A stretch of 64,000 bases of DNA, from positions 4,107,501-4,171,500 of the forward strand of contig CP130629.1 of assembly GCA_030644725.1 (NCBI GenBank), written 5' to 3'. The position numbers were made by a program, and so were the translations under genes. Position 1 is the first letter of the stretch. Each line of letters opens with the position of its first letter. Under the pieces are notes generated by a model. It was not told the origin of the DNA. It saw only the letters and a program-made list of their open reading frames with translations, and did no database searches. The DNA comes from Candidatus Electrothrix communis (lineage in GTDB: Bacteria > Desulfobacterota > Desulfobulbia > Desulfobulbales > Desulfobulbaceae). Shown here piece after piece: positions 1 through 64,000 of this stretch.

Positions 1-2
1 TT

Positions 3-311
3 CTCCAGGAAACCCTGAAGAATAACGAAATCTGCTGTTCCGTCATAAGCTGCTTGGAAACGCTAGGCTATCACAAGTTGTCAAAAGATGAGCAACATTA
101 TCTGCAACTGTTCTTTAAGGCGATTACAGTCCTACCGATAACACAGCCCATTATTGACACAGCTATTGTATTACGCCAGCAAAGAAAAATGTCCTTGGGT
201 GATGCATTGGTCGCAGCCACGGCATTTGAACACCATCAGACTCTTTTGACGCGAAACGTCAAAGACTTTGAAAAGGTAGAGGGGCTGAAGGTCGTCAACC
301 CGCTGCAATAA
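3..311 (+). CDS. PIN-domain ribonuclease toxin, VapC type (5' end outside window)
   Basis: The reading frame is open from the left edge to a TAA at 309-311, so the start codon and the first catalytic Asp lie outside the window. What remains reads like the C-terminal two thirds of a VapC PIN domain: a conserved Glu in the ISCLETLG segment, the MSLGDALVAATA helix with the metal-binding Asp, and the LLTRNVKDF motif close to the end. VapC toxins are Mg-dependent endoribonucleases that cleave tRNA or rRNA and are held by a small antitoxin usually encoded just upstream, here off-window. A CRISPR-repeat-like sequence and a hairpin terminator follow directly. Family assignment is good; target and partner are unknown. 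Confidence 0.85.
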   Translation, partial: LQETLKNNEICCSVISCLETLGYHKLSKDEQHYLQLFFKAITVLPITQPIIDTAIVLRQQRKMSLGDALVAATAFEHHQTLLTRNVKDFEKVEGLKVVNPLQ

Positions 312-329
312 GATTTTTTTCAGCGATCC

Positions 330-366
330 GACGCTACACTGTCGCCCCATGAAAAGGGTATTATGA
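330..366 (+). repeat. Degenerate CRISPR-repeat-like sequence behind the PIN gene
   Basis: The stretch at 345-367 (CCCCATGAAAAGGGTATTAT plus GAT) matches the last 23 bases of the CRISPR repeat found at 2385-3189 at 19 positions without gaps; the 5' third is much weaker. Like the detached repeat at 3828-3863 it lies just downstream of a toxin-antitoxin gene and just upstream of a GC-rich hairpin. The match is seen directly; descent from a CRISPR repeat is inference. Confidence 0.55.
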
Positions 367-370
367 TGTA

Positions 371-399
371 AGGGCGATCCTTGTGATCGCCCTTTTTTT
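371..399 (+). terminator. Rho-independent terminator after the PIN gene
   Basis: Perfect 8-bp stem GGGCGATC/GATCGCCC (372-379 with 385-392) closed by a 5-base loop and followed by seven T. The stem also resembles the dispersed GTAGGGGC-type palindromes of this genome, so a repeat element may have been recruited as terminator. Confidence 0.8.
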
Positions 400-930
400 A
401 TGCCCCTGAAAACCGGGCGACCGCCGGTCGCCCCTACAGTCCCTCGCCTCACCCGGAAATTCGGCATATTCACCCTTTCTTTTTTCACCCTCTCCCACTC
501 CGCCCTTATTTCATCCCGCAACCTTGCCAGACAGGCAGGTGTCCTCATTTTGTGGAATATTCAGTTCTCAATATTTCTCTGGTTCCCAAGCTCCGGCTTG
601 GGAACTGCTTTTTCTGAAGCTCCGCTTCATTTTCCGAAGCCGGAGCTTCTGTATTCAAGATGCCCAAGCAGAGCTTGGGCACCAGATCAAATGCAACGGT
701 AGGCGTGTAGGGGCACGACGCGTCGTGCCCGTGCTGTGTACCCAGGGCTGGTTATATGTAGCCCCGTTGGGGCATTGGTAATTCGTCGATTCCGCGATTT
801 TTTGTAGGGGCGGACCTGTGTGTCCGCCCTGAATTTTCCCGGCAGATCGCACCGGGCAGGCACAGGGACCTGCCCCTACCCGGAATCATGGTCGTTTCGT
901 AGGGGCGAATCCCTGTGTTTGCCTTTGATG
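400..930. repeat. Cluster of palindromic intergenic repeats; no gene seen
   Basis: At least seven hairpin-forming elements lie in 530 bp: 414-439 (GGGCGACC/GGTCGCCC then CTAC), 582-605 (GTTCCCAAGC/GCTTGGGAAC, perfect), 616-649 (GAAGCTCCG/CGGAGCTTC), 662-680 (GCCCAAGC/GCTTGGGC), 711-730 (perfect 20-bp palindrome), 808-829 (GGGCGGAC/GTCCGCCC) and 854-875 (GGGCAGG/CCTGCCC). A further GTAGGGGC half-element begins near 899. Two sequence families are mixed: a GTAGGGGC...GCCCCTAC type found throughout the window and a CCAAGC/GCTTGG type seen only here. The cluster ends where the truncated reverse transcriptase frame begins. Confidence 0.75.
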
Positions 931-931
931 A

Positions 932-1660
932 TCACCCGTATTACAGGGCACGGCACGCCATACCCTTGAATGCCGGGAACAGATCCTGGCCGGAACCTAC
1001 AAGCCGCTTGCTCTGCGTCAGTTTCCTATGGCCAAGCCGGACGGGGGCCAGCGGATTATCTCAGCTCATTTTCTTCGGGATAAGCTGGTGCAGCGGTCTT
1101 TGCTCATTGTCCTGGAACCTCGGGCCGAGGCCCTGTTTCATAATGATTCTTACGGCTACCGACCAAGGCGCAGTGTCCAGGATGCCCTGGCCAAGACCCG
1201 CGAACGGGTGCGGATAGGGCAGGGCTGGCTGGTGGATGCGGACATAACCAAGTTTTTTGATTCCATTCCCCATAAGCAGCTGTTGAAGATCCTCAAGGGT
1301 TTTATCCGGGATGGGGCTGCCATGAAGCTCATTGAGCAATGGCTGGTCCAGGGGGCGCACCATTGTAGCCTGCTCCGCAATCGTCGGGGTGTCTGTCAGG
1401 GCTCAATTCTTTCGCCTCTGTTCTGTAACCTGTACCTGCATCAGTTTGATACGGCCCTGGTCCGGGCCAATATCCCCTTTGTTCGTTTTGCCGATGATTT
1501 TCTCCTTTTTGCAGATACCAGAAAGAAGGCCCTGGCTGCGGAAGCCTTTGCCGGGGAGCAGCTGGAGGAGTTGGGGCTTTCTCTGCATCCGAAAAAGACC
1601 CAGGTGGTCCGCAGCAGTCGGCAGGTGATTTTTCTGGGGGAATCGTTGCCCAATGCATAA
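932..1660 (+). pseudogene. Reverse transcriptase fragment, group II/CRISPR-associated type
   Basis: The frame opens after a TGA at 929-931 and has no good start before ATG 1028, yet residues before that ATG (LAGTYKPLALRQFP, then MAKPDGGQR) already belong to the RT fingers domain, so the 5' end is lost. Further motifs are intact: LEPRAEALF, SYGYRPRRSVQDA, the first catalytic Asp in WLVDADITKFFDSI, CQGSILSPLFCNLYL, the catalytic VRFADDFLLFA box and LGLSLHPKKT. The protein stops eight residues after IFLG, with no maturase/X domain, HNH or Cas1 domain. QG..LSP separates it from DGR RTs. In RT-Cas1 fusions the RT part ends at about this FLG point, and a CRISPR array lies 725 bp downstream. A free-standing functional RT starting at 1028 is possible but less likely. 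Confidence 0.75.
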
Positions 1661-1744
1661 AATTTCAGGTGCGATTTTTTTGTTTTCTTCGTGGGGTTGC
1701 CATGTTAATATATTTTTTACCTGCCCGAAGCGGGGCTTGAGGCC

Positions 1745-2083
1745 ATGATGAACCGTATCGAGATCAATGGTTGTTGGGCAGCTGTTTACTACGATCCGAA
1801 ACATGACATGTTTCGCGGTGAGTTTGTCAAGCTGAGCAGCAGGGTTATTTTTTCTTCTCGGGATATTGGCGGACTGCTCCGCCAAGGAGAGGTCGCTCTG
1901 GATGCCTTTTTTGACAAGTGCCGGGCAAACGGAACAGAGCCGCAGCAAGCGTATTCCGGCGAGTTGGTCCTGCGGATTCATCCTGGACTGCATGCCGAGC
2001 TTGCTGCTCGGGCCTTTGCGAGCGGGAAAACTGTGAATCAATGGCTGGCGGAGCTGATAGAGCAGGCGGTTTGTGGATACTGA
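1745..2083 (+). CDS. HicB-family antitoxin, no HicA partner seen
   Basis: 112 aa. The N-terminal half has the partial RNase H-like HicB fold signature (YYDPKHDMFRGEFVKL, then GLLRQGEVALDAFFDKC); the C-terminal half ends in a ribbon-helix-helix type DNA-binding segment (LVLRIHPGLHAELAARAFAS, TVNQWLAELIEQAV). HicB normally neutralises the HicA mRNA interferase and represses the pair. No HicA-sized frame lies in the 84 bp upstream or the roughly 300 bp downstream, so it is an orphan. Start ATG 1745 or 1748 follows a GAGG. It sits between the RT fragment and the CRISPR leader, and could act as a stand-alone regulator. Confidence 0.8.
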   Translation: MMNRIEINGCWAAVYYDPKHDMFRGEFVKLSSRVIFSSRDIGGLLRQGEVALDAFFDKCRANGTEPQQAYSGELVLRIHPGLHAELAARAFASGKTVNQWLAELIEQAVCGY

Positions 2084-2384
2084 GGGGAAGAGGAAAAATG
2101 GACGGACATGGATTTTTTTCGGGTGATTTTTTCTCTCTGTCATTATTCATCATAATTTAAAAAACGCATTTATTGTTTTGAATTTTTAGGAGAAAAGTTT
2201 TTAGAAATGACTGTAAATTCAACTTTTAATACTGATTATGACAAAAGAGTCACGATGTCGTGCAACATGTTATTTTATCGTTTGCAATGCCGGTTCAAAA
2301 TTCACAACTTTCAAAACTCGAAACCATGTCGTTTTTTTACTTGCTTAATCTGCTGAATATATTATCGTTTAAAGCAAGCCCGCT
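2084..2384 (+). promoter_or_regulatory. Putative CRISPR leader
   Basis: About 300 bp without a credible ORF, strikingly AT-rich compared with flanking genes, ending directly at the first repeat. Position, composition and the repeat's 3' end (ATTAAGAC, similar to type III-like crRNA 5' handles) all suggest that the array is transcribed rightwards from here. No promoter boxes could be assigned with confidence. Confidence 0.6.
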
Positions 2385-3189
2385 GTCGTAGCACCTACCC
2401 TATGAAGAGGGTATTAAGACAAAGCATTAGCTTTTCTCCTTGTGTGAGTTTCACAGTCGTAGCACCTACCCTATGAAGAGGGTATTAAGACGGAAAGAGA
2501 CCATATCAATTGGCTCGGCTCTCCCGTCGTAGCACCTACCCTATGAAGAGGGTATTAAGACCCTTACACCCGGCCGATGTTGCATTCGTTTCTTGTCGTA
2601 GCACCTACCCTATGAAGAGGGTATTAAGACGTTTAGGTGCCGCGCTTCGCACGGCTTTCTTCGTCGTAGCACCTACCCTATGAAGAGGGTATTAAGACAT
2701 CGTTGAGGTTTTGAGTAATCCGTTTTTCTCAGTCGTAGCACCTACCCTATGAAGAGGGTATTAAGACCCCTCTGTTTCGTTGTGACCTTCACGGTCACTT
2801 CTCCGTCGTAGCACCTACCCTATGAAGAGGGTATTAAGACCTGCACAATTTTACGCTTCTCACCCTTAAGTTTTTGTCGTAGCACCTACCCTATGAAGAG
2901 GGTATTAAGACCAACCGTGGGAGCCTCTCCTGTCGGAATAAAATTTGTCGTAGCACCTACCCTATGAAGAGGGTATTAAGACTTGCGATGTGGGTTCGAC
3001 CCATTGCTTGACGTTTGTCGTAGCACCTACCCTATGAAGAGGGTATTAAGACCTCGATCATCGCGTCGATCATCGCCTCGATCATCGGTCGTAGCACCTA
3101 CCCTATGAAGAGGGTATTAAGACCCCTAGGACTCTCCACTATGTGGCTTCTAGGTCGTAGCACCTACCCTATGAAGAGGGTATTAAGAC
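2385..3189 (+). CRISPR. CRISPR array, 12 identical 36-bp repeats, 11 spacers
   Basis: Repeats start at 2385, 2456, 2526, 2595, 2663, 2732, 2805, 2876, 2947, 3017, 3088 and 3154, each 36 bp and, as far as read, identical: GTCGTAGCACCTACCC, then TATGAAGAGGGTATTAAGAC. The inner TACCCT...AGGGTA can form a hairpin. Spacers are 30-37 bp, the uneven lengths often seen with type III or mixed systems. No cas gene lies in this window, so processing must come from cas genes elsewhere or the array is dormant. Identical repeats argue for recent maintenance. Spacer 10 (3053-3087) is an internal tandem repeat and spacer 9 (2983-3016) contains a tRNA T-arm-like GGGTTCGACCC. A hairpin terminator follows the last repeat. 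Confidence 0.98.
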
Positions 3190-3193
3190 GGAG

Positions 3194-3217
3194 GGGCGAC
3201 CGGTGGTCGCCCTTTTT
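3194..3217 (+). terminator. Terminator closing the CRISPR array
   Basis: Stem GGGCGACC/GGTCGCCC (3194-3201, 3205-3212), 3-base loop, then five T. It starts five bases after the last repeat and belongs to the same palindrome family as other intergenic elements of the window. Confidence 0.75.
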
Positions 3218-3317
3218 GCTTTCTCCCGCTGACACAACTTCATCACGCCTGAAACCGCTTGCCCTATCTGGGTGCATCAGGTAGCATAAAAAGAAAGATG
3301 GAAACAGGATAAGCTGA

Positions 3318-3605
3318 ATGAGCCTGCAATTCGAATGGGATAAAAAGAAGGCCGCAAGTAACCTCAAGAAGCATAAGGTTAGCTTTAATGAGGCGTCTTC
3401 AGTTTTTAGCGATCCGTTGGCCTTGATTTTCGACGATGAGAGGCATTCACAGCCTGATGAATTACGAGAAATTATCATTGGAAATTCAGTAAAAAGGCGG
3501 CTACTGCTGGTAAGCTACACTGAGCGCTCACAAGACGTTATTCGTATAATTAGTTCGCGTGCAGCCACGAAACATGAGCAGAGGAATTATGAAGAAAACA
3601 GCTGA
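3318..3605 (+). CDS. brnT: BrnT-family ribonuclease toxin
   Basis: 95 aa, normal length for BrnT (DUF497). It begins with the family hallmark FEWDKKKAASNLKKHKVSF, followed by ASSVFSDPLALIFDDERHS, a central LLLVSYTER strand and the C-terminal IRIISSRAATKHEQRNYEE, which carries the conserved Arg/Glu positions of this RelE-like RNase. BrnT degrades mRNA and is neutralised by a small DNA-binding partner encoded immediately downstream; here that gene overlaps the toxin 3' end by 17 bases. An AGG lies upstream of the ATG. The pair occupies the gap between the end of the CRISPR array and a detached thirteenth repeat. Confidence 0.9.
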   Translation: MSLQFEWDKKKAASNLKKHKVSFNEASSVFSDPLALIFDDERHSQPDELREIIIGNSVKRRLLLVSYTERSQDVIRIISSRAATKHEQRNYEENS

Positions 3606-3825
3606 TCATTCAGAGAGTGACGACCTGAAATCTGAATATAACTTTGATTACAGCAAGGCACGTCCCAATCGCTTTGCTGAACGGGTTACCGAGGATAACG
3701 TGCTGGTTGTGCTTGACTCGGATGTGGCTCAGGTGTTTACCTCTGCTGAGGACGTAAATACTGTTTTGCGTGCGCTTATTCAAAATATGCCTAAAATTTC
3801 CTCCCCGGCGGTAAAGGCATCTTAA
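3589..3825 (+). CDS. BrnA-like antitoxin of the BrnT pair
   Basis: 78 aa. I chose ATG 3589 because AGAGGA sits five bases upstream and because translation from here gives the family pattern YNFDYSKARPNRFAER, then the short VLVVLDSDVAQVFTSAEDVN strand-helix segment. Similar small proteins follow BrnT toxins and bind both toxin and operator. It lacks the long C-terminal half of classical BrnA, so its exact subfamily is unsure. The stop codon ends two bases before a near-intact CRISPR repeat, so transcripts of this operon will carry that repeat in their 3' UTR. Confidence 0.75.
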   Translation: MKKTADHSESDDLKSEYNFDYSKARPNRFAERVTEDNVLVVLDSDVAQVFTSAEDVNTVLRALIQNMPKISSPAVKAS

Positions 3826-3827
3826 CC

Positions 3828-3863
3828 GTTGGAGCACCTACCCTATGAAGAGGGTATTAAGAC
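3828..3863 (+). repeat. Detached CRISPR repeat (34 of 36 bases)
   Basis: The 36 bases match the array repeat except at positions 3 and 5 (GTTGG in place of GTCGT). It lies 638 bp beyond the last repeat of the array, behind the BrnT-type TA pair, and is followed by the same kind of GTAGGGGC palindrome that follows the array's last repeat. It is probably the degenerate terminal repeat of a once continuous array or a duplicated repeat-plus-palindrome unit. Confidence 0.9.
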
Positions 3864-3864
3864 C

Positions 3865-4066
3865 GTAGGGGCGCCCTGCCGGTCGCCCTGCCGTGTCTCT
3901 ATTCTTGCAGTTTTCACCGAGACAGGTTAGGGCGACACGTAGAATGCTCAGGGTGTTACCTTGAGCTGATATTACAGCCGCTTTGGGGCAATGCCCTGAA
4001 AGGGCAATATATAATCAGGCTGGGGTAACACCCCGGACAGAAACCGGGCGACCGCCGGTCGCCCCT
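3865..4066. repeat. Two GTAGGGGC-type palindromes in the brnT-comF gap
   Basis: An imperfect copy lies at 3865-3890 and a perfect-stem copy at 4046-4064 (GGGCGACC/GGTCGCCC, then CCTAC). The rest of the gap 3864-4124 holds no gene I can support; it separates the convergent TA operon and comF. Confidence 0.65.
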
Positions 4067-4124
4067 ACAGCCCCCAGCATCGTTTCGGAACGCCTCACCC
4101 CTCCATTGCAGCTCTTTTTCTATT

Positions 4125-4892
4125 TTATCGAAGCAGCACGGATCGTCCCCCTGTGCCAGCGCCCCCACTTCTCGCCACAGTAAACGCCTCAATCTCCCCA
4201 GCCCCGGCCTCCAACAACACCTTGGCGCATTCATGCAGGGTGGAGCCGGTGGTAAAGACATCATCCACCAGCAGGATATTTTTTCCTTTCACTTCTTGCA
4301 AACTTTGAGGCGTTTTGAAACAAAACGCCTTGTTCAGATTCGTCCGCCGGGCCTTGCCGCTGAGGCGAGTCTGAGGAATCGTCGAGCGTTGGCGCTTCAG
4401 CAGATCAACGCGGATCTTTTCTCGCCATTCTGGAAAGCAGGCACGGGCCAGGAGGAGGGATTGGTTGAATCCCCGCTCGCGCAGCCGTTGAATATGCAAA
4501 GGAACCGGCAAAACAAAGTCGGGTTCGTTGAGATCCACAAGGGCAGGTGTTTCCTGTGCTAAGGCAGCAAGGGAGGCAAGGCCGGTGAGGTTATGGCTGA
4601 ATTTGAGTTGGAGCAGTAGGCTGCTTATGGGTTCTTGATAGAGGAAGCTGGAGCGGGCCTTGGTAAAGGCAAGGGGATTGTCCAGGCAGGTGAGGCAGAG
4701 GTGATTTTCCTTGCCCGGCAGCGGGTTGCCGCAGCAGGTGCAGAAAGGCGGGGGGATCGCAAGCTTTCCTTGGAGACAATCGGGACAGAGCAGGGGAGGG
4801 CGGGAGGAGGCGAGCTGCTCCTTACAACCCAAACAGCGGGCCGGAAAGAGCAGCTCTTGCAGAGCCTGTATACCTTCGTGAAGGAAGGACAT
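4125..4892 (-). CDS. comF: ComF family protein (phosphoribosyltransferase-like)
   Basis: 255 aa. The N-terminal third has the ComF zinc-finger-like cysteines (ARCLGCKEQL, CPDCLQG, CTCCGNPL, CLTC). The C-terminal part is a type I phosphoribosyltransferase fold: PVPLHIQRLRERGFNQSLLLA, RTNLNKAF and the PRPP loop ILLVDDVFTTGSTLHECA. ComF proteins take part in DNA uptake during natural transformation, although the biochemical substrate is unsettled. The gene stands alone, flanked on both sides by palindromic repeats. The last ~12 residues (GGAGTGGRSVLLR) look unstructured. Confidence 0.92.
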   Translation of the reverse strand: MSFLHEGIQALQELLFPARCLGCKEQLASSRPPLLCPDCLQGKLAIPPPFCTCCGNPLPGKENHLCLTCLDNPLAFTKARSSFLYQEPISSLLLQLKFSHNLTGLASLAALAQETPALVDLNEPDFVLPVPLHIQRLRERGFNQSLLLARACFPEWREKIRVDLLKRQRSTIPQTRLSGKARRTNLNKAFCFKTPQSLQEVKGKNILLVDDVFTTGSTLHECAKVLLEAGAGEIEAFTVARSGGAGTGGRSVLLR

Positions 4893-4981
4893 TGCATCAT
4901 TTCTGTTGGAAGAAGCCAGGTTTTTTCATAAAAATTTACAAAATAATAGCCTCTTTCAGGTGCAGGCCGGGCTCGGAACTG

Positions 4982-5103
4982 TAGGGGCAGGTCCCTGTGC
5001 CTGCCCAAAATATCAAGGGTGATCATCAAGGGCGAAACACATGGGGTTGTCCCTGCAAAACGATAATGATTCCCTGTAGGGGCAGCCCTGCGTGTCTACC
5101 CGG
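4982..5103. repeat. Two GTAGGGGC-type palindromes between icd and comF
   Basis: Copies at 4982-5008 (GGGCAGG/CCTGCCC) and 5076-5103 (degenerate, GTAGGGGCAG...CTACCC). They fill most of the 234-bp gap behind icd and may serve as its transcription terminator; no T-run is present. Confidence 0.6.
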
Positions 5104-5126
5104 AAAGCTCAGAGCCCTTAGAGGGA

Positions 5127-6341
5127 TCAGGCCATAGCAGCCTGCAAATTCTCATCCAGCTTGGCCAAGAATTCCTCAGTGGTCAGGAAGGCCTGATCAG
5201 CACCCACCAGCAGGGCCAGATCCTTGGTCATATGACCGGATTCCACGGTCTCCACACAGATCCTTTCCAGGGTCTCAGCAAATTTGACGACCTCTGGGGT
5301 GTTGTCAAAGACGCCGCGATAGTTCAGGCCTTGGGTCCAGGCAAAGATGGAGGCAATGGGGTTGGTGGAGGTTGCATTGCCCTTCTGGTGCTCCCGGTAA
5401 TGGCGGGTGACGGTGCCGTGCGCTGCCTCGGCCTCTACGGTCTGGCCGTCTTCGGTCATCAGGACCGAGGTCATCAGGCCCAAAGAACCAAAGCCCTGAG
5501 CAACCGTGTCGGACTGGACATCACCGTCGTAGTTTTTACAGGCCCAGACAAAGCCGCCTTCCCATTTCATGGCCGCAGCCACCATATCGTCGATCAGACG
5601 ATGCTCGTAGGTGATGCCTGCTTCGGCAAAACGCTCAGCGAATTCTGCTTCAAATACCTCCTGAAAGAGATCCTTAAAGCGACCATCATATTTCTTCATG
5701 ATGGTGTTCTTGGTGGACAGGTACACGGGCCAGCCCAGATTGAGGCCGTAGTTCATGCAGGAACGGGCAAAGCCCCGGATGGAGTCATCCAGATTGTACA
5801 TACCCATAGCGCAGCCGGAAGACGGGAAGTCGAAAACCTCGTACTCCTGGGCTTCGCCGCCGTCTGCCGGTTCAAATTTCATGGTCAGTTTGCCCGGTCC
5901 GGGAACAAGGAAATCCGTGGCCCGGTACTGATCACCAAAGGCATGACGACCAATAACAATGGGTTTGGTCCAGCCCGGCACAAGACGGGGAATATTATTG
6001 CAGATGATCGGCTGGCGGAACACGGTCCCGCCGATGATATTACGGATGGTGCCGTTGGGCGATTTCCACATCTCTTTGAGGTCGAACTCCTCAACCCTGC
6101 CCTCGTCCGGGGTGATGGTGGCGCATTTAACCCCGACGCGATATTTTTTAATGGCCTCAGCCGCATCCACGGTGATCTGATCGTCGGTCTCGTCCCGCTT
6201 CTGCACGGAAAGATCATAGTATTTCAGGTCAACGTCCAGATAGGGCAGAATCAGTTTTTCCTTGATAAAGGCCCAGATAATCCGGGTCATCTCGTCGCCG
6301 TCTAGCTCTACGATGGGGTTTTTTACTTGAATTTTACTCAT
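5127..6341 (-). CDS. icd: NADP-dependent isocitrate dehydrogenase, eukaryote-like dimeric type
   Basis: 404 aa. Oxidatively decarboxylates isocitrate to 2-oxoglutarate in the TCA cycle, making NADPH. The sequence ([80 protein letters not shown]) matches the subfamily that includes mitochondrial IDH2 rather than the E. coli Icd type. SPNGTIRN is the substrate-binding loop and the AHGTVTRH region contacts NADP. A strong GGAGGAATA precedes ATG 6341. The gene follows an unrelated acyltransferase by 84 bp and ends in a palindrome-rich gap. Confidence 0.96.
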
Positions 6342-6425
6342 TATTCCTCCGATGGTTGTATATATATAAAAGGTTTTGTTTGTACGCGGGTTACGCGGTG
6401 TAATTACTCTTATTGCAAGTAATTA

Positions 6426-8228
6426 CTAAAGATCTACCGGATTGCTGAAAATATCTCGTCCCAAATCAGCCTCGATAAATCGTTGTGCAAAAAATTCTCC
6501 TGCATAGTTGTTTATATGAAACGTATCAAGAAATAAAGCAATGTTGTCATGGGAACATATATAGTCACCATTGTTATTTTTTTGAAGTTCATAAATGTTT
6601 ATGCTTTTAGCGTTTAAGTCATTGAGAACACTGTCAATGACTGCATAGCCTTTGTCTGTAGTATATGGTTTTTGAACTATACATTTAAATGCATTATCCT
6701 TGTCATCGACAAAGAGATTATTAAATCTAAATGTTTGTTTTTTATCGATGGTGTTATTATATTTGGCTCCTTGGACAAATATAATTTGGGTATGCTCGGA
6801 AAGTTCTTTATATTCTTCGATAAGACTATCTCTAGTCGCACCCAACCATGGATAATATAATATTAAATAATCATACTTTTCTTCTATAATGGTTTGATAG
6901 AGCTTGTCAGTTTTTATTTTATCTCCAAAAACGTAGTAGAAAGAAGATTTTACATTGTAGTGAGCAGTTATTTGATCGAGAAGAATAAGCCCGCCACTAC
7001 GAACAAAGGAATTGCCGAGTACTAAGGCTGTTCTCGTCTTGTTATTTGTTTTTGTACTGGAGCAGTTTGTTACCAGTTCTCCTTTGCGATTTAAGCATCC
7101 TTTGTACTTGTTGCTAACATTTAAGTTAGCCATATCTGAATAATATAACAAAGGGTTTAGGGTCATTTTTGCGTAAAATGAATTGATAATTGGAATGTCA
7201 ATTGTTCGATTCTTCTTGTAATATACGATGAGGAGTAAAAGCGCTAACGGTAATATTATAAATAATATACTATAGTTACCATAGTTCTTTGCTGCAAATT
7301 TTCTCTCTATTGCAGAGTATGAAAAGAAAGATAATACTAATACGGTAGTTATTAATAGACTGATATTGAGAATGTTGGGTTCCGTACCACAATGATGGAA
7401 AAATAAAAATAATGGGTAGTGCCACAGGTAAATTGAATATGATATCAATCCGATAAATATAAATGGTTTATATCTTTTTTCAGTGCCTATGTCACCAAAA
7501 AGAAGCGCTATCATGGCTAAAGATACGACTGCAATATTGTGATAATTTGGATATGTTGTTATGTCCAAATCAACAAAGCTCAATAGTACAAGAGATAATA
7601 ATGATGTGAAAAATATAGAGTTATTTGGTTTTACTTTGCCACTTAAGAGGTAAGCTAAGGCTCCAGAACTAAATGCCAGTATTCGTCCTAATGAATGATA
7701 ATAACTTAAATTTAATGAAAGTGTTAGGGTGGAAAGAGCTACTAATCCTATAGTAACAGGAAGAATATATTTTTTAATTTTATTGCTTAACATTAACAAT
7801 GGAAAAAATATATAAAACTGAAGCTCTATTGCGATGCTCCAAAAATGAAGTAAGTAATTATTATTATTGTCTCCGAAATAATCTAAGTTTATTTTTTCTG
7901 CTTTAAAGTTTGAGGTGAAGGCTATGGTGTCTCTGAACATTTGCAATGTTTCTACTTCAAGATATTCAATGAGTGAAAGAGAAAATATTACTGTCAACGC
8001 AACAAAGAGAAGCGCTGGGTATATTCTCATTATTCTTTTTATATAGAATTTTTTTAAGCTTTGAACTCCATTTATTCTTTTTAAAGAAATTAAAGATATA
8101 AGATAGCCCGATATAACGAAAAAAATGTCAACTCCGATGTGTCCGGATATCAAAAGTTTATTGTTAAAATGAAATATAAGCACAATTGCTACCGCAACTG
8201 ACCTCATAATTGTTATATGGTTGAGCAA
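6426..8228 (-). CDS. OafA/YrhL-type membrane acyltransferase with C-terminal SGNH-like domain
   Basis: 600 aa. Residues 1-340 form the acyltransferase-3 domain with about ten membrane segments; catalytic His in VLIFHFNNKL and the motif GVDIFFVISGYLIS are present. After a further helix near 330, a periplasmic SGNH-like region begins with ALVLGNSFVRSG and ends with LDTFHINNYAGEFFAQ, giving Ser and Asp/His candidates. Such proteins O-acetylate surface polysaccharide or lipopolysaccharide. The proposed TTG start has AAAAGGA eight bases upstream; an internal ATG at the MRSVAVA position is the alternative. The gene is much more AT-rich than its neighbours, which suggests recent acquisition. Confidence 0.9.
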   Translation of the reverse strand: MLNHITIMRSVAVAIVLIFHFNNKLLISGHIGVDIFFVISGYLISLISLKRINGVQSLKKFYIKRIMRIYPALLFVALTVIFSLSLIEYLEVETLQMFRDTIAFTSNFKAEKINLDYFGDNNNNYLLHFWSIAIELQFYIFFPLLMLSNKIKKYILPVTIGLVALSTLTLSLNLSYYHSLGRILAFSSGALAYLLSGKVKPNNSIFFTSLLSLVLLSFVDLDITTYPNYHNIAVVSLAMIALLFGDIGTEKRYKPFIFIGLISYSIYLWHYPLFLFFHHCGTEPNILNISLLITTVLVLSFFSYSAIERKFAAKNYGNYSILFIILPLALLLLIVYYKKNRTIDIPIINSFYAKMTLNPLLYYSDMANLNVSNKYKGCLNRKGELVTNCSSTKTNNKTRTALVLGNSFVRSGGLILLDQITAHYNVKSSFYYVFGDKIKTDKLYQTIIEEKYDYLILYYPWLGATRDSLIEEYKELSEHTQIIFVQGAKYNNTIDKKQTFRFNNLFVDDKDNAFKCIVQKPYTTDKGYAVIDSVLNDLNAKSINIYELQKNNNGDYICSHDNIALFLDTFHINNYAGEFFAQRFIEADLGRDIFSNPVDL

Positions 8229-8485
8229 GATATATCCTTTTAAACTTTTATTTTCATTCTTAACACCAAGAAAAAAACAAACGATGCCATCTCGATCATG
8301 AAATCGAGATGGCCAAATTTTAACAACCGGAAAGCATAGCCGATTACTCCCTACCCGTCAATGAAACTGCATGCTTATGTTCTGGAAAAAAGATGATTTT
8401 TGCGGTTATCTATGCTATACACGATACATGTTGTAAAATTAGGATATTGTGCGTACTCAAACATCTACATTCAACCTGATGCGAA
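8229..8485. promoter_or_regulatory. Divergent intergenic region with perfect 11-bp hairpin
   Basis: The gap separates the leftward acyltransferase and the rightward SDR gene. At 8286-8313 GCCATCTCGAT and ATCGAGATGGC form a perfect stem with a 6-base loop. On the minus strand it is followed by a T-rich stretch, so it could be an attenuator in front of the acyltransferase, or an operator shared by both genes. Promoter boxes are not clear. Confidence 0.4.
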
Positions 8486-9688
8486 ATGACGCAGGACTTA
8501 CAGAAAAAACGACGTCATCTTGGCGTGCTTATCGGCGGCTCCGGTTTGATCGGCGGTACCCTTGCCCATTATTTTAAGATCAAGACCCCGGAGGAGTTTG
8601 ACATCCGGGCTCCGAGCTCCAAGAAGCTCTCTATCAGAAATTCTCAGGATATCGTTGCCTACCTGCAACGGGTGCAACCGGATTTTGTTATTAATGCCGC
8701 TATGGCCTCCCTGGATTCAGATGCCCAGCTGGCTTTTGAAATCAACTATCTCGGCAGTGTGAACCTCGCTCGGGCCTGCTCCGCCCTGAATATTTCCTAC
8801 ATCCACATGAGTTCCGCCGCTGTTCTGCCGCATGGAGAAAGTCTTACCGAAGAAGATCGACTCTGCCTGAAATCCAATATGACGAATTATGCCAAATCCA
8901 AACTCATGGCAGAAACGACGTTGGAGTATATGGGAGAAACCCAGGGGCTTGATTACACAATCGTTCGCGTGGGTATCGTGTACGGCGAGCATGATCATAA
9001 AATCCAGGGCTTCCATCGCCTGCTCTTTACCATTGCCGATGAATCCATGCCCTTTCTCTTCACCAAAAGAAAGGTGAAGCATTCGCACACCAACGCCAAT
9101 AAGCTTCCTTATTTTATCCATCATATCCTGACCCATCGAGAAGAGTTTTCCCGGCAGACCTATCACTTCGTCGATAAGGAATCTGTGGCCTTTGATGACC
9201 TGGCTCTGACCATCAGGGCCTATCTTGAGCTCAAAAAACCACGAGAGATATATGTACCCTACTCCTTTGTGCGGATAGGGAAGTTTTTTTTAGAACGGCT
9301 TGCCAGTTTTCTCAGCTGGTTTGGCATTGCGGCCCGTCTGCCGCCGGAATACATGTTTTTGAAAGATGTTTACAAGTCCCAGACCCTGTCGAGGGAAAAA
9401 CTGGAACAGTCAAGTTTTGTTGATCCGGCACCGAAGGAAAATATCTATACCCGGCTGCCCAGTCTGGTGGTGTATTATCTGACCCGCTGGGGTCATCTCA
9501 ACCTGATTACTCGCTATAAAAACGAATTTTTCGCCGATGATTTGGAGGAAGATTTTCTCTATCACCCTGAAGAATTATTAAGGAGTGTCCACGCGGATTC
9601 AATAACGCCTTTTGCGGAATTGCAGGAGACCGAGATCAAGAATGAGAACGAAATCAATGGCGAGGACTCATCGAACTGGACGAGCTGA
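8486..9688 (+). CDS. Extended SDR, RmlD/NAD-dependent sugar epimerase-reductase-like
   Basis: 400 aa. Rossmann nucleotide-binding motif GGSGLIGGTL near residue 17-26, DFVINAAMAS, the active-site YAKSK near residue 140 (SDR YxxxK) and IVRVGIVYGEHDHK fit an extended short-chain dehydrogenase of the RmlD/epimerase group, acting on a nucleotide sugar. The C-terminal 150 residues are charged and not typical of RmlD (usual length about 290-300), so substrate cannot be named. It diverges from the surface-polysaccharide acyltransferase, which hints at a common role in cell-surface glycan synthesis. Confidence 0.8.
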   Translation: MTQDLQKKRRHLGVLIGGSGLIGGTLAHYFKIKTPEEFDIRAPSSKKLSIRNSQDIVAYLQRVQPDFVINAAMASLDSDAQLAFEINYLGSVNLARACSALNISYIHMSSAAVLPHGESLTEEDRLCLKSNMTNYAKSKLMAETTLEYMGETQGLDYTIVRVGIVYGEHDHKIQGFHRLLFTIADESMPFLFTKRKVKHSHTNANKLPYFIHHILTHREEFSRQTYHFVDKESVAFDDLALTIRAYLELKKPREIYVPYSFVRIGKFFLERLASFLSWFGIAARLPPEYMFLKDVYKSQTLSREKLEQSSFVDPAPKENIYTRLPSLVVYYLTRWGHLNLITRYKNEFFADDLEEDFLYHPEELLRSVHADSITPFAELQETEIKNENEINGEDSSNWTS

Positions 9689-9694
9689 TGCCTG

Positions 9695-9722
9695 TAAGGG
9701 CACGGCACGCCGTGCCCCTACG
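9695..9722. repeat. GTAGGGGC-type palindrome
   Basis: Near-perfect stem GGGCACGGC/GCCGTGCCC (9698-9706, 9709-9717) followed by CCTACGG. A close relative lies at 32926-32955. It sits just behind the SDR gene. Confidence 0.75.
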
Positions 9723-9777
9723 GCATCCGGTATAACCGGAAGACAAGGGAGTAACGGAGGCTTGGCCGCAAGAATGC

Positions 9778-11598
9778 ATGATCTATAATAATCTGATATA
9801 TTTTTTGGCGGTAATTTTTGTCATTTCTACCGCCGCAGCACCGGAGCAGCCTTGGCTGGCTCCCTGGCTCGGCCTGCCTCTGTTCGCCCTGCTGTTGCTT
9901 TCCTTTTCTTTTCTTGCTGGCAAACTCTTCGCCCCTCCCCTATGTATCAGTTCTAAAAGATATTTTTCTGCGGAAAAGAAGGCTTCTCTCCTTGCCACGG
10001 TTCTGTTTATTGGCTCTTTTTTTGCCTTTGATCTGAAGTATTATACACAGTCCCTGTCCTTCAATAATACTCTGCCGACCTTGGCAAACCTGTTCGGCCT
10101 GCTGCTCTTTTTTTGTTTTCTCACCCTGATGTGGCTCCGGGCCCTGCCGAGCTACCGGCGTATCTTCAACAGTATTGTTTCTCCGAGTGATTTTGTCCTC
10201 AATAATATACGAACAAATCTGACCATTATTCTTCCCTGGCTGATTCTGTCTTTTTTTCTCGACCTGCTGAATATACTCCCTTTGTCCGGGATGGAGAATT
10301 GGCTAGGAGCCCCTTGGGGCGACCTTTTGTTTTTTCTGTTCTTTTTTGTTCTGCTGGCCCTGCTCTTTCCCCCTGTAATACGCCGTCTCTGGGGATGTAT
10401 TCCTATGGAGCCCGGACCGCTGCGCCATGGTATCGAAAGATTTTGTCGCAACCAGAATTTTTCTTCCGAGATCCTCTATTGGCCTCTGTTTGAAGGGAAA
10501 ATGATAACAGCCGGGGTCATGGGCATTGTGCCGAGATTCAGGTATCTCCTTCTGACACCTGCCCTGTTATCTGCTCTGGATCAGGAAGAACTGGAAGCGG
10601 TTCTTGCTCATGAAATCGGCCATGTGAAGAAATATCACCTGATCCTTTATCTCCTGCTTTTTTTTGGTTTCACGCTGCTCGCTGAAGCAATGTCTGAGCC
10701 GCTCCACCTCCTTTTGCTCAATAATGACTGGTTTTATCGCCTGCTGATTTGGTCGCAGATTTCCGGCGATAAGGTGCTGTTTTTTTTTGAAGCAGCAATT
10801 GTCTTTCTGTTTATGCTGCTCTATTTTCGTTTTTTATTCGGCTATTTTAGCAGGAATTTTGAACGACAGGCTGATCTCTATGTGTTCAAAGCGCAAAAAA
10901 CGGCCTTTCCCTTGATTCGTTCTTTTGAAAAAATTGCAGCTATGAGCGGCAATACCCGTCATAAGAAGAACTGGCATCATTTCGGAATCGGAGAACGGAT
11001 TGCTTTTTTGGAAAAATGTGAGAATCATCAAAGGAATATTCGGCTGCACGACTGGAAGGTCTCTTGCAGTCTTGCTGTATATGTTTTCTTGATCAGTGCG
11101 GGCTCCTGGTCATTGCACCATCTGGATAGGGAGAGCCTCTATGACAGCTCTCAGACACATTATGCAAAGGTGGTTCTTGAGGTGCTTGGGGAGAAAATAC
11201 AACAGGAGCCGGAAAGCAGTCGCTGGTTTAAATGGTTTGGTGATTTGATGGTAAAAAATGGGAAGGAATTAGCAGCTCTCCAGGCCTATGAAAAGGCGGT
11301 TGCGTCCCCTCCTGTTTCTCCAGAACTTGCCAATAATATGGCCTGGCTGCTTTTGACGGCCAAAGACCGTAGCCTGCGTGATCCTGTCAGGGCCTTGGCC
11401 TTGGCCCGTTCAGCTGCTCGGTTTTCTGAGCAAGGATATATTTTGGATACCTTGGCCACCGCCTTATGGGCTAATGGAAAGGTGCGGGAGGCTGTTGCCG
11501 CTGCAAGGAAAGCTGCTGAAATCGATGGGGAGGGCCTTGCCTATTATCAGCAGAGAATGGATACATTTCGACAGGAATCCTGGGGGCAAGAAGAGTGA
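9778..11598 (+). CDS. M48-family membrane metalloprotease with TPR-like C-terminus
   Basis: 606 aa. Several hydrophobic segments occupy residues 1-200. The zinc site follows: AHEIGHVKKYH (HExxH, first His near residue 278) and, after more membrane helices, NFERQADLYVF whose Glu/Asp is the expected third ligand region of M48 (Ste24/HtpX clan). Residues from about 450 lose hydrophobicity and show TPR-like helices (AALQAYEKAVASPPVSPELANNMAWLL). The active site probably faces the cytoplasmic membrane interface and works in membrane protein quality control. The TPR tail resembles that of BepA-like proteases but the N-terminal membrane part does not. An ACGGAGG lies 17 bases before ATG 9778, rather far. 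Confidence 0.85.
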   Translation: MIYNNLIYFLAVIFVISTAAAPEQPWLAPWLGLPLFALLLLSFSFLAGKLFAPPLCISSKRYFSAEKKASLLATVLFIGSFFAFDLKYYTQSLSFNNTLPTLANLFGLLLFFCFLTLMWLRALPSYRRIFNSIVSPSDFVLNNIRTNLTIILPWLILSFFLDLLNILPLSGMENWLGAPWGDLLFFLFFFVLLALLFPPVIRRLWGCIPMEPGPLRHGIERFCRNQNFSSEILYWPLFEGKMITAGVMGIVPRFRYLLLTPALLSALDQEELEAVLAHEIGHVKKYHLILYLLLFFGFTLLAEAMSEPLHLLLLNNDWFYRLLIWSQISGDKVLFFFEAAIVFLFMLLYFRFLFGYFSRNFERQADLYVFKAQKTAFPLIRSFEKIAAMSGNTRHKKNWHHFGIGERIAFLEKCENHQRNIRLHDWKVSCSLAVYVFLISAGSWSLHHLDRESLYDSSQTHYAKVVLEVLGEKIQQEPESSRWFKWFGDLMVKNGKELAALQAYEKAVASPPVSPELANNMAWLLLTAKDRSLRDPVRALALARSAARFSEQGYILDTLATALWANGKVREAVAAARKAAEIDGEGLAYYQQRMDTFRQESWGQEE

Positions 11599-11645
11599 TT
11601 TTGCGCCGAATCGCATAAAAAACAACGGTTGTAATGGGTTGAGTT

Positions 11646-12557
11646 ATGATGAAAATCTCTTTGTTTTTTTTCTGTTTTTTCTTTTTTATAACCGGAGCTC
11701 CTCGGGCGGAGCTGGTGAACATCACGTCCTCAGAGGTCTACAGTCAGGTGATGCAGATCGATAAGGAGGTTGATCTGCTCAAGGAACATTTTGGCCTGCG
11801 GCGGGAGAAAAAAGCGGATATCTATCGCGGCAGTTTGCGTCCCAGGCATGTCTGGGAAAAGAGCTATGTTGTCCAGGTGCAGATCAATGTGTTACGCAAA
11901 AAATTCGGTTTACCCCGTAATCAACCCAATTCGATTGAGCCGGAGTTGAATCTCTCTCCCGCTCTGGTTTTTGAGCAGAGCCAGCGTTTACTGGCGGAAC
12001 TGCGCATTTTGAAAAAATGTTTGGGTATCACGGAGCAAGTCAGTGCGCCTGAGCAATTCAAGGGAAAACAGTCTATCGATATTTTTAACAGGCTGCATCA
12101 TATTTCCTGTCAGCTTGATGTGCTTAACCGTGAAGAGATTAATCCTAATTATGTCTTTGCAGAGGTTATGCGGATATATGAAGATGTTGTTGTTGTAATC
12201 AATAAGTTGCGGATTCGTGATTTAACCTACCCTCCGGGTAAAGAACAGGAGGTGACCCCGGCGGATTCGTTGACCGCAACCTTTGAGCTGGTGGCTGAGA
12301 TTCAGCGGCTGCAAAAAAATGCCAATATTGAGCGAACCGACTTTTCTATCTTTCAGAAGAAAGAACTAGTGCTGCCTTCAGATGTTTTTAATTTGGTGGG
12401 CATGGCCTTGGCAGAGTTGCAGACCATCAAGGCGTACATAGATCTAACCCAATCTGTGACCCCGCCAGCCGTTAGACATGAGAGGAAAACACCAAACGAT
12501 GTTCATCAGCTCCTGCGTTGGGTCACAAGAATACTGCGTCAGGTACGTCGGTTATAA
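11646..12557 (+). CDS. Exported protein built of about eight short helical repeats, unknown function
   Basis: 303 aa. A signal peptide (MMKISLFFFCFFFFITGAPRA) is followed by roughly eight degenerate units of 30-40 residues with the pattern P-x-x-V-F-x-x-x-x-x-x-x-E-(I/L)-x-x-L-(K/R)-x-x-x-(G/N)-(L/I). Examples are TSSEVYSQVMQIDKEVDLLK, SPALVFEQSQRLLAELRILK, NPNYVFAEVMRIYEDVVVVI and LPSDVFNLVGMALAELQTIK. I do not recognise a named family. It should be a periplasmic alpha-helical solenoid. The next gene starts 14 bp after its stop, so the two are probably co-transcribed, and it may be a periplasmic partner of the kinase sensor domain. Confidence 0.8.
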   Translation: MMKISLFFFCFFFFITGAPRAELVNITSSEVYSQVMQIDKEVDLLKEHFGLRREKKADIYRGSLRPRHVWEKSYVVQVQINVLRKKFGLPRNQPNSIEPELNLSPALVFEQSQRLLAELRILKKCLGITEQVSAPEQFKGKQSIDIFNRLHHISCQLDVLNREEINPNYVFAEVMRIYEDVVVVINKLRIRDLTYPPGKEQEVTPADSLTATFELVAEIQRLQKNANIERTDFSIFQKKELVLPSDVFNLVGMALAELQTIKAYIDLTQSVTPPAVRHERKTPNDVHQLLRWVTRILRQVRRL

Positions 12558-12570
12558 CGGAGGGAGGGTT

Positions 12571-15500
12571 ATGGAAAAAAAAGGGGGAATGTTAGGTGTT
12601 TTGGGCCTTGATCGCGTGGGTGTCGGAAAAAAGCTTATCTTTCTTGTCTATATATTAGTTATTTTCTCAATGACCACTGTTGCCTATTACGGGTATCAAC
12701 ATGCTGGTGCTGCTTATCGTGATAAGGCATTATCCGTTGCCAGTCTCGGTGTACGCGATACGGGCAGAAGTATCAGCGATTTTCTTCGCACCATTCCTGA
12801 TGACCTGTCTTTTGTTTCTTCATTTTATGCGATGAAGCGTTATCTGTATTGGCAGGATTTGGATGTCGAATATAAGAGCAGTGAGTGGAAGCATGCCACT
12901 GTGGAAACTTTTCGCTCGTTCCTGCTTTCCAAGGATTATTATTGTAAACTTCGTTTTATCGATGCCAAGGGGCATGAGCAGATTGTTCTCCGCCATAATA
13001 AAGAAAACGGCAGTGTTTTTACCGAACCAACGGATACTTTGCAGGATAAAGTTGATAAAGATTATTTTTTTGAATCCATCAAGCTCAGCCCAGAGGATTT
13101 TTATGTTTCTGAAATAAATCTCAATGAAGAGCAGGGGAAAGTTGAGAAACCCTATGTGCCGGTGATTCGTTTTGCCCGGTTGGTGGTCGGTGATAATCAG
13201 GTCTTTTACGGCGTGGCGGTGTTAAGTGTTTATGCTGATTCTTTTTTGCAGGGTATTACCAATAGAAATACAAATGGAAAGAGATATTTGATTTCGGGGG
13301 ACGGGCAATATTTATTGCATCCAGAACAGAAAAATTGGGAGTCTTTTTTAGGGGAGCATGTTCGTTTTAATCAGGAATTTCCAGGGGTCTATGCAAGGTT
13401 TTCAGGGCTGGAGAGAGGCGTTTTCAGCTTTGATGGAAAAGTCATCGGCTTTGAGCGGATCTATCCTCATCCGAATCATAGAGAGACATTTTGGATCCTC
13501 ATTGAAGTGATGGATGAAAATGTTGTTATGCAGCAGCTGGATCGTTTTGTTATGGCCTTTATCCTGATCTTTCTTGCAACAGTCCTGCTTGTCTTCTTGG
13601 CTACGCGTTATTTTGTTGGTGGTCTTATGGGGCCGCTGATTATTATCAACCGACAACTGCGGCAACTCAGTCTGGGGCAAGTGGATAAGGAAGAATTAGA
13701 CTATGCCGGAAAAGATGAAGTCGGCCAGATGATGCAATATACCGGCAAGCTGGTTAGGTATCTGGAGGATCTTTCTCGCCAGGCGGACAGGATTTCTGCC
13801 GGGAACTATACAGAGTCTGTCTCTATTCTCTCTGAGCAGGACAGGTTGGGTCATGCTGTGAATAACATGACCTTGATGATCAGGGAAAATAAGCGGAAAA
13901 ATGAGGAGCAAAGTTGGCTGGATCAGGGCACTGGCCAATTGGATAATCTGCTGCGCGGCGAACAGTCTGTTGAGGGGATGGCTGATAAAATCGTCACCTT
14001 TATATCCAACTATTTGCAGGCCGCTGTCGGGACGTTTTATGTGAGTGATGACGAGGGCGTTTTGTCCCTTTATGCCAGTTATGCATACAGAAACAGAAAA
14101 AATACGTCCAATAATTTTAAGCTGGGCGAGGGAATGGTGGGCCAGGCGGCTCTGGAAAAAAAATTAATTATTATCAGCGAAGTTCCAGAAAGATATCTTC
14201 GGGCCTGTTCGTCTGTCGGAGAATGCGAACCTGCCTGTCTGCTTATTGCCCCTTTTGTATATAATACTCAGGTGAAGGCGGTGCTTGAAATAGGCTCTTT
14301 TGTCGAGTTTACAGAGTTGCAGATTGATTTTGTTGAACAGATAGGAGAACGTGTCGGTATTGCTTTGAATACCGCTCAGTCCAGGGTCAGGATGCAGGAG
14401 GTTCTTCAGGTAACTCGACAACAGGCGGCAGAGCTGCAAGCCCAGCAGGATGAATTGCAGGCATCCAATGAAGAGCTGGAAGAACAAACTCAACGTATTC
14501 GGGCTTCTGAAGAAGAGTTGCAGGCCAACCAGGATCAACTGGTGGCAACGAATGCAGAGCTTGAAGAAAAAAATAACTCGCTGGGTCAACAAAAAAAGGC
14601 AATTGAACAGGCCAATGAGGCCTTGGTGAACTCTCGGAAAGAGATTGAACGCAAAGCGGCAGAGGTGGCCAGATCCAGTAAATATAAATCGGAATTTTTG
14701 GCCAATATGTCACATGAGTTACGCACTCCGCTTAATAGTCTGCTGTTACTTGCCCAGACGTTAGAGGTCAATAGGCAGGGTAATTTGACAGAGGACGATA
14801 TTGAAATGGTAAAGGTGATGCACCATAGCGGTGAAGAACTTCTTGCTTTGATTAATGATATCCTTGATCTTTCAAAAGTTGAAGCAGGTCATATGACCCT
14901 TGTCCTGGACCGTATTAAGGTGTCGGATTTTTTTGCGGAGCTTAACAGAAATTTTCGTCATCAGGCGGAACAAAAGGGCTTGGCTCTTCATTGTAATATT
15001 GCCGATGAGGTTCCGCAGTATATCAGCTCAGATCGACAAAGATTGGAGCAGATACTGAATAATCTTCTTTCCAATGCGGTGAAATTTACTGATCAAGGAG
15101 AAATAACAATGTCTGTCTCGCTGGTGCCGTTGGGTATTGATTTGCGCCGCCTTGATCTTTCTCCGGAGAACGCTCTTGCCGTGACTGTTCAGGACAGCGG
15201 TATCGGTATCCCTTTTGCCAAGCAACAGGTTGTTTTTGAGGCATTTAAGCAGGCGGACGGCGGTACGGCACGAAAATACGGCGGTACCGGCCTCGGGCTT
15301 TCCATCGCCCGGGATCTTGCCGACCTGCTCGGCGGCGAGATACACTTGGAAAGTAAAGAAGGGGAGGGGACGACGTTTACCTTGTATCTCCCGGTCCAAA
15401 AAGAGAATGGTGTCGTGCCGGACTGCATGGAAAAGGCACCAATCGTAGACATGTCGGTTGAAGATGATCGGCAGGGTTTGCAGGAAAACGACGACGTTGT

Positions 15501-16659
15501 TTTGGTGATTGAGGATGATGCGAATTTTGCTGCGCTGCTTGTCCGGCAATGCCATGAAACGGGCTTGAAATGTCTTGTCGCGCTGACCGGTGAAGAGGGA
15601 CTGCGTCTCGCCAGTGAACACTCGCCCCAGGCAGTCATTCTTGATTTGAAACTGCCTGGGATTTCCGGCTGGAAGGTTTTGGAGATCCTTAAGGAACAAA
15701 CAGCAACCCGACATATTCCGGTGCATATTATGTCTGTTGATGATGCTGGCCTTGATGCCCGCCGTAAAGGTGCTCTGGCTGCTCTGCAAAAGCCGGTGAG
15801 TCGGGAACAGTTGGAACACGCTTTTGACAATATCAAAAAGACCTCGAATCAACAAATCAGAACGCTGCTGGTGGCGGCACAGGATTCGGAGCGCAGAAAA
15901 AACATTATCACCCTTATGGGCAATAAGGATGTGCAGAGTGAAGAGGCCGGATCTGGGCAAGAGGTGTTGGATAAGCTGCGAAAGAGAGGGTATGATTGCC
16001 TGATTATGGGGATTGAGTTTCCTGATATGTCATCTTTTTCTCTGCTGAAACATCTGAAGGACGAGGAAGTGCATGTTCCGCCCGTGATTGTCTATACCGG
16101 TAAGGACATTTCATGGGAAGAAAGCGCGGAACTGGAGCAGTATGCCAACTCCATTATTATAAAGGGTGTTATGTCCGAAGAACGTCTGCTTGATGAATCC
16201 TCACTCTTTCTCCATCGGATAATCAGCGATCTGCCGGAAAAGAAACAGCGCATGATTCGGAATCTTCATGAAGATGATGCGATTTTTAAGGGGAAGCGTA
16301 TTCTTCTTGTTGATGACGATATGCGAAATGTCTTTGCCTTGGCCAAGGTCTTGGGCGATAAGGGGATGCAAACGGTTAAGGCGGAAGACGGTGCCACTGC
16401 TTTGGCTGTTCTTGAAAAGGAAGACGCCTTCGACTTGGTGCTGATGGATATTATGATGCCGGTGATGGACGGTTATGAAGCCATCAAACGAATCAGAAAA
16501 CAGCCGCAATGGAAAAAGCTCCCCATTATTGCTCTGACCGCTAAAGCAATGAAGGATGATCGCAGCCGTTGTCTTGCCGCCGGTGCCAATGATTATTTGA
16601 CAAAACCTGTGGATGTGGAGCGACTACTGGCCCTGTTGCGCCTTTGGTTGTATCGGTAG
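12571..16659 (+). CDS. Hybrid sensor histidine kinase with GAF and three receiver domains
   Basis: 1362 aa from ATG 12571, chosen because GGAGGGAGGG lies just upstream. Order: TM1 (about 22-41), dCache-like periplasmic sensor, TM2 (about 326-350), HAMP, GAF (about 464-605), a coiled coil rich in EELEEQTQRI/EELQANQDQL units, HisKA with phospho-His in FLANMSHELRTPLNS (about residue 715), HATPase (LLSNAVKFT, DSGIGIP, GTGLGLSIA), then REC1 (VILDLKLPGISG, Asp present), REC2 (LIMGIEFPDMS, Gly replaces the acceptor Asp, so a pseudo-receiver) and canonical REC3 (LVLMDIMMPVMDG). A paralogue lies downstream. Together with the flanking binding protein and CheR this looks like a multi-input signalling unit. 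Confidence 0.95.
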   Translation: MEKKGGMLGVLGLDRVGVGKKLIFLVYILVIFSMTTVAYYGYQHAGAAYRDKALSVASLGVRDTGRSISDFLRTIPDDLSFVSSFYAMKRYLYWQDLDVEYKSSEWKHATVETFRSFLLSKDYYCKLRFIDAKGHEQIVLRHNKENGSVFTEPTDTLQDKVDKDYFFESIKLSPEDFYVSEINLNEEQGKVEKPYVPVIRFARLVVGDNQVFYGVAVLSVYADSFLQGITNRNTNGKRYLISGDGQYLLHPEQKNWESFLGEHVRFNQEFPGVYARFSGLERGVFSFDGKVIGFERIYPHPNHRETFWILIEVMDENVVMQQLDRFVMAFILIFLATVLLVFLATRYFVGGLMGPLIIINRQLRQLSLGQVDKEELDYAGKDEVGQMMQYTGKLVRYLEDLSRQADRISAGNYTESVSILSEQDRLGHAVNNMTLMIRENKRKNEEQSWLDQGTGQLDNLLRGEQSVEGMADKIVTFISNYLQAAVGTFYVSDDEGVLSLYASYAYRNRKNTSNNFKLGEGMVGQAALEKKLIIISEVPERYLRACSSVGECEPACLLIAPFVYNTQVKAVLEIGSFVEFTELQIDFVEQIGERVGIALNTAQSRVRMQEVLQVTRQQAAELQAQQDELQASNEELEEQTQRIRASEEELQANQDQLVATNAELEEKNNSLGQQKKAIEQANEALVNSRKEIERKAAEVARSSKYKSEFLANMSHELRTPLNSLLLLAQTLEVNRQGNLTEDDIEMVKVMHHSGEELLALINDILDLSKVEAGHMTLVLDRIKVSDFFAELNRNFRHQAEQKGLALHCNIADEVPQYISSDRQRLEQILNNLLSNAVKFTDQGEITMSVSLVPLGIDLRRLDLSPENALAVTVQDSGIGIPFAKQQVVFEAFKQADGGTARKYGGTGLGLSIARDLADLLGGEIHLESKEGEGTTFTLYLPVQKENGVVPDCMEKAPIVDMSVEDDRQGLQENDDVVLVIEDDANFAALLVRQCHETGLKCLVALTGEEGLRLASEHSPQAVILDLKLPGISGWKVLEILKEQTATRHIPVHIMSVDDAGLDARRKGALAALQKPVSREQLEHAFDNIKKTSNQQIRTLLVAAQDSERRKNIITLMGNKDVQSEEAGSGQEVLDKLRKRGYDCLIMGIEFPDMSSFSLLKHLKDEEVHVPPVIVYTGKDISWEESAELEQYANSIIIKGVMSEERLLDESSLFLHRIISDLPEKKQRMIRNLHEDDAIFKGKRILLVDDDMRNVFALAKVLGDKGMQTVKAEDGATALAVLEKEDAFDLVLMDIMMPVMDGYEAIKRIRKQPQWKKLPIIALTAKAMKDDRSRCLAAGANDYLTKPVDVERLLALLRLWLYR

Positions 16660-16737
16660 TCTGGATGTTTCAGGGGGTTGAAAGTAACGTGTTTGTTTCA
16701 ATTGGATAAAAAGGTACCCTGAAGAGGAGGCGTAACA

Positions 16738-17640
16738 ATGAAAAAACGGAGAACGGCGGCGCTGTCAAAGAACATTGATACCCAACGGATATTTTTCTTC
16801 TCGGTTTGTTTGATCTCCCTGCTTGCTGCTCCATACGTTGCATGGGGAGACACTACAAAAACAGATCCGTTGCTGATCGGAACCGGTCCGTATTATTATA
16901 CGGATAAATTGAAAAAAGGTTTTACTCCTCTTGTTGAATATCTTGGTGAGAAGTTAGATAGAGAGGTGCAGCTGATTATTACAAAAAATTATGAAGAATT
17001 AGCGGATAAAGTGGAGAGCGGGGCCATTGATATCGGATTTTTTAGTCCGGTGCTCTATGTCCAATTGAAGCAAAGGTATCCGCAATTGAAGTATTTGGTC
17101 ACCTCGCAAACTACGCAGGGGGGTAAGAACACAGCATATTATTTCAGTTGGCTCGTAGCCCGGAAAGATTCTGGAGTGACTAAAGTTAAGCATCTTCGGG
17201 GAAAAACGTTTGCCTTTACCAATAAACACTCATCTTCCGGGTATATTTACCCGCAAGGATATTTCCACTGGCACCATCTTGCTCCAAAGGGTTTTTTCTC
17301 GCGGGTTGTTTTTGCCGGTACCCATGAAAAGGTAACCGATATGATTGCCCGGAGAGAAGTCGAAACAGGTGTCAGTTATGATGCTAACCTCTGGAGTGCG
17401 GAGGAGAAATACGGCAGGATTTTTCGGCGTATTAAGAGAATTGGCCCTATCCTGAATCCGAGTTTTGCAGCCGGAGCTGATGTCGATGATATCTTGTGCG
17501 AACGGATTGTTTTTGCCCTTGAAAATATTCCATTGGAAGTTCTGAATGAGAATTTAATCTATACAGGATTTCGACAACTCTCAGAAACGAATTTTACTGT
17601 TGTTGCAGAGTTACTGGAAACCGTAGAAGAATCAGAGTGA
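16738..17640 (+). CDS. PhnD/SsuA-type periplasmic substrate-binding protein
   Basis: 300 aa. A signal/anchor segment lies at residues 17-37 (FFFSVCLISLLAAPYVAWG). The mature part has the phosphonate-binding-like fold signatures GFTPLVEYLGEKLDREVQLI, YEELADKVESGAIDIGFFSP, GGKNTAYYFSWLVARKDSG and LRGKTFAFTNKHSSSGYIYP. In ABC systems such proteins deliver phosphonate or phosphite, but no transporter subunits are near; it sits between two hybrid kinases and its stop overlaps the next start by four bases. It is therefore more likely a ligand-binding partner that reports to the kinases than part of a transporter. An AGAGGAGG precedes ATG 16738. Confidence 0.87.
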   Translation: MKKRRTAALSKNIDTQRIFFFSVCLISLLAAPYVAWGDTTKTDPLLIGTGPYYYTDKLKKGFTPLVEYLGEKLDREVQLIITKNYEELADKVESGAIDIGFFSPVLYVQLKQRYPQLKYLVTSQTTQGGKNTAYYFSWLVARKDSGVTKVKHLRGKTFAFTNKHSSSGYIYPQGYFHWHHLAPKGFFSRVVFAGTHEKVTDMIARREVETGVSYDANLWSAEEKYGRIFRRIKRIGPILNPSFAAGADVDDILCERIVFALENIPLEVLNENLIYTGFRQLSETNFTVVAELLETVEESE

Positions 17641-20600
17641 ACATTTCTGGTGAGCAGATTTTCGCTATGGACGGAAGAAAAGAGAGAGGTATACATATTA
17701 CAGGGGGGCTTGGTAGGACTCTCTTTTTGACGTTTCTCCTGCTCGCATTAGGGCCATTGTCTGTTGTTAGCTATATAAGTTATCAGAATGCCACTGAGAG
17801 TCTACGGCATGAGACAACCGAAGCCCTGAGCGCGGCAATGGAGTACAAGCGCGATCTGATAAAAAAATATTTTACAGAGATAGATATCGGGATCAATCTG
17901 CAAGCGGAGCTTTCCTCCAATATCAATATGATGAGGAGGCTTAGTGCTGATTTCAAGAAAAGCGGACTTTCGCTACCCGATTTTATCAGTACGACTGACT
18001 GGGAGATTATTAACACAGAGGATGGGAATTCTTTGCGTGCCTATCAGAGCGCCCATGTCTATCAGGATGTTTACCTTATTGATATGTTGGGGAACGTCCT
18101 GTATACCGCTTCAGAACAACATGTTGGAGATAATGTATTAACTGAGAAATATGGGCTTCAAAAGTTGACTTGTGCTTACCAGGCTGCTTTGGATACCGGA
18201 AGGAGTGCTCTTTCTGATTACGGCTTTCATGGTCCAGGCGGAAAAAAAACATCCTTATTTTTAGCCAGAGCCTTGGAAAATGATGAGACAGGCGAGCAAA
18301 TCGGCGTCTTGGTTTTTGAACTTCCATATAACCAACTGGACAGTTATATGCAGGTCCATTTTGGCCTCGGGGAATCAGGAGAAACCTATTTAGTGGGGAC
18401 AGATTTTCTGATTCGTTCAAGTCTCCGTTTTTTGGATGACTCGACAATCCTGCAAACCAGGATAGAAACAGCTTTGCTCCATCATTGGCTGGAAGAGCAC
18501 GAAAAATGGCATCGTCTGTATGAGCAGTTCCCAGAGGAGCATTTTCCAGGCCCAAATTCTACAAAAGAAATGATCTATACTAATTATCAGGAGGTCCCTG
18601 TTCTTGGCATGTATAGTTCTTTGGAATTTTTAAAAAAATGGGGGATTCACTGGGTTCTTGTTGCGGAAGTCAATGAAAAGGAAGCTTTTGCCTCGGCATC
18701 GGCTTTGAAGTACATCGTCATTTCTCTGCTTGTCTCCATCGCAGGGATTGTGCTCTTGCTCTCCTGGATTATTACGGTTCGTCTTGTTTCTCCTCTCCGG
18801 CAGTTGACCCAATGGTCTGGGCAGGTTGCTAGCGGTGATCTGAGTATTCTTGATATCTCGGCCCCGAGGAATGAGATTGGGCAATTGAACAGGAGTTTTC
18901 GCCAGACCGTTATGTCCCTGCAACAGGCTGCTGAAGAAAATAAACGGTATAATTGGCTCCAGACCGGTCAACTGGAACTTGATGATCAACTACGCGGCGA
19001 TCAGTCATTGAGTGAATTATCCAGACGGATCACCAACTATTTAGCATCCTATCTCGGTGCTCAAATAGGTGCCCTGTATATCCATGATAAAGAGGGCATG
19101 CAGTTACAGGCGAGTTATGCTTACACGCTCAGAAAGGAGCTTTCAGAACGGTTTGCTCTTGGTGAAGGGATTGTTGGGCAGGTTGCCCTGGAGAAAAAGA
19201 CCATTATGATTACCAAGGTGCCTGATGATTATATCCAGGTTCGTTCAGGTTTAGGGGCAAGAAAGCCTGATAATATCTTGGTGGTTCCTTTTGTTTATAA
19301 TGATAGCGTCAAGGCAGTGCTGGAGCTCGGTACCTTTACTGGTTTTACCGAGCTGCAAATTTCTTTTCTTGAGAATGTTGGAGAGAAACTTGCTGTTGCG
19401 ATTAATGGAGCTCAGGCTCGTAATCAGTTGCAGAAGGCCTTGGCGATTACGACCGAACAGACTGATATTCTGCAATCCCAGCAGGATGAGTTGAGAACGG
19501 CCAATGAAGAATTAGAGGACCAGACCCAACGTCTCCAGGCTTCAGAGGAGGAATTACAGGCCAATCAGGATCAATTGATGGCAACCAATGAAGAGCTCGA
19601 AGAAAAAAATAGCTCGCTTAATCGGCAGAAAGAGAAAATAGAGCAGGCCAACGAGGATCTGAAGCTTTCTAGGATGGAGATTGAGCGCAAGGCGGAAGAA
19701 GTGGCCAAGGCCAGTAAATATAAGTCGGAATTCCTGGCAAATATGTCCCATGAATTACGTACCCCACTCAATAGTCTGCTCTTGCTTGCTCAAACCTTGG
19801 AGGAAAATAGACAGGGGAACTTGACCGAGGATGATGTCGAGTCAATCACGATTATTCGTAAAAGCGGTAAGGATTTGCTCTATTTGATCAACGACATTCT
19901 GGATCTTTCCAAAATTGAGGCTGGTCAGATGAATTTGGTGCAGGATGATATTTCAATCAGCGAATTATTGGCAGAGTTGAAAAGCACATTCCTCCATTTA
20001 GCAGAGGAAAAAGGTCTGCCCCTGCATTTCATCCTGGCAGAAAATGTTCCAGACGTCATCAGGTCGGATAGAAAACGGATTGATCAGATCTTGAAAAATC
20101 TCCTTTCCAATGCCTTGAAGTTTACTGAGCACGGAGCGATAACCGTTTCTGTCTCGTTATGCACTGATCCTTCCGCTTTTCCAGATATCCTAGGTCAGGA
20201 TATTCTAGCTCTAGCTGTTCAGGATAGCGGGGTAGGGATTCCTCCAGATAAACAGAAGATTATTTTCGAGGCCTTTCAGCAGGCCGACGGCGGCACGGCC
20301 CGAAAATACGGAGGAACCGGGCTCGGGCTGTCTATTTCCAGAGAGCTGGCCGAGTTGCTTGGTGGTGAGATTCGGATGGAAAGCAAAGAGGGAGAAGGGG
20401 CGGTCTTTACCTTATATCTTCCCTTGTCCGTGTCAGAATCTATCTCGGAATCCATGTCGAAGCAAATGGGGAAGGATCGGCAGGGGGTACGCTCGGAAAA
20501 GGCGGCGTTACCCATGCTTCCGCTATCTAAAATGGCAGAGGGGAAGCGGGCTTATATTACAGATGATCAAGAAAACATTCTGGATAACGACAGAACAGTT

Positions 20601-21758
20601 TTAGTGATTGAGGATGACGCTCGTTTTGCTGACTTGCTTGTCCGGCAATGCCATGAAAACGGCTTGAAATGCATTGCCACGCCCAGTGGTGAAGATGGCC
20701 TGCGGCTAGCAGAAGAATATTTACCCTCAGCAATTATTCTTGATTTAAAGCTGCCCGGAATTTCCGGATGGGAGGTATTGGAAACGCTGAAAAAACAGAC
20801 GAAAATTCGCCATATCCCTGTTCATATAATTTCTGCCGATGAGGTCGGCGAATTGGATGTTCGGAATAAGGGGGTGGTCGATACCTTGAGGAAGCCTGTC
20901 AGTCAGGAACAGCTTGAGATTGCCCTCCTCAATATCCGGGAGACCTCGCGGCAGCATATCAGAAAGTTGCTTGTTGCAGACCGGGATGCAGAGCAGAGAA
21001 AGGCGGTTATCTCTCTCATAGGCAATAATGATGTACAAAGCGAAGAGGCGGGATCAGGACAGGAGGTTATTGAGCAGTTAACGGATCATCATTATGATTG
21101 CCTGGTGATAGGGTTTGATTTTTCGGATATGTCCGGATTAGCCTTGCTGCAACAATTGAAGTCCGACAAGGTGGCTCTTCCCCCGGTTATTATCTATACG
21201 GACAGGAAACTTTCCCGGGAAGAGACCGGAGAACTCCGTCAATATGCCGCTTCTATTATTATAAAGGGGTTGATGTCCAAAGAGCGCTTACTTGATGAAG
21301 CATCTCTTTTTCTCCATCGTATGATCAGCAAGCTCCCGAAAAAGAAACAACGTATGATCAGGAATCTGCATGAGGACGATGCTATCTTTCAGGAAAAACG
21401 CATCCTTCTTGTTGATGACGACATGAGAAATGTTTTTGCCTTGGCTAAGGTCTTACGTGATAGAGGTATGATAACGGTCAAGGCGGAGGACGGTATCAGA
21501 GCTCTGGAGCTCCTTGCTCAGGAGGCTTTTGATCTGGTGCTGATGGATATCATGATGCCGGTTATGGATGGCTATGAGACCATAAAAAAAATCAGAGAGC
21601 AGCCGCAATATGAGGACCTTCCTATTATCGCCTTGACCGCTAAAGCCATGCAGGATGATCGCCGCCGTTGTCTTGCTGTCGGAGCTAATGATTATCTTGC
21701 CAAGCCGGTGGATACAGAACGGCTTTTTGCTCTGCTACGGCTCTGGCTGTATTCCTGA
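17637..21758 (+). CDS. Hybrid sensor histidine kinase with GAF and three receivers, paralogue of 12571-16659
   Basis: 1373 aa from GTG 17637 (GTGA overlap with the preceding stop); ATG 17667 is an alternative. Architecture repeats the upstream kinase: TM1 about 28-48, dCache-like sensor, TM2 about 357-383, HAMP, GAF, coiled coil, HisKA (phospho-His about residue 705 in FLANMSHELRTPLNS), HATPase (GTGLGLSIS), REC1 (IILDLKLPGISG), REC2 with Gly at the acceptor position (CLVIGFDFSDMSG), and REC3 (LVLMDIMMPVMDG). The cytoplasmic halves are close in sequence, the sensor halves differ, which points to tandem duplication followed by sensor divergence. The conserved loss of the same Asp in both REC2 domains suggests a structural role. 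Translational coupling ties it to the PhnD-like protein. Confidence 0.95.
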   Translation: MNISGEQIFAMDGRKERGIHITGGLGRTLFLTFLLLALGPLSVVSYISYQNATESLRHETTEALSAAMEYKRDLIKKYFTEIDIGINLQAELSSNINMMRRLSADFKKSGLSLPDFISTTDWEIINTEDGNSLRAYQSAHVYQDVYLIDMLGNVLYTASEQHVGDNVLTEKYGLQKLTCAYQAALDTGRSALSDYGFHGPGGKKTSLFLARALENDETGEQIGVLVFELPYNQLDSYMQVHFGLGESGETYLVGTDFLIRSSLRFLDDSTILQTRIETALLHHWLEEHEKWHRLYEQFPEEHFPGPNSTKEMIYTNYQEVPVLGMYSSLEFLKKWGIHWVLVAEVNEKEAFASASALKYIVISLLVSIAGIVLLLSWIITVRLVSPLRQLTQWSGQVASGDLSILDISAPRNEIGQLNRSFRQTVMSLQQAAEENKRYNWLQTGQLELDDQLRGDQSLSELSRRITNYLASYLGAQIGALYIHDKEGMQLQASYAYTLRKELSERFALGEGIVGQVALEKKTIMITKVPDDYIQVRSGLGARKPDNILVVPFVYNDSVKAVLELGTFTGFTELQISFLENVGEKLAVAINGAQARNQLQKALAITTEQTDILQSQQDELRTANEELEDQTQRLQASEEELQANQDQLMATNEELEEKNSSLNRQKEKIEQANEDLKLSRMEIERKAEEVAKASKYKSEFLANMSHELRTPLNSLLLLAQTLEENRQGNLTEDDVESITIIRKSGKDLLYLINDILDLSKIEAGQMNLVQDDISISELLAELKSTFLHLAEEKGLPLHFILAENVPDVIRSDRKRIDQILKNLLSNALKFTEHGAITVSVSLCTDPSAFPDILGQDILALAVQDSGVGIPPDKQKIIFEAFQQADGGTARKYGGTGLGLSISRELAELLGGEIRMESKEGEGAVFTLYLPLSVSESISESMSKQMGKDRQGVRSEKAALPMLPLSKMAEGKRAYITDDQENILDNDRTVLVIEDDARFADLLVRQCHENGLKCIATPSGEDGLRLAEEYLPSAIILDLKLPGISGWEVLETLKKQTKIRHIPVHIISADEVGELDVRNKGVVDTLRKPVSQEQLEIALLNIRETSRQHIRKLLVADRDAEQRKAVISLIGNNDVQSEEAGSGQEVIEQLTDHHYDCLVIGFDFSDMSGLALLQQLKSDKVALPPVIIYTDRKLSREETGELRQYAASIIIKGLMSKERLLDEASLFLHRMISKLPKKKQRMIRNLHEDDAIFQEKRILLVDDDMRNVFALAKVLRDRGMITVKAEDGIRALELLAQEAFDLVLMDIMMPVMDGYETIKKIREQPQYEDLPIIALTAKAMQDDRRRCLAVGANDYLAKPVDTERLFALLRLWLYS

Positions 21759-21771
21759 TCAGCGCTATTTT

Positions 21772-22599
21772 ATGGACGAATCAGATATTGAACAGATAGA
21801 GATCAACCTTTTGCTGGACGCTGTCTTGCAGCGGTACGGTTATGATTTTCGTAATTACGCCCGGGCCTCTATTGAGCGTCGGGTTCGCAGCTTATGCCGA
21901 AGCAATGACTGTCGTTACCTTTCAGGAATACTGCCGGACCTCCTGAGAGACACCTCTTTCTTGGAAAAAATTATCAGGGAGTTTTCAGTAACAGTCACAG
22001 ATATGTTCCGTGATCCTTTAGTGTACCGAGATATCAGGAAGCAGGTGGTGCCGATGTTAAAGACCTATCCCTATATTAAAGTTTGGGTTGCAGGTTGCGC
22101 TACTGGGAAGGAGGCTTACTCCATAGCTATTCTCCTTATGGAGGAGGGCTTGTATGATCGTGCTGTTATCTATGGAACAGATTTTAACGATATTGCTTTG
22201 GAGCAGTCGAAAAAAGGCATTTATTCCTTGGAGCGCATGGAGGCGTTTTGTGCAAACTATCAGCAGGCCGGGGGGACTGCTGCATTAACCAATTATTTTA
22301 CCCTGTCAGATAAGGAGTGCGTTGTTAAGGAAGAGGTGAAAAAAAATATCACCTTTGCCAATCATAATTTAGTGACAGATAATGTTTTTGGCGAGATGCA
22401 TCTGATTCTTTGCCGTAACGTTCTTATCTATTTTAACAAAATATTGCAGAGGCGGGTGCTGAATATTTTTCGGGACAGTCTGGTGTTTGACGGTTTTTTC
22501 TGTCTCGGCAGCAAGGAGAGCCTTAGATTTTCAGGTTTGGAAAAGGAAATGAAGGTTGTCAATGAGCGGGCTCGGATTTATCAAAAAAAGACCTTGTAA
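21772..22599 (+). CDS. cheR: CheR-type chemoreceptor glutamate methyltransferase
   Basis: 275 aa from ATG 21772, 13 bp after the kinase stop. N-terminal helical domain (YDFRNYARASIERRVRSLCR) then the SAM-dependent methyltransferase: VWVAGCATGKEAYSIAILLM (SAM loop), YGTDFNDIALEQSKKGIYS, and LILCRNVLIYFNK. Full length for CheR (about 275). The enzyme methylates glutamates of chemoreceptor-like coiled coils. No MCP or CheB is nearby, so its substrate may be the coiled-coil linkers of the two hybrid kinases or a receptor elsewhere. This link is inference from position. Confidence 0.92.
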   Translation: MDESDIEQIEINLLLDAVLQRYGYDFRNYARASIERRVRSLCRSNDCRYLSGILPDLLRDTSFLEKIIREFSVTVTDMFRDPLVYRDIRKQVVPMLKTYPYIKVWVAGCATGKEAYSIAILLMEEGLYDRAVIYGTDFNDIALEQSKKGIYSLERMEAFCANYQQAGGTAALTNYFTLSDKECVVKEEVKKNITFANHNLVTDNVFGEMHLILCRNVLIYFNKILQRRVLNIFRDSLVFDGFFCLGSKESLRFSGLEKEMKVVNERARIYQKKTL

Positions 22600-22618
22600 A
22601 GGCTGATTTTTGGGCTGG

Positions 22619-22936
22619 TCAACGTTTTTTTCTCCCCCAGAGCGGGTCATCACCAAAGCGATTCATCCACCAGTCTTCAGGGTCATAGAGCGTCTCTTTA
22701 TCTGGCTTCAGAGGGAAGCGGTACTGTTTGATATAGCGCATGAGCAGTTCGTAGGAGTCGGTCAGGCGGCACATAATTTCGGCGTACCTTTTTTTATCCA
22801 CCTCTTGGGCTCTGTCTGGATGGTATTTTTTGCACATCCGGCGGTAGGCCTGCTTCATTTCTTCAGCTGTTGCCTGGTCCCCCAGATTGAACAGTTCTCT
22901 GGCCTGTTCAACGGCCTGCCAATCTTTTTTATTCAT
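22619..22936 (-). CDS. Small J-domain (DnaJ-like) protein
   Basis: 105 aa. Nearly the whole protein is a J-domain: LFNLGDQATAEEMKQAYRRM, then CKKYHPDRA with the HPD tripeptide needed to stimulate DnaK ATPase, and a third helix with KKRYAEIMCRLTDSYELLM. The G/F, zinc-finger and client-binding domains of DnaJ are absent. The C-terminal 35 residues are aromatic and charged (EDWWMNRFGDDP). It is convergent with cheR, 19 bp apart. Probably a dedicated co-chaperone; client unknown. Confidence 0.85.
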   Translation of the reverse strand: MNKKDWQAVEQARELFNLGDQATAEEMKQAYRRMCKKYHPDRAQEVDKKRYAEIMCRLTDSYELLMRYIKQYRFPLKPDKETLYDPEDWWMNRFGDDPLWGRKKR

Positions 22937-23060
22937 TACGAAGCTCCGGGTCTGATACCCCGCTGCTCGCGGCGTATTTTAAAATCACTTCAGGCTGATA
23001 TTTTCTCTCTTTCCCCCCCCCCTTTTTTTTGCGTTTTTTTTTAGCAGGGAGAGCCCATTC

Positions 23061-23249
23061 TTATTTGATGACCCAGCTGCCTAAAGAGGGCGAATACACA
23101 GCATCAAGTTGAGAGAGCGAAATTTGCGGAAGGGAGAGAATGTTATTGGTTTCAAGATCAACAGCATGCGTAGCGAGCAGCTCTTGTTCACCTGTGGGGA
23201 CACCGGAGGGGTCGACAATATTATGTTGTTCAACAATGCAGATAATCAT
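23061..23249 (-). CDS. Small protein of 62 residues, unknown
   Basis: The ATG at 23249 is preceded by AAGGAGGAGAT, one of the best ribosome sites in the window, which is the main reason to believe the gene. The product (MIICIVEQHNIVDPSGVPTG, then EQELLATHAVDLETNNILSL) has no signal peptide or membrane segment and matches no family I know. It stands alone between the J-domain gene and nadC, with homopolymer runs of C and T downstream near 23020-23045. Confidence 0.55.
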   Translation of the reverse strand: MIICIVEQHNIVDPSGVPTGEQELLATHAVDLETNNILSLPQISLSQLDAVYSPSLGSWVIK

Positions 23250-23569
23250 ATCTCCTCCTTTCGTAGCCCCTATTATTATTTTTCTAGCGATAAAATTGGC
23301 ATTATTCTGTGTGAGCGAGTGCTCTGATTTTAGGTGGTAAAAGGAGAGATGTTCTAAAAATAAAACTCCTGTACTATATATTGTACCTTGTTTTTGGTAA
23401 ATGGAACAGAAATAAATTTCACCTGGAAATGAGTGGGATGAGAATCAAACAGCTATCGGCTGGAAGCCGGTGGTTTGCACCACGGGTTTCCAGCTCTTCG
23501 GGCAGGCTGAAGTGCCAAAGGGATGATCAAGGATATATCAGCGTTTATTGGTCTTGTATTTTGATATCA

Positions 23570-24400
23570 CTACCAATCAAGTCCGATATCACAGGACCGA
23601 GCAGAGTGGGTCAGCGCCCCGACCGAGATAATATCCACCCCGGTTTCAGCGATCCCCCGCACCGTGTCCAGGTTTACCCCGCCAGAAGCCTCAATTAAGG
23701 CCTGTCCATTGATCATGGTGACGGCCTGTCGCATGGTGGCGAGATCCATATTATCCAGCATGATGATCTGGACGCCGCACTCCAGGCACTCCTGCACCTG
23801 TTCCAAGGTATCGGTTTCCACCTCAATGGCGATGGTATGCGGTGCTGCTGCTCGCGCCTTTTCCACGGCTCGACGGAGAGAGCCGCAGGCAGCGATATGG
23901 TTATCCTTGATCAGAACTCCGTCGCTGAGGCTGTAGCGGTGATTTCTGCCCCCACCGATCCGCACAGCGTATTTTTCTAGCATTCGCAGGCCCGGTGTGG
24001 TCTTGCGGGTGTCGGCAATGTTGACCCTGAGCCCCTGCACAGCATCCACGTATTGCCGGGTCAGGGTGGCGATAGCGCAGAGTCGCTGGACGAGATTTAA
24101 GGCTACCCGTTCTCCCCGGAGCAGGGTGCGTACAGAGCCGCTAACAGTCATCAGCACCTCACCGGCGTTTACCTGCTGCCCGTCCAATGTTGCCTGAAAA
24201 AAAGTTACTCGTTCATCAAGCAGACGGAAAACCCTGGCAGCGATCTGTTCCATACCAGCAGCGATGAGAGGCTCCCGCGCTCTGATGGTGACGGTAGCGG
24301 TTTCCTGATCAGAAAAGATGGCATCAGTGGTGATGTCGCCATGCTCAAGGTCTTCTCGCAAAAAGTTGCGGAGTTGTTCGTCAAGGAGAAAGGAGTCCAT
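23570..24400 (-). CDS. nadC: Nicotinate-nucleotide pyrophosphorylase (carboxylating), quinolinate phosphoribosyltransferase
   Basis: 276 aa, standard length. Converts quinolinate and PRPP to nicotinate mononucleotide, CO2 and PPi in de novo NAD synthesis. Family signatures: EDLEHGDITTDAI at the N-terminus, ALNLVQRLCAIATLTRQYVD, IADTRKTTPGLRMLEKYAVR, GGGRNHRYSLSDGVLIKDNH, IEVETDTLEQVQECLE, and ALIEASGGVNLDTVRGIAET with VDIISVGALTHS. Catalytic Lys, His and Glu positions are all retained. It stands 152 bp downstream of pgm on the same strand, with a hairpin between, so it probably has its own promoter. Confidence 0.97.
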   Translation of the reverse strand: MDSFLLDEQLRNFLREDLEHGDITTDAIFSDQETATVTIRAREPLIAAGMEQIAARVFRLLDERVTFFQATLDGQQVNAGEVLMTVSGSVRTLLRGERVALNLVQRLCAIATLTRQYVDAVQGLRVNIADTRKTTPGLRMLEKYAVRIGGGRNHRYSLSDGVLIKDNHIAACGSLRRAVEKARAAAPHTIAIEVETDTLEQVQECLECGVQIIMLDNMDLATMRQAVTMINGQALIEASGGVNLDTVRGIAETGVDIISVGALTHSARSCDIGLDW

Positions 24401-24477
24401 GTTTTTTTATGATGGTTATGCTGTGTGGAATATGGAGTAAATGCAGTACAGGTCGTTATGGCGAGATGGTGGGTTTG

Positions 24478-24515
24478 CTCCCTCCTTCCCTTATTGCTGA
24501 AAGGGAAGGGGGAGA
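24478..24515 (-). terminator. Hairpin between pgm and nadC
   Basis: CTCCCTCCTTCCC and GGGAAGGGGGAG pair (one bulge) around a 12-base loop. It lies 40-75 bp past the pgm stop codon on the minus strand. No long T-run follows, so termination strength is uncertain. Confidence 0.45.
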
Positions 24516-24552
24516 GCAGGTCGGTGGTCGGTATGGTATATTCCCTGGTGGC

Positions 24553-26220
24553 TTACAGCAGGGCTGCAACCATTTCCTTGGCCTCTTCCTGAATCCGGGC
24601 CAAGTGCGCTTCGTCAATGAAGCTTTCTGCGTAGATCTTGTAGATATCCTCGGTCCCGGAGGGCCGCAGGGCACACCAACCATTTTTTGCCACGATTTTC
24701 AGGCCGCCGATAGGCGCGTCATTGCCCGGTGCATTGGTCAGGACAGCAATGATGGGTTCCCCGGCCAGAGTTGTTACCTGCACGTCTTCGGGCTTGAGAT
24801 TTTTCAGCACAGCCTTTTGTTCCGGATTGGCGGGGGCATCAATGCGGGCGTAGATGGGGGCGCCGAATTGCTCAGTCAGCTCTTGGTAATGCTCGCCCGG
24901 ATCACGTCCGGTTTTGGCCGTGATTTCCGCTGCCAGCAGATTGAGGATAATGCCGTCCTTGTCCGTGCTCCAGACCGTGCCGTCTTTGCGGAGAAAGCTC
25001 GCGCCCGCGCTTTCCTCTCCGCCGAAAAAGACCGTTCCCTTAAGCAGGCCGTCCACAAACCACTTAAAGCCCACCGGTACCTCAACCACCTTTCTGCCGA
25101 GATGGGCCGCAGCCCGATCAATGATGGAGCTGCTGACCAAGGTCTTGCCGATACTGAGGTCGGTTCGCCATTGGGGACGATTCTGGGCCAGATAGGAAAT
25201 AGCAACACTGAGATAATGGTTCGGGTTCATCAGGCCGACGCTCTTGGTAACGATCCCGTGCCGATCAAAGTCCGTATCATTGCCAAAGGAGATAGCAAAA
25301 TCCTCTTTCATGGCAACCAGCCCGGCCATAGCATAGGGCGAGGAGCAGTCCATCCGGATCTTGCCGTCCTTATCGCAGTGCATAAAGGAGAAGGTGGAAT
25401 CCAGGCTGTTATGGAAGATCTCCATGTTCAGGCCGTACCGCTCCTTAATCGCCTGCCAATAGGCCATCCCTGCCCCGCCCATAGCGTCTGCACCGATACG
25501 AATACCGGATGCAGCAATTATTTTCATATCAACGACCTGTTCTAAATCGTTGACATAGGGCGTGATATAATCGTACAACTGCACATTTTCTGCTTTGAGT
25601 GCTTCCTGGAGCGGGATTGCTTTGACAGCAGCGAGATTATCCTCCAGAATTGCGTTGGCCCTGGCCTCGATGACCTTGGTTACGTCCGTATCAGCTGGGC
25701 CACCATGCGGGGGATTGTACTTGAAACCGCCGTCCGCTGGTGGGTTATGAGACGGGGTGATGACGATGCCGTCACAGAGTTTTCTGCTGTTATCGCTTTC
25801 ATCATCCACGCCGTTATGGGTCAGGATAGCATGGGAGATAACCGGGGTCGGTGTGTAGCCGAATTGGTCAGTACCGGAACCCGCAGCGATGCGAACTTCA
25901 ACCCCGTTGGCCGCAAGCACCTGAAGTGCTGTCAGCTGGGCAGGCCAAGACAGAGGGTGGGTATCCATGCCCATAAAGAGGATGCCGTCAATACCGGCTT
26001 CTTGCCGATACTCGCAAACCGCCTGGGTCACGGCCAGGATGTGGGCCTCGTTGAAGCTGCGTTTTAACGAGCTGCCGCGATGCCCCGAGGTGCCGAAGCT
26101 GACTCGTTCAGCGGCCTGCTGAACATCAGGCTTCCGGGTGAAATAGGCGGAGATCAGCTCCGGGACATTAACTAAGATGGATTTCGGGGCAGGTTTTCCT
26201 GCAAGATGGTGTGTGCTCAT
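24553..26220 (-). CDS. pgm: Phosphoglucomutase, alpha-D-glucose specific
   Basis: 555 aa from ATG 26220 (AAGGGAAATTA upstream; the frame stays open to 26283 but the extension is unlike the family). Interconverts glucose-1-phosphate and glucose-6-phosphate. VSFGTSGHRGSS binds the phosphosugar, GIVITPSHNPPADGGFKYNP holds the phosphoserine, GNDTDFDRHGIV is the metal loop and FFGGEESAGASFL the sugar-binding loop; ALRPSGTEDIYKIYAES binds phosphate. Length is close to E. coli Pgm (546). It supplies precursors for glycogen or nucleotide-sugar synthesis. Confidence 0.97.
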   Translation of the reverse strand: MSTHHLAGKPAPKSILVNVPELISAYFTRKPDVQQAAERVSFGTSGHRGSSLKRSFNEAHILAVTQAVCEYRQEAGIDGILFMGMDTHPLSWPAQLTALQVLAANGVEVRIAAGSGTDQFGYTPTPVISHAILTHNGVDDESDNSRKLCDGIVITPSHNPPADGGFKYNPPHGGPADTDVTKVIEARANAILEDNLAAVKAIPLQEALKAENVQLYDYITPYVNDLEQVVDMKIIAASGIRIGADAMGGAGMAYWQAIKERYGLNMEIFHNSLDSTFSFMHCDKDGKIRMDCSSPYAMAGLVAMKEDFAISFGNDTDFDRHGIVTKSVGLMNPNHYLSVAISYLAQNRPQWRTDLSIGKTLVSSSIIDRAAAHLGRKVVEVPVGFKWFVDGLLKGTVFFGGEESAGASFLRKDGTVWSTDKDGIILNLLAAEITAKTGRDPGEHYQELTEQFGAPIYARIDAPANPEQKAVLKNLKPEDVQVTTLAGEPIIAVLTNAPGNDAPIGGLKIVAKNGWCALRPSGTEDIYKIYAESFIDEAHLARIQEEAKEMVAALL

Positions 26221-26459
26221 TAATTTCCCTTGTGTTTGTTTATTGTCACTCCGCCAAGGAGGTTGTGCAACGGTGCGTTGCACAATTGCCTGATTCGGTG
26301 GTAAAGCTGATTAAGGGCAGGCCACCAAATATTTTTTTAATCAGGGGGGCTGTTCATTTTTGATAGGACGGATATTAACTGATGCGGGGAGAAGGGGCAA
26401 GGTGAATGGCGGCGAGGGGGAAGGAATGCCCTGAAATTGATGGGGGATTGGATGATTGA

Positions 26460-27461
26460 TTATGTTTTGGAGATCTTTCTTTTGCTTTGTATGTACTCTT
26501 CTATTGCCTCTTTGGTCGTCATCCAGTCTTTATTATTCATCTTTACTGCTGCCAACCTTCCTTTTCGGGCCAGTAAAGACAAGTATTCTGGAGAGTAATT
26601 ACAATATCTTGCAGCCTCCTTGAGGGTGATGAACATTTTTTCTTCTGTTTGATCTGGTTCTATGCTGTTGAGATATAGAATTAAAGATCGTTCTATTGCT
26701 CTCCCTATAAAATCCTCATAGGGTTCAGACTTGCCAAGGTTTGCCTCATTTAAGACCCTATAATATTTTCTTCTATCGACTTTGAGGATGATGGCAGGAG
26801 GATAGCCATGCTTCATTAAAATGAGGTTCATTAAAAGTCGTGCGACTCGCCCGTTTCCATCGATGAAGGGATGGATCATAACGAGTTTATAGTGTATTTC
26901 CGCTGCTAGTTCAGAGGGAGAGATGGAGTATTCATTTGTATGAAACCATTCTATGAAGTTACTCATGAGGTGAGGAATTTTAAAGGATTGAGGGGGAATG
27001 TGGCGAGCGCCCAGTATTCTGACATTTTGTCTTCGGTAGTGTCCTGCCTCGGAGTCGTCGATAGATTGTAAGATGAGTGAGTGTACTTTCTTTACGGTAT
27101 CCTCTGTGAGGGTTTCTTTTTTTTCTACCAAGGATTTTATGAAGTCGATTCCGTTTTTGTGATTAACGACTTCGAAGTGCTCATTGACAGTTTTGCCGCC
27201 GATGGTAATCCCTGAGTTAAGGACAATTTCGGTTTCCTGGAGGGTGAGGGTATTGCCCTCTATTGCATTTGAATTGTAGGTCCATGCAATAGAAAATTCC
27301 TCTTCGAGTTTTTTTACTATGGCTGGAGGGAGCGGGCGATATGTGTCGAGTGCTCGTTTCTTACCGAGAATGCTTTTGAGGAGATTGTTGTTCATTTTGT
27401 ATCGGCTTTGCTTGAATTCTTGTCTTCCGATACTTTTAACATTCTCTCTTTGGTTTTTCAA
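26460..27461 (-). CDS. Fic-domain protein with built-in inhibitory motif and C-terminal HTH-like domain
   Basis: Up to 333 aa from a TTG at 27461; neither this nor ATG 27395 (MNNNLLKS) has a clear Shine-Dalgarno, so the start is unsure. TYNSNAIEGNTLT carries the S/TxxxE(G/N) motif that blocks ATP binding in class II Fic enzymes, so toxin and antitoxin are in one chain. The active-site loop is VMIHPFIDGNGRVARLLMN, a complete HPFxxGNGR, so AMP transfer should be possible. From residue about 275 (MFITLKEAARYCNYSPEYLS) an excisionase/MerR-like helix-turn-helix ends the protein, suggesting DNA binding or autoregulation. The target is unknown. Confidence 0.9.
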   Translation of the reverse strand: MKNQRENVKSIGRQEFKQSRYKMNNNLLKSILGKKRALDTYRPLPPAIVKKLEEEFSIAWTYNSNAIEGNTLTLQETEIVLNSGITIGGKTVNEHFEVVNHKNGIDFIKSLVEKKETLTEDTVKKVHSLILQSIDDSEAGHYRRQNVRILGARHIPPQSFKIPHLMSNFIEWFHTNEYSISPSELAAEIHYKLVMIHPFIDGNGRVARLLMNLILMKHGYPPAIILKVDRRKYYRVLNEANLGKSEPYEDFIGRAIERSLILYLNSIEPDQTEEKMFITLKEAARYCNYSPEYLSLLARKGRLAAVKMNNKDWMTTKEAIEEYIQSKRKISKT

Positions 27462-27620
27462 CTTATGATTGTTCTGTGGATAATAAGCTTTGATTTATCG
27501 ATCTTTGGCTCATAGCACGGAAAGAGGAGCAAGGTTAATGGAGGGGGTGGCAAAGGAATGTCCTGAAGTTGTTCGGCCAAAATATCTTAGATAATCAAAG
27601 AGCCAATAATCAGAAAGTGA

Positions 27621-28379
27621 TTACTTCTCCATTTTCCTTTTTTTTAATTCTCTTAGGTTGTTAGTTGGAAATTCATAGTCTGAAGGAGCAAGTGATATTG
27701 ATCTCTTTAGTGCTTCTTCGGCTTCTTCAAACTTTCCGACTTCAAGTAAGGAGTATCCAAGATCATTCAGGTGCATGTAATTGTCTGGTTCCAAAGCATC
27801 AGCATGCCTGTGCTTCTCCAACGATTCTTCATGAAGGCCAAGTTTTCCAAGGCAATATCCTGCGCCGATAGAGTACAAAGTTTCAAGTGGAAAGGCTTTT
27901 TCAGCAGCAGAATAAAGCGCAAGGGCATTTTTATAATCATCTTGGTCAATGAGAAAATCACCTGCCTTGTCAATAATGGTACTTAAGTCCTCTTCGTTCT
28001 TTGGTAGTTTCAGAAGACGGTTAAACAGCTTCATGGCCTCTTCTATACGACCAAGCTGATATTCAATTGAACCAACAGTAAGAATAGCAGGTCCATAAAA
28101 CGGATCTATAGTAAGAGCGATAACTCCCGAAGGCCAATAGGATTCCTCAAATCCTTCTTTTTCTATCACTGCCATTGAATCATTAAACATCTCATTTGCA
28201 ATATGAGAATGATATTCCCAGTCTGCTGCCTGTCTTCGCTCTTGTGCTGGCATTGAAGCGTAATCACGGCGAAGAGAAGAAAGGTATGTGTCATCTTTTA
28301 CCAAAATAGAAAATGGTAGATTTTCAATTTTAGCCATCCCATTATCTGTCAATTCTGCCACCATCTCCTCATCTTTCAC
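27621..28379 (-). CDS. TPR-repeat protein
   Basis: 252 aa, no signal peptide. The C-terminal half contains tandem TPR-like units: GSIEYQLGRIEEAMKLFNRL, AGDFLIDQDDYKNALALYSA, GAGYCLGKLGLHEESLEKHR and LNDLGYSLLEVGKFEEAEEA. The N-terminal 80 residues have no recognisable fold. The likely GTG start lies 20 bp after the stop of the ribbon-helix-helix gene, so both are probably one operon. A role as protein-binding partner is plausible; function is not predictable. Confidence 0.75.
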   Translation of the reverse strand: MKDEEMVAELTDNGMAKIENLPFSILVKDDTYLSSLRRDYASMPAQERRQAADWEYHSHIANEMFNDSMAVIEKEGFEESYWPSGVIALTIDPFYGPAILTVGSIEYQLGRIEEAMKLFNRLLKLPKNEEDLSTIIDKAGDFLIDQDDYKNALALYSAAEKAFPLETLYSIGAGYCLGKLGLHEESLEKHRHADALEPDNYMHLNDLGYSLLEVGKFEEAEEALKRSISLAPSDYEFPTNNLRELKKRKMEK

Positions 28380-28399
28380 TCTGACCCCAATTGTCTCCT

Positions 28400-28672
28400 T
28401 TATATTTCATGCTGAATAGCATCCCATGCCGGTACTTTTTTGTTTTTCGGGACAGCGTCGAGCAGTTCGGTAACTTTTGCTTTCAAAGAGGAGATGTCCT
28501 TTTTTGCTATTCTTGCTTCCACTACAGACAATGCCTCCAGCTGACTTAACTGCGTTGTCAGAAAGTAATTGGCAAGGTTATTCGATGAAACACCTTGCGA
28601 TTTGGCCTCATGTGCCAAACGATTTTTTAGCTCGGAAGGAACTCGTAACGTAATAACTTGTGTATTAGGCAT
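28400..28672 (-). CDS. Ribbon-helix-helix (CopG/Arc-like) regulator, antitoxin-like
   Basis: 90 aa from ATG 28672, chosen because GGAGG lies seven bases upstream; a GTG two codons earlier is the alternative. TQVITLRVPSELKNRLAHEA with the following SSNNLANYFL is a ribbon-helix-helix DNA-binding domain. The tail (KKDISSLKAKVTELLDAVP, VPAWDAIQHE) resembles the toxin-binding tails of Phd- or CopG-type antitoxins. No known toxin follows; the partner position is taken by the TPR protein. Confidence 0.7.
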   Translation of the reverse strand: MPNTQVITLRVPSELKNRLAHEAKSQGVSSNNLANYFLTTQLSQLEALSVVEARIAKKDISSLKAKVTELLDAVPKNKKVPAWDAIQHEI

Positions 28673-28898
28673 GATCACGCCTCCAAAGGTAATAAAAGTC
28701 TCCAGGAATCAACACTTGGAAGGGATGATTTTTCAATCTGCCAAAGTTAAAACCCTTAGTCCTTTAAATTATTAAATATTATAAAAAAGAGTGGCAGGGC
28801 TATTTCCTACTAACGTTTCATTGGCATCTGTCCAGGAAATTTTGACGGAAGATTCTTTCAGTTGACAATGGAAAATAAATCAGTCCCAAGTTTACCCA

Positions 28899-29963
28899 CT
28901 AGCTTTGAGTTTTCACAAGCCCCTCATCGTAATCTGTAAGATGAAAAAACCTATCTGGGAAATAATCTGTTATAAATCCATTTTTGTTTGATTTCTTTAC
29001 TTGAAGCATCCAGTCGATTCCGTAAATAAAGTTTATAAACCCTCGGTAGGAATCTATTAGGTATATTTTATCTTGGATCTTCGCAGTTTTGTAAGTGAGC
29101 GGATCAAGAGAAATATCATCTCCTTCAAGCGCAACCACCCTTACCTTGTTCTTGCTATCAATCAAATTCTTACCTTCAAAATATGAATCATCTCGAAATG
29201 TATTGTCGCCGAAATCAAAAATCGCAACTGTATCCTTGTCGGTGTTTATAGTAACTTGGCTTCTTGGATTTTCTTCAAGATTAACTAAGCAGACATGAAG
29301 TTTTCCACTTGTTGTTCTAGTATGGGCAATATCGTCATGTCTAAAGAATATAGAATGCTCAAGTGAGAACAGCAAATCGGGTTGCATGCTTACATCAAGT
29401 TTTTCAATTTCTTCTTTGATTAGATTGAACGTATCATCAAGGTTAAATGCTGTTTTCCTTTGAGGCGTTGTATAGAAGAATATGCAAGACAAAGGCGGGC
29501 TAGGCTTACATTTGGTTAAAGACCATGTTTGATGTTGCTCATCTTCTATTTTGCTTGTAGGCTCTACCCAGTTTAATTGAGAAGGATGAAGCTTTTTTAT
29601 GCTGTTCGTATTTTCAATAGCTTCTAATAAACTAGTTTTCGTAAAAGTGGTTTTGATCTCAATAGTAGCAAGAACCTGATCGACAAGAAATATTTTACTC
29701 TCACTGCTAAGTGTATAGTTTGGTATACTTTTGTCGTAAATGATAATATCAACTTGTTTTGACTCATTTCCTTGGGTATCAACAATGAGACCAGAACCCA
29801 CCCCATATGCTGGCGGAAGGAATTCAATTAATAGCTTTTTTATTTCCGCCTCATTCTCCTCTCCTTTCGTTAATGAATGCCCGATACTGTGGTTGATATA
29901 GTCAAAGCGGGATTTTAGGATCGAATAAATGCCGCGCAAATGTCGGTGTAGGTCGCTTTTCAT
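28899..29963 (-). CDS. DUF6602-like protein, possible PD-(D/E)XK-type nuclease fold
   Basis: 354 aa. The N-terminal half has the arrangement GEENEAEIKKLLIEFLPPAY, VGSGLIVDTQGNESKQVDII, IYDK and QVLATIEIKTTF, i.e. a Glu helix, an Asp on a beta strand and an ExK strand, as in restriction-like nucleases and in DUF6602 proteins of accessory regions. The C-terminal half is unassigned. It lies in a string of unrelated accessory genes and directly beside a large palindromic element, consistent with a mobile or defence origin. Biochemical activity is inference. Confidence 0.65.
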   Translation of the reverse strand: MKSDLHRHLRGIYSILKSRFDYINHSIGHSLTKGEENEAEIKKLLIEFLPPAYGVGSGLIVDTQGNESKQVDIIIYDKSIPNYTLSSESKIFLVDQVLATIEIKTTFTKTSLLEAIENTNSIKKLHPSQLNWVEPTSKIEDEQHQTWSLTKCKPSPPLSCIFFYTTPQRKTAFNLDDTFNLIKEEIEKLDVSMQPDLLFSLEHSIFFRHDDIAHTRTTSGKLHVCLVNLEENPRSQVTINTDKDTVAIFDFGDNTFRDDSYFEGKNLIDSKNKVRVVALEGDDISLDPLTYKTAKIQDKIYLIDSYRGFINFIYGIDWMLQVKKSNKNGFITDYFPDRFFHLTDYDEGLVKTQS

Positions 29964-30019
29964 TTTAATCTCAATTTAATCGCTATATCGTAGGAGCCAA
30001 TTTATTACATCCAGGTTCA

Positions 30020-30240
30020 TGGGCGCGGCTTAACGGGCGCTGTTGAGCCGCGAGACTCGCAGGCACAGAAGAGAAAGTGCTGTTTTTTCTTTTCCGTGCC
30101 GAGAATCGCAGTCGGTTCCAACGTGTTGGATAGGTGGAGCGCGTAGCGCGTAACCTGTTCAACTCGTTGGAGGAACTCGACAGCGCCCGATAGGATGGAC
30201 CGCTGAAAGTGAGCTTGCGAGCGGAGCGGTCCATCCTATC
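30020..30240. repeat. Complex multi-stem palindromic element, unidentified
   Basis: A long-range stem pairs 30034-30047 (CGGGCGCTGTTGAG) with 30176-30189 (CTCGACAGCGCCCG), one mismatch in 14. The ~130 bases between contain further hairpins, including GGCAC...GTGCC around an AGAGAAA/TTTTCTTTT stem and CCAACGTGTTGG. Directly abutting is a perfect 16-bp inverted repeat, 30189-30204 with 30225-30240. No ORF is credible here. It resembles a structured RNA, a recombination site or a MITE; no known class could be assigned. Confidence 0.55.
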
Positions 30241-30323
30241 AGTATTAATAAGTGGAAACTTTCCATGCTATTGACAGTAATAGGTTTAAATTTCAACCTA
30301 GTACGAAATATCAGGGCAACACA

Positions 30324-30440
30324 CTCAAATCCTCCCCCCCCCCCGCACCAAATTCTCATAACTCTCCCGCTGGCGGATAACCTGAACCTGATCACCATCA
30401 ACCAAAACCTCAGCCACCTTGGGCTGGGAGTTATAGATGG
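30324..30440 (-). pseudogene. Displaced, diverged copy of the lysA 3' end
   Basis: On the minus strand this stretch encodes YNSQPKVAEVLVDGDQ followed by VQVIRQRESYENLVRG, matching the last residues of the intact LysA (YNSRPKVPEILVNGDQ and FRVIRERESYEDLVRG). A C-run of about a dozen at 30333-30344 disrupts what follows. The DNA is roughly three-quarters identical to 31600-31715 by eye. It lies on the far side of the DUF1016 gene, so that gene is bracketed by the true and the relic lysA ends. Confidence 0.8.
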
Positions 30441-30471
30441 GAGAATTTCTCTGTTCAATTAACAATTTTCC

Positions 30472-31566
30472 CTACACTTCACCTTTTAATTCCGCCTCAA
30501 TTTCCTCAATACTCGGAAGACTGTCTTTCAAATTATCAGGCAGGGTTTCAGTAAGCTGCGTTTCCCATTGCGCCACACCCATAGGTTTGTTGAGGCCACG
30601 CAGAGCATATTCTACCACCAGTTCGTTTTTACTCTTGCACAGCAGCAAACCTATTGTCGGTTTATCATCTGGATGCCGCATCAGATCATCAACTGCGGAC
30701 AGGTACAGATTCAGTTGGCCAGTAAAGCCGGGCTCAAAAGGTACAGCCTTTAATTCCACCACAACAAAACAACGCAGCTTGAGGTGGTAAAAAAGTAGAT
30801 CAAGGCGAAAATCCTGATCTCCGACCTCCAGCAGCATCTGACGACCGACAAAGGCGAACCCGGACCCCATTTCCAGGAGAAACTCCTGCACATGATCCAT
30901 TAAGGCCTGCTCGACCTCGCGTTCTTTTCTGAGGTTGGCAGTGCCGAGAAAATCAAACAGATAAGGATCCTTAAATATTTGGGTCGCCATGTCGGAATCA
31001 GGCGGCGGAAGGGTGGCAGCAAAGTTGTTTACAATCTGCCCTTGACGCTCATGCAAACGGCTTTCGATCTGCATGACCAGAATGTTTCGGCTCCACCCGT
31101 TTTCCACGATTTTTTGGGCATACCACAGGCGTGTTTCCACATCATCCAGCTTTTCAAGCAGAGCTAAATTATGATACCAAGGAATTTGTGCAAGCACCTC
31201 TTGCACAATTGTTTGATCCGGCCACGTCTCGGCAAATTTTCGCATGTACTTGAGGTTGCGCGGCGAAAATCCGCTCATTTCCGGAAAGCTGTGCTTGAGG
31301 TCAAAGGAAAGACGATCAATGATTTTGGCACCCCAGCCTTGCTGCTGCTGTCGCTCTACAATGATTTTTCCTATATCCCAGTAGAGAAGAACCAGAGCTG
31401 AATTGGCCGCCAAGGTGATGCGCAGGCGTTCAGACTGAATTCGCTTCTTGAGTTCTTTCAGTACGGAAGCATAATCATTCGGGAGCATATTTTTCCCCAC
31501 AGACGTGGGGAACGCTGCATCGGATCGGCTGATCTTTTTTATCCCTTTGGTATTGTTCTTCTTCAC
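30472..31566 (-). CDS. DUF1016/YhcG-type PD-(D/E)XK nuclease
   Basis: 364 aa from a GTG at 31566, only 24 bp after the lysA stop. N-terminal DUF1016_N domain: LYWDIGKIIVERQQQQGWGA, LKHSFPEMSGFSPRNLKYMR, IPWYHNLALLEKLDD. C-terminal nuclease core: DFRLDLLFYHLKLRCFVVVE followed by LK, the D...ExK catalytic pattern, then GQLNLYLSAVDDLMRHPDDK and PTIGLLLCKSKNELVVEYAL. Family members occur as solitary genes in islands and as restriction-modification accessories. Flanking by two lysA 3' ends suggests it arrived as a small unit. Confidence 0.9.
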   Translation of the reverse strand: MKKNNTKGIKKISRSDAAFPTSVGKNMLPNDYASVLKELKKRIQSERLRITLAANSALVLLYWDIGKIIVERQQQQGWGAKIIDRLSFDLKHSFPEMSGFSPRNLKYMRKFAETWPDQTIVQEVLAQIPWYHNLALLEKLDDVETRLWYAQKIVENGWSRNILVMQIESRLHERQGQIVNNFAATLPPPDSDMATQIFKDPYLFDFLGTANLRKEREVEQALMDHVQEFLLEMGSGFAFVGRQMLLEVGDQDFRLDLLFYHLKLRCFVVVELKAVPFEPGFTGQLNLYLSAVDDLMRHPDDKPTIGLLLCKSKNELVVEYALRGLNKPMGVAQWETQLTETLPDNLKDSLPSIEEIEAELKGEV

Positions 31567-31590
31567 TCTCTTGACCTGTTGGCTCTGTAA

Positions 31591-32862
31591 TCAGCCCGGC
31601 TCATGCAAATCCTCCCCCCGCACCAGATCCTCATAGCTTTCTCGCTCTCGGATAACCCGGAATTGATCACCATTGACCAAAATTTCAGGAACCTTAGGCC
31701 GAGAATTATAGGTGGACGCCATAGAGAAACCATAAGCACCGCAGCTCATCACCGCCAGCAGCTCGCCCGGTTGCACCGCTGGCATCATACGGTCTTTGGC
31801 CATGAAATCGCCGGTCTCGCAGATGGGGCCGACTACATCAACCTCCTGCATTTGCTCGTTCTCGGCAGGTTCTTTCACCGGGAGGATCTCGTGATAAGCG
31901 CTGTACAGAGAGGGACGGGCAAGATCGTTCATGGCAGCATCTGCAATGACAAAGCGCTTTTCCTTTTCTCCGCCGGTATTGACCTTGGTATACTGGACTT
32001 CGGTGACCAGAATGCCCGCGTTGCCGGTGATGACTCGGCCCGGCTCCAGGATCAGGGTGCAGTCCACATCACCAAGCTCCGCACGAATGGCCGAGGCATA
32101 ATCCATCGGATGGGGAGGCTGTTCATCATCATAGACGATACCAACTCCACCGCCCAGATCAAGATATTGAATGCCGATGCCCTCCTGTTCCAGCCCGATC
32201 ACAAATTTCTTCACCTTGCGCAGGGCCTCGATAAAGGGCTCAATCTGGGTCAGCTGCGAACCGATATGGCAGCTCACGCCGACGATCTCGATATGTTCCA
32301 TTTCCTTGGCCCGCAGATATTCCTGCAACGCCTCATCCACCGGGATACCGAATTTGTTTTTCGCCAGACCCGTGGAGATATAGGCATGAGTCTTCGGATC
32401 CACATCCGGGTTGATACGAAAGGCGATCCGGGCTGTGATTTTCATCTCCGCTGCAATCTCCTGAATTCGATCCAGCTCTTGCGGAGATTCCACATTGAAC
32501 ATCAGGATACCGGCCTCCAGGGCCTCGCGTATTTCTGTTCGGGTCTTGCCCGCGCCGGAGTAGATGATTTTTTGCGGATCTACACCCGCCTTCATAGCCC
32601 GGAACAGTTCGCCGCCAGAAACAATATCGGCTCCACCGCCCATCTTGGCGAAAATATTGAGGATAGAGAGGTTAGAACATGCCTTGACTGCAAAACAGGT
32701 CTGATGTTGCATTCCGGTAAAACCGGAGTCAAAGGCATCGAAATGACGTTGCAGGGTGGCTGTGCTGTAGAGATAAAAGGGGGTGCCGACTTCTTTGGCA
32801 ATGTCCTGGACAGGCTTGTCCTCACAGTGAAGGATGCCGTTTTTATAGGTGAAATGATTCAT
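31591..32862 (-). CDS. lysA: Diaminopimelate decarboxylase
   Basis: 423 aa, full length. PLP enzyme that decarboxylates meso-diaminopimelate to L-lysine. The PLP lysine lies in CFAVKACSN, the phosphate-binding glycines in LDLGGGVGI, and the second-subunit residues in GPICETGDFMAKD and CGAYGFSMASTYNSRPKVPE. GLAKNKFGIP and SCHIGSQLT are further family marks. It stands downstream of the FN3 lipoprotein and argH on the same strand, separated by 231 bp with a palindrome. Its 3' end has been duplicated 1.2 kb further on. Confidence 0.97.
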   Translation of the reverse strand: MNHFTYKNGILHCEDKPVQDIAKEVGTPFYLYSTATLQRHFDAFDSGFTGMQHQTCFAVKACSNLSILNIFAKMGGGADIVSGGELFRAMKAGVDPQKIIYSGAGKTRTEIREALEAGILMFNVESPQELDRIQEIAAEMKITARIAFRINPDVDPKTHAYISTGLAKNKFGIPVDEALQEYLRAKEMEHIEIVGVSCHIGSQLTQIEPFIEALRKVKKFVIGLEQEGIGIQYLDLGGGVGIVYDDEQPPHPMDYASAIRAELGDVDCTLILEPGRVITGNAGILVTEVQYTKVNTGGEKEKRFVIADAAMNDLARPSLYSAYHEILPVKEPAENEQMQEVDVVGPICETGDFMAKDRMMPAVQPGELLAVMSCGAYGFSMASTYNSRPKVPEILVNGDQFRVIRERESYEDLVRGEDLHEPG

Positions 32863-32925
32863 TGTGGCTGTTGTTTTCTATTGATTAGATGTTCGTGTTG
32901 TGACCGTCCCGCGAAACCCGTATCC

Positions 32926-32955
32926 CGTAGGGGCACGGCACGCCGTGCCCTTACA
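32926..32955. repeat. GTAGGGGC-type palindrome upstream of lysA
   Basis: GTAGGGGCACGGCACGCCGT continues into GCCCTTAC; stem GGGCACGGC/GCCGTGCCC is identical to the copy at 9698-9717. The remainder of the gap 32863-33093 also has an AGCCGG...CCGGCT pair (about 33002-33039) that could terminate the FN3 lipoprotein transcript on the minus strand. Confidence 0.7.
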
Positions 32956-33093
32956 GCGTTCTGTACAAAGGGATTTTTTTTCGGGCAGTTCTAAGGAAAA
33001 GCCGGCTACCGATCCTCTCTTACGTGATCAATAACCGGCTGGAAAAAGCATATGCGGTAGCGGTAGATATTTGAGCTGTTTTGCTGTGTTGAG

Positions 33094-34548
33094 CTATTCG
33101 CCCTCTACCTCAGCAGAGCGTTCGCTCTCATTGGCTGGATCACTCTTGTCAAAGCTACTGACGGAGTAATACACATAGATGTTTTCATCTGGTGCCTCGG
33201 TATCTTCGTAAATATTAAAGGGAATCTTCACTTCGCCGATCATTGAGGGATCGTCTTCATTACCTAGGCGACGGTATATCCGATAACCGGCGAGGTCTGC
33301 TTCTTGTCCTTGGTCCCAAAAAATTTTGACCGAGGCCCCGGTTCGGGCGGTTGCGACGTTCTCCGGTATTGCTGGAGCGATCAGGTCCACCGCTTCAACT
33401 TCAAGCGGCTTGCTTAACTCACCGGTATCCACAGATTCTGGCTCAGTGAGCAGATTGTCTTTGCCTTCGCGGCGGGAGAGCTGATCGCCTTCTACATCAG
33501 CAGAGCGTTCGCTCTCATTGGCTGGATCACTCTTGTCAAAGCTGCTGACGGAGTAATACACATACATATTTTCATCCGGTGCCTCGGTATCTTCGTAAAT
33601 ATTATAGGGCATCTTCACCTCGCCGATCATTGAGGGATCGTCTTCATTACCTAGGCGACGGTATATCCGATAACCGGCGAGGTCTGCTTCTTCTCCTTGG
33701 TCCCAAAAAATCTTGACCGAGGCAGCAGTGCGGGCGGTGGTGACATTCTCCGGTGTTGCCGGGGCGATGAAATCCACCACTTCAACTTCAAGCGGCTTGC
33801 TGAACTCACCGGTAACCATGTCTTCGTCATCATATTCGCTCAGAGCCTGCACACGGTAGGTATATTCATGGCCCCCGCTTACCTCGGTATCGACAAATTC
33901 TGATTCAGTCAGCAGGCTGCCGACGTTTTGGAAGGCCTCTTTGTCTTTGCGCCGGGAGACCTGATACTTGATATTGTCCGCCTTGCTGCCATCAACATAC
34001 TCGGAAACCGCTTGCCATTGGAGAGCAACCATGTTGTCACCGACTTCGGCAACGAGATCTTGCGGTACTGCGGGAGGCGTTTCCCAAGTAAAGTTGACTT
34101 GGTTGGAGTCAACAGAAGGGGTGAGCCAGCCGGTACGGCTGCGTACTTTGAAAAAGTATTTATGGGCCGGGCGCAGGAGGCCGATTTCGTAGCTGGCAGC
34201 TCTTCGGCCCTCTCGTTCAGGAATAAGGCCGCCATTGACTTTGATCGGGCTCCCAAAGGGGATTGGGCAGGTGTCGCAGTAGGAAGCAGTGGGGACCTCT
34301 GCCCGGTAGAGCATAAAGGAATCAATTTCCGTCAGTTCCTCACCGCCCACGGTCCGGGTGGGATAACTCCAATGCAGGACAGCCCCTTTGTCGGTCAGCT
34401 CATAGCGCAGATCGTTGATAGGAGCAGGAACCAAGGCCTGCGGTGCCACTGGATCATTTTTATATCCGCAGCCGGTCAGGCCGATCAGAAGTAAACCGCT
34501 CAGTAGGCTGCCTACAAGAGAACCTCGCCTCATCACATCCATCTTCAT
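33094..34548 (-). CDS. Fibronectin type III lipoprotein with internal 129-residue duplication
   Basis: 484 aa. A lipoprotein signal ends in LLIGLTGCGYKND, so Cys is probably lipidated. Three to four FN3-like domains follow (for example PPAVPQDLVAEVGDNMVALQ, then WQAV). The last two (PENVTTARTAASVKIFWDQG and PENVATARTGASVKIFWDQG) are almost the same: DNA 33104-33424 and 33491-33811 repeat with a 387-bp in-frame offset. Binding of a protein or glycan at the outer membrane is likely; ligand unknown. Its start overlaps the argH stop (TAATG), so translation is coupled to an arginine gene, an odd pairing that recurs with small lipoproteins behind argH in related bacteria (recollection, not verified). 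Confidence 0.85.
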   Translation of the reverse strand: MKMDVMRRGSLVGSLLSGLLLIGLTGCGYKNDPVAPQALVPAPINDLRYELTDKGAVLHWSYPTRTVGGEELTEIDSFMLYRAEVPTASYCDTCPIPFGSPIKVNGGLIPEREGRRAASYEIGLLRPAHKYFFKVRSRTGWLTPSVDSNQVNFTWETPPAVPQDLVAEVGDNMVALQWQAVSEYVDGSKADNIKYQVSRRKDKEAFQNVGSLLTESEFVDTEVSGGHEYTYRVQALSEYDDEDMVTGEFSKPLEVEVVDFIAPATPENVTTARTAASVKIFWDQGEEADLAGYRIYRRLGNEDDPSMIGEVKMPYNIYEDTEAPDENMYVYYSVSSFDKSDPANESERSADVEGDQLSRREGKDNLLTEPESVDTGELSKPLEVEAVDLIAPAIPENVATARTGASVKIFWDQGQEADLAGYRIYRRLGNEDDPSMIGEVKIPFNIYEDTEAPDENIYVYYSVSSFDKSDPANESERSAEVEGE

Positions 34549-35957
34549 TATACTATCCCCAGTTGTTGTTCCGCACGTTTCAATGCCTCGGCAACCCGTA
34601 TTTCAGCGGTGCCGCCTATGGAAATCCGGCTGTTGACCGAGCCTTCCACGGAAAGGACATCAAAAATATCTTCCTCTATCAAATCTGAAAATTGTTGCAG
34701 TTCATCCAGGCGCAGGTCAATCAGTTCGATATCACGTTCCTGGCACAAGGCGACAATGCGGCCCACCACCCCGTGCGCCTGGCGAAAGGGCATGTTTTTC
34801 TTGACCAGGTAATCCGCGATATCCGTGGCTGTCATAAAACCGCCATAGGTTGCCGCTTTCATCCGTTCTGTATCAAAATCACTGTTGGCCAACAGCTCGG
34901 CTGTGATGGACAGACTAGCTTTGACCGTATCCAGCGCGTCAAAGAGCGGTTCCTTATCTTCCTGTAAATCTCGGTTATAGGTGAGCGGCAGACCTTTCAC
35001 GGTCATCAGTAGAGAAACCAGGGAACCGGTCACCCGTCCGGCCTTGCCTCGGATGAGTTCCGGGATATCCGGGTTTTTCTTTTGTGGCATGATGGAGGAA
35101 CCTGTGCAGTACTTATCACCGATGCGGATAAAATCAAATTCTTTGGAGGACCAGAGGACAAACTCCTCAGCCATTCTGCTCAGGTGGAGTTGAATCGTGG
35201 TCAGGCAGAAGAGGAGTTCCATGGCAAAATCGCGATCCGCCGTGGTATCCATAGAATTGGCCGTGACTGCTGGGAAACCCAGTTGCTCAGCGACAAATTC
35301 CCGATCAATGGGCAGGCCAGTGCCAGCAAGGGCTGCTGAGCCCAGGGGCATGATATTGATCCGTTTCAGACCGTCGGCTATTCGCTCACGATCACGCCCG
35401 AACATCTCCACATAGGCCAGGAGATGATGAGAAAGCAGCACTGGCTGGGCCCGTTGGAGATGGGTGTAGCCCGGCATGATCGCCCCGAGATTGGTTCGGG
35501 CCAAGCGGGTGAAGCCTTTCTGCACCTCGGTTAAAAGCTGATCCAACGCGGCGCATTCATCCCGGAGGTAGAGGCGGATATCCAAGGCCACCTGATCGTT
35601 GCGGCTGCGGGCGGTATGCAGTTTTTCTCCGGCAGCTCCGATTTTATCGGTCAGGGCCTTTTCGATATTCATGTGAATATCTTCCAGCTCGGCCCGAAAG
35701 GTGAAGCGGCCCTCGGTGATCTCCTGCTCAATTTCGCTCAGGCCCGTAATGATGGCATCCCGCTCTTTGTCATCAATCAGGCCTTGCTTGGCCAGCATGC
35801 GGGCGTGGGCCTTGGAGCCCATGATATCGTGCCGGTAGAGCCGCCAGTCATAGGAGATGGATTCGGTAAAGGCTTCTACTGAGGCAGCGGTCTGCTCGGC
35901 GAAACGTCCGCCCCAGAGTTTGCCGGATGTTTTGCTCTCTATGTTGTCTTTAATCAT
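34548..35957 (-). CDS. argH: Argininosuccinate lyase
   Basis: 469 aa. Splits argininosuccinate into arginine and fumarate, the last step of arginine synthesis. KLWGGRFAEQTAASVEAFTE at the N-terminus, TARSRNDQVALDIRLYLRDE, PGYTHLQRAQP, DREFVAEQLGF, and the fumarase-superfamily signature GSSIMPQKKNPDIPELIRGK with the catalytic serine loop. Length and motifs are canonical. It is separated from argG by a 1.7-kb AAA-ATPase/nuclease gene that appears inserted in the arg cluster. Confidence 0.97.
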   Translation of the reverse strand: MIKDNIESKTSGKLWGGRFAEQTAASVEAFTESISYDWRLYRHDIMGSKAHARMLAKQGLIDDKERDAIITGLSEIEQEITEGRFTFRAELEDIHMNIEKALTDKIGAAGEKLHTARSRNDQVALDIRLYLRDECAALDQLLTEVQKGFTRLARTNLGAIMPGYTHLQRAQPVLLSHHLLAYVEMFGRDRERIADGLKRINIMPLGSAALAGTGLPIDREFVAEQLGFPAVTANSMDTTADRDFAMELLFCLTTIQLHLSRMAEEFVLWSSKEFDFIRIGDKYCTGSSIMPQKKNPDIPELIRGKAGRVTGSLVSLLMTVKGLPLTYNRDLQEDKEPLFDALDTVKASLSITAELLANSDFDTERMKAATYGGFMTATDIADYLVKKNMPFRQAHGVVGRIVALCQERDIELIDLRLDELQQFSDLIEEDIFDVLSVEGSVNSRISIGGTAEIRVAEALKRAEQQLGIV

Positions 35958-36010
35958 ATTATGTAGTTATAACTTAGTGGCAGCAGTGTTGTTTGGTTTT
36001 TTTAAATATC

Positions 36011-37732
36011 TCATTTGTTCTTGAAAGTGCTAAATGACAGCGCAACCTCCGTCGCCTCAATCTCACTGCCGTCAGTCAGCAGCAGATAAGCCCTGAGCTT
36101 GTCCAGACAGCGCACATCCTCCAGCTCCAGATACTCCTGCACCTGCCTGGTACCTTCTTCCTTTTTTTGCTCCCATCCCTTTTTTCCGTCCTTTTTCTTA
36201 CAAAATTTCAACTCAAAGAGAAACTGATTCGGCACTTCAAAGGGACTGCGTTCCAGGAGGAGAATATCCGGGTAGCGATTATTCACCTCTGCCTCACTGC
36301 GGATAAAGTATATCTCAGATTGATACAACAGAGTCAGAATAACCGCCTTGATATGCTTTTCATCCATCCGCATGAAATCACGATTGGAAAATAGGGCAAG
36401 GATTTTGCTGATTTCTTCGGTCAGCGGAGCAATGTTGTTATGCAAGGCCAGCTGACGCACTGCCTCCGCGAGCAGGCGCGAATCCAGATTAATCTGTGCC
36501 CGCTGTTCAATCTCTTTTTTAAAGTATTGAAAATATAAACGAGAAATAACATGATTGGGCACATTATAGCGCAGCTGATCAAGCACTCTGCCGCTGATGG
36601 TGATAAAGCCCATGTAGAGCAGCAAGCTGATAAAGTCATCCCGCTCAAAAGGTTTGTTCACGTCTGGGTCAAGTTTGTGCTTATGTTGTCCGATAATCTG
36701 TCCATTGACGATCAGTTCCTCCAGAGTGCGGAAGTTAGCCTCCGGGTCGCCGATCGAAAACAACTGCATGATTTTTCCGTAGTCGGAGGCAATATTGCCG
36801 TCCAGCATCTGCTCAGGTGGGGTACACGGTGCTGTCTGATAGTTTCTGATAAAATAGAGCACCATATCTGGATTGAAGACTTTTTCTTCGGCCCGGCTAC
36901 TAAACTTATAACCGTTATACCAGCTACCGAGTGTTTCCAGCAGTTTCTGTCCATCAAGATCACATTTCGAAACCAGAGGTTGGATCATATCAGCAGTTTC
37001 CTGGTGGGTAAATCCCATAGCCTCATTAAAATCAGGGAGGAAGGTAAGATTGTCCCCGATATTAAATCCACTGGTCATGCTGTCTAGGGTGATGGAGGTT
37101 ACGCCGGTGATAAAAAGACGATCAACAATACCCCGTCCTGTTGCAATTTTTATAGTCTCGTAAAATGCACGAACAAATCCTCCTTTGCCCACGATCCGGG
37201 TGAAGAGTTCCAAGCTGTCGCCGAGAATAGCGTTGGCAAAATGATCATACTCGTCAATGAGCAGATAGAGCTTTTGTCCGCTACACACTCGGAACAGACT
37301 GTCTATTTTTTCCTGCGGGCTTTCCTTGGTCCTGATTTCCTCGGCAGCGTCTTGGCCGTAATTATACTGCTCAAGAAAGGCGAGCAGGCAGTTTTCGACC
37401 CGGCTGGTGAAATTACGTCTTATGGTATCGGCGTCATCGGTAGCAATTCCGCTGAAGTTAAAGGCAAGTACTTGATAGCTGTTGCGCAGCGGAGTAGGAT
37501 TTTCTCCTGCGGATAATCCTCTGAATAATGCCTCAAACTCATCCTTACAGTGAATGTCGTAGTAGTACTGAAGTGCAGAGAGAAACAAGCTTTTCCCAAA
37601 ACGGCGAGGACGAAGCAGGATGTTGAAGCTGCCCTGCTCCTCCAGCTCTTGTATATACTGGGTTTTATCTATATACAGATAATTCCCGGTTCTGATCTTC
37701 CTGAAATCGCTCTCGCCGTAAGGAATCTTCAT
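36011..37732 (-). CDS. AAA-ATPase-like protein with C-terminal PD-(D/E)XK nuclease domain
   Basis: 573 aa. N-terminus has the AAA-ATPase_like (PF09820) signature: YGESDFRKIRTGNYLYIDKT, then FNILLRPRRFGKSLFLSAL as a variant Walker A, KLYLLIDEYDHFANAIL as Walker B, and LFITGVTSITLDSMTSGFNI. The C-terminal part (EVNNRYPDILLLERSPFEVP, FLFELKFCKKKDGK) carries D...ExK nuclease residues. The family is highly multiplied in genomes of gliding and filamentous bacteria and is thought to spread as a solo mobile-like gene. It begins 33 bp after argG, splitting argG from argH. Confidence 0.9.
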   Translation of the reverse strand: MKIPYGESDFRKIRTGNYLYIDKTQYIQELEEQGSFNILLRPRRFGKSLFLSALQYYYDIHCKDEFEALFRGLSAGENPTPLRNSYQVLAFNFSGIATDDADTIRRNFTSRVENCLLAFLEQYNYGQDAAEEIRTKESPQEKIDSLFRVCSGQKLYLLIDEYDHFANAILGDSLELFTRIVGKGGFVRAFYETIKIATGRGIVDRLFITGVTSITLDSMTSGFNIGDNLTFLPDFNEAMGFTHQETADMIQPLVSKCDLDGQKLLETLGSWYNGYKFSSRAEEKVFNPDMVLYFIRNYQTAPCTPPEQMLDGNIASDYGKIMQLFSIGDPEANFRTLEELIVNGQIIGQHKHKLDPDVNKPFERDDFISLLLYMGFITISGRVLDQLRYNVPNHVISRLYFQYFKKEIEQRAQINLDSRLLAEAVRQLALHNNIAPLTEEISKILALFSNRDFMRMDEKHIKAVILTLLYQSEIYFIRSEAEVNNRYPDILLLERSPFEVPNQFLFELKFCKKKDGKKGWEQKKEEGTRQVQEYLELEDVRCLDKLRAYLLLTDGSEIEATEVALSFSTFKNK

Positions 37733-37765
37733 ACCCGCTTTTTTCCTTTTTTCTGCCCAAGCACC

Positions 37766-38962
37766 CTACTTCCGATTCAACGCCTGAATCTGCAAGCGCA
37801 GGGAGTTCAGGCGGATAAAACCACCCGCATCAGCCTGATCATAGACCGCATCCTCCTCAAAGGTGGCATGGGCCTCGGAATACAGCGAGTTGTCTGATTT
37901 ACGACCTACCGGGATGCAATTACCCTTGTAGAGCTTCAGGCGGACGGTTCCGTTTACGGTCTTTTGGCTCTCGTCCATGGTCTTCTGCAACAGCGCCATC
38001 TCCGGGGCAAACCAGAAGCCGTTATAGATCAGCTTGGAGTATTCCGGTACCAAGCTGTCCCGGATGCGCAGGATTTCGCGGTCCAAGGTGATAGTCTCCA
38101 GGTCCCGATGGGCTTCTCGGAGGATGAACCCGCCCGGTGTTTCATACACCCCGCGTGATTTCATACCCACAAAGCGGTTTTCCACCATATCCAAACGACC
38201 GATACCGTTTTCTCCACCCAGGCGATTGAGCTCAGTGAGCAGTTCCACCGGTCCCAGTCGCTCACCGTTGATGGCCACCGGGTTGCCCTGCTCAAAATCC
38301 ATTTCAATATAGGTCGGGACATCCGGGGCTTTTTCCGGGGACACGGAGAGTTTGAACATACCCTCTTCCGGCTCGTTCCACGGATCCTCCAGGATGCCGC
38401 CTTCAAAGCTGATATGGAGGAGGTTTTCGTCCGAGCTGTAGGGATTTTTCTTGGTTGTGGGGATGGGAATATTATGTTCCTTGGCAAAGGCGACCAGTTT
38501 TTTGCGGGAGTTGAGATCCCAGAACCGCCAAGGCGCAATGATCTGCAATTTGGGGTTAAGGGCCAGATACCCTAGTTCAAAACGTACCTGATCGTTGCCT
38601 TTCCCTGTAGCTCCATGACTGACAGCATTTGCCCCTTCCTGTTCTGCAATGCGGACCTGTTCTTTGGCAATGATGGGCCGGGCCAGCGAGGTACCGAGAA
38701 GATAAGAGCCTTCATAGATGGCATTAGCGCGAAAGGCGGGAAAGATATAGTCGCGAACATATTCTTCCCGCAGATCGGAAATAATTACTTTTTCCGCACC
38801 GGTGGCCATGCCTTTTTTTCGTACTGCATCCCAATCTTCTGTTTGGCCGACATCGGCAGCATAGGCGATGATGGGGCATTCGTATTCTTCAGCCAGCCAT
38901 TTGAGAATGACTGAGGTGTCCAGGCCGCCTGAGTAGGCGAGTACTATTTTATTTACACTCAT
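37766..38962 (-). CDS. argG: Argininosuccinate synthase
   Basis: 398 aa. Joins citrulline and aspartate with ATP. The P-loop-like ATP site is [58 protein letters not shown] and [20 protein letters not shown] are diagnostic. Canonical length. It follows argF by 130 bp, which contains two GTAGGGGC palindromes, and precedes the inserted AAA-ATPase gene. Confidence 0.97.
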
Positions 38963-39002
38963 GATGTTTGTTTTTTATTTTGGATGAAAATGATGGGCTC
39001 CG

Positions 39003-39063
39003 TAGGGGCAGACCTATGTGTCTGCCCGCTATGAAAGGGCGAACACGCAGGTTCGCCCCTACA
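39003..39063. repeat. Two GTAGGGGC-type palindromes between argF and argG
   Basis: Copies at 39003-39030 (GGGGCAGAC/GTCTGCCC) and 39036-39063 (GGGCGAAC/GTTCGCCCCTAC) in tandem, opposite orientation of the CTAC tail. They occupy most of the argF-argG gap, so read-through across them is expected if the genes are co-transcribed. Confidence 0.7.
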
Positions 39064-39092
39064 GGAGTCCTTGCCTTCGAATTGATGCCTGA

Positions 39093-40013
39093 TCACACCA
39101 TCCCGTTAATTAAATATTCCAAGATTGCCTTATGCATGTGCATCTTGTTTTCAGCCTGATCAAAGGCGACGCATTGCGAGCCTTCCAGGATTTCTTCGGT
39201 GATTTCTTCATCTCTATGGGCAGGGAGGCAGTGGAGAACAACAGCATCAGCTGCTGCATGCTTGAGCAGGGCCTTATTCAGTTGATAGGGCTGAAAAACA
39301 GCCAGTCGTTTTTCCGCCTCGTCTTCCTGGCCCATAGATGCCCAGACATCAACATTCACCACATCAGCGTCCTGTATCGCCTCCACAGGATCTCGCAAAA
39401 CCGTAATCGGCTTTTCCGCCTGCTGTTGCGCTGTTTTGAGGATTGCCGGGTCAGGATCATACCCTGTCGGGCAGGCAAGGGTCAAAGAAAAACCGAGGAC
39501 TGAGGCTGCCTGGATCCAGGAATTGGCCATATTATTGCCATCTCCGATCCAGGTAATTTTTAACGCACTCGGATCGCCTTTTTGCTCAATCACTGTCATG
39601 ATATCGCTGAGAATCTGACAGGGGTGGTGTTGATCAGTGAGCGCATTGATCACCGGGACAGCTGAAAAATGAGCTAGTTCTTCCACGACGTTCTGGCCGA
39701 AGGTACGGACCACAAGGGCATCAACATAACGGGCCAAGACCCGGGCCGTATCTTTGAGGGGTTCCCCTCGTCCTAACTGGCTTTCTTTGGCCGACATAAA
39801 GATAACTTGACCGCCCATCTCGTACATAGCCGCTTCAAAGGATACTCTGGTTCTTGTTGAGGGCTTTTCAAACAGCATGCATATCTTTCTTCCGGAAAGC
39901 TGCTGATGCCGCAGACCGTTTTGTTTTTCTTTTTTCAGTACTGCTGCCCGGTCAAGAAAGGCCTGCAGCTGTATTTGGGTAAAGTCCTGGAGCGTTAATA
40001 AGTGGGTAGTCAT
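39093..40013 (-). CDS. argF: Ornithine carbamoyltransferase
   Basis: 306 aa from ATG 40013, chosen because MTTHLLTLQDFTQIQLQAFL matches the usual family start; an in-frame GTG at 40088 gives an atypical extension. Makes citrulline from ornithine and carbamoyl phosphate. Carbamoyl-phosphate loop KPSTRTRVSFEAAMYEMGGQ, ALTDQHHPCQILSDIMT, ornithine loop VWASMGQEDE and catalytic Cys in VVLHCLPAHRDEEI are all present. First gene of the leftward arg cluster; the 420-bp divergent gap to rimO should hold its promoter. Confidence 0.96.
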   Translation of the reverse strand: MTTHLLTLQDFTQIQLQAFLDRAAVLKKEKQNGLRHQQLSGRKICMLFEKPSTRTRVSFEAAMYEMGGQVIFMSAKESQLGRGEPLKDTARVLARYVDALVVRTFGQNVVEELAHFSAVPVINALTDQHHPCQILSDIMTVIEQKGDPSALKITWIGDGNNMANSWIQAASVLGFSLTLACPTGYDPDPAILKTAQQQAEKPITVLRDPVEAIQDADVVNVDVWASMGQEDEAEKRLAVFQPYQLNKALLKHAAADAVVLHCLPAHRDEEITEEILEGSQCVAFDQAENKMHMHKAILEYLINGMV

Positions 40014-40432
40014 AGGAGTATTTATCTTAATGTTCACAAAAACAGGCCAGCAGGAAAAGTTATCCTTTGTCTGTGCTGAACAGAACACAGGCTATTGAGC
40101 CCAAAAATTATTGATATAAAAAAAACATCGCTTTTGCAAAGTAATTCTGCTGTAACCTTCATAAATTATTCTTCATGGCTCTGGGCGCAATAAAAAATAC
40201 AGAGGATTTTTTCTGTATAAAAGCAGCCGCTGTTTGTGAGCATAACATCTCACAGTAAAATATGCCAACCAGCCGAAACACTCGTGTACTCTTAGAAGAA
40301 GATTAAAATCTTGACAGGCTATACGGGACATTATAAAGCTGTGTTGCGCCGTGATGGTCGTGGGATCAGAGAGCCAGAAGAGCGCATTACAGGAAAAAGA
40401 AGCAATAAGTCGATGATACAGCAAGAGAGATA
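40014..40432. promoter_or_regulatory. Divergent argF/rimO promoter region
   Basis: Contains a TTGACA (40311-40316) followed after 15 bases by TATAAA (40332-40337), a possible sigma-70 promoter reading towards rimO. The TATA spacing is short. Minus-strand sequence near 40150-40180 is AT-rich with imperfect TGAA/TTCA half-sites, but I would not call an ArgR box. No gene seen. Confidence 0.4.
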
Positions 40433-41782
40433 ATGACAATGCAGAAGAAAATGCACCTGACAAGCCTCGGTTGCGCAAAGAACCTGGTCGATTCTGAGAT
40501 GATGCTCGGTTCCCTTGAGCTCGAAGGATATACTACCGTGGAGGACCCGGCTGAGGCGGAATTACTCCTGATTAATACCTGCGGATTTATTCGTCCGGCA
40601 GTGGAAGAGGCTGTGGATGAAATTCTCCGCCTTGCCGAATATAAGCAGAAGGATCCGACGAAAAAATTGGTGGTCACCGGGTGCATGGTCCAGCGTTACG
40701 GTAAAGATTTGCAGGAGGAGCTTCCTGAAGTGGATTTCTTTGTCGGGATTGACGAAGAAAAGGAGATTGCCTCCTTGGTCAAAGGCTGGTCTCCGGCCAG
40801 TTCGTCTTTATTCCCCCAGGGGCCTTCCTGCTTTCTTGCCGACAGCACTGTGCCGCGAAGATTGGCAACTCCGTTTTTTCGCAGTTATCTCAAAATTACC
40901 GAGGGCTGTGATAATCGCTGTACCTACTGCATGATTCCGGCGATACGAGGCGATCTACGCAGCAGATCTGTTCAGGATTTGATCATCGAGGCCAAGGGCT
41001 TGGAGCAGGGCGGGGTAAAGGAGCTTTCCCTGATTGCCCAGGATTTAACCGCCTACGGTGATGATTTTGATGATCTCGAAGCAGGCCATAACCTTATCTC
41101 GCTACTCAAGAAACTTCTTGCTGAGACTGATATCCCCTGGTTTCGCTTGCTCTATCTCTATCCCTCTTCGGTTTCCTCGGAGCTTCTTGAGTTGATGGCT
41201 GAGCAGCCTCGTATCCTTCCCTACCTGGATATTCCTTTTCAGCATGTCAGTGATCAGGTCCTGCAAAAGATGGGGCGTCGTTACGGGCAACAGGATTTGG
41301 AGCAGCTCATCACCATGATTCGTCGGGTTTTGCCCAACTGTGCCCTGCGGACCACTATGATGGTCGGTTTTCCCAGAGAAACAGAAGATGATGTGCAGAA
41401 GCTGCTTGATTGTCTGCAAAGATGGCAATTGGATCATGTGGGCGTTTTCCCCTACGAGGCTGAGCAGGGATCAATCGCAGCTGATTTGCCGGAAAAGGTG
41501 GACAGGGAAATTCGAGAGGAGCGTTTTGCCCGAGTTATGGAATTGCAGGCAGAAATAAGTGCGCAACGTTTGCAACAGTATGTAGGAAAAAAAGAGGTTG
41601 TTCTCGTGGAGGGGGTGAGTCAGGAAACAGAGCTGTTATTGGAAGGACGAACTCGGTATCAGGCTCCAGATATTGACGGCTGTGTCTTTATTAACGACGG
41701 AACAGCAAGCCCCGGTGATATTCTGACAGTAGAAATCACCGAGGCTCATACTTACGATCTGGTAGGCGGAATTATCCGCTAA
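40433..41782 (+). CDS. rimO: Ribosomal protein S12 methylthiotransferase
   Basis: 449 aa. Radical-SAM enzyme that methylthiolates the conserved Asp of S12. N-terminal UPF0004 domain with Cys ligands in TSLGCAKNLVDSE, INTCGFI and TGCMVQRYG (second Fe-S cluster), then the radical SAM CxxxCxxC in ITEGCDNRCTYCMIPAIRGD, and a C-terminal TRAM domain. The LGCAKNLVDSE start and the CTYCMIP form distinguish RimO from MiaB. Full length. It ends 18 bp before the convergent HU gene. Confidence 0.95.
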   Translation: MTMQKKMHLTSLGCAKNLVDSEMMLGSLELEGYTTVEDPAEAELLLINTCGFIRPAVEEAVDEILRLAEYKQKDPTKKLVVTGCMVQRYGKDLQEELPEVDFFVGIDEEKEIASLVKGWSPASSSLFPQGPSCFLADSTVPRRLATPFFRSYLKITEGCDNRCTYCMIPAIRGDLRSRSVQDLIIEAKGLEQGGVKELSLIAQDLTAYGDDFDDLEAGHNLISLLKKLLAETDIPWFRLLYLYPSSVSSELLELMAEQPRILPYLDIPFQHVSDQVLQKMGRRYGQQDLEQLITMIRRVLPNCALRTTMMVGFPRETEDDVQKLLDCLQRWQLDHVGVFPYEAEQGSIAADLPEKVDREIREERFARVMELQAEISAQRLQQYVGKKEVVLVEGVSQETELLLEGRTRYQAPDIDGCVFINDGTASPGDILTVEITEAHTYDLVGGIIR

Positions 41783-41800
41783 GCGCATAAAAAAGATGAC

Positions 41801-42109
41801 TTATTTTTTCTTTTTCTTGCTCTGCGGCTTTGCTTCTGCATCCACTCGTTCTCTCAGATCCTTGCCCACCTTGAAAAAGGGAAGCTTTTTCGGGGCAACG
41901 CTGATTTTTTCTCCTGATTTCGGGTTACGACCTGTGTAGGCCCCGTACTGCTTTACTGTAAAACTTCCGAATCCACGTATTTCAATGGAATCTCCCTCAA
42001 CCAAGGCATTGCTCATTGCATCAATGATGGTCTTGGTGATAGCGGCAGTTTCGCGTACAGGCAGCTCAATTTTTTCGGCTAATGCTTCAATAAGTTCCGA
42101 TTTATTCAT
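41801..42109 (-). CDS. HU/IHF-family DNA-binding protein
   Basis: 102 aa. MNKSELIEALAEKIELPVRE, IEIRGFGSFTVKQYGAYTGR, NPKSGEKISVAPKKLPFFKV is a full HU fold including the minor-groove arm (RNPKSGEKI with the intercalating proline region). A lysine tail (PQSKKKKK) extends it by about ten residues over E. coli HU. Non-specific architectural DNA binding is expected; whether HU- or IHF-beta-like cannot be decided here. Confidence 0.93.
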   Translation of the reverse strand: MNKSELIEALAEKIELPVRETAAITKTIIDAMSNALVEGDSIEIRGFGSFTVKQYGAYTGRNPKSGEKISVAPKKLPFFKVGKDLRERVDAEAKPQSKKKKK

Positions 42110-42248
42110 ACCTTCTCCCTTTCACAGCAGGGCCTGCAGCCATAGAGTGCAAGGCCGAGGGGTTAAAAATTAGTTTAGTTGAAACCATTAAATATCATTA
42201 CTATTAATGATAGTTAATCAGGTATACTTCTGAATGTAAAGGGGATAT
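42110..42248. promoter_or_regulatory. HU-rluB intergenic region with AT palindrome
   Basis: A small inverted repeat ATCATTA/TAATGAT (42194-42211) lies upstream of the HU gene and downstream of rluB, both on the minus strand. It may be an operator for HU or a weak terminator of rluB. Nothing else recognised. Confidence 0.3.
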
Positions 42249-42965
42249 TTAATTTTTTTTACAAAAAAGTTTTTTTACATCAATTTTGTCCAAAAAACGG
42301 TATCTTCCCTCTGGTAGGTTTTCTAGTCGCAACCTGCCGTAGGCCGTTCGTTTTAAACGAATAACCGGATGACCGATCGCTTGGAACATCTTTCGTACCT
42401 GTCTTTTCTTCCCTTCATGGATTATTATCTCAATGACAGTAACATCTTTCTTTTTTTTGAGCACACGGAGCCGGGCGGGCCAAGTTTTTTTACCGTCCAG
42501 TACAATTCCTTGTTCAAGTCTCTGGAGATCGGATTTTTTCGGTAGGTCTCGTACGGTTGCTTCGTAGGTTTTATTGACCTCGAAACGAGGGTGGATGACC
42601 TGGTTGGCCAAGGCCCCGTCATTGGTCAGAAGCAAGGCGCCTTCGCTGTCCAGATCAAGCCGACCCACCGGAAAAAGACGTTCCTGGATTTCCGGGAGCA
42701 GATCCGTAACGATGGGGCGGCCTTGGGGGTCGGACATGGTGGTGACATAGCCCCTCGGTTTATGAAGGAGGATGTAAAATTTTTTTTCTTCCTTTAAGGG
42801 TTTGCCATCCACGGTGATGATGACCTGCTCAGGATCAACCTTGAGCCCCGGTTGGGTGATTGGCTTGCCGTCAACCTTGACCCTGCCTTCAGCGATATAT
42901 TCTTCCGCCTTACGCCGGGAACAAATTCCGGCATGGGCTATAATTTTTTGTATTCTTTCCGCCAT
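42249..42965 (-). CDS. rluB: Pseudouridine synthase, RluB/RsuA family
   Basis: 238 aa. N-terminal S4 RNA-binding domain (RIQKIIAHAGICSRRKAEEY) and the catalytic domain with the Asp in FPVGRLDLDSEGALLLTNDG, plus KTYEATV and EGKKRQVRKMFQAIGHPVIR. Converts a uridine of 23S rRNA (RluB) or 16S (RsuA) to pseudouridine; the length and the KKRQVRKM form fit RluB better. It stands between HU and ubiD on the same strand with small gaps. Confidence 0.92.
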   Translation of the reverse strand: MAERIQKIIAHAGICSRRKAEEYIAEGRVKVDGKPITQPGLKVDPEQVIITVDGKPLKEEKKFYILLHKPRGYVTTMSDPQGRPIVTDLLPEIQERLFPVGRLDLDSEGALLLTNDGALANQVIHPRFEVNKTYEATVRDLPKKSDLQRLEQGIVLDGKKTWPARLRVLKKKKDVTVIEIIIHEGKKRQVRKMFQAIGHPVIRLKRTAYGRLRLENLPEGRYRFLDKIDVKKLFCKKN

Positions 42966-43112
42966 AATAAATAACCGGTCTGTTTCGTAACCTTATGTAG
43001 GAGCATGCCGTGTCATGCCCCTTGCAATACGGCTTCCGGCACCTGCTGTTGACAAAACGACTTCAACTTACAGCAGGATAAAATCCTCGTCAACGGAAGA
43101 CTTGCTTTCCGG

Positions 43113-44888
43113 TTACCTGAACTGTGCCGGAATAATTCGGTTATACTTACTGTCCACAAGTTTCTTGGTAGCCTGGTCCACCTCCAGCACTTCGGTGTAC
43201 CAGGGCTTTAGCCGGCAATCAAAAACAATGGGCGGCGTCAGCCCAACATGAAAACGTTTGACCTGTTGCTGCTTGCCGTGAATATCCGCAGCCGGTTCAA
43301 AGCGAGTAAAAAAGGTCCAGACAAATTCCTGCATATTTTCCGTGGCCTCGGCAGTGGAGTCCACCAGCAGAATGACCGGCCAATCAGCCACGCCCTCCCA
43401 AGAAGCAAGCTTCGGTCCCAGCTCCGGGCTGTTTTCGTAGGTGTCGCCCTGGACGACAAGGGTGCCGGGCAAAAACGCATTGGGATGCGCACAATCCGGA
43501 GGCAGGCTGCCGCTGAATTCTCTCGGTAGGTCACGTCGTTTTTCTCCCAGTCCCATCATCATGGCCTTGGAACCCTTATTCACTGAGGGACCGGTGTAAT
43601 CCAAGGTGTCTTGAGAAACATTGGCAAAGACAAAGAGATCTCGGTCCCATTGGATGCGTTCCAGAACATGGGTCCACAGTTTGCCAAAGTCGGCAACATC
43701 AAGGCTGCCGTCCGTGATGATGAGAAATTTGGTCAGAGAAAGCTGCCCCTCCCCGAGAACGCGCAACCCTGCGGCAAAGGCCTCGCGAGGATAACGGTTG
43801 CTGACCTTGGCTGCGGCCAGGCAATGAAAACCGGCCTCTCCAAATGTCTTGAGCTGCTGCACCCCTTTCATCACCAAGGGAAAGAGCGGGGAAAGCAAAT
43901 CCTGCAAAAAATCACCGATAAAATAATCTTCTTGCTTGGGCCGTCCAACCACTGTGGCCGGATAGATGGCGTCCTTGCGGTGATAAAGATGGGTGGTTTG
44001 AAAGACCGGATAATCATGGGCCAGGGAGTTATAGCCGTAATGGTCGCCAAAGGGGCCTTCCGCACACCGGAGCTTGGGCGGGACAATACCTTTGATGGCA
44101 AATTCCGTTTCCGCCACCAAACGATGTCCCCCCAGAGGATCCTTGGTCATACCCAGTTTTTTACCCTGCAACAGGGAGGCCAACATCAGTTCGGGAATAT
44201 CTTCGGGTAGCGGCGCAATGGCAGAGAGCATCAGGGCCGGTGGACCGCCGATGTACAGGGTCATGGGCAGTGGCTGATTCTGCTGTTCTGCTGCGCAATA
44301 ATGGTAGCCGCCGCCCTTATGGATCTGCCAGTGGATGCCGGTGGTGGTATCGTCATAACGATGGATACGGTACATCCCTAAATTATGACCGTGTCCGTCC
44401 GGGTGCTCCGTGTAGACCAAGGGTAGAGTGACAAAGGCCCCGCCGTCGGAATGCCAGGAGGTGAGCATAGGCAGTTCGGTCATCCGCGCCGGTTGTTGCA
44501 GGGTCTCTAAAATCGGGGCGGCGCCCGGCTTGACGTTCTTCAAGCCGATTTTCAAGGCCTGGAGAGCCAGCGGCGCAGCCTGACGAATCGTGGAGAAACT
44601 GGGAGGCATGGCCTGTTCTGCCAATCTGACCAAATCGGCGACAAAATCCATGGGTCTGGTGCCGAAGGCCAGTTCCAACCGGCGGTTGGTGCCGAAAAGA
44701 TTGGTGACCACCGGAAAGGAGGAACCCTTGACCTTGGTGAAGAGCAGGGCCGGTCCGTTGCTGGCAATGACTCGGCGGTGGATTTCCGCTATTTCGAGGT
44801 AAGGATCAACCTCGGTGTCAATAACGAGGAGTTCATTTTCTCGGCGGAGAATGTCGAGGTATTGTCGGAGATTGTATATTGATGTCAT
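43113..44888 (-). CDS. UbiD-family prenylated-FMN decarboxylase
   Basis: 591 aa. LRQYLDILRRENELLVIDTE, EIHRRVIASNGPALLFTKVK, FGTNRRLELAFG, MYRIHRYDDTTTGIHWQIHK and the catalytic-site region VAETEFAIKGIVPPKLRCAE with GPFGDHYGYN place it in UbiD. In bacteria without ubiquinone such enzymes often act in menaquinone synthesis (futalosine-type) or aromatic acid metabolism; which applies here cannot be told. No ubiX partner is next to it. Confidence 0.92.
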   Translation of the reverse strand: MTSIYNLRQYLDILRRENELLVIDTEVDPYLEIAEIHRRVIASNGPALLFTKVKGSSFPVVTNLFGTNRRLELAFGTRPMDFVADLVRLAEQAMPPSFSTIRQAAPLALQALKIGLKNVKPGAAPILETLQQPARMTELPMLTSWHSDGGAFVTLPLVYTEHPDGHGHNLGMYRIHRYDDTTTGIHWQIHKGGGYHYCAAEQQNQPLPMTLYIGGPPALMLSAIAPLPEDIPELMLASLLQGKKLGMTKDPLGGHRLVAETEFAIKGIVPPKLRCAEGPFGDHYGYNSLAHDYPVFQTTHLYHRKDAIYPATVVGRPKQEDYFIGDFLQDLLSPLFPLVMKGVQQLKTFGEAGFHCLAAAKVSNRYPREAFAAGLRVLGEGQLSLTKFLIITDGSLDVADFGKLWTHVLERIQWDRDLFVFANVSQDTLDYTGPSVNKGSKAMMMGLGEKRRDLPREFSGSLPPDCAHPNAFLPGTLVVQGDTYENSPELGPKLASWEGVADWPVILLVDSTAEATENMQEFVWTFFTRFEPAADIHGKQQQVKRFHVGLTPPIVFDCRLKPWYTEVLEVDQATKKLVDSKYNRIIPAQFR

Positions 44889-45111
44889 GGTTTCAAAGTA
44901 AAAGCTGGTGTTTTTTTTCTTCTTTTATTCTTTTTCTTCGACAAGAACAACTCTTTTTCATACAAACAAGGTTTCTGCTGACGGTGAATACGCCGTTCCA
45001 GGTCCGACCACCGGTAGCCCTGTTGTTTTTGGTTGTCAAACGATTTTGATGGGGCTAGGCTCATTTTTATGTCTATTTTTCGCTCATCTGTAAATAACGT
45101 CACGGATAATT

Positions 45112-45771
45112 ATGCATAAATTCATAGCCCTGTTCATCCTCATCTTTTTTCCGTCCCTCTTGTTCAGCGCAGAACTCCCGGACCACCCGCCGCTCTTCTC
45201 CTACCTGCTGTACCCTGGCGGGTTGGAAGTCATTGATGGCAGTACTGTCATCATTACGGCCAACGGTATCAACAAAAAGGTCGGCCTCAACGGCAGCTGG
45301 GAGGATGACGAGTATGGCAGGAGGATTCTTGAAAAGATGATCTCCGGTAGAAGAACTGAGGTGCGTATCTTTGGAAAGGATCATGAAAATATCACCGTTG
45401 CTATTCTGTTGAACAATGATGTGAATATCAATCGTGAAATAGCGAACTACGGTTTTCAGCAGCAAGCCGCCAACTCAGCAGCAGGTGGAAAAAGCAATTC
45501 CATATCTTCAGTAAGATCGGACAGTGCCCTTGATAATGCCGAAACCTTAATGAAATCCTACAGGACGGAAAACGGAATTACGGATCGTGGCGAGGAAATG
45601 ACGTGGGCAAGATCTAATTCATATGTTAGGTCAAGTTCGCAGAGAGGCAGTGATCCGAGCCAAAGGACTCAACAAGTTAGTGGCTACTGGAGAAAAGATG
45701 GAACCTATGTCAAACCGTATAAACGGGCAAAACGCGGTACTCTGTCAGGCGGGAAAAGAAAACGACGTTAG
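45112..45771 (+). CDS. Secreted SNase-like protein with degenerate active site
   Basis: 219 aa. A signal peptide (MHKFIALFILIFFPSLLFSA) precedes a thermonuclease-like region: GGLEVIDGSTVIITANGINK, VGLNG and EVRIFGKDHENITVAIL, NINREIANYGF. In active nucleases the first motif is DGDTV and the next strand carries a catalytic Arg (RLxGIDTPE); here these are DGST and VGLNGSWEDD, so catalysis is doubtful. The C-terminus has the motif VSGYWRKDGTYVKPYKR, found as a tail in many secreted small proteins, and a basic end (GGKRKRR). Likely a non-catalytic nucleic-acid- or envelope-binding protein. Confidence 0.65.
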   Translation: MHKFIALFILIFFPSLLFSAELPDHPPLFSYLLYPGGLEVIDGSTVIITANGINKKVGLNGSWEDDEYGRRILEKMISGRRTEVRIFGKDHENITVAILLNNDVNINREIANYGFQQQAANSAAGGKSNSISSVRSDSALDNAETLMKSYRTENGITDRGEEMTWARSNSYVRSSSQRGSDPSQRTQQVSGYWRKDGTYVKPYKRAKRGTLSGGKRKRR

Positions 45772-45791
45772 CTGTCGCTATCAACCACTTC

Positions 45792-45797
45792 ATAAAA
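45792..45797 (+). repeat. Left target-site duplication ATAAAA
   Basis: ATAAAA borders the left end of the insertion sequence and is repeated at 47892-47897 directly after the right end. Confidence 0.75.
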
Positions 45798-47891
45798 GAG
45801 TCTGTTGATTAAGCCACCAAGGCGCTGCCCCGCCTTAACTGTCTGAAATAATGCTATTTGCTTATGAAAAACTCTTGACAACCCAACTGGTGACATGTTA
45901 TATACGATTGATATCAGATGATTAATTCATAATCAGGTAAAGTCAACATGTTCAAAAAAACAAGTCCCCAATTAACTCTCACAGAACCAGCTTTTCAGAT
46001 GGCGGGTATTTTGCCAAAAGACGACTGGTCGTTTATCTACAAAGATAAAATTTGGCCTCTCATAGACGAAAACCAGTTCAAGCATCTTTATTCGAAAGAG
46101 GCCGGGGCACCGAATATTTCAATCAAGCTGAAAGTATCCCTGCTCATTTTTATGGCTCTGGAACAACTCAACTGGCGGCAGGTTGAGTTTATGTTTATGC
46201 GCAGGATCGATTGGATCAATGCGACATATTCAGAATTTGGACAAGCCTTTATCGACCATACCACGTTATTCAAGTTTTATCAGCAAATCGAAGATGATAA
46301 AGCCACTTACCAACTCTTTGTCGACCTCACCAATAACTTTATCAAAAGCTGTGGGGTTTCAAAGAAGAAACAGCGCGTTGATTCTTTTTCATGCTTGGAT
46401 GGCTCGCGACACTTTCCCGTTATGGATTATTCAAGGAAACCATCAGGGGTTTCTTCAAGCACTACGAAAGCATAAGCCCGGACTGTATGCAGAGGTAAAA
46501 GACGAACTTTCCCTTGATTACCTACAGGATAATTTTGATTTAACAGAAAAGGATAAAGATAAGGCCAGAGGTCGAATCAAGGAAATGGCCAAGGATCTTT
46601 ACCTGCTGAAAACATCTTTTGAACATCATCATCAAGTGGGCCATTACCAGACATTTAAGACATTAGCCCAAGTGTTTGATCAGCAGTGTGCTGTTAAATC
46701 TGAAAATGACCTTTCTTCTTCTCCTGCTGATGTTGACTCTGACAAAGAACTCGTTGAAGCTGCAAGGAATACCGCTCCGGTTGACTCTGAAGAGGAAATA
46801 TCGTCTGGCAACATGACACCTGCTGATGAATCAGCTGACAGTACAAAAAATATTGTTCCTGCTGAACCTGAGATAGAAATGCGGGCGAAGCCGGTGGGTG
46901 ATAAAATCATATCCACTCCGCATAATACCGATGCTGAATATACGCGTAAAAGGAACCAAACGGTTGTTGGTCATAAAGGATTTGTTACCGAAACTTGCGA
47001 TCCTGATAACAAAGTTCAATTTATTACTGATGTAAACCTTGAAGCCGCAACTCATGCTGATGCAACAGAAATATCTTTTATAGAACAACGACTTGAAGAG
47101 AACAATCTGAAACCAAAAGAACTGAATGCGGATGCTGGTTTTGTCAATGGACAGTCAATCCTGGAAGCGGCAGCAAGGGGTATAGACTTGGCAGGTCCCA
47201 GTTCAGGACGATCACAGAGTATAGAAGGGTTTGCTGACATAGACCGCCCTCTTGATATTGCTGACTTTAAGGTTCAAATTAATGATGAGACGAAAGAGCT
47301 TTCTGTTTTGTCCTGCCCGAAAAATCAAGTTCCGATCGATCAGCCTCGCAGTGAGAAAACCGGCAAACTCCTGGTTCATTTCAACAGTGATGTTTGTAGA
47401 GCTTGTGGCGTCTGTGACCGTTGTCCGGTTAAAATTGGTGTTAAAATAGCAACATTAACTGTGGACGAGGCACAATATGCTGGAGCCGCTCGCCATCATC
47501 AGTATATGGGTGATCCAGAATACCGCAGGAAATGTGGTATCCGTGCAGGAGCCGAAAGTCTTGTAAACGAAATTGCCAATGCACACGACGGCAGGCAATC
47601 ACGTCATCGAAATGAAAAAGGATCCCGGCTACAGTTAGTGATGGCTGGAATAAGTTGTAATGTGAAGCGATTTATCCGTTTTACGCAGAACTCCGTCCAA
47701 AATCCATCAAATGTGGTCGCATAGGAGGGCTTTGGCCTTGTTTTCTCCTGTTTTGGGTAAAAAATGCTGGAAATATTGTTTTACGAGAATTTTTTTTCGG
47801 AATAGGCCACGAAATCATTACTGTCTGAGAATCACTACTGACTATAGTCGATTATAGTTGGTTTTGCTGACCGCATTTAATCAACAGGCTC
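45798..47891 (+). mobile_element. Insertion sequence, IS1182-like, with inverted ends
   Basis: 2094 bp bounded by GAGTCTGTTGATTAA (45798-45812) and the inverted TTAATCAACAGGCTC (47877-47891), 14 of 15 matching. A 6-bp direct repeat ATAAAA flanks both ends, the scar of transposition. The interior holds one transposase gene in two frames. Right of the transposase (47725-47876) and left of it (45813-45947) no other gene is seen. Near-perfect ends and duplication indicate a fairly recent insertion. Family is by transposase resemblance. Confidence 0.85.
45948..47724 (+). pseudogene. IS1182-like transposase, frameshifted
   Basis: Frame one (45948-46475) gives the N-terminal DUF772-like domain: MFKKTSPQLTLTEPAFQMAG, LKVSLLIFMALEQLNWRQVE, AFIDHTTLFKFYQQIED, then RVDSF. 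Frame two carries on as HAWMARDTFPLW, GFLQALRKHKPGLYAEVKDE up to the DDE_Tnp-type part (VVGHKGFVTETCDPDNKVQF, NADAGFVNG) and a Cys cluster CRACGVCDRCPVK near the end. The switch occurs at a run of five T (46385-46389); skipping one T joins the frames, so this is either a single-base lesion or a slippery site used for frameshifting. A 60-residue acidic linker (46690-46880) separates the two halves. Confidence 0.85.
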
Positions 47892-47897
47892 ATAAAA
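47877..47897 (+). repeat. Right inverted end and target duplication of the insertion sequence
   Basis: Right terminal inverted repeat 47877-47891 plus ATAAAA at 47892-47897, matching the left end 45792-45812. Confidence 0.8.
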
Positions 47898-47913
47898 GGT
47901 GCCAGGATAGCTT

Positions 47914-48018
47914 TCATTGATCATCGCATAAAAGATTTTCAATTCCGATACCGTCTGGATTGCGAGCGATTTCTCGGATGATTTGCTCATCAATGTTTGG
48001 TGGTTTTTTGTTCGGCAT
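47914..48018 (-). pseudogene. Short reading frame at the right flank of the insertion sequence
   Basis: 34 codons from ATG 48018, with AAGGAAG seven bases upstream: MPNKKPPNIDEQIIREIARN, then PDGIGIENLLCDDQ. It ends in TGA just before the insertion sequence. An overlapping second frame (MSKSSEKSLAIQTVSELKIF, YAMINESYPGTFYE) runs straight into the right end and, if the element and one ATAAAA are removed, continues a few codons into the left flank. The site thus probably was a small gene now broken by a frameshift and the insertion. Confidence 0.4.
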
Positions 48019-48334
48019 AATTGAGTCTTCCTTGTTTATTTTTCACAAAAAAATATTCTTTATGGCGCGATTTGTCAATATCGCGCCAAGGAAATGCGCA
48101 AGTGAAAAAGGGACAGGTGCTCCTTTTCTTGACAAGGTAGAAGGCTGCCGTTATCATGATTTGTATGATTATGAAAAATATCATTAATATCAGGGTGAAG
48201 TGGTATTCGGCTTCTGTTTTTTTGATTGGCGCAGTAGTAAAAAAGTTTTTCGTGGAGGCCTTTTTTTGTTTTCGGAGTTAGCCTGACTGATGTCCCTATG
48301 TGTTGTTTATTGAAAATTGCATTTGGAGGAGAGT

Positions 48335-48874
48335 ATGAAAGGAAGCAAACATGGTGTTGTGGTTTTTGCGGTACTGTATGCCTTGATAAGTAGCAGCCTC
48401 GTTTTTGCCGAAGGCTATGATCATAAAACAGAAGTAAAGGATATGAGCTTTTCCTGGAAGGTTGACGGAGAAAATTTAAAAGTAAAACTCTCCGCCAAAA
48501 CGACAAGCTGGGTTGGTGTTGGCTTTAACCCCTCCTCGAAGATGAAGGGTGCTGGTTTCGTTCTCGGCTATGTGAAAAAGGGGAAGGTAAAGGTCTCTGA
48601 TGAATACGGCGATGGTGAAAACAGCCACAAGTCGGACAAGAAGCTGGGCGGGACAGATAATGTGACCGTTATCGGCGGATCTGAAAAGGACGGTGTGACC
48701 ACAGTCGAGTTTTCTCTCCCCCTTAAGTCCGGTGAAGAAACAGACGCGGTTATTCAACCGGACGGAGAAACAACCGTTCTTCTGGCCTATGGTGAAGGCC
48801 GTGATAGTTTCAAGGTAAAGCATAAGTTTCGTACTGCCATTAAAGTGAATTTGCAGACAGGCGAGGTTAAGTAG
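48335..48874 (+). CDS. Exported DOMON-domain protein
   Basis: 179 aa from ATG 48335, which has GGAGGAG upstream. A signal peptide (VVVFAVLYALISSSLVFAEG) leads into a DOMON beta-sandwich: MSFSWKVDGENLKVKLSAKT, SWVGVGFNPSSKMKGAGFVL, VTTVEFSLPLKSGEETDAVI, VLLAYGEGRDSFKVKHKFRT. DOMON domains bind b-type heme or sugars; the Met in SKMKGA and the His in VKHKFRT are the classical heme-ligand positions. It lies 73 bp ahead of SCO and the oxidase genes, so it may be an electron-transfer or heme-binding partner of that oxidase. Confidence 0.85.
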   Translation: MKGSKHGVVVFAVLYALISSSLVFAEGYDHKTEVKDMSFSWKVDGENLKVKLSAKTTSWVGVGFNPSSKMKGAGFVLGYVKKGKVKVSDEYGDGENSHKSDKKLGGTDNVTVIGGSEKDGVTTVEFSLPLKSGEETDAVIQPDGETTVLLAYGEGRDSFKVKHKFRTAIKVNLQTGEVK

Positions 48875-48947
48875 CCTGCTGGATTTTATAGAAGTCTATA
48901 CAGGTCTAGGCGACTGCGAACGTTCCACACCTCCCTGGAGGAAAGCA

Positions 48948-49826
48948 ATGCGACATGGTTGGCTCTGTCTTGCTCTTTTGATGCTGCTGCCCCTTTATTG
49001 CCCGATGCAGTCTGCTGCTGAACCGGGTGATACGCAGGCGGAAGGAACGGAGAAGGAATATAAAGTCGGTGATCCTGCCCTTGATGTCCTTTGGGTAGAT
49101 GAACACAACGGCAAGTATCTCCCGCTGGACAGCAGCTTTCTTGATGAAACCGGCAGCACCGTGACGCTGAAGGATCTCATAGACAGGCCAACCCTGCTCC
49201 TGCCCGTCTATTTCCATTGCCCGAACAGCTGCACTCTCAATCTCTCCCACCTGACCGATGCTGTCAACAGGTCAAGCTTCACTCCCGGTAAAGATTTCAA
49301 CCTTATTGCCTTCAGTTTTAATGATCAGGATGATCCTGCAAAGGCACAGGCGGCCAAGGGAAACTATATGCGGCTTCTGCCGGAGACCTTTCCCACGGAG
49401 AGCTGGAAGTACCTCACCGGCAGTAAAGAGGATATCCTGGCCCTGACCAGCTCCATCGGCTACCGGTTTGATCAGCGGAAGGACGGCACCTTCATCCATC
49501 CCTCGGCCTTGGTCGCGGTTGCCGCTGACGGCATGATCATTAAATATGTCTACGGGACCTTTATCAGCGGCGATGTGGACATGGCTATCTCCGAAGCGCA
49601 GAAGGGCACGCCTGCTTTATCTGTGCGTCGTTTTCTTGATTATTGTTTTAACTATGCCCCGGAAAAAACCAGGGCGTTTTTTACCAATATAAAGCTGTTT
49701 GTCGTCTTAGGTTTTGCATGTGCAGGAGGGCTCTTATTCCTCTGGCTCCGTCGAAAAGAAAGGAGAAAAGAAGAGGGAGGGGCATCTGCACATGATGATC
49801 ATCATCAGACAGGAAACAAGGTATGA
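48948..49826 (+). CDS. SCO1/SenC copper chaperone of cytochrome oxidase
   Basis: 292 aa. A signal peptide is followed by a thioredoxin-like domain with the copper-binding CPNSC (YFHCPNSCTLNLSHL) and a distal His in GTFIHPSALVAVAADG, the three SCO copper ligands. A TM helix near the C-terminus (LFVVLGFACAGGLLFLWL) and a His-rich tail (HDDHHQ) anchor it. The gene overlaps ctaD by four bases (GTATGA), so it is translationally coupled to subunit I and should deliver copper to CuA of subunit II. Confidence 0.93.
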   Translation: MRHGWLCLALLMLLPLYCPMQSAAEPGDTQAEGTEKEYKVGDPALDVLWVDEHNGKYLPLDSSFLDETGSTVTLKDLIDRPTLLLPVYFHCPNSCTLNLSHLTDAVNRSSFTPGKDFNLIAFSFNDQDDPAKAQAAKGNYMRLLPETFPTESWKYLTGSKEDILALTSSIGYRFDQRKDGTFIHPSALVAVAADGMIIKYVYGTFISGDVDMAISEAQKGTPALSVRRFLDYCFNYAPEKTRAFFTNIKLFVVLGFACAGGLLFLWLRRKERRKEEGGASAHDDHHQTGNKV

Positions 49827-51511
49827 ATGCGACTGAATCGTTCTATAACACACCATCGCCGCCGGGTTTGAAGGGGATCTGGGCCTGGCTTCTGACCCAT
49901 GATCATAAACGGATCGGGATCATGTATCTCTGGTCAGTGGGCTTCTGGTTCTGCGTTGCCCTCTGCTGCGGCCTGCTGATGCGGATTGAGCTGATGTGGG
50001 TAGGCAAGACCATCATGGGGCCGGAGATCTACAACTCTTTGTTCACCCTGCACGGGGTTATTATGGTCTTCCTCTTTGTGATCCCGGCGGTACCCTCCAT
50101 CTTCGGGAATTTTTTCCTGCCCATTCAGATCGGGGCGGATGATGTCTTTTTTCCCCGGCTGAACCTGCTGTCCTGGTATCTCTTTATGCTCGGCGGCCTG
50201 CTTGCCATTGTTTCGCTCTTTCTGGGAGAGGGGTTTCCTGATACCGGCTGGACCTTCTATGTGCCCTTCAGTCTGACAACGGACAAGAATGTGGTGTTGA
50301 CGGTGACTGCCGCCTTTATTCTCGGCATGTCTTCCATGCTGACCGGGCTGAATTTTATCACCACCGTCCATCGGATGCGAACAAAGGATATGGGCTGGAT
50401 GCAGATGCCGTTGTTTACCTGGTCCCTGTATGCGACTTCCTGGGTCCAGATCCTGGCTACGCCGGTTCTTTCCATCACCCTGCTCATGGTCATCTTTGAG
50501 CGTGTCTTTGCCATTGGCCTGTTTGATCCCGGCAAGGGCGGAGACCCGATTCTGTACCAGCATCTTTTCTGGATGTACTCCCATCCGGCAGTCTACATCA
50601 TGATCCTGCCTGCTATGGGGGTGATCTCTGAGATTATTCCGGTTTTTTCCAGGAAGGCTGTGTTCGGTTATAAGGGCATAGTTATTTCCTCTATGGGCAT
50701 CGCCGTTGCCGGCTCGTTGGTCTGGGCCCATCATATGTATACCAGCGGAATGAGCGATGTTGCGATCTTTGTCTTTTCCCTACTGACCTTTCTTGTGGCC
50801 ATCCCGACGGCGGTGAAGGTTTTTTCCTGGATCGCCACCATGTATAAAGGGGCAATAGAGATGACCCCGCCGCTCTATCTTGCCCTTATTTTTATTTATC
50901 TCTTTTGTATTGGCGGGTTAACCGGTCTGATACTGGGGGCGGCAGGAACTGATATCCATCTCCACGATACTCATTTCGTGGTGTCTCATTTTCATTTCGC
51001 CATGTTTGGGGGCACTGGTTTTGCTTTTTTTGCCGCCCTCCATTACTGGTGGCCGAAGATGTTCGGGATTATGTATGATTTTAAAAAGGCCTATATTGGG
51101 GCAACCTTGGCCGCAGTAGGCTTTATCTTTCATTATATTCCTATGTTCATCCTCGGGATGCAAGGGATGCCCAGGCGCTATTATGATTATCTGCCGAAAT
51201 TTGAGCGGGGAAATTTCTTAGCTGGCCTTGGTGGCTTCCTGATGGTCATAGGTATTCTCCTGATGTTTTACAATCTGCTGATCAGTTTTCGGAAAAAGAA
51301 AGGAGCGCCTCAGGATCCGTGGGGCGGAACGACCCTGGAATGGTCTGTTCCCTCACCACCTCCGCTGCATAATTTTGTCGAGGAACCACAGGTGAAGGAG
51401 TATCCCTACGATTTCAGTGAGGTCATTGCCAGAGCTCAGGAAGCTCAGGAAGCTCAAGACGCTCAGGAAGCTCAGGACAGCGAGGAAGAGGATGGAGAAA
51501 AAGATAGATAA
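49823..51511 (+). CDS. ctaD: Cytochrome c oxidase subunit I (aa3 type)
   Basis: 562 aa with 12 predicted membrane segments. Heme a ligand in LHGVIMVFLFVIPA, CuB His-Tyr pair in MYSHPAVYIMILPAMG, CuB HH in WAHHMYTSGM, and heme a3/heme a His in HDTHFVVSHFHFAMFGG. The YSHP form, lacking the Glu of GHPEVY, is typical of A2-subfamily heme-copper oxidases. An acidic C-terminal tail of AQEAQEAQDAQEAQ comes from a 9-bp tandem repeat and may vary in copy number. Reduces O2 to water with proton pumping. Confidence 0.96.
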   Translation: MNATESFYNTPSPPGLKGIWAWLLTHDHKRIGIMYLWSVGFWFCVALCCGLLMRIELMWVGKTIMGPEIYNSLFTLHGVIMVFLFVIPAVPSIFGNFFLPIQIGADDVFFPRLNLLSWYLFMLGGLLAIVSLFLGEGFPDTGWTFYVPFSLTTDKNVVLTVTAAFILGMSSMLTGLNFITTVHRMRTKDMGWMQMPLFTWSLYATSWVQILATPVLSITLLMVIFERVFAIGLFDPGKGGDPILYQHLFWMYSHPAVYIMILPAMGVISEIIPVFSRKAVFGYKGIVISSMGIAVAGSLVWAHHMYTSGMSDVAIFVFSLLTFLVAIPTAVKVFSWIATMYKGAIEMTPPLYLALIFIYLFCIGGLTGLILGAAGTDIHLHDTHFVVSHFHFAMFGGTGFAFFAALHYWWPKMFGIMYDFKKAYIGATLAAVGFIFHYIPMFILGMQGMPRRYYDYLPKFERGNFLAGLGGFLMVIGILLMFYNLLISFRKKKGAPQDPWGGTTLEWSVPSPPPLHNFVEEPQVKEYPYDFSEVIARAQEAQEAQDAQEAQDSEEEDGEKDR

Positions 51512-52112
51512 GACCATAGATAAGAGTATAGATAAGACCGGGGTTCGTATCGGCATGTGGCTCTTTCTCTATACAGAGATCATTTTGTTCGGCGGACTCT
51601 TTGTGCTCTACGCAGCCTATTTTCATAAATTTCCTGATCTGTTTGCTCAGGGAGGAAAGGAGCTTAATAGAGTTCTCGGCACGGTGAACACTGCCGTTTT
51701 GCTGATCAGCAGTTTTACTGTTGCCGCCTCTATCACAGCTTTGCAACGGGGGAAGAAGGGGCAGACCATCTCCCTTCTTTTGTTTTCGATTTTTTGCGGT
51801 GCTGTTTTTTTGGTCAATAAGTATTTTGAATGGTCAGCAAAGTTTCATCATGATATTTTTCCCAATTCAGCAACCCTACAGGATGGGCCTGACGGGCTGA
51901 ATATTTTTTTCGGGCTCTATTATGTGATTACCGGTCTGCACGGTCTCCATGTGATTATCGGGATGCTCCTGCTGACGATCACTCTTGTTCTTGTCATAAA
52001 GGAGAGGGTGCATAAAGATCGTTTTCAGCTCCTGGAGAATTCCGGTTTGTACTGGCATTTGGTCGATCTGATCTGGATCTTTGTTTTTCCGCTGTTTTAT
52101 TTGGTCCTTTAA
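51492..52112 (+). CDS. ctaE: Cytochrome c oxidase subunit III
   Basis: 206 aa from ATG 51492, which overlaps the ctaD end by 20 bases; GAGGAAGAGG acts as its ribosome site inside ctaD. Membrane helices: GMWLFLYTEIILFGGLFVLY, LLISSFTVAASITAL, FFGLYYVITGLHGLHVIIGM and WHLVDLIWIFVFPLFYLVL, where HGLHV and WHLVDLIWI are the subunit III signature. A short five-helix form. Residues 2-16 (EKKIDKTIDKSIDKT) come from a short tandem repeat directly following the one ending ctaD. Confidence 0.93.
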   Translation: MEKKIDKTIDKSIDKTGVRIGMWLFLYTEIILFGGLFVLYAAYFHKFPDLFAQGGKELNRVLGTVNTAVLLISSFTVAASITALQRGKKGQTISLLLFSIFCGAVFLVNKYFEWSAKFHHDIFPNSATLQDGPDGLNIFFGLYYVITGLHGLHVIIGMLLLTITLVLVIKERVHKDRFQLLENSGLYWHLVDLIWIFVFPLFYLVL

Positions 52113-52138
52113 GCGCGTTAAGCAGGAGGGGAGGTATT

Positions 52139-52435
52139 GTGAATACTCAAGAAAGCCAGCATATCATCTCATATAAGATGCTGGGCATCGTTTTGGCGGC
52201 CCTGTTGGCGCTGACCGGCGTAACAGTGGCTGTTTCCTCGGTTGATCTGGGCGTCTTCAATGTCCCTGTAGCGCTTCTTATCGCCTCGACCAAGGCAACC
52301 CTGGTGCTGCTTTTTTTCATGCATATGAAGTATGAAAGCAGGGTGATTATTGTTTCTTTTATCAGCGCAGTGGTCTTTTTAGGCATCTTGATCAGTCTTA
52401 TGTTCTTTGATGTGGCCTTCAGGTATTTCAGTTAG
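52139..52435 (+). CDS. Cytochrome c oxidase subunit IV (CyoD/CtaF-like)
   Basis: 98 aa from GTG 52139, with AGGAGGGGAGG upstream. Three membrane helices: MLGIVLAALLALTGVTVAVS, VALLIASTKATLVLLFFMHM and VIIVSFISAVVFLGILISLM. The LIASTKATLVLLFFMHMKYE motif is diagnostic for prokaryotic subunit IV. It stabilises the oxidase complex. Gap of 12 bp to coxB. Confidence 0.9.
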   Translation: MNTQESQHIISYKMLGIVLAALLALTGVTVAVSSVDLGVFNVPVALLIASTKATLVLLFFMHMKYESRVIIVSFISAVVFLGILISLMFFDVAFRYFS

Positions 52436-52447
52436 GATGGAGAAGCT

Positions 52448-53041
52448 ATGAGTCCGGTAGAAGGGGTAGATCTTGTTTTTTGGTACATACTGGGGATTTC
52501 TTTTTTGCTCCTGATCGCGATCACAGGGGCAATGGTTGTCTTTGCGGTGAAGTACCGGCGGAGTAAGCATCCTGTTCCGGCTGATTTTCGGGATAACTGG
52601 AAGCTTGAAATTATTTGGACGATTATCCCCACCATCATTGCCCTGTCCATGTTTGCGGTGGGTTGGAAGGCCTATGTGGGATTGCGTAATGTTCCTGATG
52701 ACGCCTTGATAGTCGATATTTATGCCCAGCAGTTTTCCTGGATCTTCGTTATGCCCAATGACAGGGAATCAGAGGATGAACTGGTTGTACCGCTGGGGAA
52801 ATCGGTGAAACTGAATCTTACCTCGGAAGATGTGCTGCATGGTTTTTCTCTGCCAGCATATCGTATCAAGGTTGATGCGGTGCCGGGAATGCAGACCTAT
52901 GCCTGGTTTCAGGCGGATAAGCTCGGGACCTATGATATTCACTGCACGGAATATTGCGGTGTTCATCACTCGAAGATGGCTGGTAAGCTGCGTATTGTTC
53001 CTGAAGAGGAGTATTTGGCTTGGCTTGAAGAGGAAGAGTAG
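52448..53041 (+). CDS. Cytochrome c oxidase subunit II with CuA site
   Basis: 197 aa. Two N-terminal helices (WYILGISFLLLIAITGAMVV, LEIIWTIIPTIIALSMFAVG) anchor the cupredoxin domain. CuA ligands: His in EDVLHGFSLPAYR, and CTEYCGVHHSKMAG providing two Cys, His and Met plus the Glu carbonyl. No fused cytochrome c domain, so the electron donor is a separate cytochrome. Gene order SCO-I-III-IV-II, with subunit II last, differs from the common coxB-first order. Confidence 0.94.
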   Translation: MSPVEGVDLVFWYILGISFLLLIAITGAMVVFAVKYRRSKHPVPADFRDNWKLEIIWTIIPTIIALSMFAVGWKAYVGLRNVPDDALIVDIYAQQFSWIFVMPNDRESEDELVVPLGKSVKLNLTSEDVLHGFSLPAYRIKVDAVPGMQTYAWFQADKLGTYDIHCTEYCGVHHSKMAGKLRIVPEEEYLAWLEEEE

Positions 53042-53139
53042 TTGGGAGGGGGGCGGCGCATACGTTGGCCATAATATTACATTTTGCGACTTGGTCTCTT
53101 GAATTTAACGCCTCCTATTCTTATGAAGGATAAATAAAC

Positions 53140-53207
53140 AAAGGGGAAACGCAACTTTTTCCCCTTTCAGGGGGCATTGGAAAACCGGGCACTCTGGGCT
53201 CGGTTTT
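53140..53207. terminator. Two hairpins ending the oxidase operon
   Basis: AAAGGGGAAA/TTTCCCCTTT (53140-53149, 53158-53167) and, 16 bp on, AACCGGGC...GCTCGGTT with six T (53183-53206). The second acts rightwards. Converging transcription from the 88-aa gene ends here too. Confidence 0.7.
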
Positions 53208-53210
53208 TTA

Positions 53211-53477
53211 TTATTTATTTTTACCTTTAAGATCATCGGTTATATCTTGATATAACTTTATGCCTTTTTTTCTTTGCGTATAAATAACCTTTAACGTTCG
53301 TTCGATACGTTTACGACCTTCAGGGTCTTTTTTAGCAGCAAGTAATTTCTGGTATTTTCCTTGACGTTTTTTTAGTTTTTTCAGTATTTTTTTTAGGCTG
53401 TTATGCTGTTTTATCTGCTTGCGGCGTTTCGCATTCAGTAAGTTTGTCAATTTATCAAGTAATTTTTCAGTACCCAT
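53211..53477 (-). CDS. Basic coiled-coil small protein next to the Na/Pi carrier, unknown
   Basis: 88 aa from ATG 53477, which has GGAG six bases upstream. Very lysine-rich helix (NAKRRKQIKQHNSLKKILKK, LKKRQGKYQKLLAAKKDPEG), no membrane segment. It starts 45 bp after the stop of the Na/Pi cotransporter, so they are likely co-transcribed. Function unknown; an RNA- or nucleotide-binding or regulatory role is only a guess from charge. Confidence 0.7.
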   Translation of the reverse strand: MGTEKLLDKLTNLLNAKRRKQIKQHNSLKKILKKLKKRQGKYQKLLAAKKDPEGRKRIERTLKVIYTQRKKGIKLYQDITDDLKGKNK

Positions 53478-53522
53478 TATAATCTCCACAGCTTAGAGCT
53501 GGCAGCTGACCTGCAACCCTGT

Positions 53523-55316
53523 TTATTTTTCTTCAAGAATTGCTTCGATTTCATCTTTGAGTAATGCCATATCGTCTTCAATTTGTTTCAATTCAGGATC
53601 GTACGGTGTAAATAGTGTGCGGGCCATTTCAATAAGATCATCTGTAACGTCTCTTAAATAAGCACTATCATTTATCAGTGAAGTGGCCATGTCGGCTGTA
53701 ATCAGATTACCACGAATGAGATGATCCAGGGCGCCGCTAGCCAGAATATCATTACGTTCAACTTCAACCTTGAGCTCATCAAGAGATAATGATGTTATAT
53801 CGTCATCTGTTCTGATTTTTTCAATCGTTCTTAGAAGAGAGGCTATCTGGAAGCGAATAGAACGATATTCGCGTTGAATCGTGACATTGTTTGACGTCGA
53901 GAAACTGATCAGGTTTTTCTGTAAATGTTTAATATCTTTGACAGCCTCTACAATGTATCTACAGGCTGTACGCAAGTCGTACAGACGGGCATGTTGGTCC
54001 GAGTCGTCATCAATGCGTATCTTGCTGACAAAAGAGACAATAGCGTTGTATAAGGGTTTAATGTGGGCGTCGTAATATTCATCAATATCTGTTGCGGCTA
54101 TTCCGTCTTTACGGTCAATGAGATACGTGAGATCGGCATCTGAACGTATATCTTCAGGCTTGATATTCAATGTCGATGCAATAATATTAGCGGCATTTTT
54201 AAACAAATGATCTGCTTCCTTGCGTAATGCTTCAATCGCTGCATCCGGCATCTCCAGCACTGCTTCGCTTAAATAATAAGGTTCGGAAATCTTTTTAACC
54301 TTGCCGTGCAGTAATCCTTCAAGGAAATCAACTAGATGGTCAACAAATGGCAGCATCACGACAACACCGACTAGGTTAAACAGGGTATGGAATACCGCCA
54401 GTTTGAGTGTAAAGTCGTTTTCAGCAATGCCCACATTATTGCTCACGAAGTTAACGGACGTAATAAACTGGTTCATGAAAACAATGGCGATTAAGCCGGT
54501 AATCACATTAAAAATAAGATGGGCACCTGCCAGTCGTCTGCCTGCCACGTTGGAGCTCATGGCGCCCAGTATGGCCGTAATTGTTGTCCCCACATTCGCT
54601 CCAATGGCCAATGCTAAAGCATTTTCATAACTTATTTGCTGGGTCGCCAGCGCCGTAATAATCAATACCAGCGTGGCATGACTGGACTGCATAACTACTG
54701 TTGCAAAAATCCCGATAAGGGTAAAGATAAACAGGCCTTTCATCCCCGGCACGGCATAAGAAACCAGGTCAATACCATCTTTGAAGGCTTCAAAACCTTC
54801 TTTCATATGGTGAATGCCGAGAAACAGAAATCCCAGACCGCTGAGGACATAGCCGATTCCTTTGAGATTTTTAGATTGTTGAAAAACCAGGATGATGCCA
54901 AATACCAGCATCGGCATTGCATATGCCGATATTTTCACTTTTAAACCGAAACCAGCCACCAGCCAAGCGCCTGTTGTGGTGCCGAGGTTGGCACCGAATA
55001 TGATGCCGATGCCGTCAGCAAGTGAAATGAGTCCTGCGCTGAGGAACGAGATCGTCAATACTGAAACCAGTGAACTGGATTGCATTACGGAAGTGCTTGT
55101 AATGCCAAAGATCAGGCTTTTCCATGGCTTATCAGTAGTGCGCCTCAGGATACGTTCTAGTGCGCCACCGGTAAAGGCCTTGAAGCCTTCTTCCAGCGAT
55201 AACATGCCAAACAGGAAAATCGCCACACCGGCAGCGATTTCTTTAAAATCCGGACTAACCCAGAAACCATAAGCTAACACCATAAAGATACTAGGTAAGA
55301 GTACTTTTCGTAACAT
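53523..55316 (-). CDS. Na+/phosphate cotransporter, NptA/YjbB type with PhoU-like tail
   Basis: 597 aa. Two inverted Na/Pi_cotrans repeats: GMLSLEEGFKAFTGGALERI, TSTSVMQSSSLVSVLTISFL and later VVMQSSHATLVLIITALATQ, GANVGTTITAILGAMSSNVA; the QSSS/QSSH motifs are the conserved substrate region. From about residue 350 a helical PhoU-like domain follows (YLSEAVLEMPDAAIEALRKE). Imports or exports phosphate with sodium. Divergent from a YefM-like gene. Confidence 0.93.
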   Translation of the reverse strand: MLRKVLLPSIFMVLAYGFWVSPDFKEIAAGVAIFLFGMLSLEEGFKAFTGGALERILRRTTDKPWKSLIFGITSTSVMQSSSLVSVLTISFLSAGLISLADGIGIIFGANLGTTTGAWLVAGFGLKVKISAYAMPMLVFGIILVFQQSKNLKGIGYVLSGLGFLFLGIHHMKEGFEAFKDGIDLVSYAVPGMKGLFIFTLIGIFATVVMQSSHATLVLIITALATQQISYENALALAIGANVGTTITAILGAMSSNVAGRRLAGAHLIFNVITGLIAIVFMNQFITSVNFVSNNVGIAENDFTLKLAVFHTLFNLVGVVVMLPFVDHLVDFLEGLLHGKVKKISEPYYLSEAVLEMPDAAIEALRKEADHLFKNAANIIASTLNIKPEDIRSDADLTYLIDRKDGIAATDIDEYYDAHIKPLYNAIVSFVSKIRIDDDSDQHARLYDLRTACRYIVEAVKDIKHLQKNLISFSTSNNVTIQREYRSIRFQIASLLRTIEKIRTDDDITSLSLDELKVEVERNDILASGALDHLIRGNLITADMATSLINDSAYLRDVTDDLIEMARTLFTPYDPELKQIEDDMALLKDEIEAILEEK

Positions 55317-55381
55317 TATTTTTCCTTAAAAAAAGACACTAAATTAATGCGTAAATTGGGGGGCAGGCCACGGAAGCCGGG

Positions 55382-55537
55382 TCACATATAGAGCAGGGAG
55401 GACTTCGTGTTAATAGATTTTCTATCGTCGCCGCTGTGGTTTTGAATTTTTACCAACAATTCAAGCCCTCTCTGTTTGCTTCCGTTACCTGCCATAGCTA
55501 TAAAATGATTTTCAGCGTCAAAAGCGGTTAAAGCCAT
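55382..55537 (-). CDS. Possible 51-residue ORF behind the YefM fragment
   Basis: From ATG 55537: MALTAFDAENHFIAMAGNGS, KQRGLELLVKIQNHSGDDRK. No family recognised and no clear ribosome site. The frame continues open upstream across the YefM gene in another phase. It may be the remains of a toxin partner or nothing at all. Confidence 0.25.
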   Translation of the reverse strand: MALTAFDAENHFIAMAGNGSKQRGLELLVKIQNHSGDDRKSINTKSSLLYM

Positions 55538-55563
55538 TATTGAGAATTCTTCATAGAGTTTAT

Positions 55564-55758
55564 TTATACTTGTTTTTCTTGATGCTGCCAGCTCTTTGTT
55601 TCCTTTATGGCCATCCAGTCTTCTTCGGAGATCAGCACAGCATTTCCTCTCTTTCCGGTAATTGTCACAGGCTGATGTGAAGCGGCGGTATCGTCTATCA
55701 GGCGATAAAGTTTCGAACGTGCCTGCGTAGCTGTTAAAGTCGGTATAATGCACCCCAT
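55564..55758 (-). CDS. Phd/YefM-type antitoxin, truncated at the C-terminus
   Basis: 64 aa. TLTATQARSKLYRLIDDTAA, SHQPVTITGKRGNAVLISEE, DWMAIKET is a clear N-terminal YefM DNA-binding and dimer domain. The family normally goes on with a toxin-binding tail of about 20-25 residues (LYLL...GM..SI..G); here it ends KSWQHQEKQV. No YoeB/Txe follows. Probably a relic that may still bind its operator. Confidence 0.7.
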   Translation of the reverse strand: MGCIIPTLTATQARSKLYRLIDDTAASHQPVTITGKRGNAVLISEEDWMAIKETKSWQHQEKQV

Positions 55759-56026
55759 AGATATTTGTTTAAGTATCTATACGCAAAGGGTACGTTATTA
55801 TGTACCTTAGGCCAAGGGAAATAATACAACCGTGCAAGCTGAAAAAAACTGGTTGGAATAAGAATCAGTCAGAGATGTTCAATGCACTCTGGGTGGTGAA
55901 AACAGCAAAAAATATTCTGTTTCCTCTTAAAATGTTCTGAAAACATGCTATACTTATCTGTACTTCTCTCCAAAAAAGGGGCGCATTTTTTCACTCAAGC
56001 TAACAAGTGCTGTTTAACCGATTTTT
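55759..56026. promoter_or_regulatory. Divergent region between YefM-like gene and ctaB
   Basis: 268 bp without a gene. Should hold promoters for both directions; AT-rich TATACTTATCT near 55950 might be a -10 for ctaB but no convincing -35 was found. Confidence 0.3.
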
Positions 56027-56911
56027 ATGGAACTCTCCCTTGGTCTCCTGTCCCGTTTCGTAGGTCAGCTGCGTGACAGAATGCAGCTGGCTAAGCTGAC
56101 GCTTTGTCTTCAGGTCGCCTTTTCTTCCCTGTTCGGCTTTATCTACGCAGCCCAGGCTTTTTCCCTCTGGGCAGTCCTTGTTTCCTTTGCTGTCCTCATT
56201 CTTGCCTGCGGTGCGGCTTCCTTGAATTCCTATCAGGAGCGGAGTCGGGATGCCCTTATGCGGCGTACTCGGAATCGTCCCCTGGTCCGTAAAAAGCTCA
56301 CAGAGCAACATGCGCTGTTGCAGGCTGTTTTCCTTATCGTACTCGGCCTGTTGTTGATTTTTCAGCTTGCGAATTTCAAAGCTCTGCTGGCTGGGATTGC
56401 TGCTGTTTTGCTCTATAATTTCGTCTACACGAGTATGAAAGGGCTGACCCTCTATGCCCTTCTTCCCGGAGCGGTTTGCGGTGCTATGCCTCCCTATATC
56501 GGTTATTTGGCAGCTGAGAGCGACGGAACCTTCTTGCGGGCCTTTTTGCCGGTTTTGCTGCTGTTTTTCTGGCAGGTGCCGCATTTCTTTCTGGTGTTAT
56601 TGAATCACAAACAGGATTATGCTTCCGGCCCTGTTCCTAACCTGCTGCAAGGTCTCTCTGAGTCCGCCCTGCGAAGAATTTTTCTGCCTTGGATTGCCGC
56701 CCTTGCAATGACTATGTTGGCTTTTACAGTGATGCCGTCTCAGCTGGGGATTTTTATGCGTTTTTTGATCGCTGTTAACGCTTTTGTCCTGTGCGGGTTG
56801 TTCGGCGCGCAACTTTTCTTGAGCAAACAGCCTGCTTACAGGTCTTTGTTTCGGTACTTAAATTTTTCTCTGCTGTTCATGATGGTTACTGGTTGCTGGA
56901 TGGCGGTTTAG
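56027..56911 (+). CDS. ctaB: Protoheme IX farnesyltransferase (heme O synthase)
   Basis: 294 aa, UbiA superfamily with about eight membrane helices. The prenyl-diphosphate motif is NSYQERSRDALMRRTRNRPL (N...ERxxDxxMxRTxxRPL), diagnostic for CtaB/CyoE; a second acidic loop is NHKQDYASGPVPNLLQG. PGAVCGAMPPYIGYLAAES and FWQVPHFFLVLLNHKQDY are also family marks. Adds the farnesyl group to heme B to give heme O, needed for the aa3 oxidase at 49.8-53.0 kb. Separated from that operon by the Na/Pi and YefM genes on the opposite strand. Confidence 0.93.
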   Translation: MELSLGLLSRFVGQLRDRMQLAKLTLCLQVAFSSLFGFIYAAQAFSLWAVLVSFAVLILACGAASLNSYQERSRDALMRRTRNRPLVRKKLTEQHALLQAVFLIVLGLLLIFQLANFKALLAGIAAVLLYNFVYTSMKGLTLYALLPGAVCGAMPPYIGYLAAESDGTFLRAFLPVLLLFFWQVPHFFLVLLNHKQDYASGPVPNLLQGLSESALRRIFLPWIAALAMTMLAFTVMPSQLGIFMRFLIAVNAFVLCGLFGAQLFLSKQPAYRSLFRYLNFSLLFMMVTGCWMAV

Positions 56912-57197
56912 CGCCTAGCGGTTGAGAGAGGAACGTATTGGGATGCCGAACCGTTAACTCCGACCTATAAGCCGTATCACTGCGCGGTTTGATTTTGGCG
57001 TAGGCACCTTTTTGTGAAATCGATTTAATTAATGACAACAAAACAACAAAAATATGTTGCGCTATTTTCTTTATGAACTATACAATAAGAAAAGTGCATC
57101 GTTTCTAAAAATAGTAAACATGGTTTTCGTACGAATGTACTTACATTAGTACAAGGTCGTTATTGCACGGTGTATTAAGTTAAACGAGGAGGATGTT
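56912..57197. other. Intergenic, no gene seen
   Basis: 286 bp, increasingly AT-rich toward the TA pair. A GAGGAGG lies at its right end as ribosome site for the next gene. No repeat or hairpin stands out. Confidence 0.4.
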
Positions 57198-57392
57198 ATG
57201 GCAACCAAAATTTTAAATTTATCGTCAAAAATTGACGAAATAAAAGCTGAAGAAAAGTTTCTTGATTTGTTAGGTAAAGATATTAAAAATGGCAACGTAA
57301 AAAGAGTACCGGCCAGCGTTTTTACCCGGATTGCCAAAATTAGAAATAAAGCTTACTTGGCGAGAGAGCGAAACGAGCAGCTTGAAATGTAA
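57198..57392 (+). CDS. Putative antitoxin partner of YhaV, not PrlF-like
   Basis: 64 aa with GAGGAGG upstream of ATG. The chain (MATKILNLSSKIDEIKAEEK, FLDLLGKDIKNGNVKRVPAS, VFTRIAKIRNKAYLARERNE) is helical and basic. The known YhaV partner PrlF/SohA is longer and has an AbrB swapped-hairpin domain, absent here. Its stop shares one base with the toxin start (TAATG), the coupling usual for TA pairs. Antitoxin role is inference from position. Confidence 0.6.
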   Translation: MATKILNLSSKIDEIKAEEKFLDLLGKDIKNGNVKRVPASVFTRIAKIRNKAYLARERNEQLEM

Positions 57393-57850
57393 TGAGCGTT
57401 GATTGGAATTTATTATGGCACCCTCTTTTTGAAGAAAGGTTTCAGGGCCTTTTGGAGAGAGTTGAAGAGTTGGCCACGCGTGATCCCGATGGTTTTTATA
57501 ATCATCGGGATTATAAGTTTTTCGAGAGTGTCAGTAATTGCATAGAATACCGGATAATTACAGGTCCGGGCAATAAAGAATTCAATCTGAGTACGCTCGG
57601 GAAAAAATATAAAAATTGGAGAAGAGCAAAGAACGGCCTTCCGTCTCGATATCGTCTTTTTTTTCAATATTCTTCTAAAAGTACAGAAATAGTCTTAGTT
57701 TGGCTGAACGATGAGGTCAGTATCCGAAGGGCGGGACATAAAAAAGATGTATATGAAGTTTTTAAAAAAATGTTGGAATCTAATATTATCCCCAATTCAT
57801 ATAACGAATTAGTCAAAGAGTCAAATTTTACAGAACGTTTTGGGAGTTAG
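57392..57850 (+). CDS. YhaV-family ribonuclease toxin
   Basis: 152 aa, normal length for YhaV. WNLLWHPLFEERFQGLLERV, TLGKKYKNWRRAKNGLPSRY, RLFFQYSSKSTEIVLVWLND, and DVYEVFKKMLESNIIPNSYN with L follow the family order: HPLF at the start, the W(F/R)RAK...(Y)RLFFRY block, and WVNDE plus VFxKML. YhaV is a RelE-superfamily RNase that blocks translation. The partner upstream is unusual. Confidence 0.87.
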   Translation: MSVDWNLLWHPLFEERFQGLLERVEELATRDPDGFYNHRDYKFFESVSNCIEYRIITGPGNKEFNLSTLGKKYKNWRRAKNGLPSRYRLFFQYSSKSTEIVLVWLNDEVSIRRAGHKKDVYEVFKKMLESNIIPNSYNELVKESNFTERFGS

Positions 57851-58206
57851 CGTTCGGCGCTATCTGGTTTATTTCATAGTGAAAAAATAAAAAAACTTGA
57901 CTGTTTTGCTGGTATATATCTTCGATATATACAGGCGTTCAGCCTTGATTTATACCTTTCGGTCACACTTCTTTTCCTCAGTAGCATTCCCCTTTCACAC
58001 CACCTCAAACATAATCAATCCCGCAGCAACGAGGCGTTGAGCAACGCTTTGCTCACCCTGCCATATCCTTTCCCACTGCAAGAAGCCGCTTCAACCGAAA
58101 AAGAGCCAAAATCCCTTTGCCCTTCTCAAGCGAATTCGTTATAACCGTAACCGGTTACATAATAATTCATCACTATCCCGTTCCTCTATTTCCTTGAGAC
58201 CCTCCT
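57851..58206. promoter_or_regulatory. Gap before tex with perfect AT hairpin
   Basis: At 57912-57932 GTATATATC and GATATATAC pair perfectly around TTC, following a TTGACT at 57896. It could be a terminator/processing site of the TA operon or an operator. The rest has no gene I can support; a CTTGAGACC-like site precedes tex. Confidence 0.35.
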
Positions 58207-60351
58207 ATGCAGCAAGAGCAACAAAATCAGCATCGTATCGCGCAAGCCCTGAACATCGTTCCCCAGCAGGTGGTTGCGACGGCCCAACTCCTTGAAGAGG
58301 GCGCAACCGTGCCTTTTATTTCCCGGTATCGGAAAGAGCTGACCGGTTCCCTTGATGAAGTGCAAGTCGCAGCGATTCGGGACCAGCTGGACGAGTTTGC
58401 CGCTCTGGTAAAACGACGAAAGACCATGCTGGATTCCCTTGCTAAGCGGGAGCTGCTGTCCGCTGCATTAGAAAAGTCCTTGCAACAGGCGAAGGATTTA
58501 ACCACCCTGGAAGATATTTTCCTTCCCTATAAACAGAAGCGTAAGACTAAGGCTTCGGTAGCAAAGGAGAAAGGTCTTGAGCCACTGGCCCAAGCCATCT
58601 TCATCGGGCAGGATAGTCAAGTTCAGCCTGCCGCCTTTATTGATCCAGAAAAAGAGGTGCATTCAGAGGAGGAGGCCCTAGCCGGGGCAAGGGATATCAT
58701 GGCGGAGTGGATTAGTGAGGATGCGGAGATGCGGGCCGGGTTGCGCCGACTCTTTGCGGACAAGGCGGTGATTCGTTCCACAGTGGTGAAGAAAAAGCAG
58801 GAGGAAGGGGCAAAATACCGGGATTATTTCGACTGGCAGGAGGCGGCGAACAAGGCTCCGAGCCACCGGTTACTGGCCATGTTTCGCGGAGGAGCGGAAA
58901 AGATGCTGCGCCTCGTAGTTCGACCGGATGAGGATGCCGCTCTTGCTCTGCTCAAAAGGAAGTTTTCATCTCAAGGCAGGTTCCGCGAGCAGCTGGCGCT
59001 GGCAGGAGAGGACAGTTATAAGCGGTTGTTGGGGCCTTCTTTGGAGAATGAATTACGGGCTGAACTCAAGCAGCGGGCTGATCTGGAGGCCATTAAGGTC
59101 TTTGCTGATAATCTCAAGGAATTGCTGCTGGCCCCGGCCTTGGGACAGAAACGAGTCATGGCCCTTGATCCGGGATTCCGCACCGGAGCCAAGCTGGTGT
59201 GTCTCAGCGAACAGGGTAAATTGCTGGATAACACCACGATCTATCCCACCCACGGCAAAGAGCGACAGGATGAGGCCGGGCGAACCATCGTAAAATTCTG
59301 TCAGAAACACCGCATTCAGGCCATTGCTATCGGTAACGGGACTGCCGGGCGGGAGACAGAGCAGTTTGTTCGGGAGCTTGGGCTGGAGAAGGAAATTCTG
59401 ATCACCCTGGTCAACGAGAGCGGGGCCTCGATTTACTCTGCTTCAGAGGTGGCTCGGCAGGAATTTCCTGACCATGATATCACGGTGCGGGGTGCGGTCT
59501 CCATCGGGCGTCGCCTTCAGGATCCTTTGGCCGAGCTGGTCAAGCTTGATCCTGCCTCGATCGGGGTGGGTCAGTATCAGCATGATGTCAATCAGGCTGC
59601 CCTGAAAAAGGGTCTGGATGACGTGGTCATGCATTGCGTGAATACGGTCGGAGTGGAGGTGAACAGCGGTTCGCTGGAATTGCTTGCCTATGTCTCGGGC
59701 CTGGGGGCCGGGTTGGCTGCCAATATCATTGCCTGGCGGGATGAGCAGGGGCCTTTTGTAAATCGGAAGCAGCTGCTCAAGGTGCCCCGTTTGGGAGCCA
59801 AGGCCTTTGAGCAATGCGCAGGCTTTCTCCGCATTCACGGGGCGGAGAATCCTCTGGATAATTCGGCTGTTCATCCGGAACGCTATGCGGTGGTGAAGAA
59901 GATGGCTGCTGATCTGGGTTGCACGGTCATTGATTTGATGGAGAAAAAGGAGCTACGGGACCGGATTGATCTGCAACAATATGTTCGCTCAACAGCAAAG
60001 GGCGATTCGCTCGGTCTGCCTACCCTGCGGGATATCCTGGAGGAACTGGCCCGGCCCGGTCGTGATCCGCGTCAGGAATTTTCCGCTTTTTCCTTTGCCG
60101 ACGGGGTCAATGCCATAGGTGATTTGGTCGAAGAAATGCGTTTGCCCGGTATTGTCACCAATGTCACCAAATTCGGTGCTTTTGTCGATGTCGGGGTGCA
60201 TCAGGACGGGTTGGTCCATATCAGTCAGCTGGCGGATCGCTTTGTCAAAGATCCTGCTGAGGTGGTTAAGGTGGGGCAGCAGGTGACGGTGCGGGTGCTG
60301 GAGGTGGATCAGCAGCGGAAACGGATTGCTCTTTCTTTGCGGGAAAATTAA
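58207..60351 (+). CDS. tex: Tex-family RNA-binding transcription accessory protein
   Basis: 714 aa. N-terminal HTH region (VVATAQLLEEGATVPFISRY, RKELTGSLDEVQ), YqgF/RNase H-like domain (RVMALDPGFRTGAKLVCLSE), helix-hairpin-helix repeats (YVSGLGAGLAANIIAWRDEQ, LLKVPRLGAKAFEQCAGFLR) and a C-terminal S1 domain (PGIVTNVTKFGAFVDVGVHQ, DGLVHISQLADRFV). Somewhat shorter than E. coli Tex (YhgF, 773 aa). Binds nucleic acid and is linked to transcript release and stress tolerance. A strong hairpin terminator follows at once. Confidence 0.95.
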   Translation: MQQEQQNQHRIAQALNIVPQQVVATAQLLEEGATVPFISRYRKELTGSLDEVQVAAIRDQLDEFAALVKRRKTMLDSLAKRELLSAALEKSLQQAKDLTTLEDIFLPYKQKRKTKASVAKEKGLEPLAQAIFIGQDSQVQPAAFIDPEKEVHSEEEALAGARDIMAEWISEDAEMRAGLRRLFADKAVIRSTVVKKKQEEGAKYRDYFDWQEAANKAPSHRLLAMFRGGAEKMLRLVVRPDEDAALALLKRKFSSQGRFREQLALAGEDSYKRLLGPSLENELRAELKQRADLEAIKVFADNLKELLLAPALGQKRVMALDPGFRTGAKLVCLSEQGKLLDNTTIYPTHGKERQDEAGRTIVKFCQKHRIQAIAIGNGTAGRETEQFVRELGLEKEILITLVNESGASIYSASEVARQEFPDHDITVRGAVSIGRRLQDPLAELVKLDPASIGVGQYQHDVNQAALKKGLDDVVMHCVNTVGVEVNSGSLELLAYVSGLGAGLAANIIAWRDEQGPFVNRKQLLKVPRLGAKAFEQCAGFLRIHGAENPLDNSAVHPERYAVVKKMAADLGCTVIDLMEKKELRDRIDLQQYVRSTAKGDSLGLPTLRDILEELARPGRDPRQEFSAFSFADGVNAIGDLVEEMRLPGIVTNVTKFGAFVDVGVHQDGLVHISQLADRFVKDPAEVVKVGQQVTVRVLEVDQQRKRIALSLREN

Positions 60352-60418
60352 CCAGAGGAGCGATTTTGCTCCTCTGGACTTGGTGCTTTTTGTTGTCCCG
60401 CCCTGAAGGGGCGGGATG
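60352..60418 (+). terminator. Terminator of tex
   Basis: Perfect 10-bp stem CCAGAGGAGC/GCTCCTCTGG (60352-60361, 60368-60377) with loop GATTTT, then TTGGTGCTTTTTG. A second GC hairpin CCCGCCC/GGGGCGGG follows at 60397-60416 and may serve the convergent protease gene. Confidence 0.85.
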
Positions 60419-60437
60419 GAAGTTATAAAGCAAAAAA

Positions 60438-63400
60438 TTAAGGAGTCGGCAGGCATTGCGAAGGATGCCAGCCGTCTTTGGGCCAAGTGGATACGCCGTC
60501 AAGGGTAACATACGGTACTGCGGACATATCAAGAGTAGGTAGCTCTGTATCCAGTACCGCAAATGCAGTTCCCACAGCCGTAGTAATGATATTGTCTGTC
60601 ATATGCTGGGCAATCTGCTGTGCTGCCAAGTCGGAATAGCGTACCCCGCGCAGATCAAAATAGGTGCGCCAATCCAAACCGGTAATAAATCCCAGAGCGA
60701 CCAGCAGGAAGTCATTGCCAGGAATATTCTTTACCTTGAGTCCGCCATAAGGACCTCCGCCCTCATAGGGGAATAAACCAAAACCCAAGGCGTCACGGGC
60801 GCTGTCCCAGTCGGTTGCATTCTGAGCCGCTTGAGCAAAGAGCCGGGATTGACTGTACAGCAGGGTGAAAATATCCATCCCGTGCTGAAAGGTTGTTCCA
60901 TCCCGCATGGTTTCCTTATCCAGCATAACTGGCAGCTGGAGCAAGAAGCTCATGCGCTTGCCGTTATCCGCTGCATAGGCGCTGTTTTCCCAGATCACCG
61001 AATAACGATTGTTGGAAGAGGACGCATCAAAGGAACCTACCAAATCACAGTTTTGATTATAGATGACTTTTTTATTGACCCCGTTGATATTCTGAGTCAA
61101 GCCTGCCAGATCAGACTGGATCACGGCAAAAAGCTCTTTATGATTCATATGACCGTCAGTAATCTCCAGATTGTCGCCCTGTATTTTGCGGTAATAGTTC
61201 CATACCGTATTATACGGAAAAATATTATTGGAGTTTTCACCGGCCCGGTTGCTGTAGGCGCTCCAGTCGTTTCGGTTAGCCTCGGTTACCCAGTGCGCAT
61301 TGAGGGGCTTGGTTTGCAGATTATGGCCCAGTTCATGGGAGTCCCCCCAGCCCATCGGGTTGATATTCCAAGCAGCATCAAACGGGTTGCCGGAACACCC
61401 GGAACCGCAATTTGCATATTGGTCATAGTTGGCATGCTGCCGTTTATTTCTTCGGTGGATGGTTTCGTCTGTGCAATCCCAACCAAAATTTTGACAGATG
61501 CTCTGCACATTAGAGGAAAGGGTGTTGCTCAAGGTTTCACCGGGTAGCTTAAAGCCGGCCAGATTATAGACAGCACCGACAAAATAATCCCGATAATCTG
61601 AAAAAAGCTGTTCAACATCGCCGGAATAGTCAATGGTTAGCTTGGTGCCGTCACGTCTTTGCGAGAGACTGATCGGAGCGGTTACACTATTGAGGAATTT
61701 ATCAATCCGCATATGGGCTTCAAAGCCCTCGCCACGAATATCCACATGGGGCAGGGGATTGGTCTGTACATCTGCAATAAAGGCCTGTGCTTGACTGCTG
61801 TCGCCGATATCAAGCACAGCGGCATGCTTGGCAATACCGGTAAAGTTGAAGCTGACTGAGGTGCCGGTAACAGTGCTGTCACCATTTAAACGAAGATAAA
61901 TAGGGCCGCCATAGGGTGTTGTGAAGGTGCGGCTCTCTCCAGACTTCAGCAGCATGGCGGGACTTTGCATGAATTGAGGCCGGTCATAGGAGGCCACGGA
62001 ACGGGAAGTGCCTACTCTATGGAAATTGAAAAAAATGCCAGCTTCTGCCGCAGTGTTGCTGTCGGTTCTCGTCACCGTGATTGGTTTGCCTGGCAGGGCG
62101 TACAAGCCGGTGCTTGTCCATTCGCCTGCATCGCTGAGGAGTTCCGTTGCTGTTCCGTTGGTTGTTGTCGGAAAGGTGTACATCTGACAGGTGCCGTCTG
62201 TGACCAGCGATTTTTCACAGATAAAGGTGCCAAGATCTGGCTGGGCGGGATTGATCTGTCGGGTATAATAGACGCTCCAATCCGCAAAAATGCCTTGTGC
62301 AAAGGTAGACAGCCCGGCTTGATCAATAGGATCCGGCTGGGCAATGGGATAGCTGATCGCCGGGGTCTGGGCATCCCCGGTGCGATATTTATCACCGAGC
62401 AGCACCAAGGGCTTGAGCAGGCGGCTGCTGTCAGCGGCAAAGAGGTTGGACCCGGCTTTATCCGCCGCATTGATCGCCGTTCGCATTTGCTTCGCTCCCG
62501 CTCCCAACTCAGCACCGAAGGTTCCTTGATCGGTACAGCTGTTGTAGGTCGATGCCTCACAATCCAATAAGTCAGCCGGAAAATTTTTATTGAGGAAATG
62601 ACCCACCAAGGTATCAATATCAGCCAGTGCATTCTGTCCGTATAGGACGGAGGGATCATAGGTTGTTAACATCTCCTGTTGCCAGTAATTATCCGTTGTT
62701 ACAAGACCAAAGAAGGACATCAAGGCATTACCGAGATCGTTTTGCCCGCCGTCAAACTGAACATATAAAACAGGAGTACCGTTGCCTTGAGCCGTCTGAA
62801 CCGCCTGCATGGTGGCATCCAGATCAAAGGCGATTCCGTGATCGTCATCACTGCCGTTATCCCTCCCGATAATCAAAAGGTCAGCCTGGGTCAGACAATC
62901 GGCTAGCAGGGTGTTTTCACAGCTGTCCTGCGCATTAATCGTTGCCAACGGATAGTTTGTGTCAAACCAGTCATGGGTGGTGGCATCATGTCTGAACCAG
63001 TACGAGTCTGATTGATGGGCAATAACAATGTTCAGATCGGCATTGGTCGTCGGGTCTGCCTGTTCTGTCAGCCAGGCAATCAGATTTTTCAGATAAGTGC
63101 CCAGTTGCTCATTTCCTGAACCGCCGGGTTCTGTGGTCCGGCTTAAATCATGAAAGGGATTCCCGCCCAATGCGGCAAAACGAGTATTTTCTATAATACC
63201 AGCCACAGCTAGGGTTTTCTGAGCAGAGCTGTCTTTTTTGAAAGAATCATTGGAAATAAGGATTGGAAACGATTTATCTAATTGCGAAGAGTCGAACCAG
63301 ACCGAATCGTGATTGGGGTTCCAGTCGATGGAGGTGAGCGATTGGGCTGTGGGGTTGCCGTTACTGTCAAGGTTGAGCAGGTCGATCAAAGCCTGCTTTC

Positions 63401-63662
63401 GTTTGTCATCATAGTCCCGGATGGCATCTTTAGCCTCATTCCACAGTGCTGTTTCTGTTGTCAGGCTGGCATCACCGGTGCGTAAGGCTTGCTCCAGGGG
63501 AGAGGTAGACGTGGACTTAAATAAGAGCAACGGATAAATAAAGGCGATGCTTTTATTTTCGCCCGCCGTAGCCGCATGTCCGGGGCAGGCAAGCAGGAAC
63601 AGCAGGACTCCGCTCATCACTGTCCTGAGTCCTCTTCCTTTAAGGTAGATTGTTTTTTTCAT
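60438..63662 (-). CDS. Exported M60/IMPa-like zinc metallopeptidase
   Basis: 1074 aa. A signal peptide (TVMSGVLLFLLACPGHAATA) is followed by a large N-terminal region of IMPa type (FIYPLLLFKSTSTSPLEQAL, LAVAGIIENTRFAALGGNPF, VLYVQFDGGQNDLGNALMSF). The catalytic M60 domain has GDSHELGHNLQTKPLNAHWV with HExxH near residue 776 and a downstream Glu in TEANRND. M60 enzymes cut O-glycoproteins such as mucins; Pseudomonas IMPa cleaves host glycoproteins. The sequence between about 590 and 700 is a likely glycan-binding module (YLRLNGDSTVTGTSVSFNFT). Secreted or outer-membrane-associated degradation of glycoproteins is the best guess. Confidence 0.9.
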   Translation of the reverse strand: MKKTIYLKGRGLRTVMSGVLLFLLACPGHAATAGENKSIAFIYPLLLFKSTSTSPLEQALRTGDASLTTETALWNEAKDAIRDYDDKRKQALIDLLNLDSNGNPTAQSLTSIDWNPNHDSVWFDSSQLDKSFPILISNDSFKKDSSAQKTLAVAGIIENTRFAALGGNPFHDLSRTTEPGGSGNEQLGTYLKNLIAWLTEQADPTTNADLNIVIAHQSDSYWFRHDATTHDWFDTNYPLATINAQDSCENTLLADCLTQADLLIIGRDNGSDDDHGIAFDLDATMQAVQTAQGNGTPVLYVQFDGGQNDLGNALMSFFGLVTTDNYWQQEMLTTYDPSVLYGQNALADIDTLVGHFLNKNFPADLLDCEASTYNSCTDQGTFGAELGAGAKQMRTAINAADKAGSNLFAADSSRLLKPLVLLGDKYRTGDAQTPAISYPIAQPDPIDQAGLSTFAQGIFADWSVYYTRQINPAQPDLGTFICEKSLVTDGTCQMYTFPTTTNGTATELLSDAGEWTSTGLYALPGKPITVTRTDSNTAAEAGIFFNFHRVGTSRSVASYDRPQFMQSPAMLLKSGESRTFTTPYGGPIYLRLNGDSTVTGTSVSFNFTGIAKHAAVLDIGDSSQAQAFIADVQTNPLPHVDIRGEGFEAHMRIDKFLNSVTAPISLSQRRDGTKLTIDYSGDVEQLFSDYRDYFVGAVYNLAGFKLPGETLSNTLSSNVQSICQNFGWDCTDETIHRRNKRQHANYDQYANCGSGCSGNPFDAAWNINPMGWGDSHELGHNLQTKPLNAHWVTEANRNDWSAYSNRAGENSNNIFPYNTVWNYYRKIQGDNLEITDGHMNHKELFAVIQSDLAGLTQNINGVNKKVIYNQNCDLVGSFDASSSNNRYSVIWENSAYAADNGKRMSFLLQLPVMLDKETMRDGTTFQHGMDIFTLLYSQSRLFAQAAQNATDWDSARDALGFGLFPYEGGGPYGGLKVKNIPGNDFLLVALGFITGLDWRTYFDLRGVRYSDLAAQQIAQHMTDNIITTAVGTAFAVLDTELPTLDMSAVPYVTLDGVSTWPKDGWHPSQCLPTP

Positions 63663-64000
63663 AAGTTATCTCCTTTTGTTAGAAGTATTGAGTGGATTAT
63701 ATCAACCACCTGGCCTGTTCTCGTTGTTTGTTGTCTCGCCCCGCTGGCACTGGATGGAGGTTGTATGAAAATATCCAAGCTGATCGGGGAGGGATGTTCA
63801 TTTGTGGTGGGGGGAGGTAGAGTTGATAACTGCAAAATCCAACAAGGTAAAAAATATTTGTTGATAATAGGAATTATATATTTTTGTTTAGGTAAATAAA
63901 AGTTTTTTCGCCAATATCTTGAGATGAAAGTATTAAGAAACTCGTTCTGTTTACCGGGTCATTTTTGATTTTTCATTGTCCCGTCTCATCAAGCTGGGGG
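63663..64000. other. Window end; one weak 44-codon frame, otherwise no gene
   Basis: A frame from ATG 63765 (MKISKLIGEGCSFVVGGGRV, ending IIGIIYFCLGK at 63899) has GGAGG eight bases upstream but an unlikely composition. Beyond it the sequence is AT-rich with no ORF. I cannot tell whether a gene starts outside the window. Confidence 0.25.

Follow-up and report, generated by a model that had tools for sequence, protein, structure and literature searches.

A predicted DUF1016/YhcG nuclease gene between the intact lysA 3′ end and a diverged relic of such an end in Candidatus Electrothrix communis

Several described systems place a nuclease or defence gene next to a doubled or borrowed piece of a host gene. 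Restriction-modification genes can be inserted with long target duplications (Nobusato et al. 2000, as cited in PMC3031569 and PMC1643837). In fungal mitochondria, mobile endonuclease ORFs bring in a gene 3′ end of foreign origin, which displaces the native one, and the account in PMC3630166 covers Allomyces atp6 and Glomus atp6, atp9, cox2 and nad3. Defence genes are also found embedded in the operons of other defence systems (Payne et al., preprint 2024, as cited in PMC12255303). Homology-facilitated illegitimate recombination is a further described process (PMC3240628); a homologous joint and an illegitimate one could leave a hybrid gene, the cargo and then the native gene end. As for the cargo considered here, the YhcG family is assigned to the PD-(D/E)XK nucleases with DNA cleavage predicted, and one YhcG gene is reported within a type I restriction cluster, that of Methanosarcina acetivorans (PMC1189080). 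The titles and abstract openings that we found in the open literature on DUF1016, the YhcG nuclease, COG4804 and PDC-S02 mention no repeats of the kind reported below.

The lysA locus

The window is a stretch of 64,000 nucleotides from the genome of Candidatus Electrothrix communis (G000), which is a single contig of 4.85 Mb. On its minus strand, lysA is followed after 24 bp by a DUF1016/YhcG gene and, after another 31 bp, by a relic of a lysA end. The features are listed with their window coordinates.

31591..32862, minus strand: lysA, intact diaminopimelate decarboxylase gene (TIGR01048, 517 bits, cut-off 298; ORF of 423 aa)
31590..31715, minus strand: lysA 3′ end, upstream copy of the repeat (131 columns, 74% against 30310-30440)
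31567..31590, minus strand: 24-bp spacer from the lysA stop to the DUF1016 start, containing CAGAGCCAACAGGTCAAGA (from the printed sequences)
30472..31566, minus strand: DUF1016/YhcG gene for a predicted nuclease of 364 aa, GTG start (PF17761, PF06250; PADLOC PDC-S02)
30441..30471, minus strand: 31-bp spacer from the DUF1016 stop to the relic, similar in G005 and G003 (the match runs on over query positions 141-181)
30310..30440, minus strand: diverged, frame-shifted relic of a lysA 3′ end (direct repeat of 31590-31715)
30240..30309, minus strand: dispersed-repeat stretch directly behind the relic, ending in CTTATTAATACTG (other copies in the G000 genome; right end common to the G005 and G003 units)

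The direct repeat covers 131 columns at 74% identity (E = 2e-22), and a whole-genome search returns the lysA-end repeat as 105 bp at 78% (E = 1.3e-17). Read as protein, the relic matches the LysA C-terminus over 32 to 34 residues (71-75%), with its frame shifted by a run of 11 G in place of 6. Each copy stops just behind its stop codon. The first-pass annotation had described a diverged lysA 3′ copy at 30324-30440, on the same strand and downstream of a DUF1016 gene that starts 24 bp after the intact lysA stop. The repeat and the spacer at 31567-31590 bear this out, as does the boundary at 30440; the far limit of the relic lies at 30310, about 14 bp beyond 30324.

The DUF1016 product scores 154 bits with DUF1016_N (PF17761, cut-off 32.8) and 216 bits with YhcG_C (PF06250, cut-off 32.5), and it matches the profile of the PADLOC phage-defence candidate PDC-S02 (E = 1.1e-152). 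Inspection of the translation by eye reveals an E-D-E(I/L/V)K motif (FRLDLLFYH ... VVVELK) such as PMC1189080 describes for YhcG. A search of solved structures yields no relative up to E = 1. Judged by its sequence, the protein is a member of the DUF1016/YhcG PD-(D/E)XK family and a predicted nuclease, and it may aid entry by cutting. It is encoded by the sole gene between the repeat copies; neither the ORFs nor a domain search contains a recombinase gene there. A site-specific integrative element with its attachment site in a gene 3′ end was rejected because of this absence.

The arrangement shares features with each of the described systems. Like the restriction-modification insertions outlined in the citing papers, it has a restriction-like nuclease cargo between long direct repeats and leaves the flanking gene whole. 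Unlike them, it involves a lone nuclease with no methyltransferase between the repeats, and the copies are well diverged. Furthermore, the repeated stretch is the 3′-terminal part of a gene as far as its stop codon, and the cargo occurs elsewhere together with one copy. As in the fungal mitochondrial cases covered by PMC3630166, a gene is followed by an endonuclease ORF (here by domain only) and then by a second 3′ end that has diverged from the first. In the fungi, however, the insertion brings a foreign end and displaces the native one, whereas at lysA the displaced end is the odd one, so the roles appear exchanged. The nuclease family is also a different one, and cutting by DUF1016 is predicted only. 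Embedded defence genes, as presented in PMC12255303, resemble other DUF1016 genes that lie between hsdM and hsdS (on two plasmids and at locus L099). The lysA case differs in that the neighbour is biosynthetic and its remnant accompanies the nuclease gene. The supposition that such an insertion was undescribed is therefore narrowed, since both restriction genes with long duplicated targets and mobile mitochondrial ORFs that carry a gene end have been published (PMC3031569, PMC1643837, PMC3630166).

Beyond the relic, a DUF6602 gene (28899-29963, minus) matches PADLOC PD-(D/E)XK and NucC-type nuclease profiles (E = 1e-34 to 1e-17), and nuclease-type genes thus flank the relic on both sides. A Fic-domain gene (26460-27461, minus), which appeared among the controls of the survey below, has a 52-bp direct repeat (77%) on both sides. 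Between argG and argH lies a gene of 573 aa (36011-37732, minus), and argG and argH are adjacent without it in G005. We take its product to be AAA-ATPase-like; it matches no PADLOC or NCBIfam profile. This gene was considered as a second case and rejected, as its best flank match is 15 columns long and was taken as chance.

DUF1016 and lysA relics in the genus

The genus comparison comprises G000 and seven other genomes, one of which (G006, 69% complete) lacks a readable lysA end. Five of the eight carry a DUF1016 gene that is 93-100% like that of the window in protein. The gene occupies three sites: behind lysA in G000, at site X in G003 and G001, and at site Y in G005 and G007. Site X lies behind a presumably flavodoxin-like gene and site Y between what we take to be a membrane-protein gene and a tex-like gene. 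DNA identities among the five copies are 93-97% over the ten pairs, with 96.5% for the pair at X, 96.7% for the pair at Y and 93-95% for the other eight. The copies thus pair by site, indicating that each site was filled before its two species parted, or that the copies were exchanged between them.

A lysA relic is present behind DUF1016 in G000, G003 and G005. By coordinate, it lies about 147 kb from the intact lysA in G003 and about 940 kb in G005. No relic is found within 700 bp behind DUF1016 in G007, and none matches in the 76 bp behind the gene in G001, where the contig ends. Site Y is without DUF1016 in G003, G004 and G001, as is the gene to the left of site X in G000 and G005. The left sequence CAGAGCCAACAGGTCAAGA is common to the DUF1016 copies at all three sites, with one base differing at site X. 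The right end CTTATTAATACTG, part of a dispersed repeat, is common to the three relic-bearing units, and the sequences differ behind it. There is no recombinase gene between these shared ends. DUF1016 and the lysA relic thus form a unit that recurs at three sites. At site Y in G005 (L058:8580-13044), about 4.4 kb separate two otherwise adjacent genes and hold DUF1016, the lysA relic, a 248-aa ORF and a further gene, which to us reads like a cytosine-C5 DNA methyltransferase.

The lysA ends of six congeners are readable, and each is a single copy with no second one beside lysA. This agrees with the earlier proposal of an insertion that left lysA whole and doubled its 3′ end. Relatives with a relic and no nuclease gene had been named as the sign of an old tandem duplication; none occurs among the seven other genomes, in which both extra copies stand behind DUF1016. 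Only one of the seven readable lysA ends in the genus is occupied.

Along one stretch around argH, the genome nearest to G000 is G004 (90.1%), followed by G003 (86.5%), G007 (83.7%), G005 (83.4%), G001 (82.1%) and G002 (81.7%). The intact lysA end conforms to these relations, with 94.9% identity to G004 over 99 bp. The relic does not: over the same 99 bp it is 88.9% identical to the lysA end of G005, 87.9% to G002, 85.9% to G007, 83.8% to G003, 82.8% to G004 and 77.8% each to that of G001 and to its own lysA. It is nearer to the lysA of five congeners than to its own and hence no decayed recent copy of the resident end. At 11 diagnostic sites, at which G000 and G004 share a base that four or more of the five others lack, the G000 relic has the G000/G004 state at two and the G005 relic at six, all in its second half; the G003 relic, which has a deletion, was left out of this scoring. 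By eye, the bases behind the relic stop are like those behind lysA in G001 and unlike those in G003 or G004. The bases behind the intact lysA stop are common to G002 (62 bp, 94%), where a search of the genus genomes found no DUF1016; they might mark a former host or an ancestral ending.

The relic, and not the working end, looks foreign or older. The first-pass annotation had one of the two copies coming from another species. The closeness of the relic to five congeners over 99 bp is consistent with that part of the claim, but the end at odds with the species relations is the relic, not the supposedly restored one, and import of the working end is therefore not required. The relic may have been imported with the unit, or it may be older than the present G000/G004 end, an age order that would be based on 99 bp.

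Survey of DUF1016 loci

The survey started from 198 sequences, which gave 172 full-length DUF1016 ORFs, 162 of them with flanks and 153 after removal of near-duplicates. The sources are 65 loci from public genomes, 100 regions from a match list of 395 phylum genomes, relatives from the family, and the genus. Since the 100 regions were chosen best-first from that list, with some contig-edge or already covered ones omitted, the locus set is no random draw. Frame-shifted and cut loci were excluded; at one of these, L143, a stretch of 142 bp (73%) repeats the end of a WYL-domain gene on its 3′ side.

A locus counted as bracketed if copies of a direct repeat lay no more than 450 bp away on each side, with 305 neighbouring genes as controls. 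Such repeats occur at 23 of the 153 DUF1016 loci (15%) versus 13 of the 305 controls (4%, p = 9e-5), and at 22 of 152 loci with the window case left out (p = 2e-4). By eye, the repeat is the 3′ end of the upstream gene at 8 of the 153 loci and at most 1 of the 305 controls (p = 9e-4). These eight, named by Pfam for L099, L198, L095 and L115 and by the last residues for L097, L106 and L080, are as follows.

lysA: window
hsdM-type genes: L099, L097, L106, L080
ABC exporter gene: L198
hsdS: L095
IrrE/HTH gene: L115

The copies end at the stop codon, or at most 4 bases from it, in the lysA, hsdM-type, hsdS and ABC-exporter genes; the repeat at L115 spans two genes. Of the other 15 repeats, some lie in non-coding DNA, some are the start of the following gene and some are plain repeats. 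L084 and L247 are of the second sort: what is doubled there is the 5′ end of the gene after DUF1016, while the upstream gene's 3′ end is not involved. Some of the 23 are plainly of another kind: the repeat at L118 occurs in inverted form as well, that at L076 resembles a terminator, and that at L086 is repetitive coding sequence. Identity between the copies ranges from 61 to 95% across the 23 loci, and no pair is identical.

Bracketing repeats are absent from 130 of the 153 loci. On plasmids they are found at none of 20 DUF1016 loci (about 3 expected, p = 0.04), taken from the 40 listed among 480 matching records, and at none of 30 plasmid controls. On two plasmids DUF1016 lies between hsdM and hsdS, overlaps each of them by ATGA and has no relic. 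A protein-only test is positive for 5 of 131 DUF1016 loci versus 1 of 227 controls (p = 0.026), the one control resembling a CRISPR array. Among 655 crossed pairs, two match in this test, and one of these is the window lysA end against the G005 relic. DUF1016 matches are present in 15 phage records, and one query, a piece from a phage record, has no match in E. coli strains.

Between the two ABC-exporter ends there are 17 synonymous and 3 nonsynonymous changes, a pattern that suits two orthologous ends that both once functioned better than it suits a decaying duplicate. A synonymous bias is clear at this gene only; the other pairs are mixed (lysA 13/9, hsdS 8/6, L115 5/6, L106 9/20). A congener (G128) of the ABC-exporter genome (G470) has a single end, to which the intact end (324 columns) and the relic (160 columns) are both 83-84% alike, as estimated from alignment scores.

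Of 57 genomes searched, three, that of the window among them, have a short copy of the lysA C-terminus away from the gene itself, in each case beside DUF1016. Further C-terminal pieces in G031, G041, G004 and G025 are, we assume, lysA genes divided between contigs or reading frames. The idea of a general hot spot at lysA was rejected, as the short copies are confined to these three genomes, each with the same cargo. The suggestion that lysA 3′ ends form a special insertion site is therefore not supported: one of the seven readable ends in the genus is occupied, similar anatomy exists at other genes, and lysA is not special as a target.

Origin of the doubled end

We consider it probable, with some reserve, that DUF1016 is mobile cargo that entered behind the lysA stop, doubled the lysA end and then travelled with the relic as a unit. 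A horizontally moving DUF1016 gene would have entered directly behind the stop codon, leaving lysA whole and its last 105-131 bp present once more on the downstream side of the cargo. The two would afterwards have reached at least two more chromosomal sites in the genus as one unit. The mechanism at lysA is an unproven proposal. The initial step may have been one-sided recombination of foreign DNA, with a homologous joint in lysA and an illegitimate joint at the other end, or else an insertion with a long target duplication; later moves could have used recombination in the flanking dispersed repeats. Ends created by one homologous and one illegitimate joint would be diverged at birth, whereas a long target duplication would make them identical. 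That none of the 23 pairs is identical favours the joints, weakly, because old insertions would look alike.

A target duplication confined to one genome, in which the lysA 3′ end was copied at insertion and the downstream copy then decayed, is possible though doubtful. It would explain a direct repeat as long as 131 bp around a nuclease cargo and the single copy at the other lysA ends of the genus, and it has precedent in the restriction-modification genes as related in PMC3031569 and PMC1643837. Repeats that span two genes (L115) or cover the 5′ end of the next gene (L084, L247) are likewise what plain duplication would leave. It conflicts with the relic being closer over 99 bp to five congeners' lysA ends than to its own, and with the range of 61-95% among the 23 pairs, where a recent duplication should be identical. 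The domain itself invites another reading, a homing-type spread in which the nuclease cuts alleles without the insert near the gene 3′ end and repair copies in both nuclease and gene end. The PD-(D/E)XK assignment (PMC1189080) suits it, as do repeats whose ends coincide with, or fall no more than 4 bases from, the stop codons of the lysA, hsdM-type, hsdS and ABC-exporter genes, the gene-end copy being carried along. We nevertheless regard it as distinctly improbable: the native copy is the displaced one in the fungal cases that PMC3630166 presents, while at lysA the relic is the odd one out, and the targets vary between loci, which is ill-suited to one cutting site. Lastly, the lysA 3′ end might have been duplicated in tandem long ago and DUF1016 might have landed by chance between the copies at a later time, which would account for their divergence. 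This is disfavoured, to the point of being very hard to credit, by the single lysA ends in six congeners and by the extra copies of G003 and G005, which stand behind orthologous DUF1016 genes some 147 and 940 kb from lysA.

On the preferred reading of DUF1016 as mobile cargo, the gene with its relic looks like a small travelling cassette that holds a piece of a former neighbour. It bears on how single defence-type genes without an integrase or transposase come to lie behind host genes and pass between species, a matter little explained to our knowledge. By keeping the 3′ end of the gene it once adjoined, such a cassette leaves a record from which its moves can be traced, and relics of gene 3′ ends could mark the past hosts of this cargo. 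With the excess of bracketing repeats around DUF1016 genes, the question becomes testable through occupied versus empty strains. A much broader conjecture, to which we give little credence, is that the DUF1016/YhcG genes include a class of prokaryotic selfish genes that enter directly behind stop codons, bring with them a copy of the neighbour's 3′ end as a built-in landing sequence and, with no integrase, spread between species by way of that gene, with lysA, hsdM, hsdS and the ABC exporter gene as landing genes.

We note further arrangements among the surveyed sequences. A Schlafen/AlbA_2 gene that served as a control (L186:7027-8217) has an 82-bp direct repeat (83%) on both sides. To us the repeat reads like an hsdS 3′ end, in a stretch with no ORF of at least 80 aa, and the locus is perhaps the same anatomy with other cargo. 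At L227 (G056, contig 131), three YhcG_C matches follow in a row, and the sequences that follow two of these resemble each other (189 bp, 78%), in the manner of tandem cassettes.
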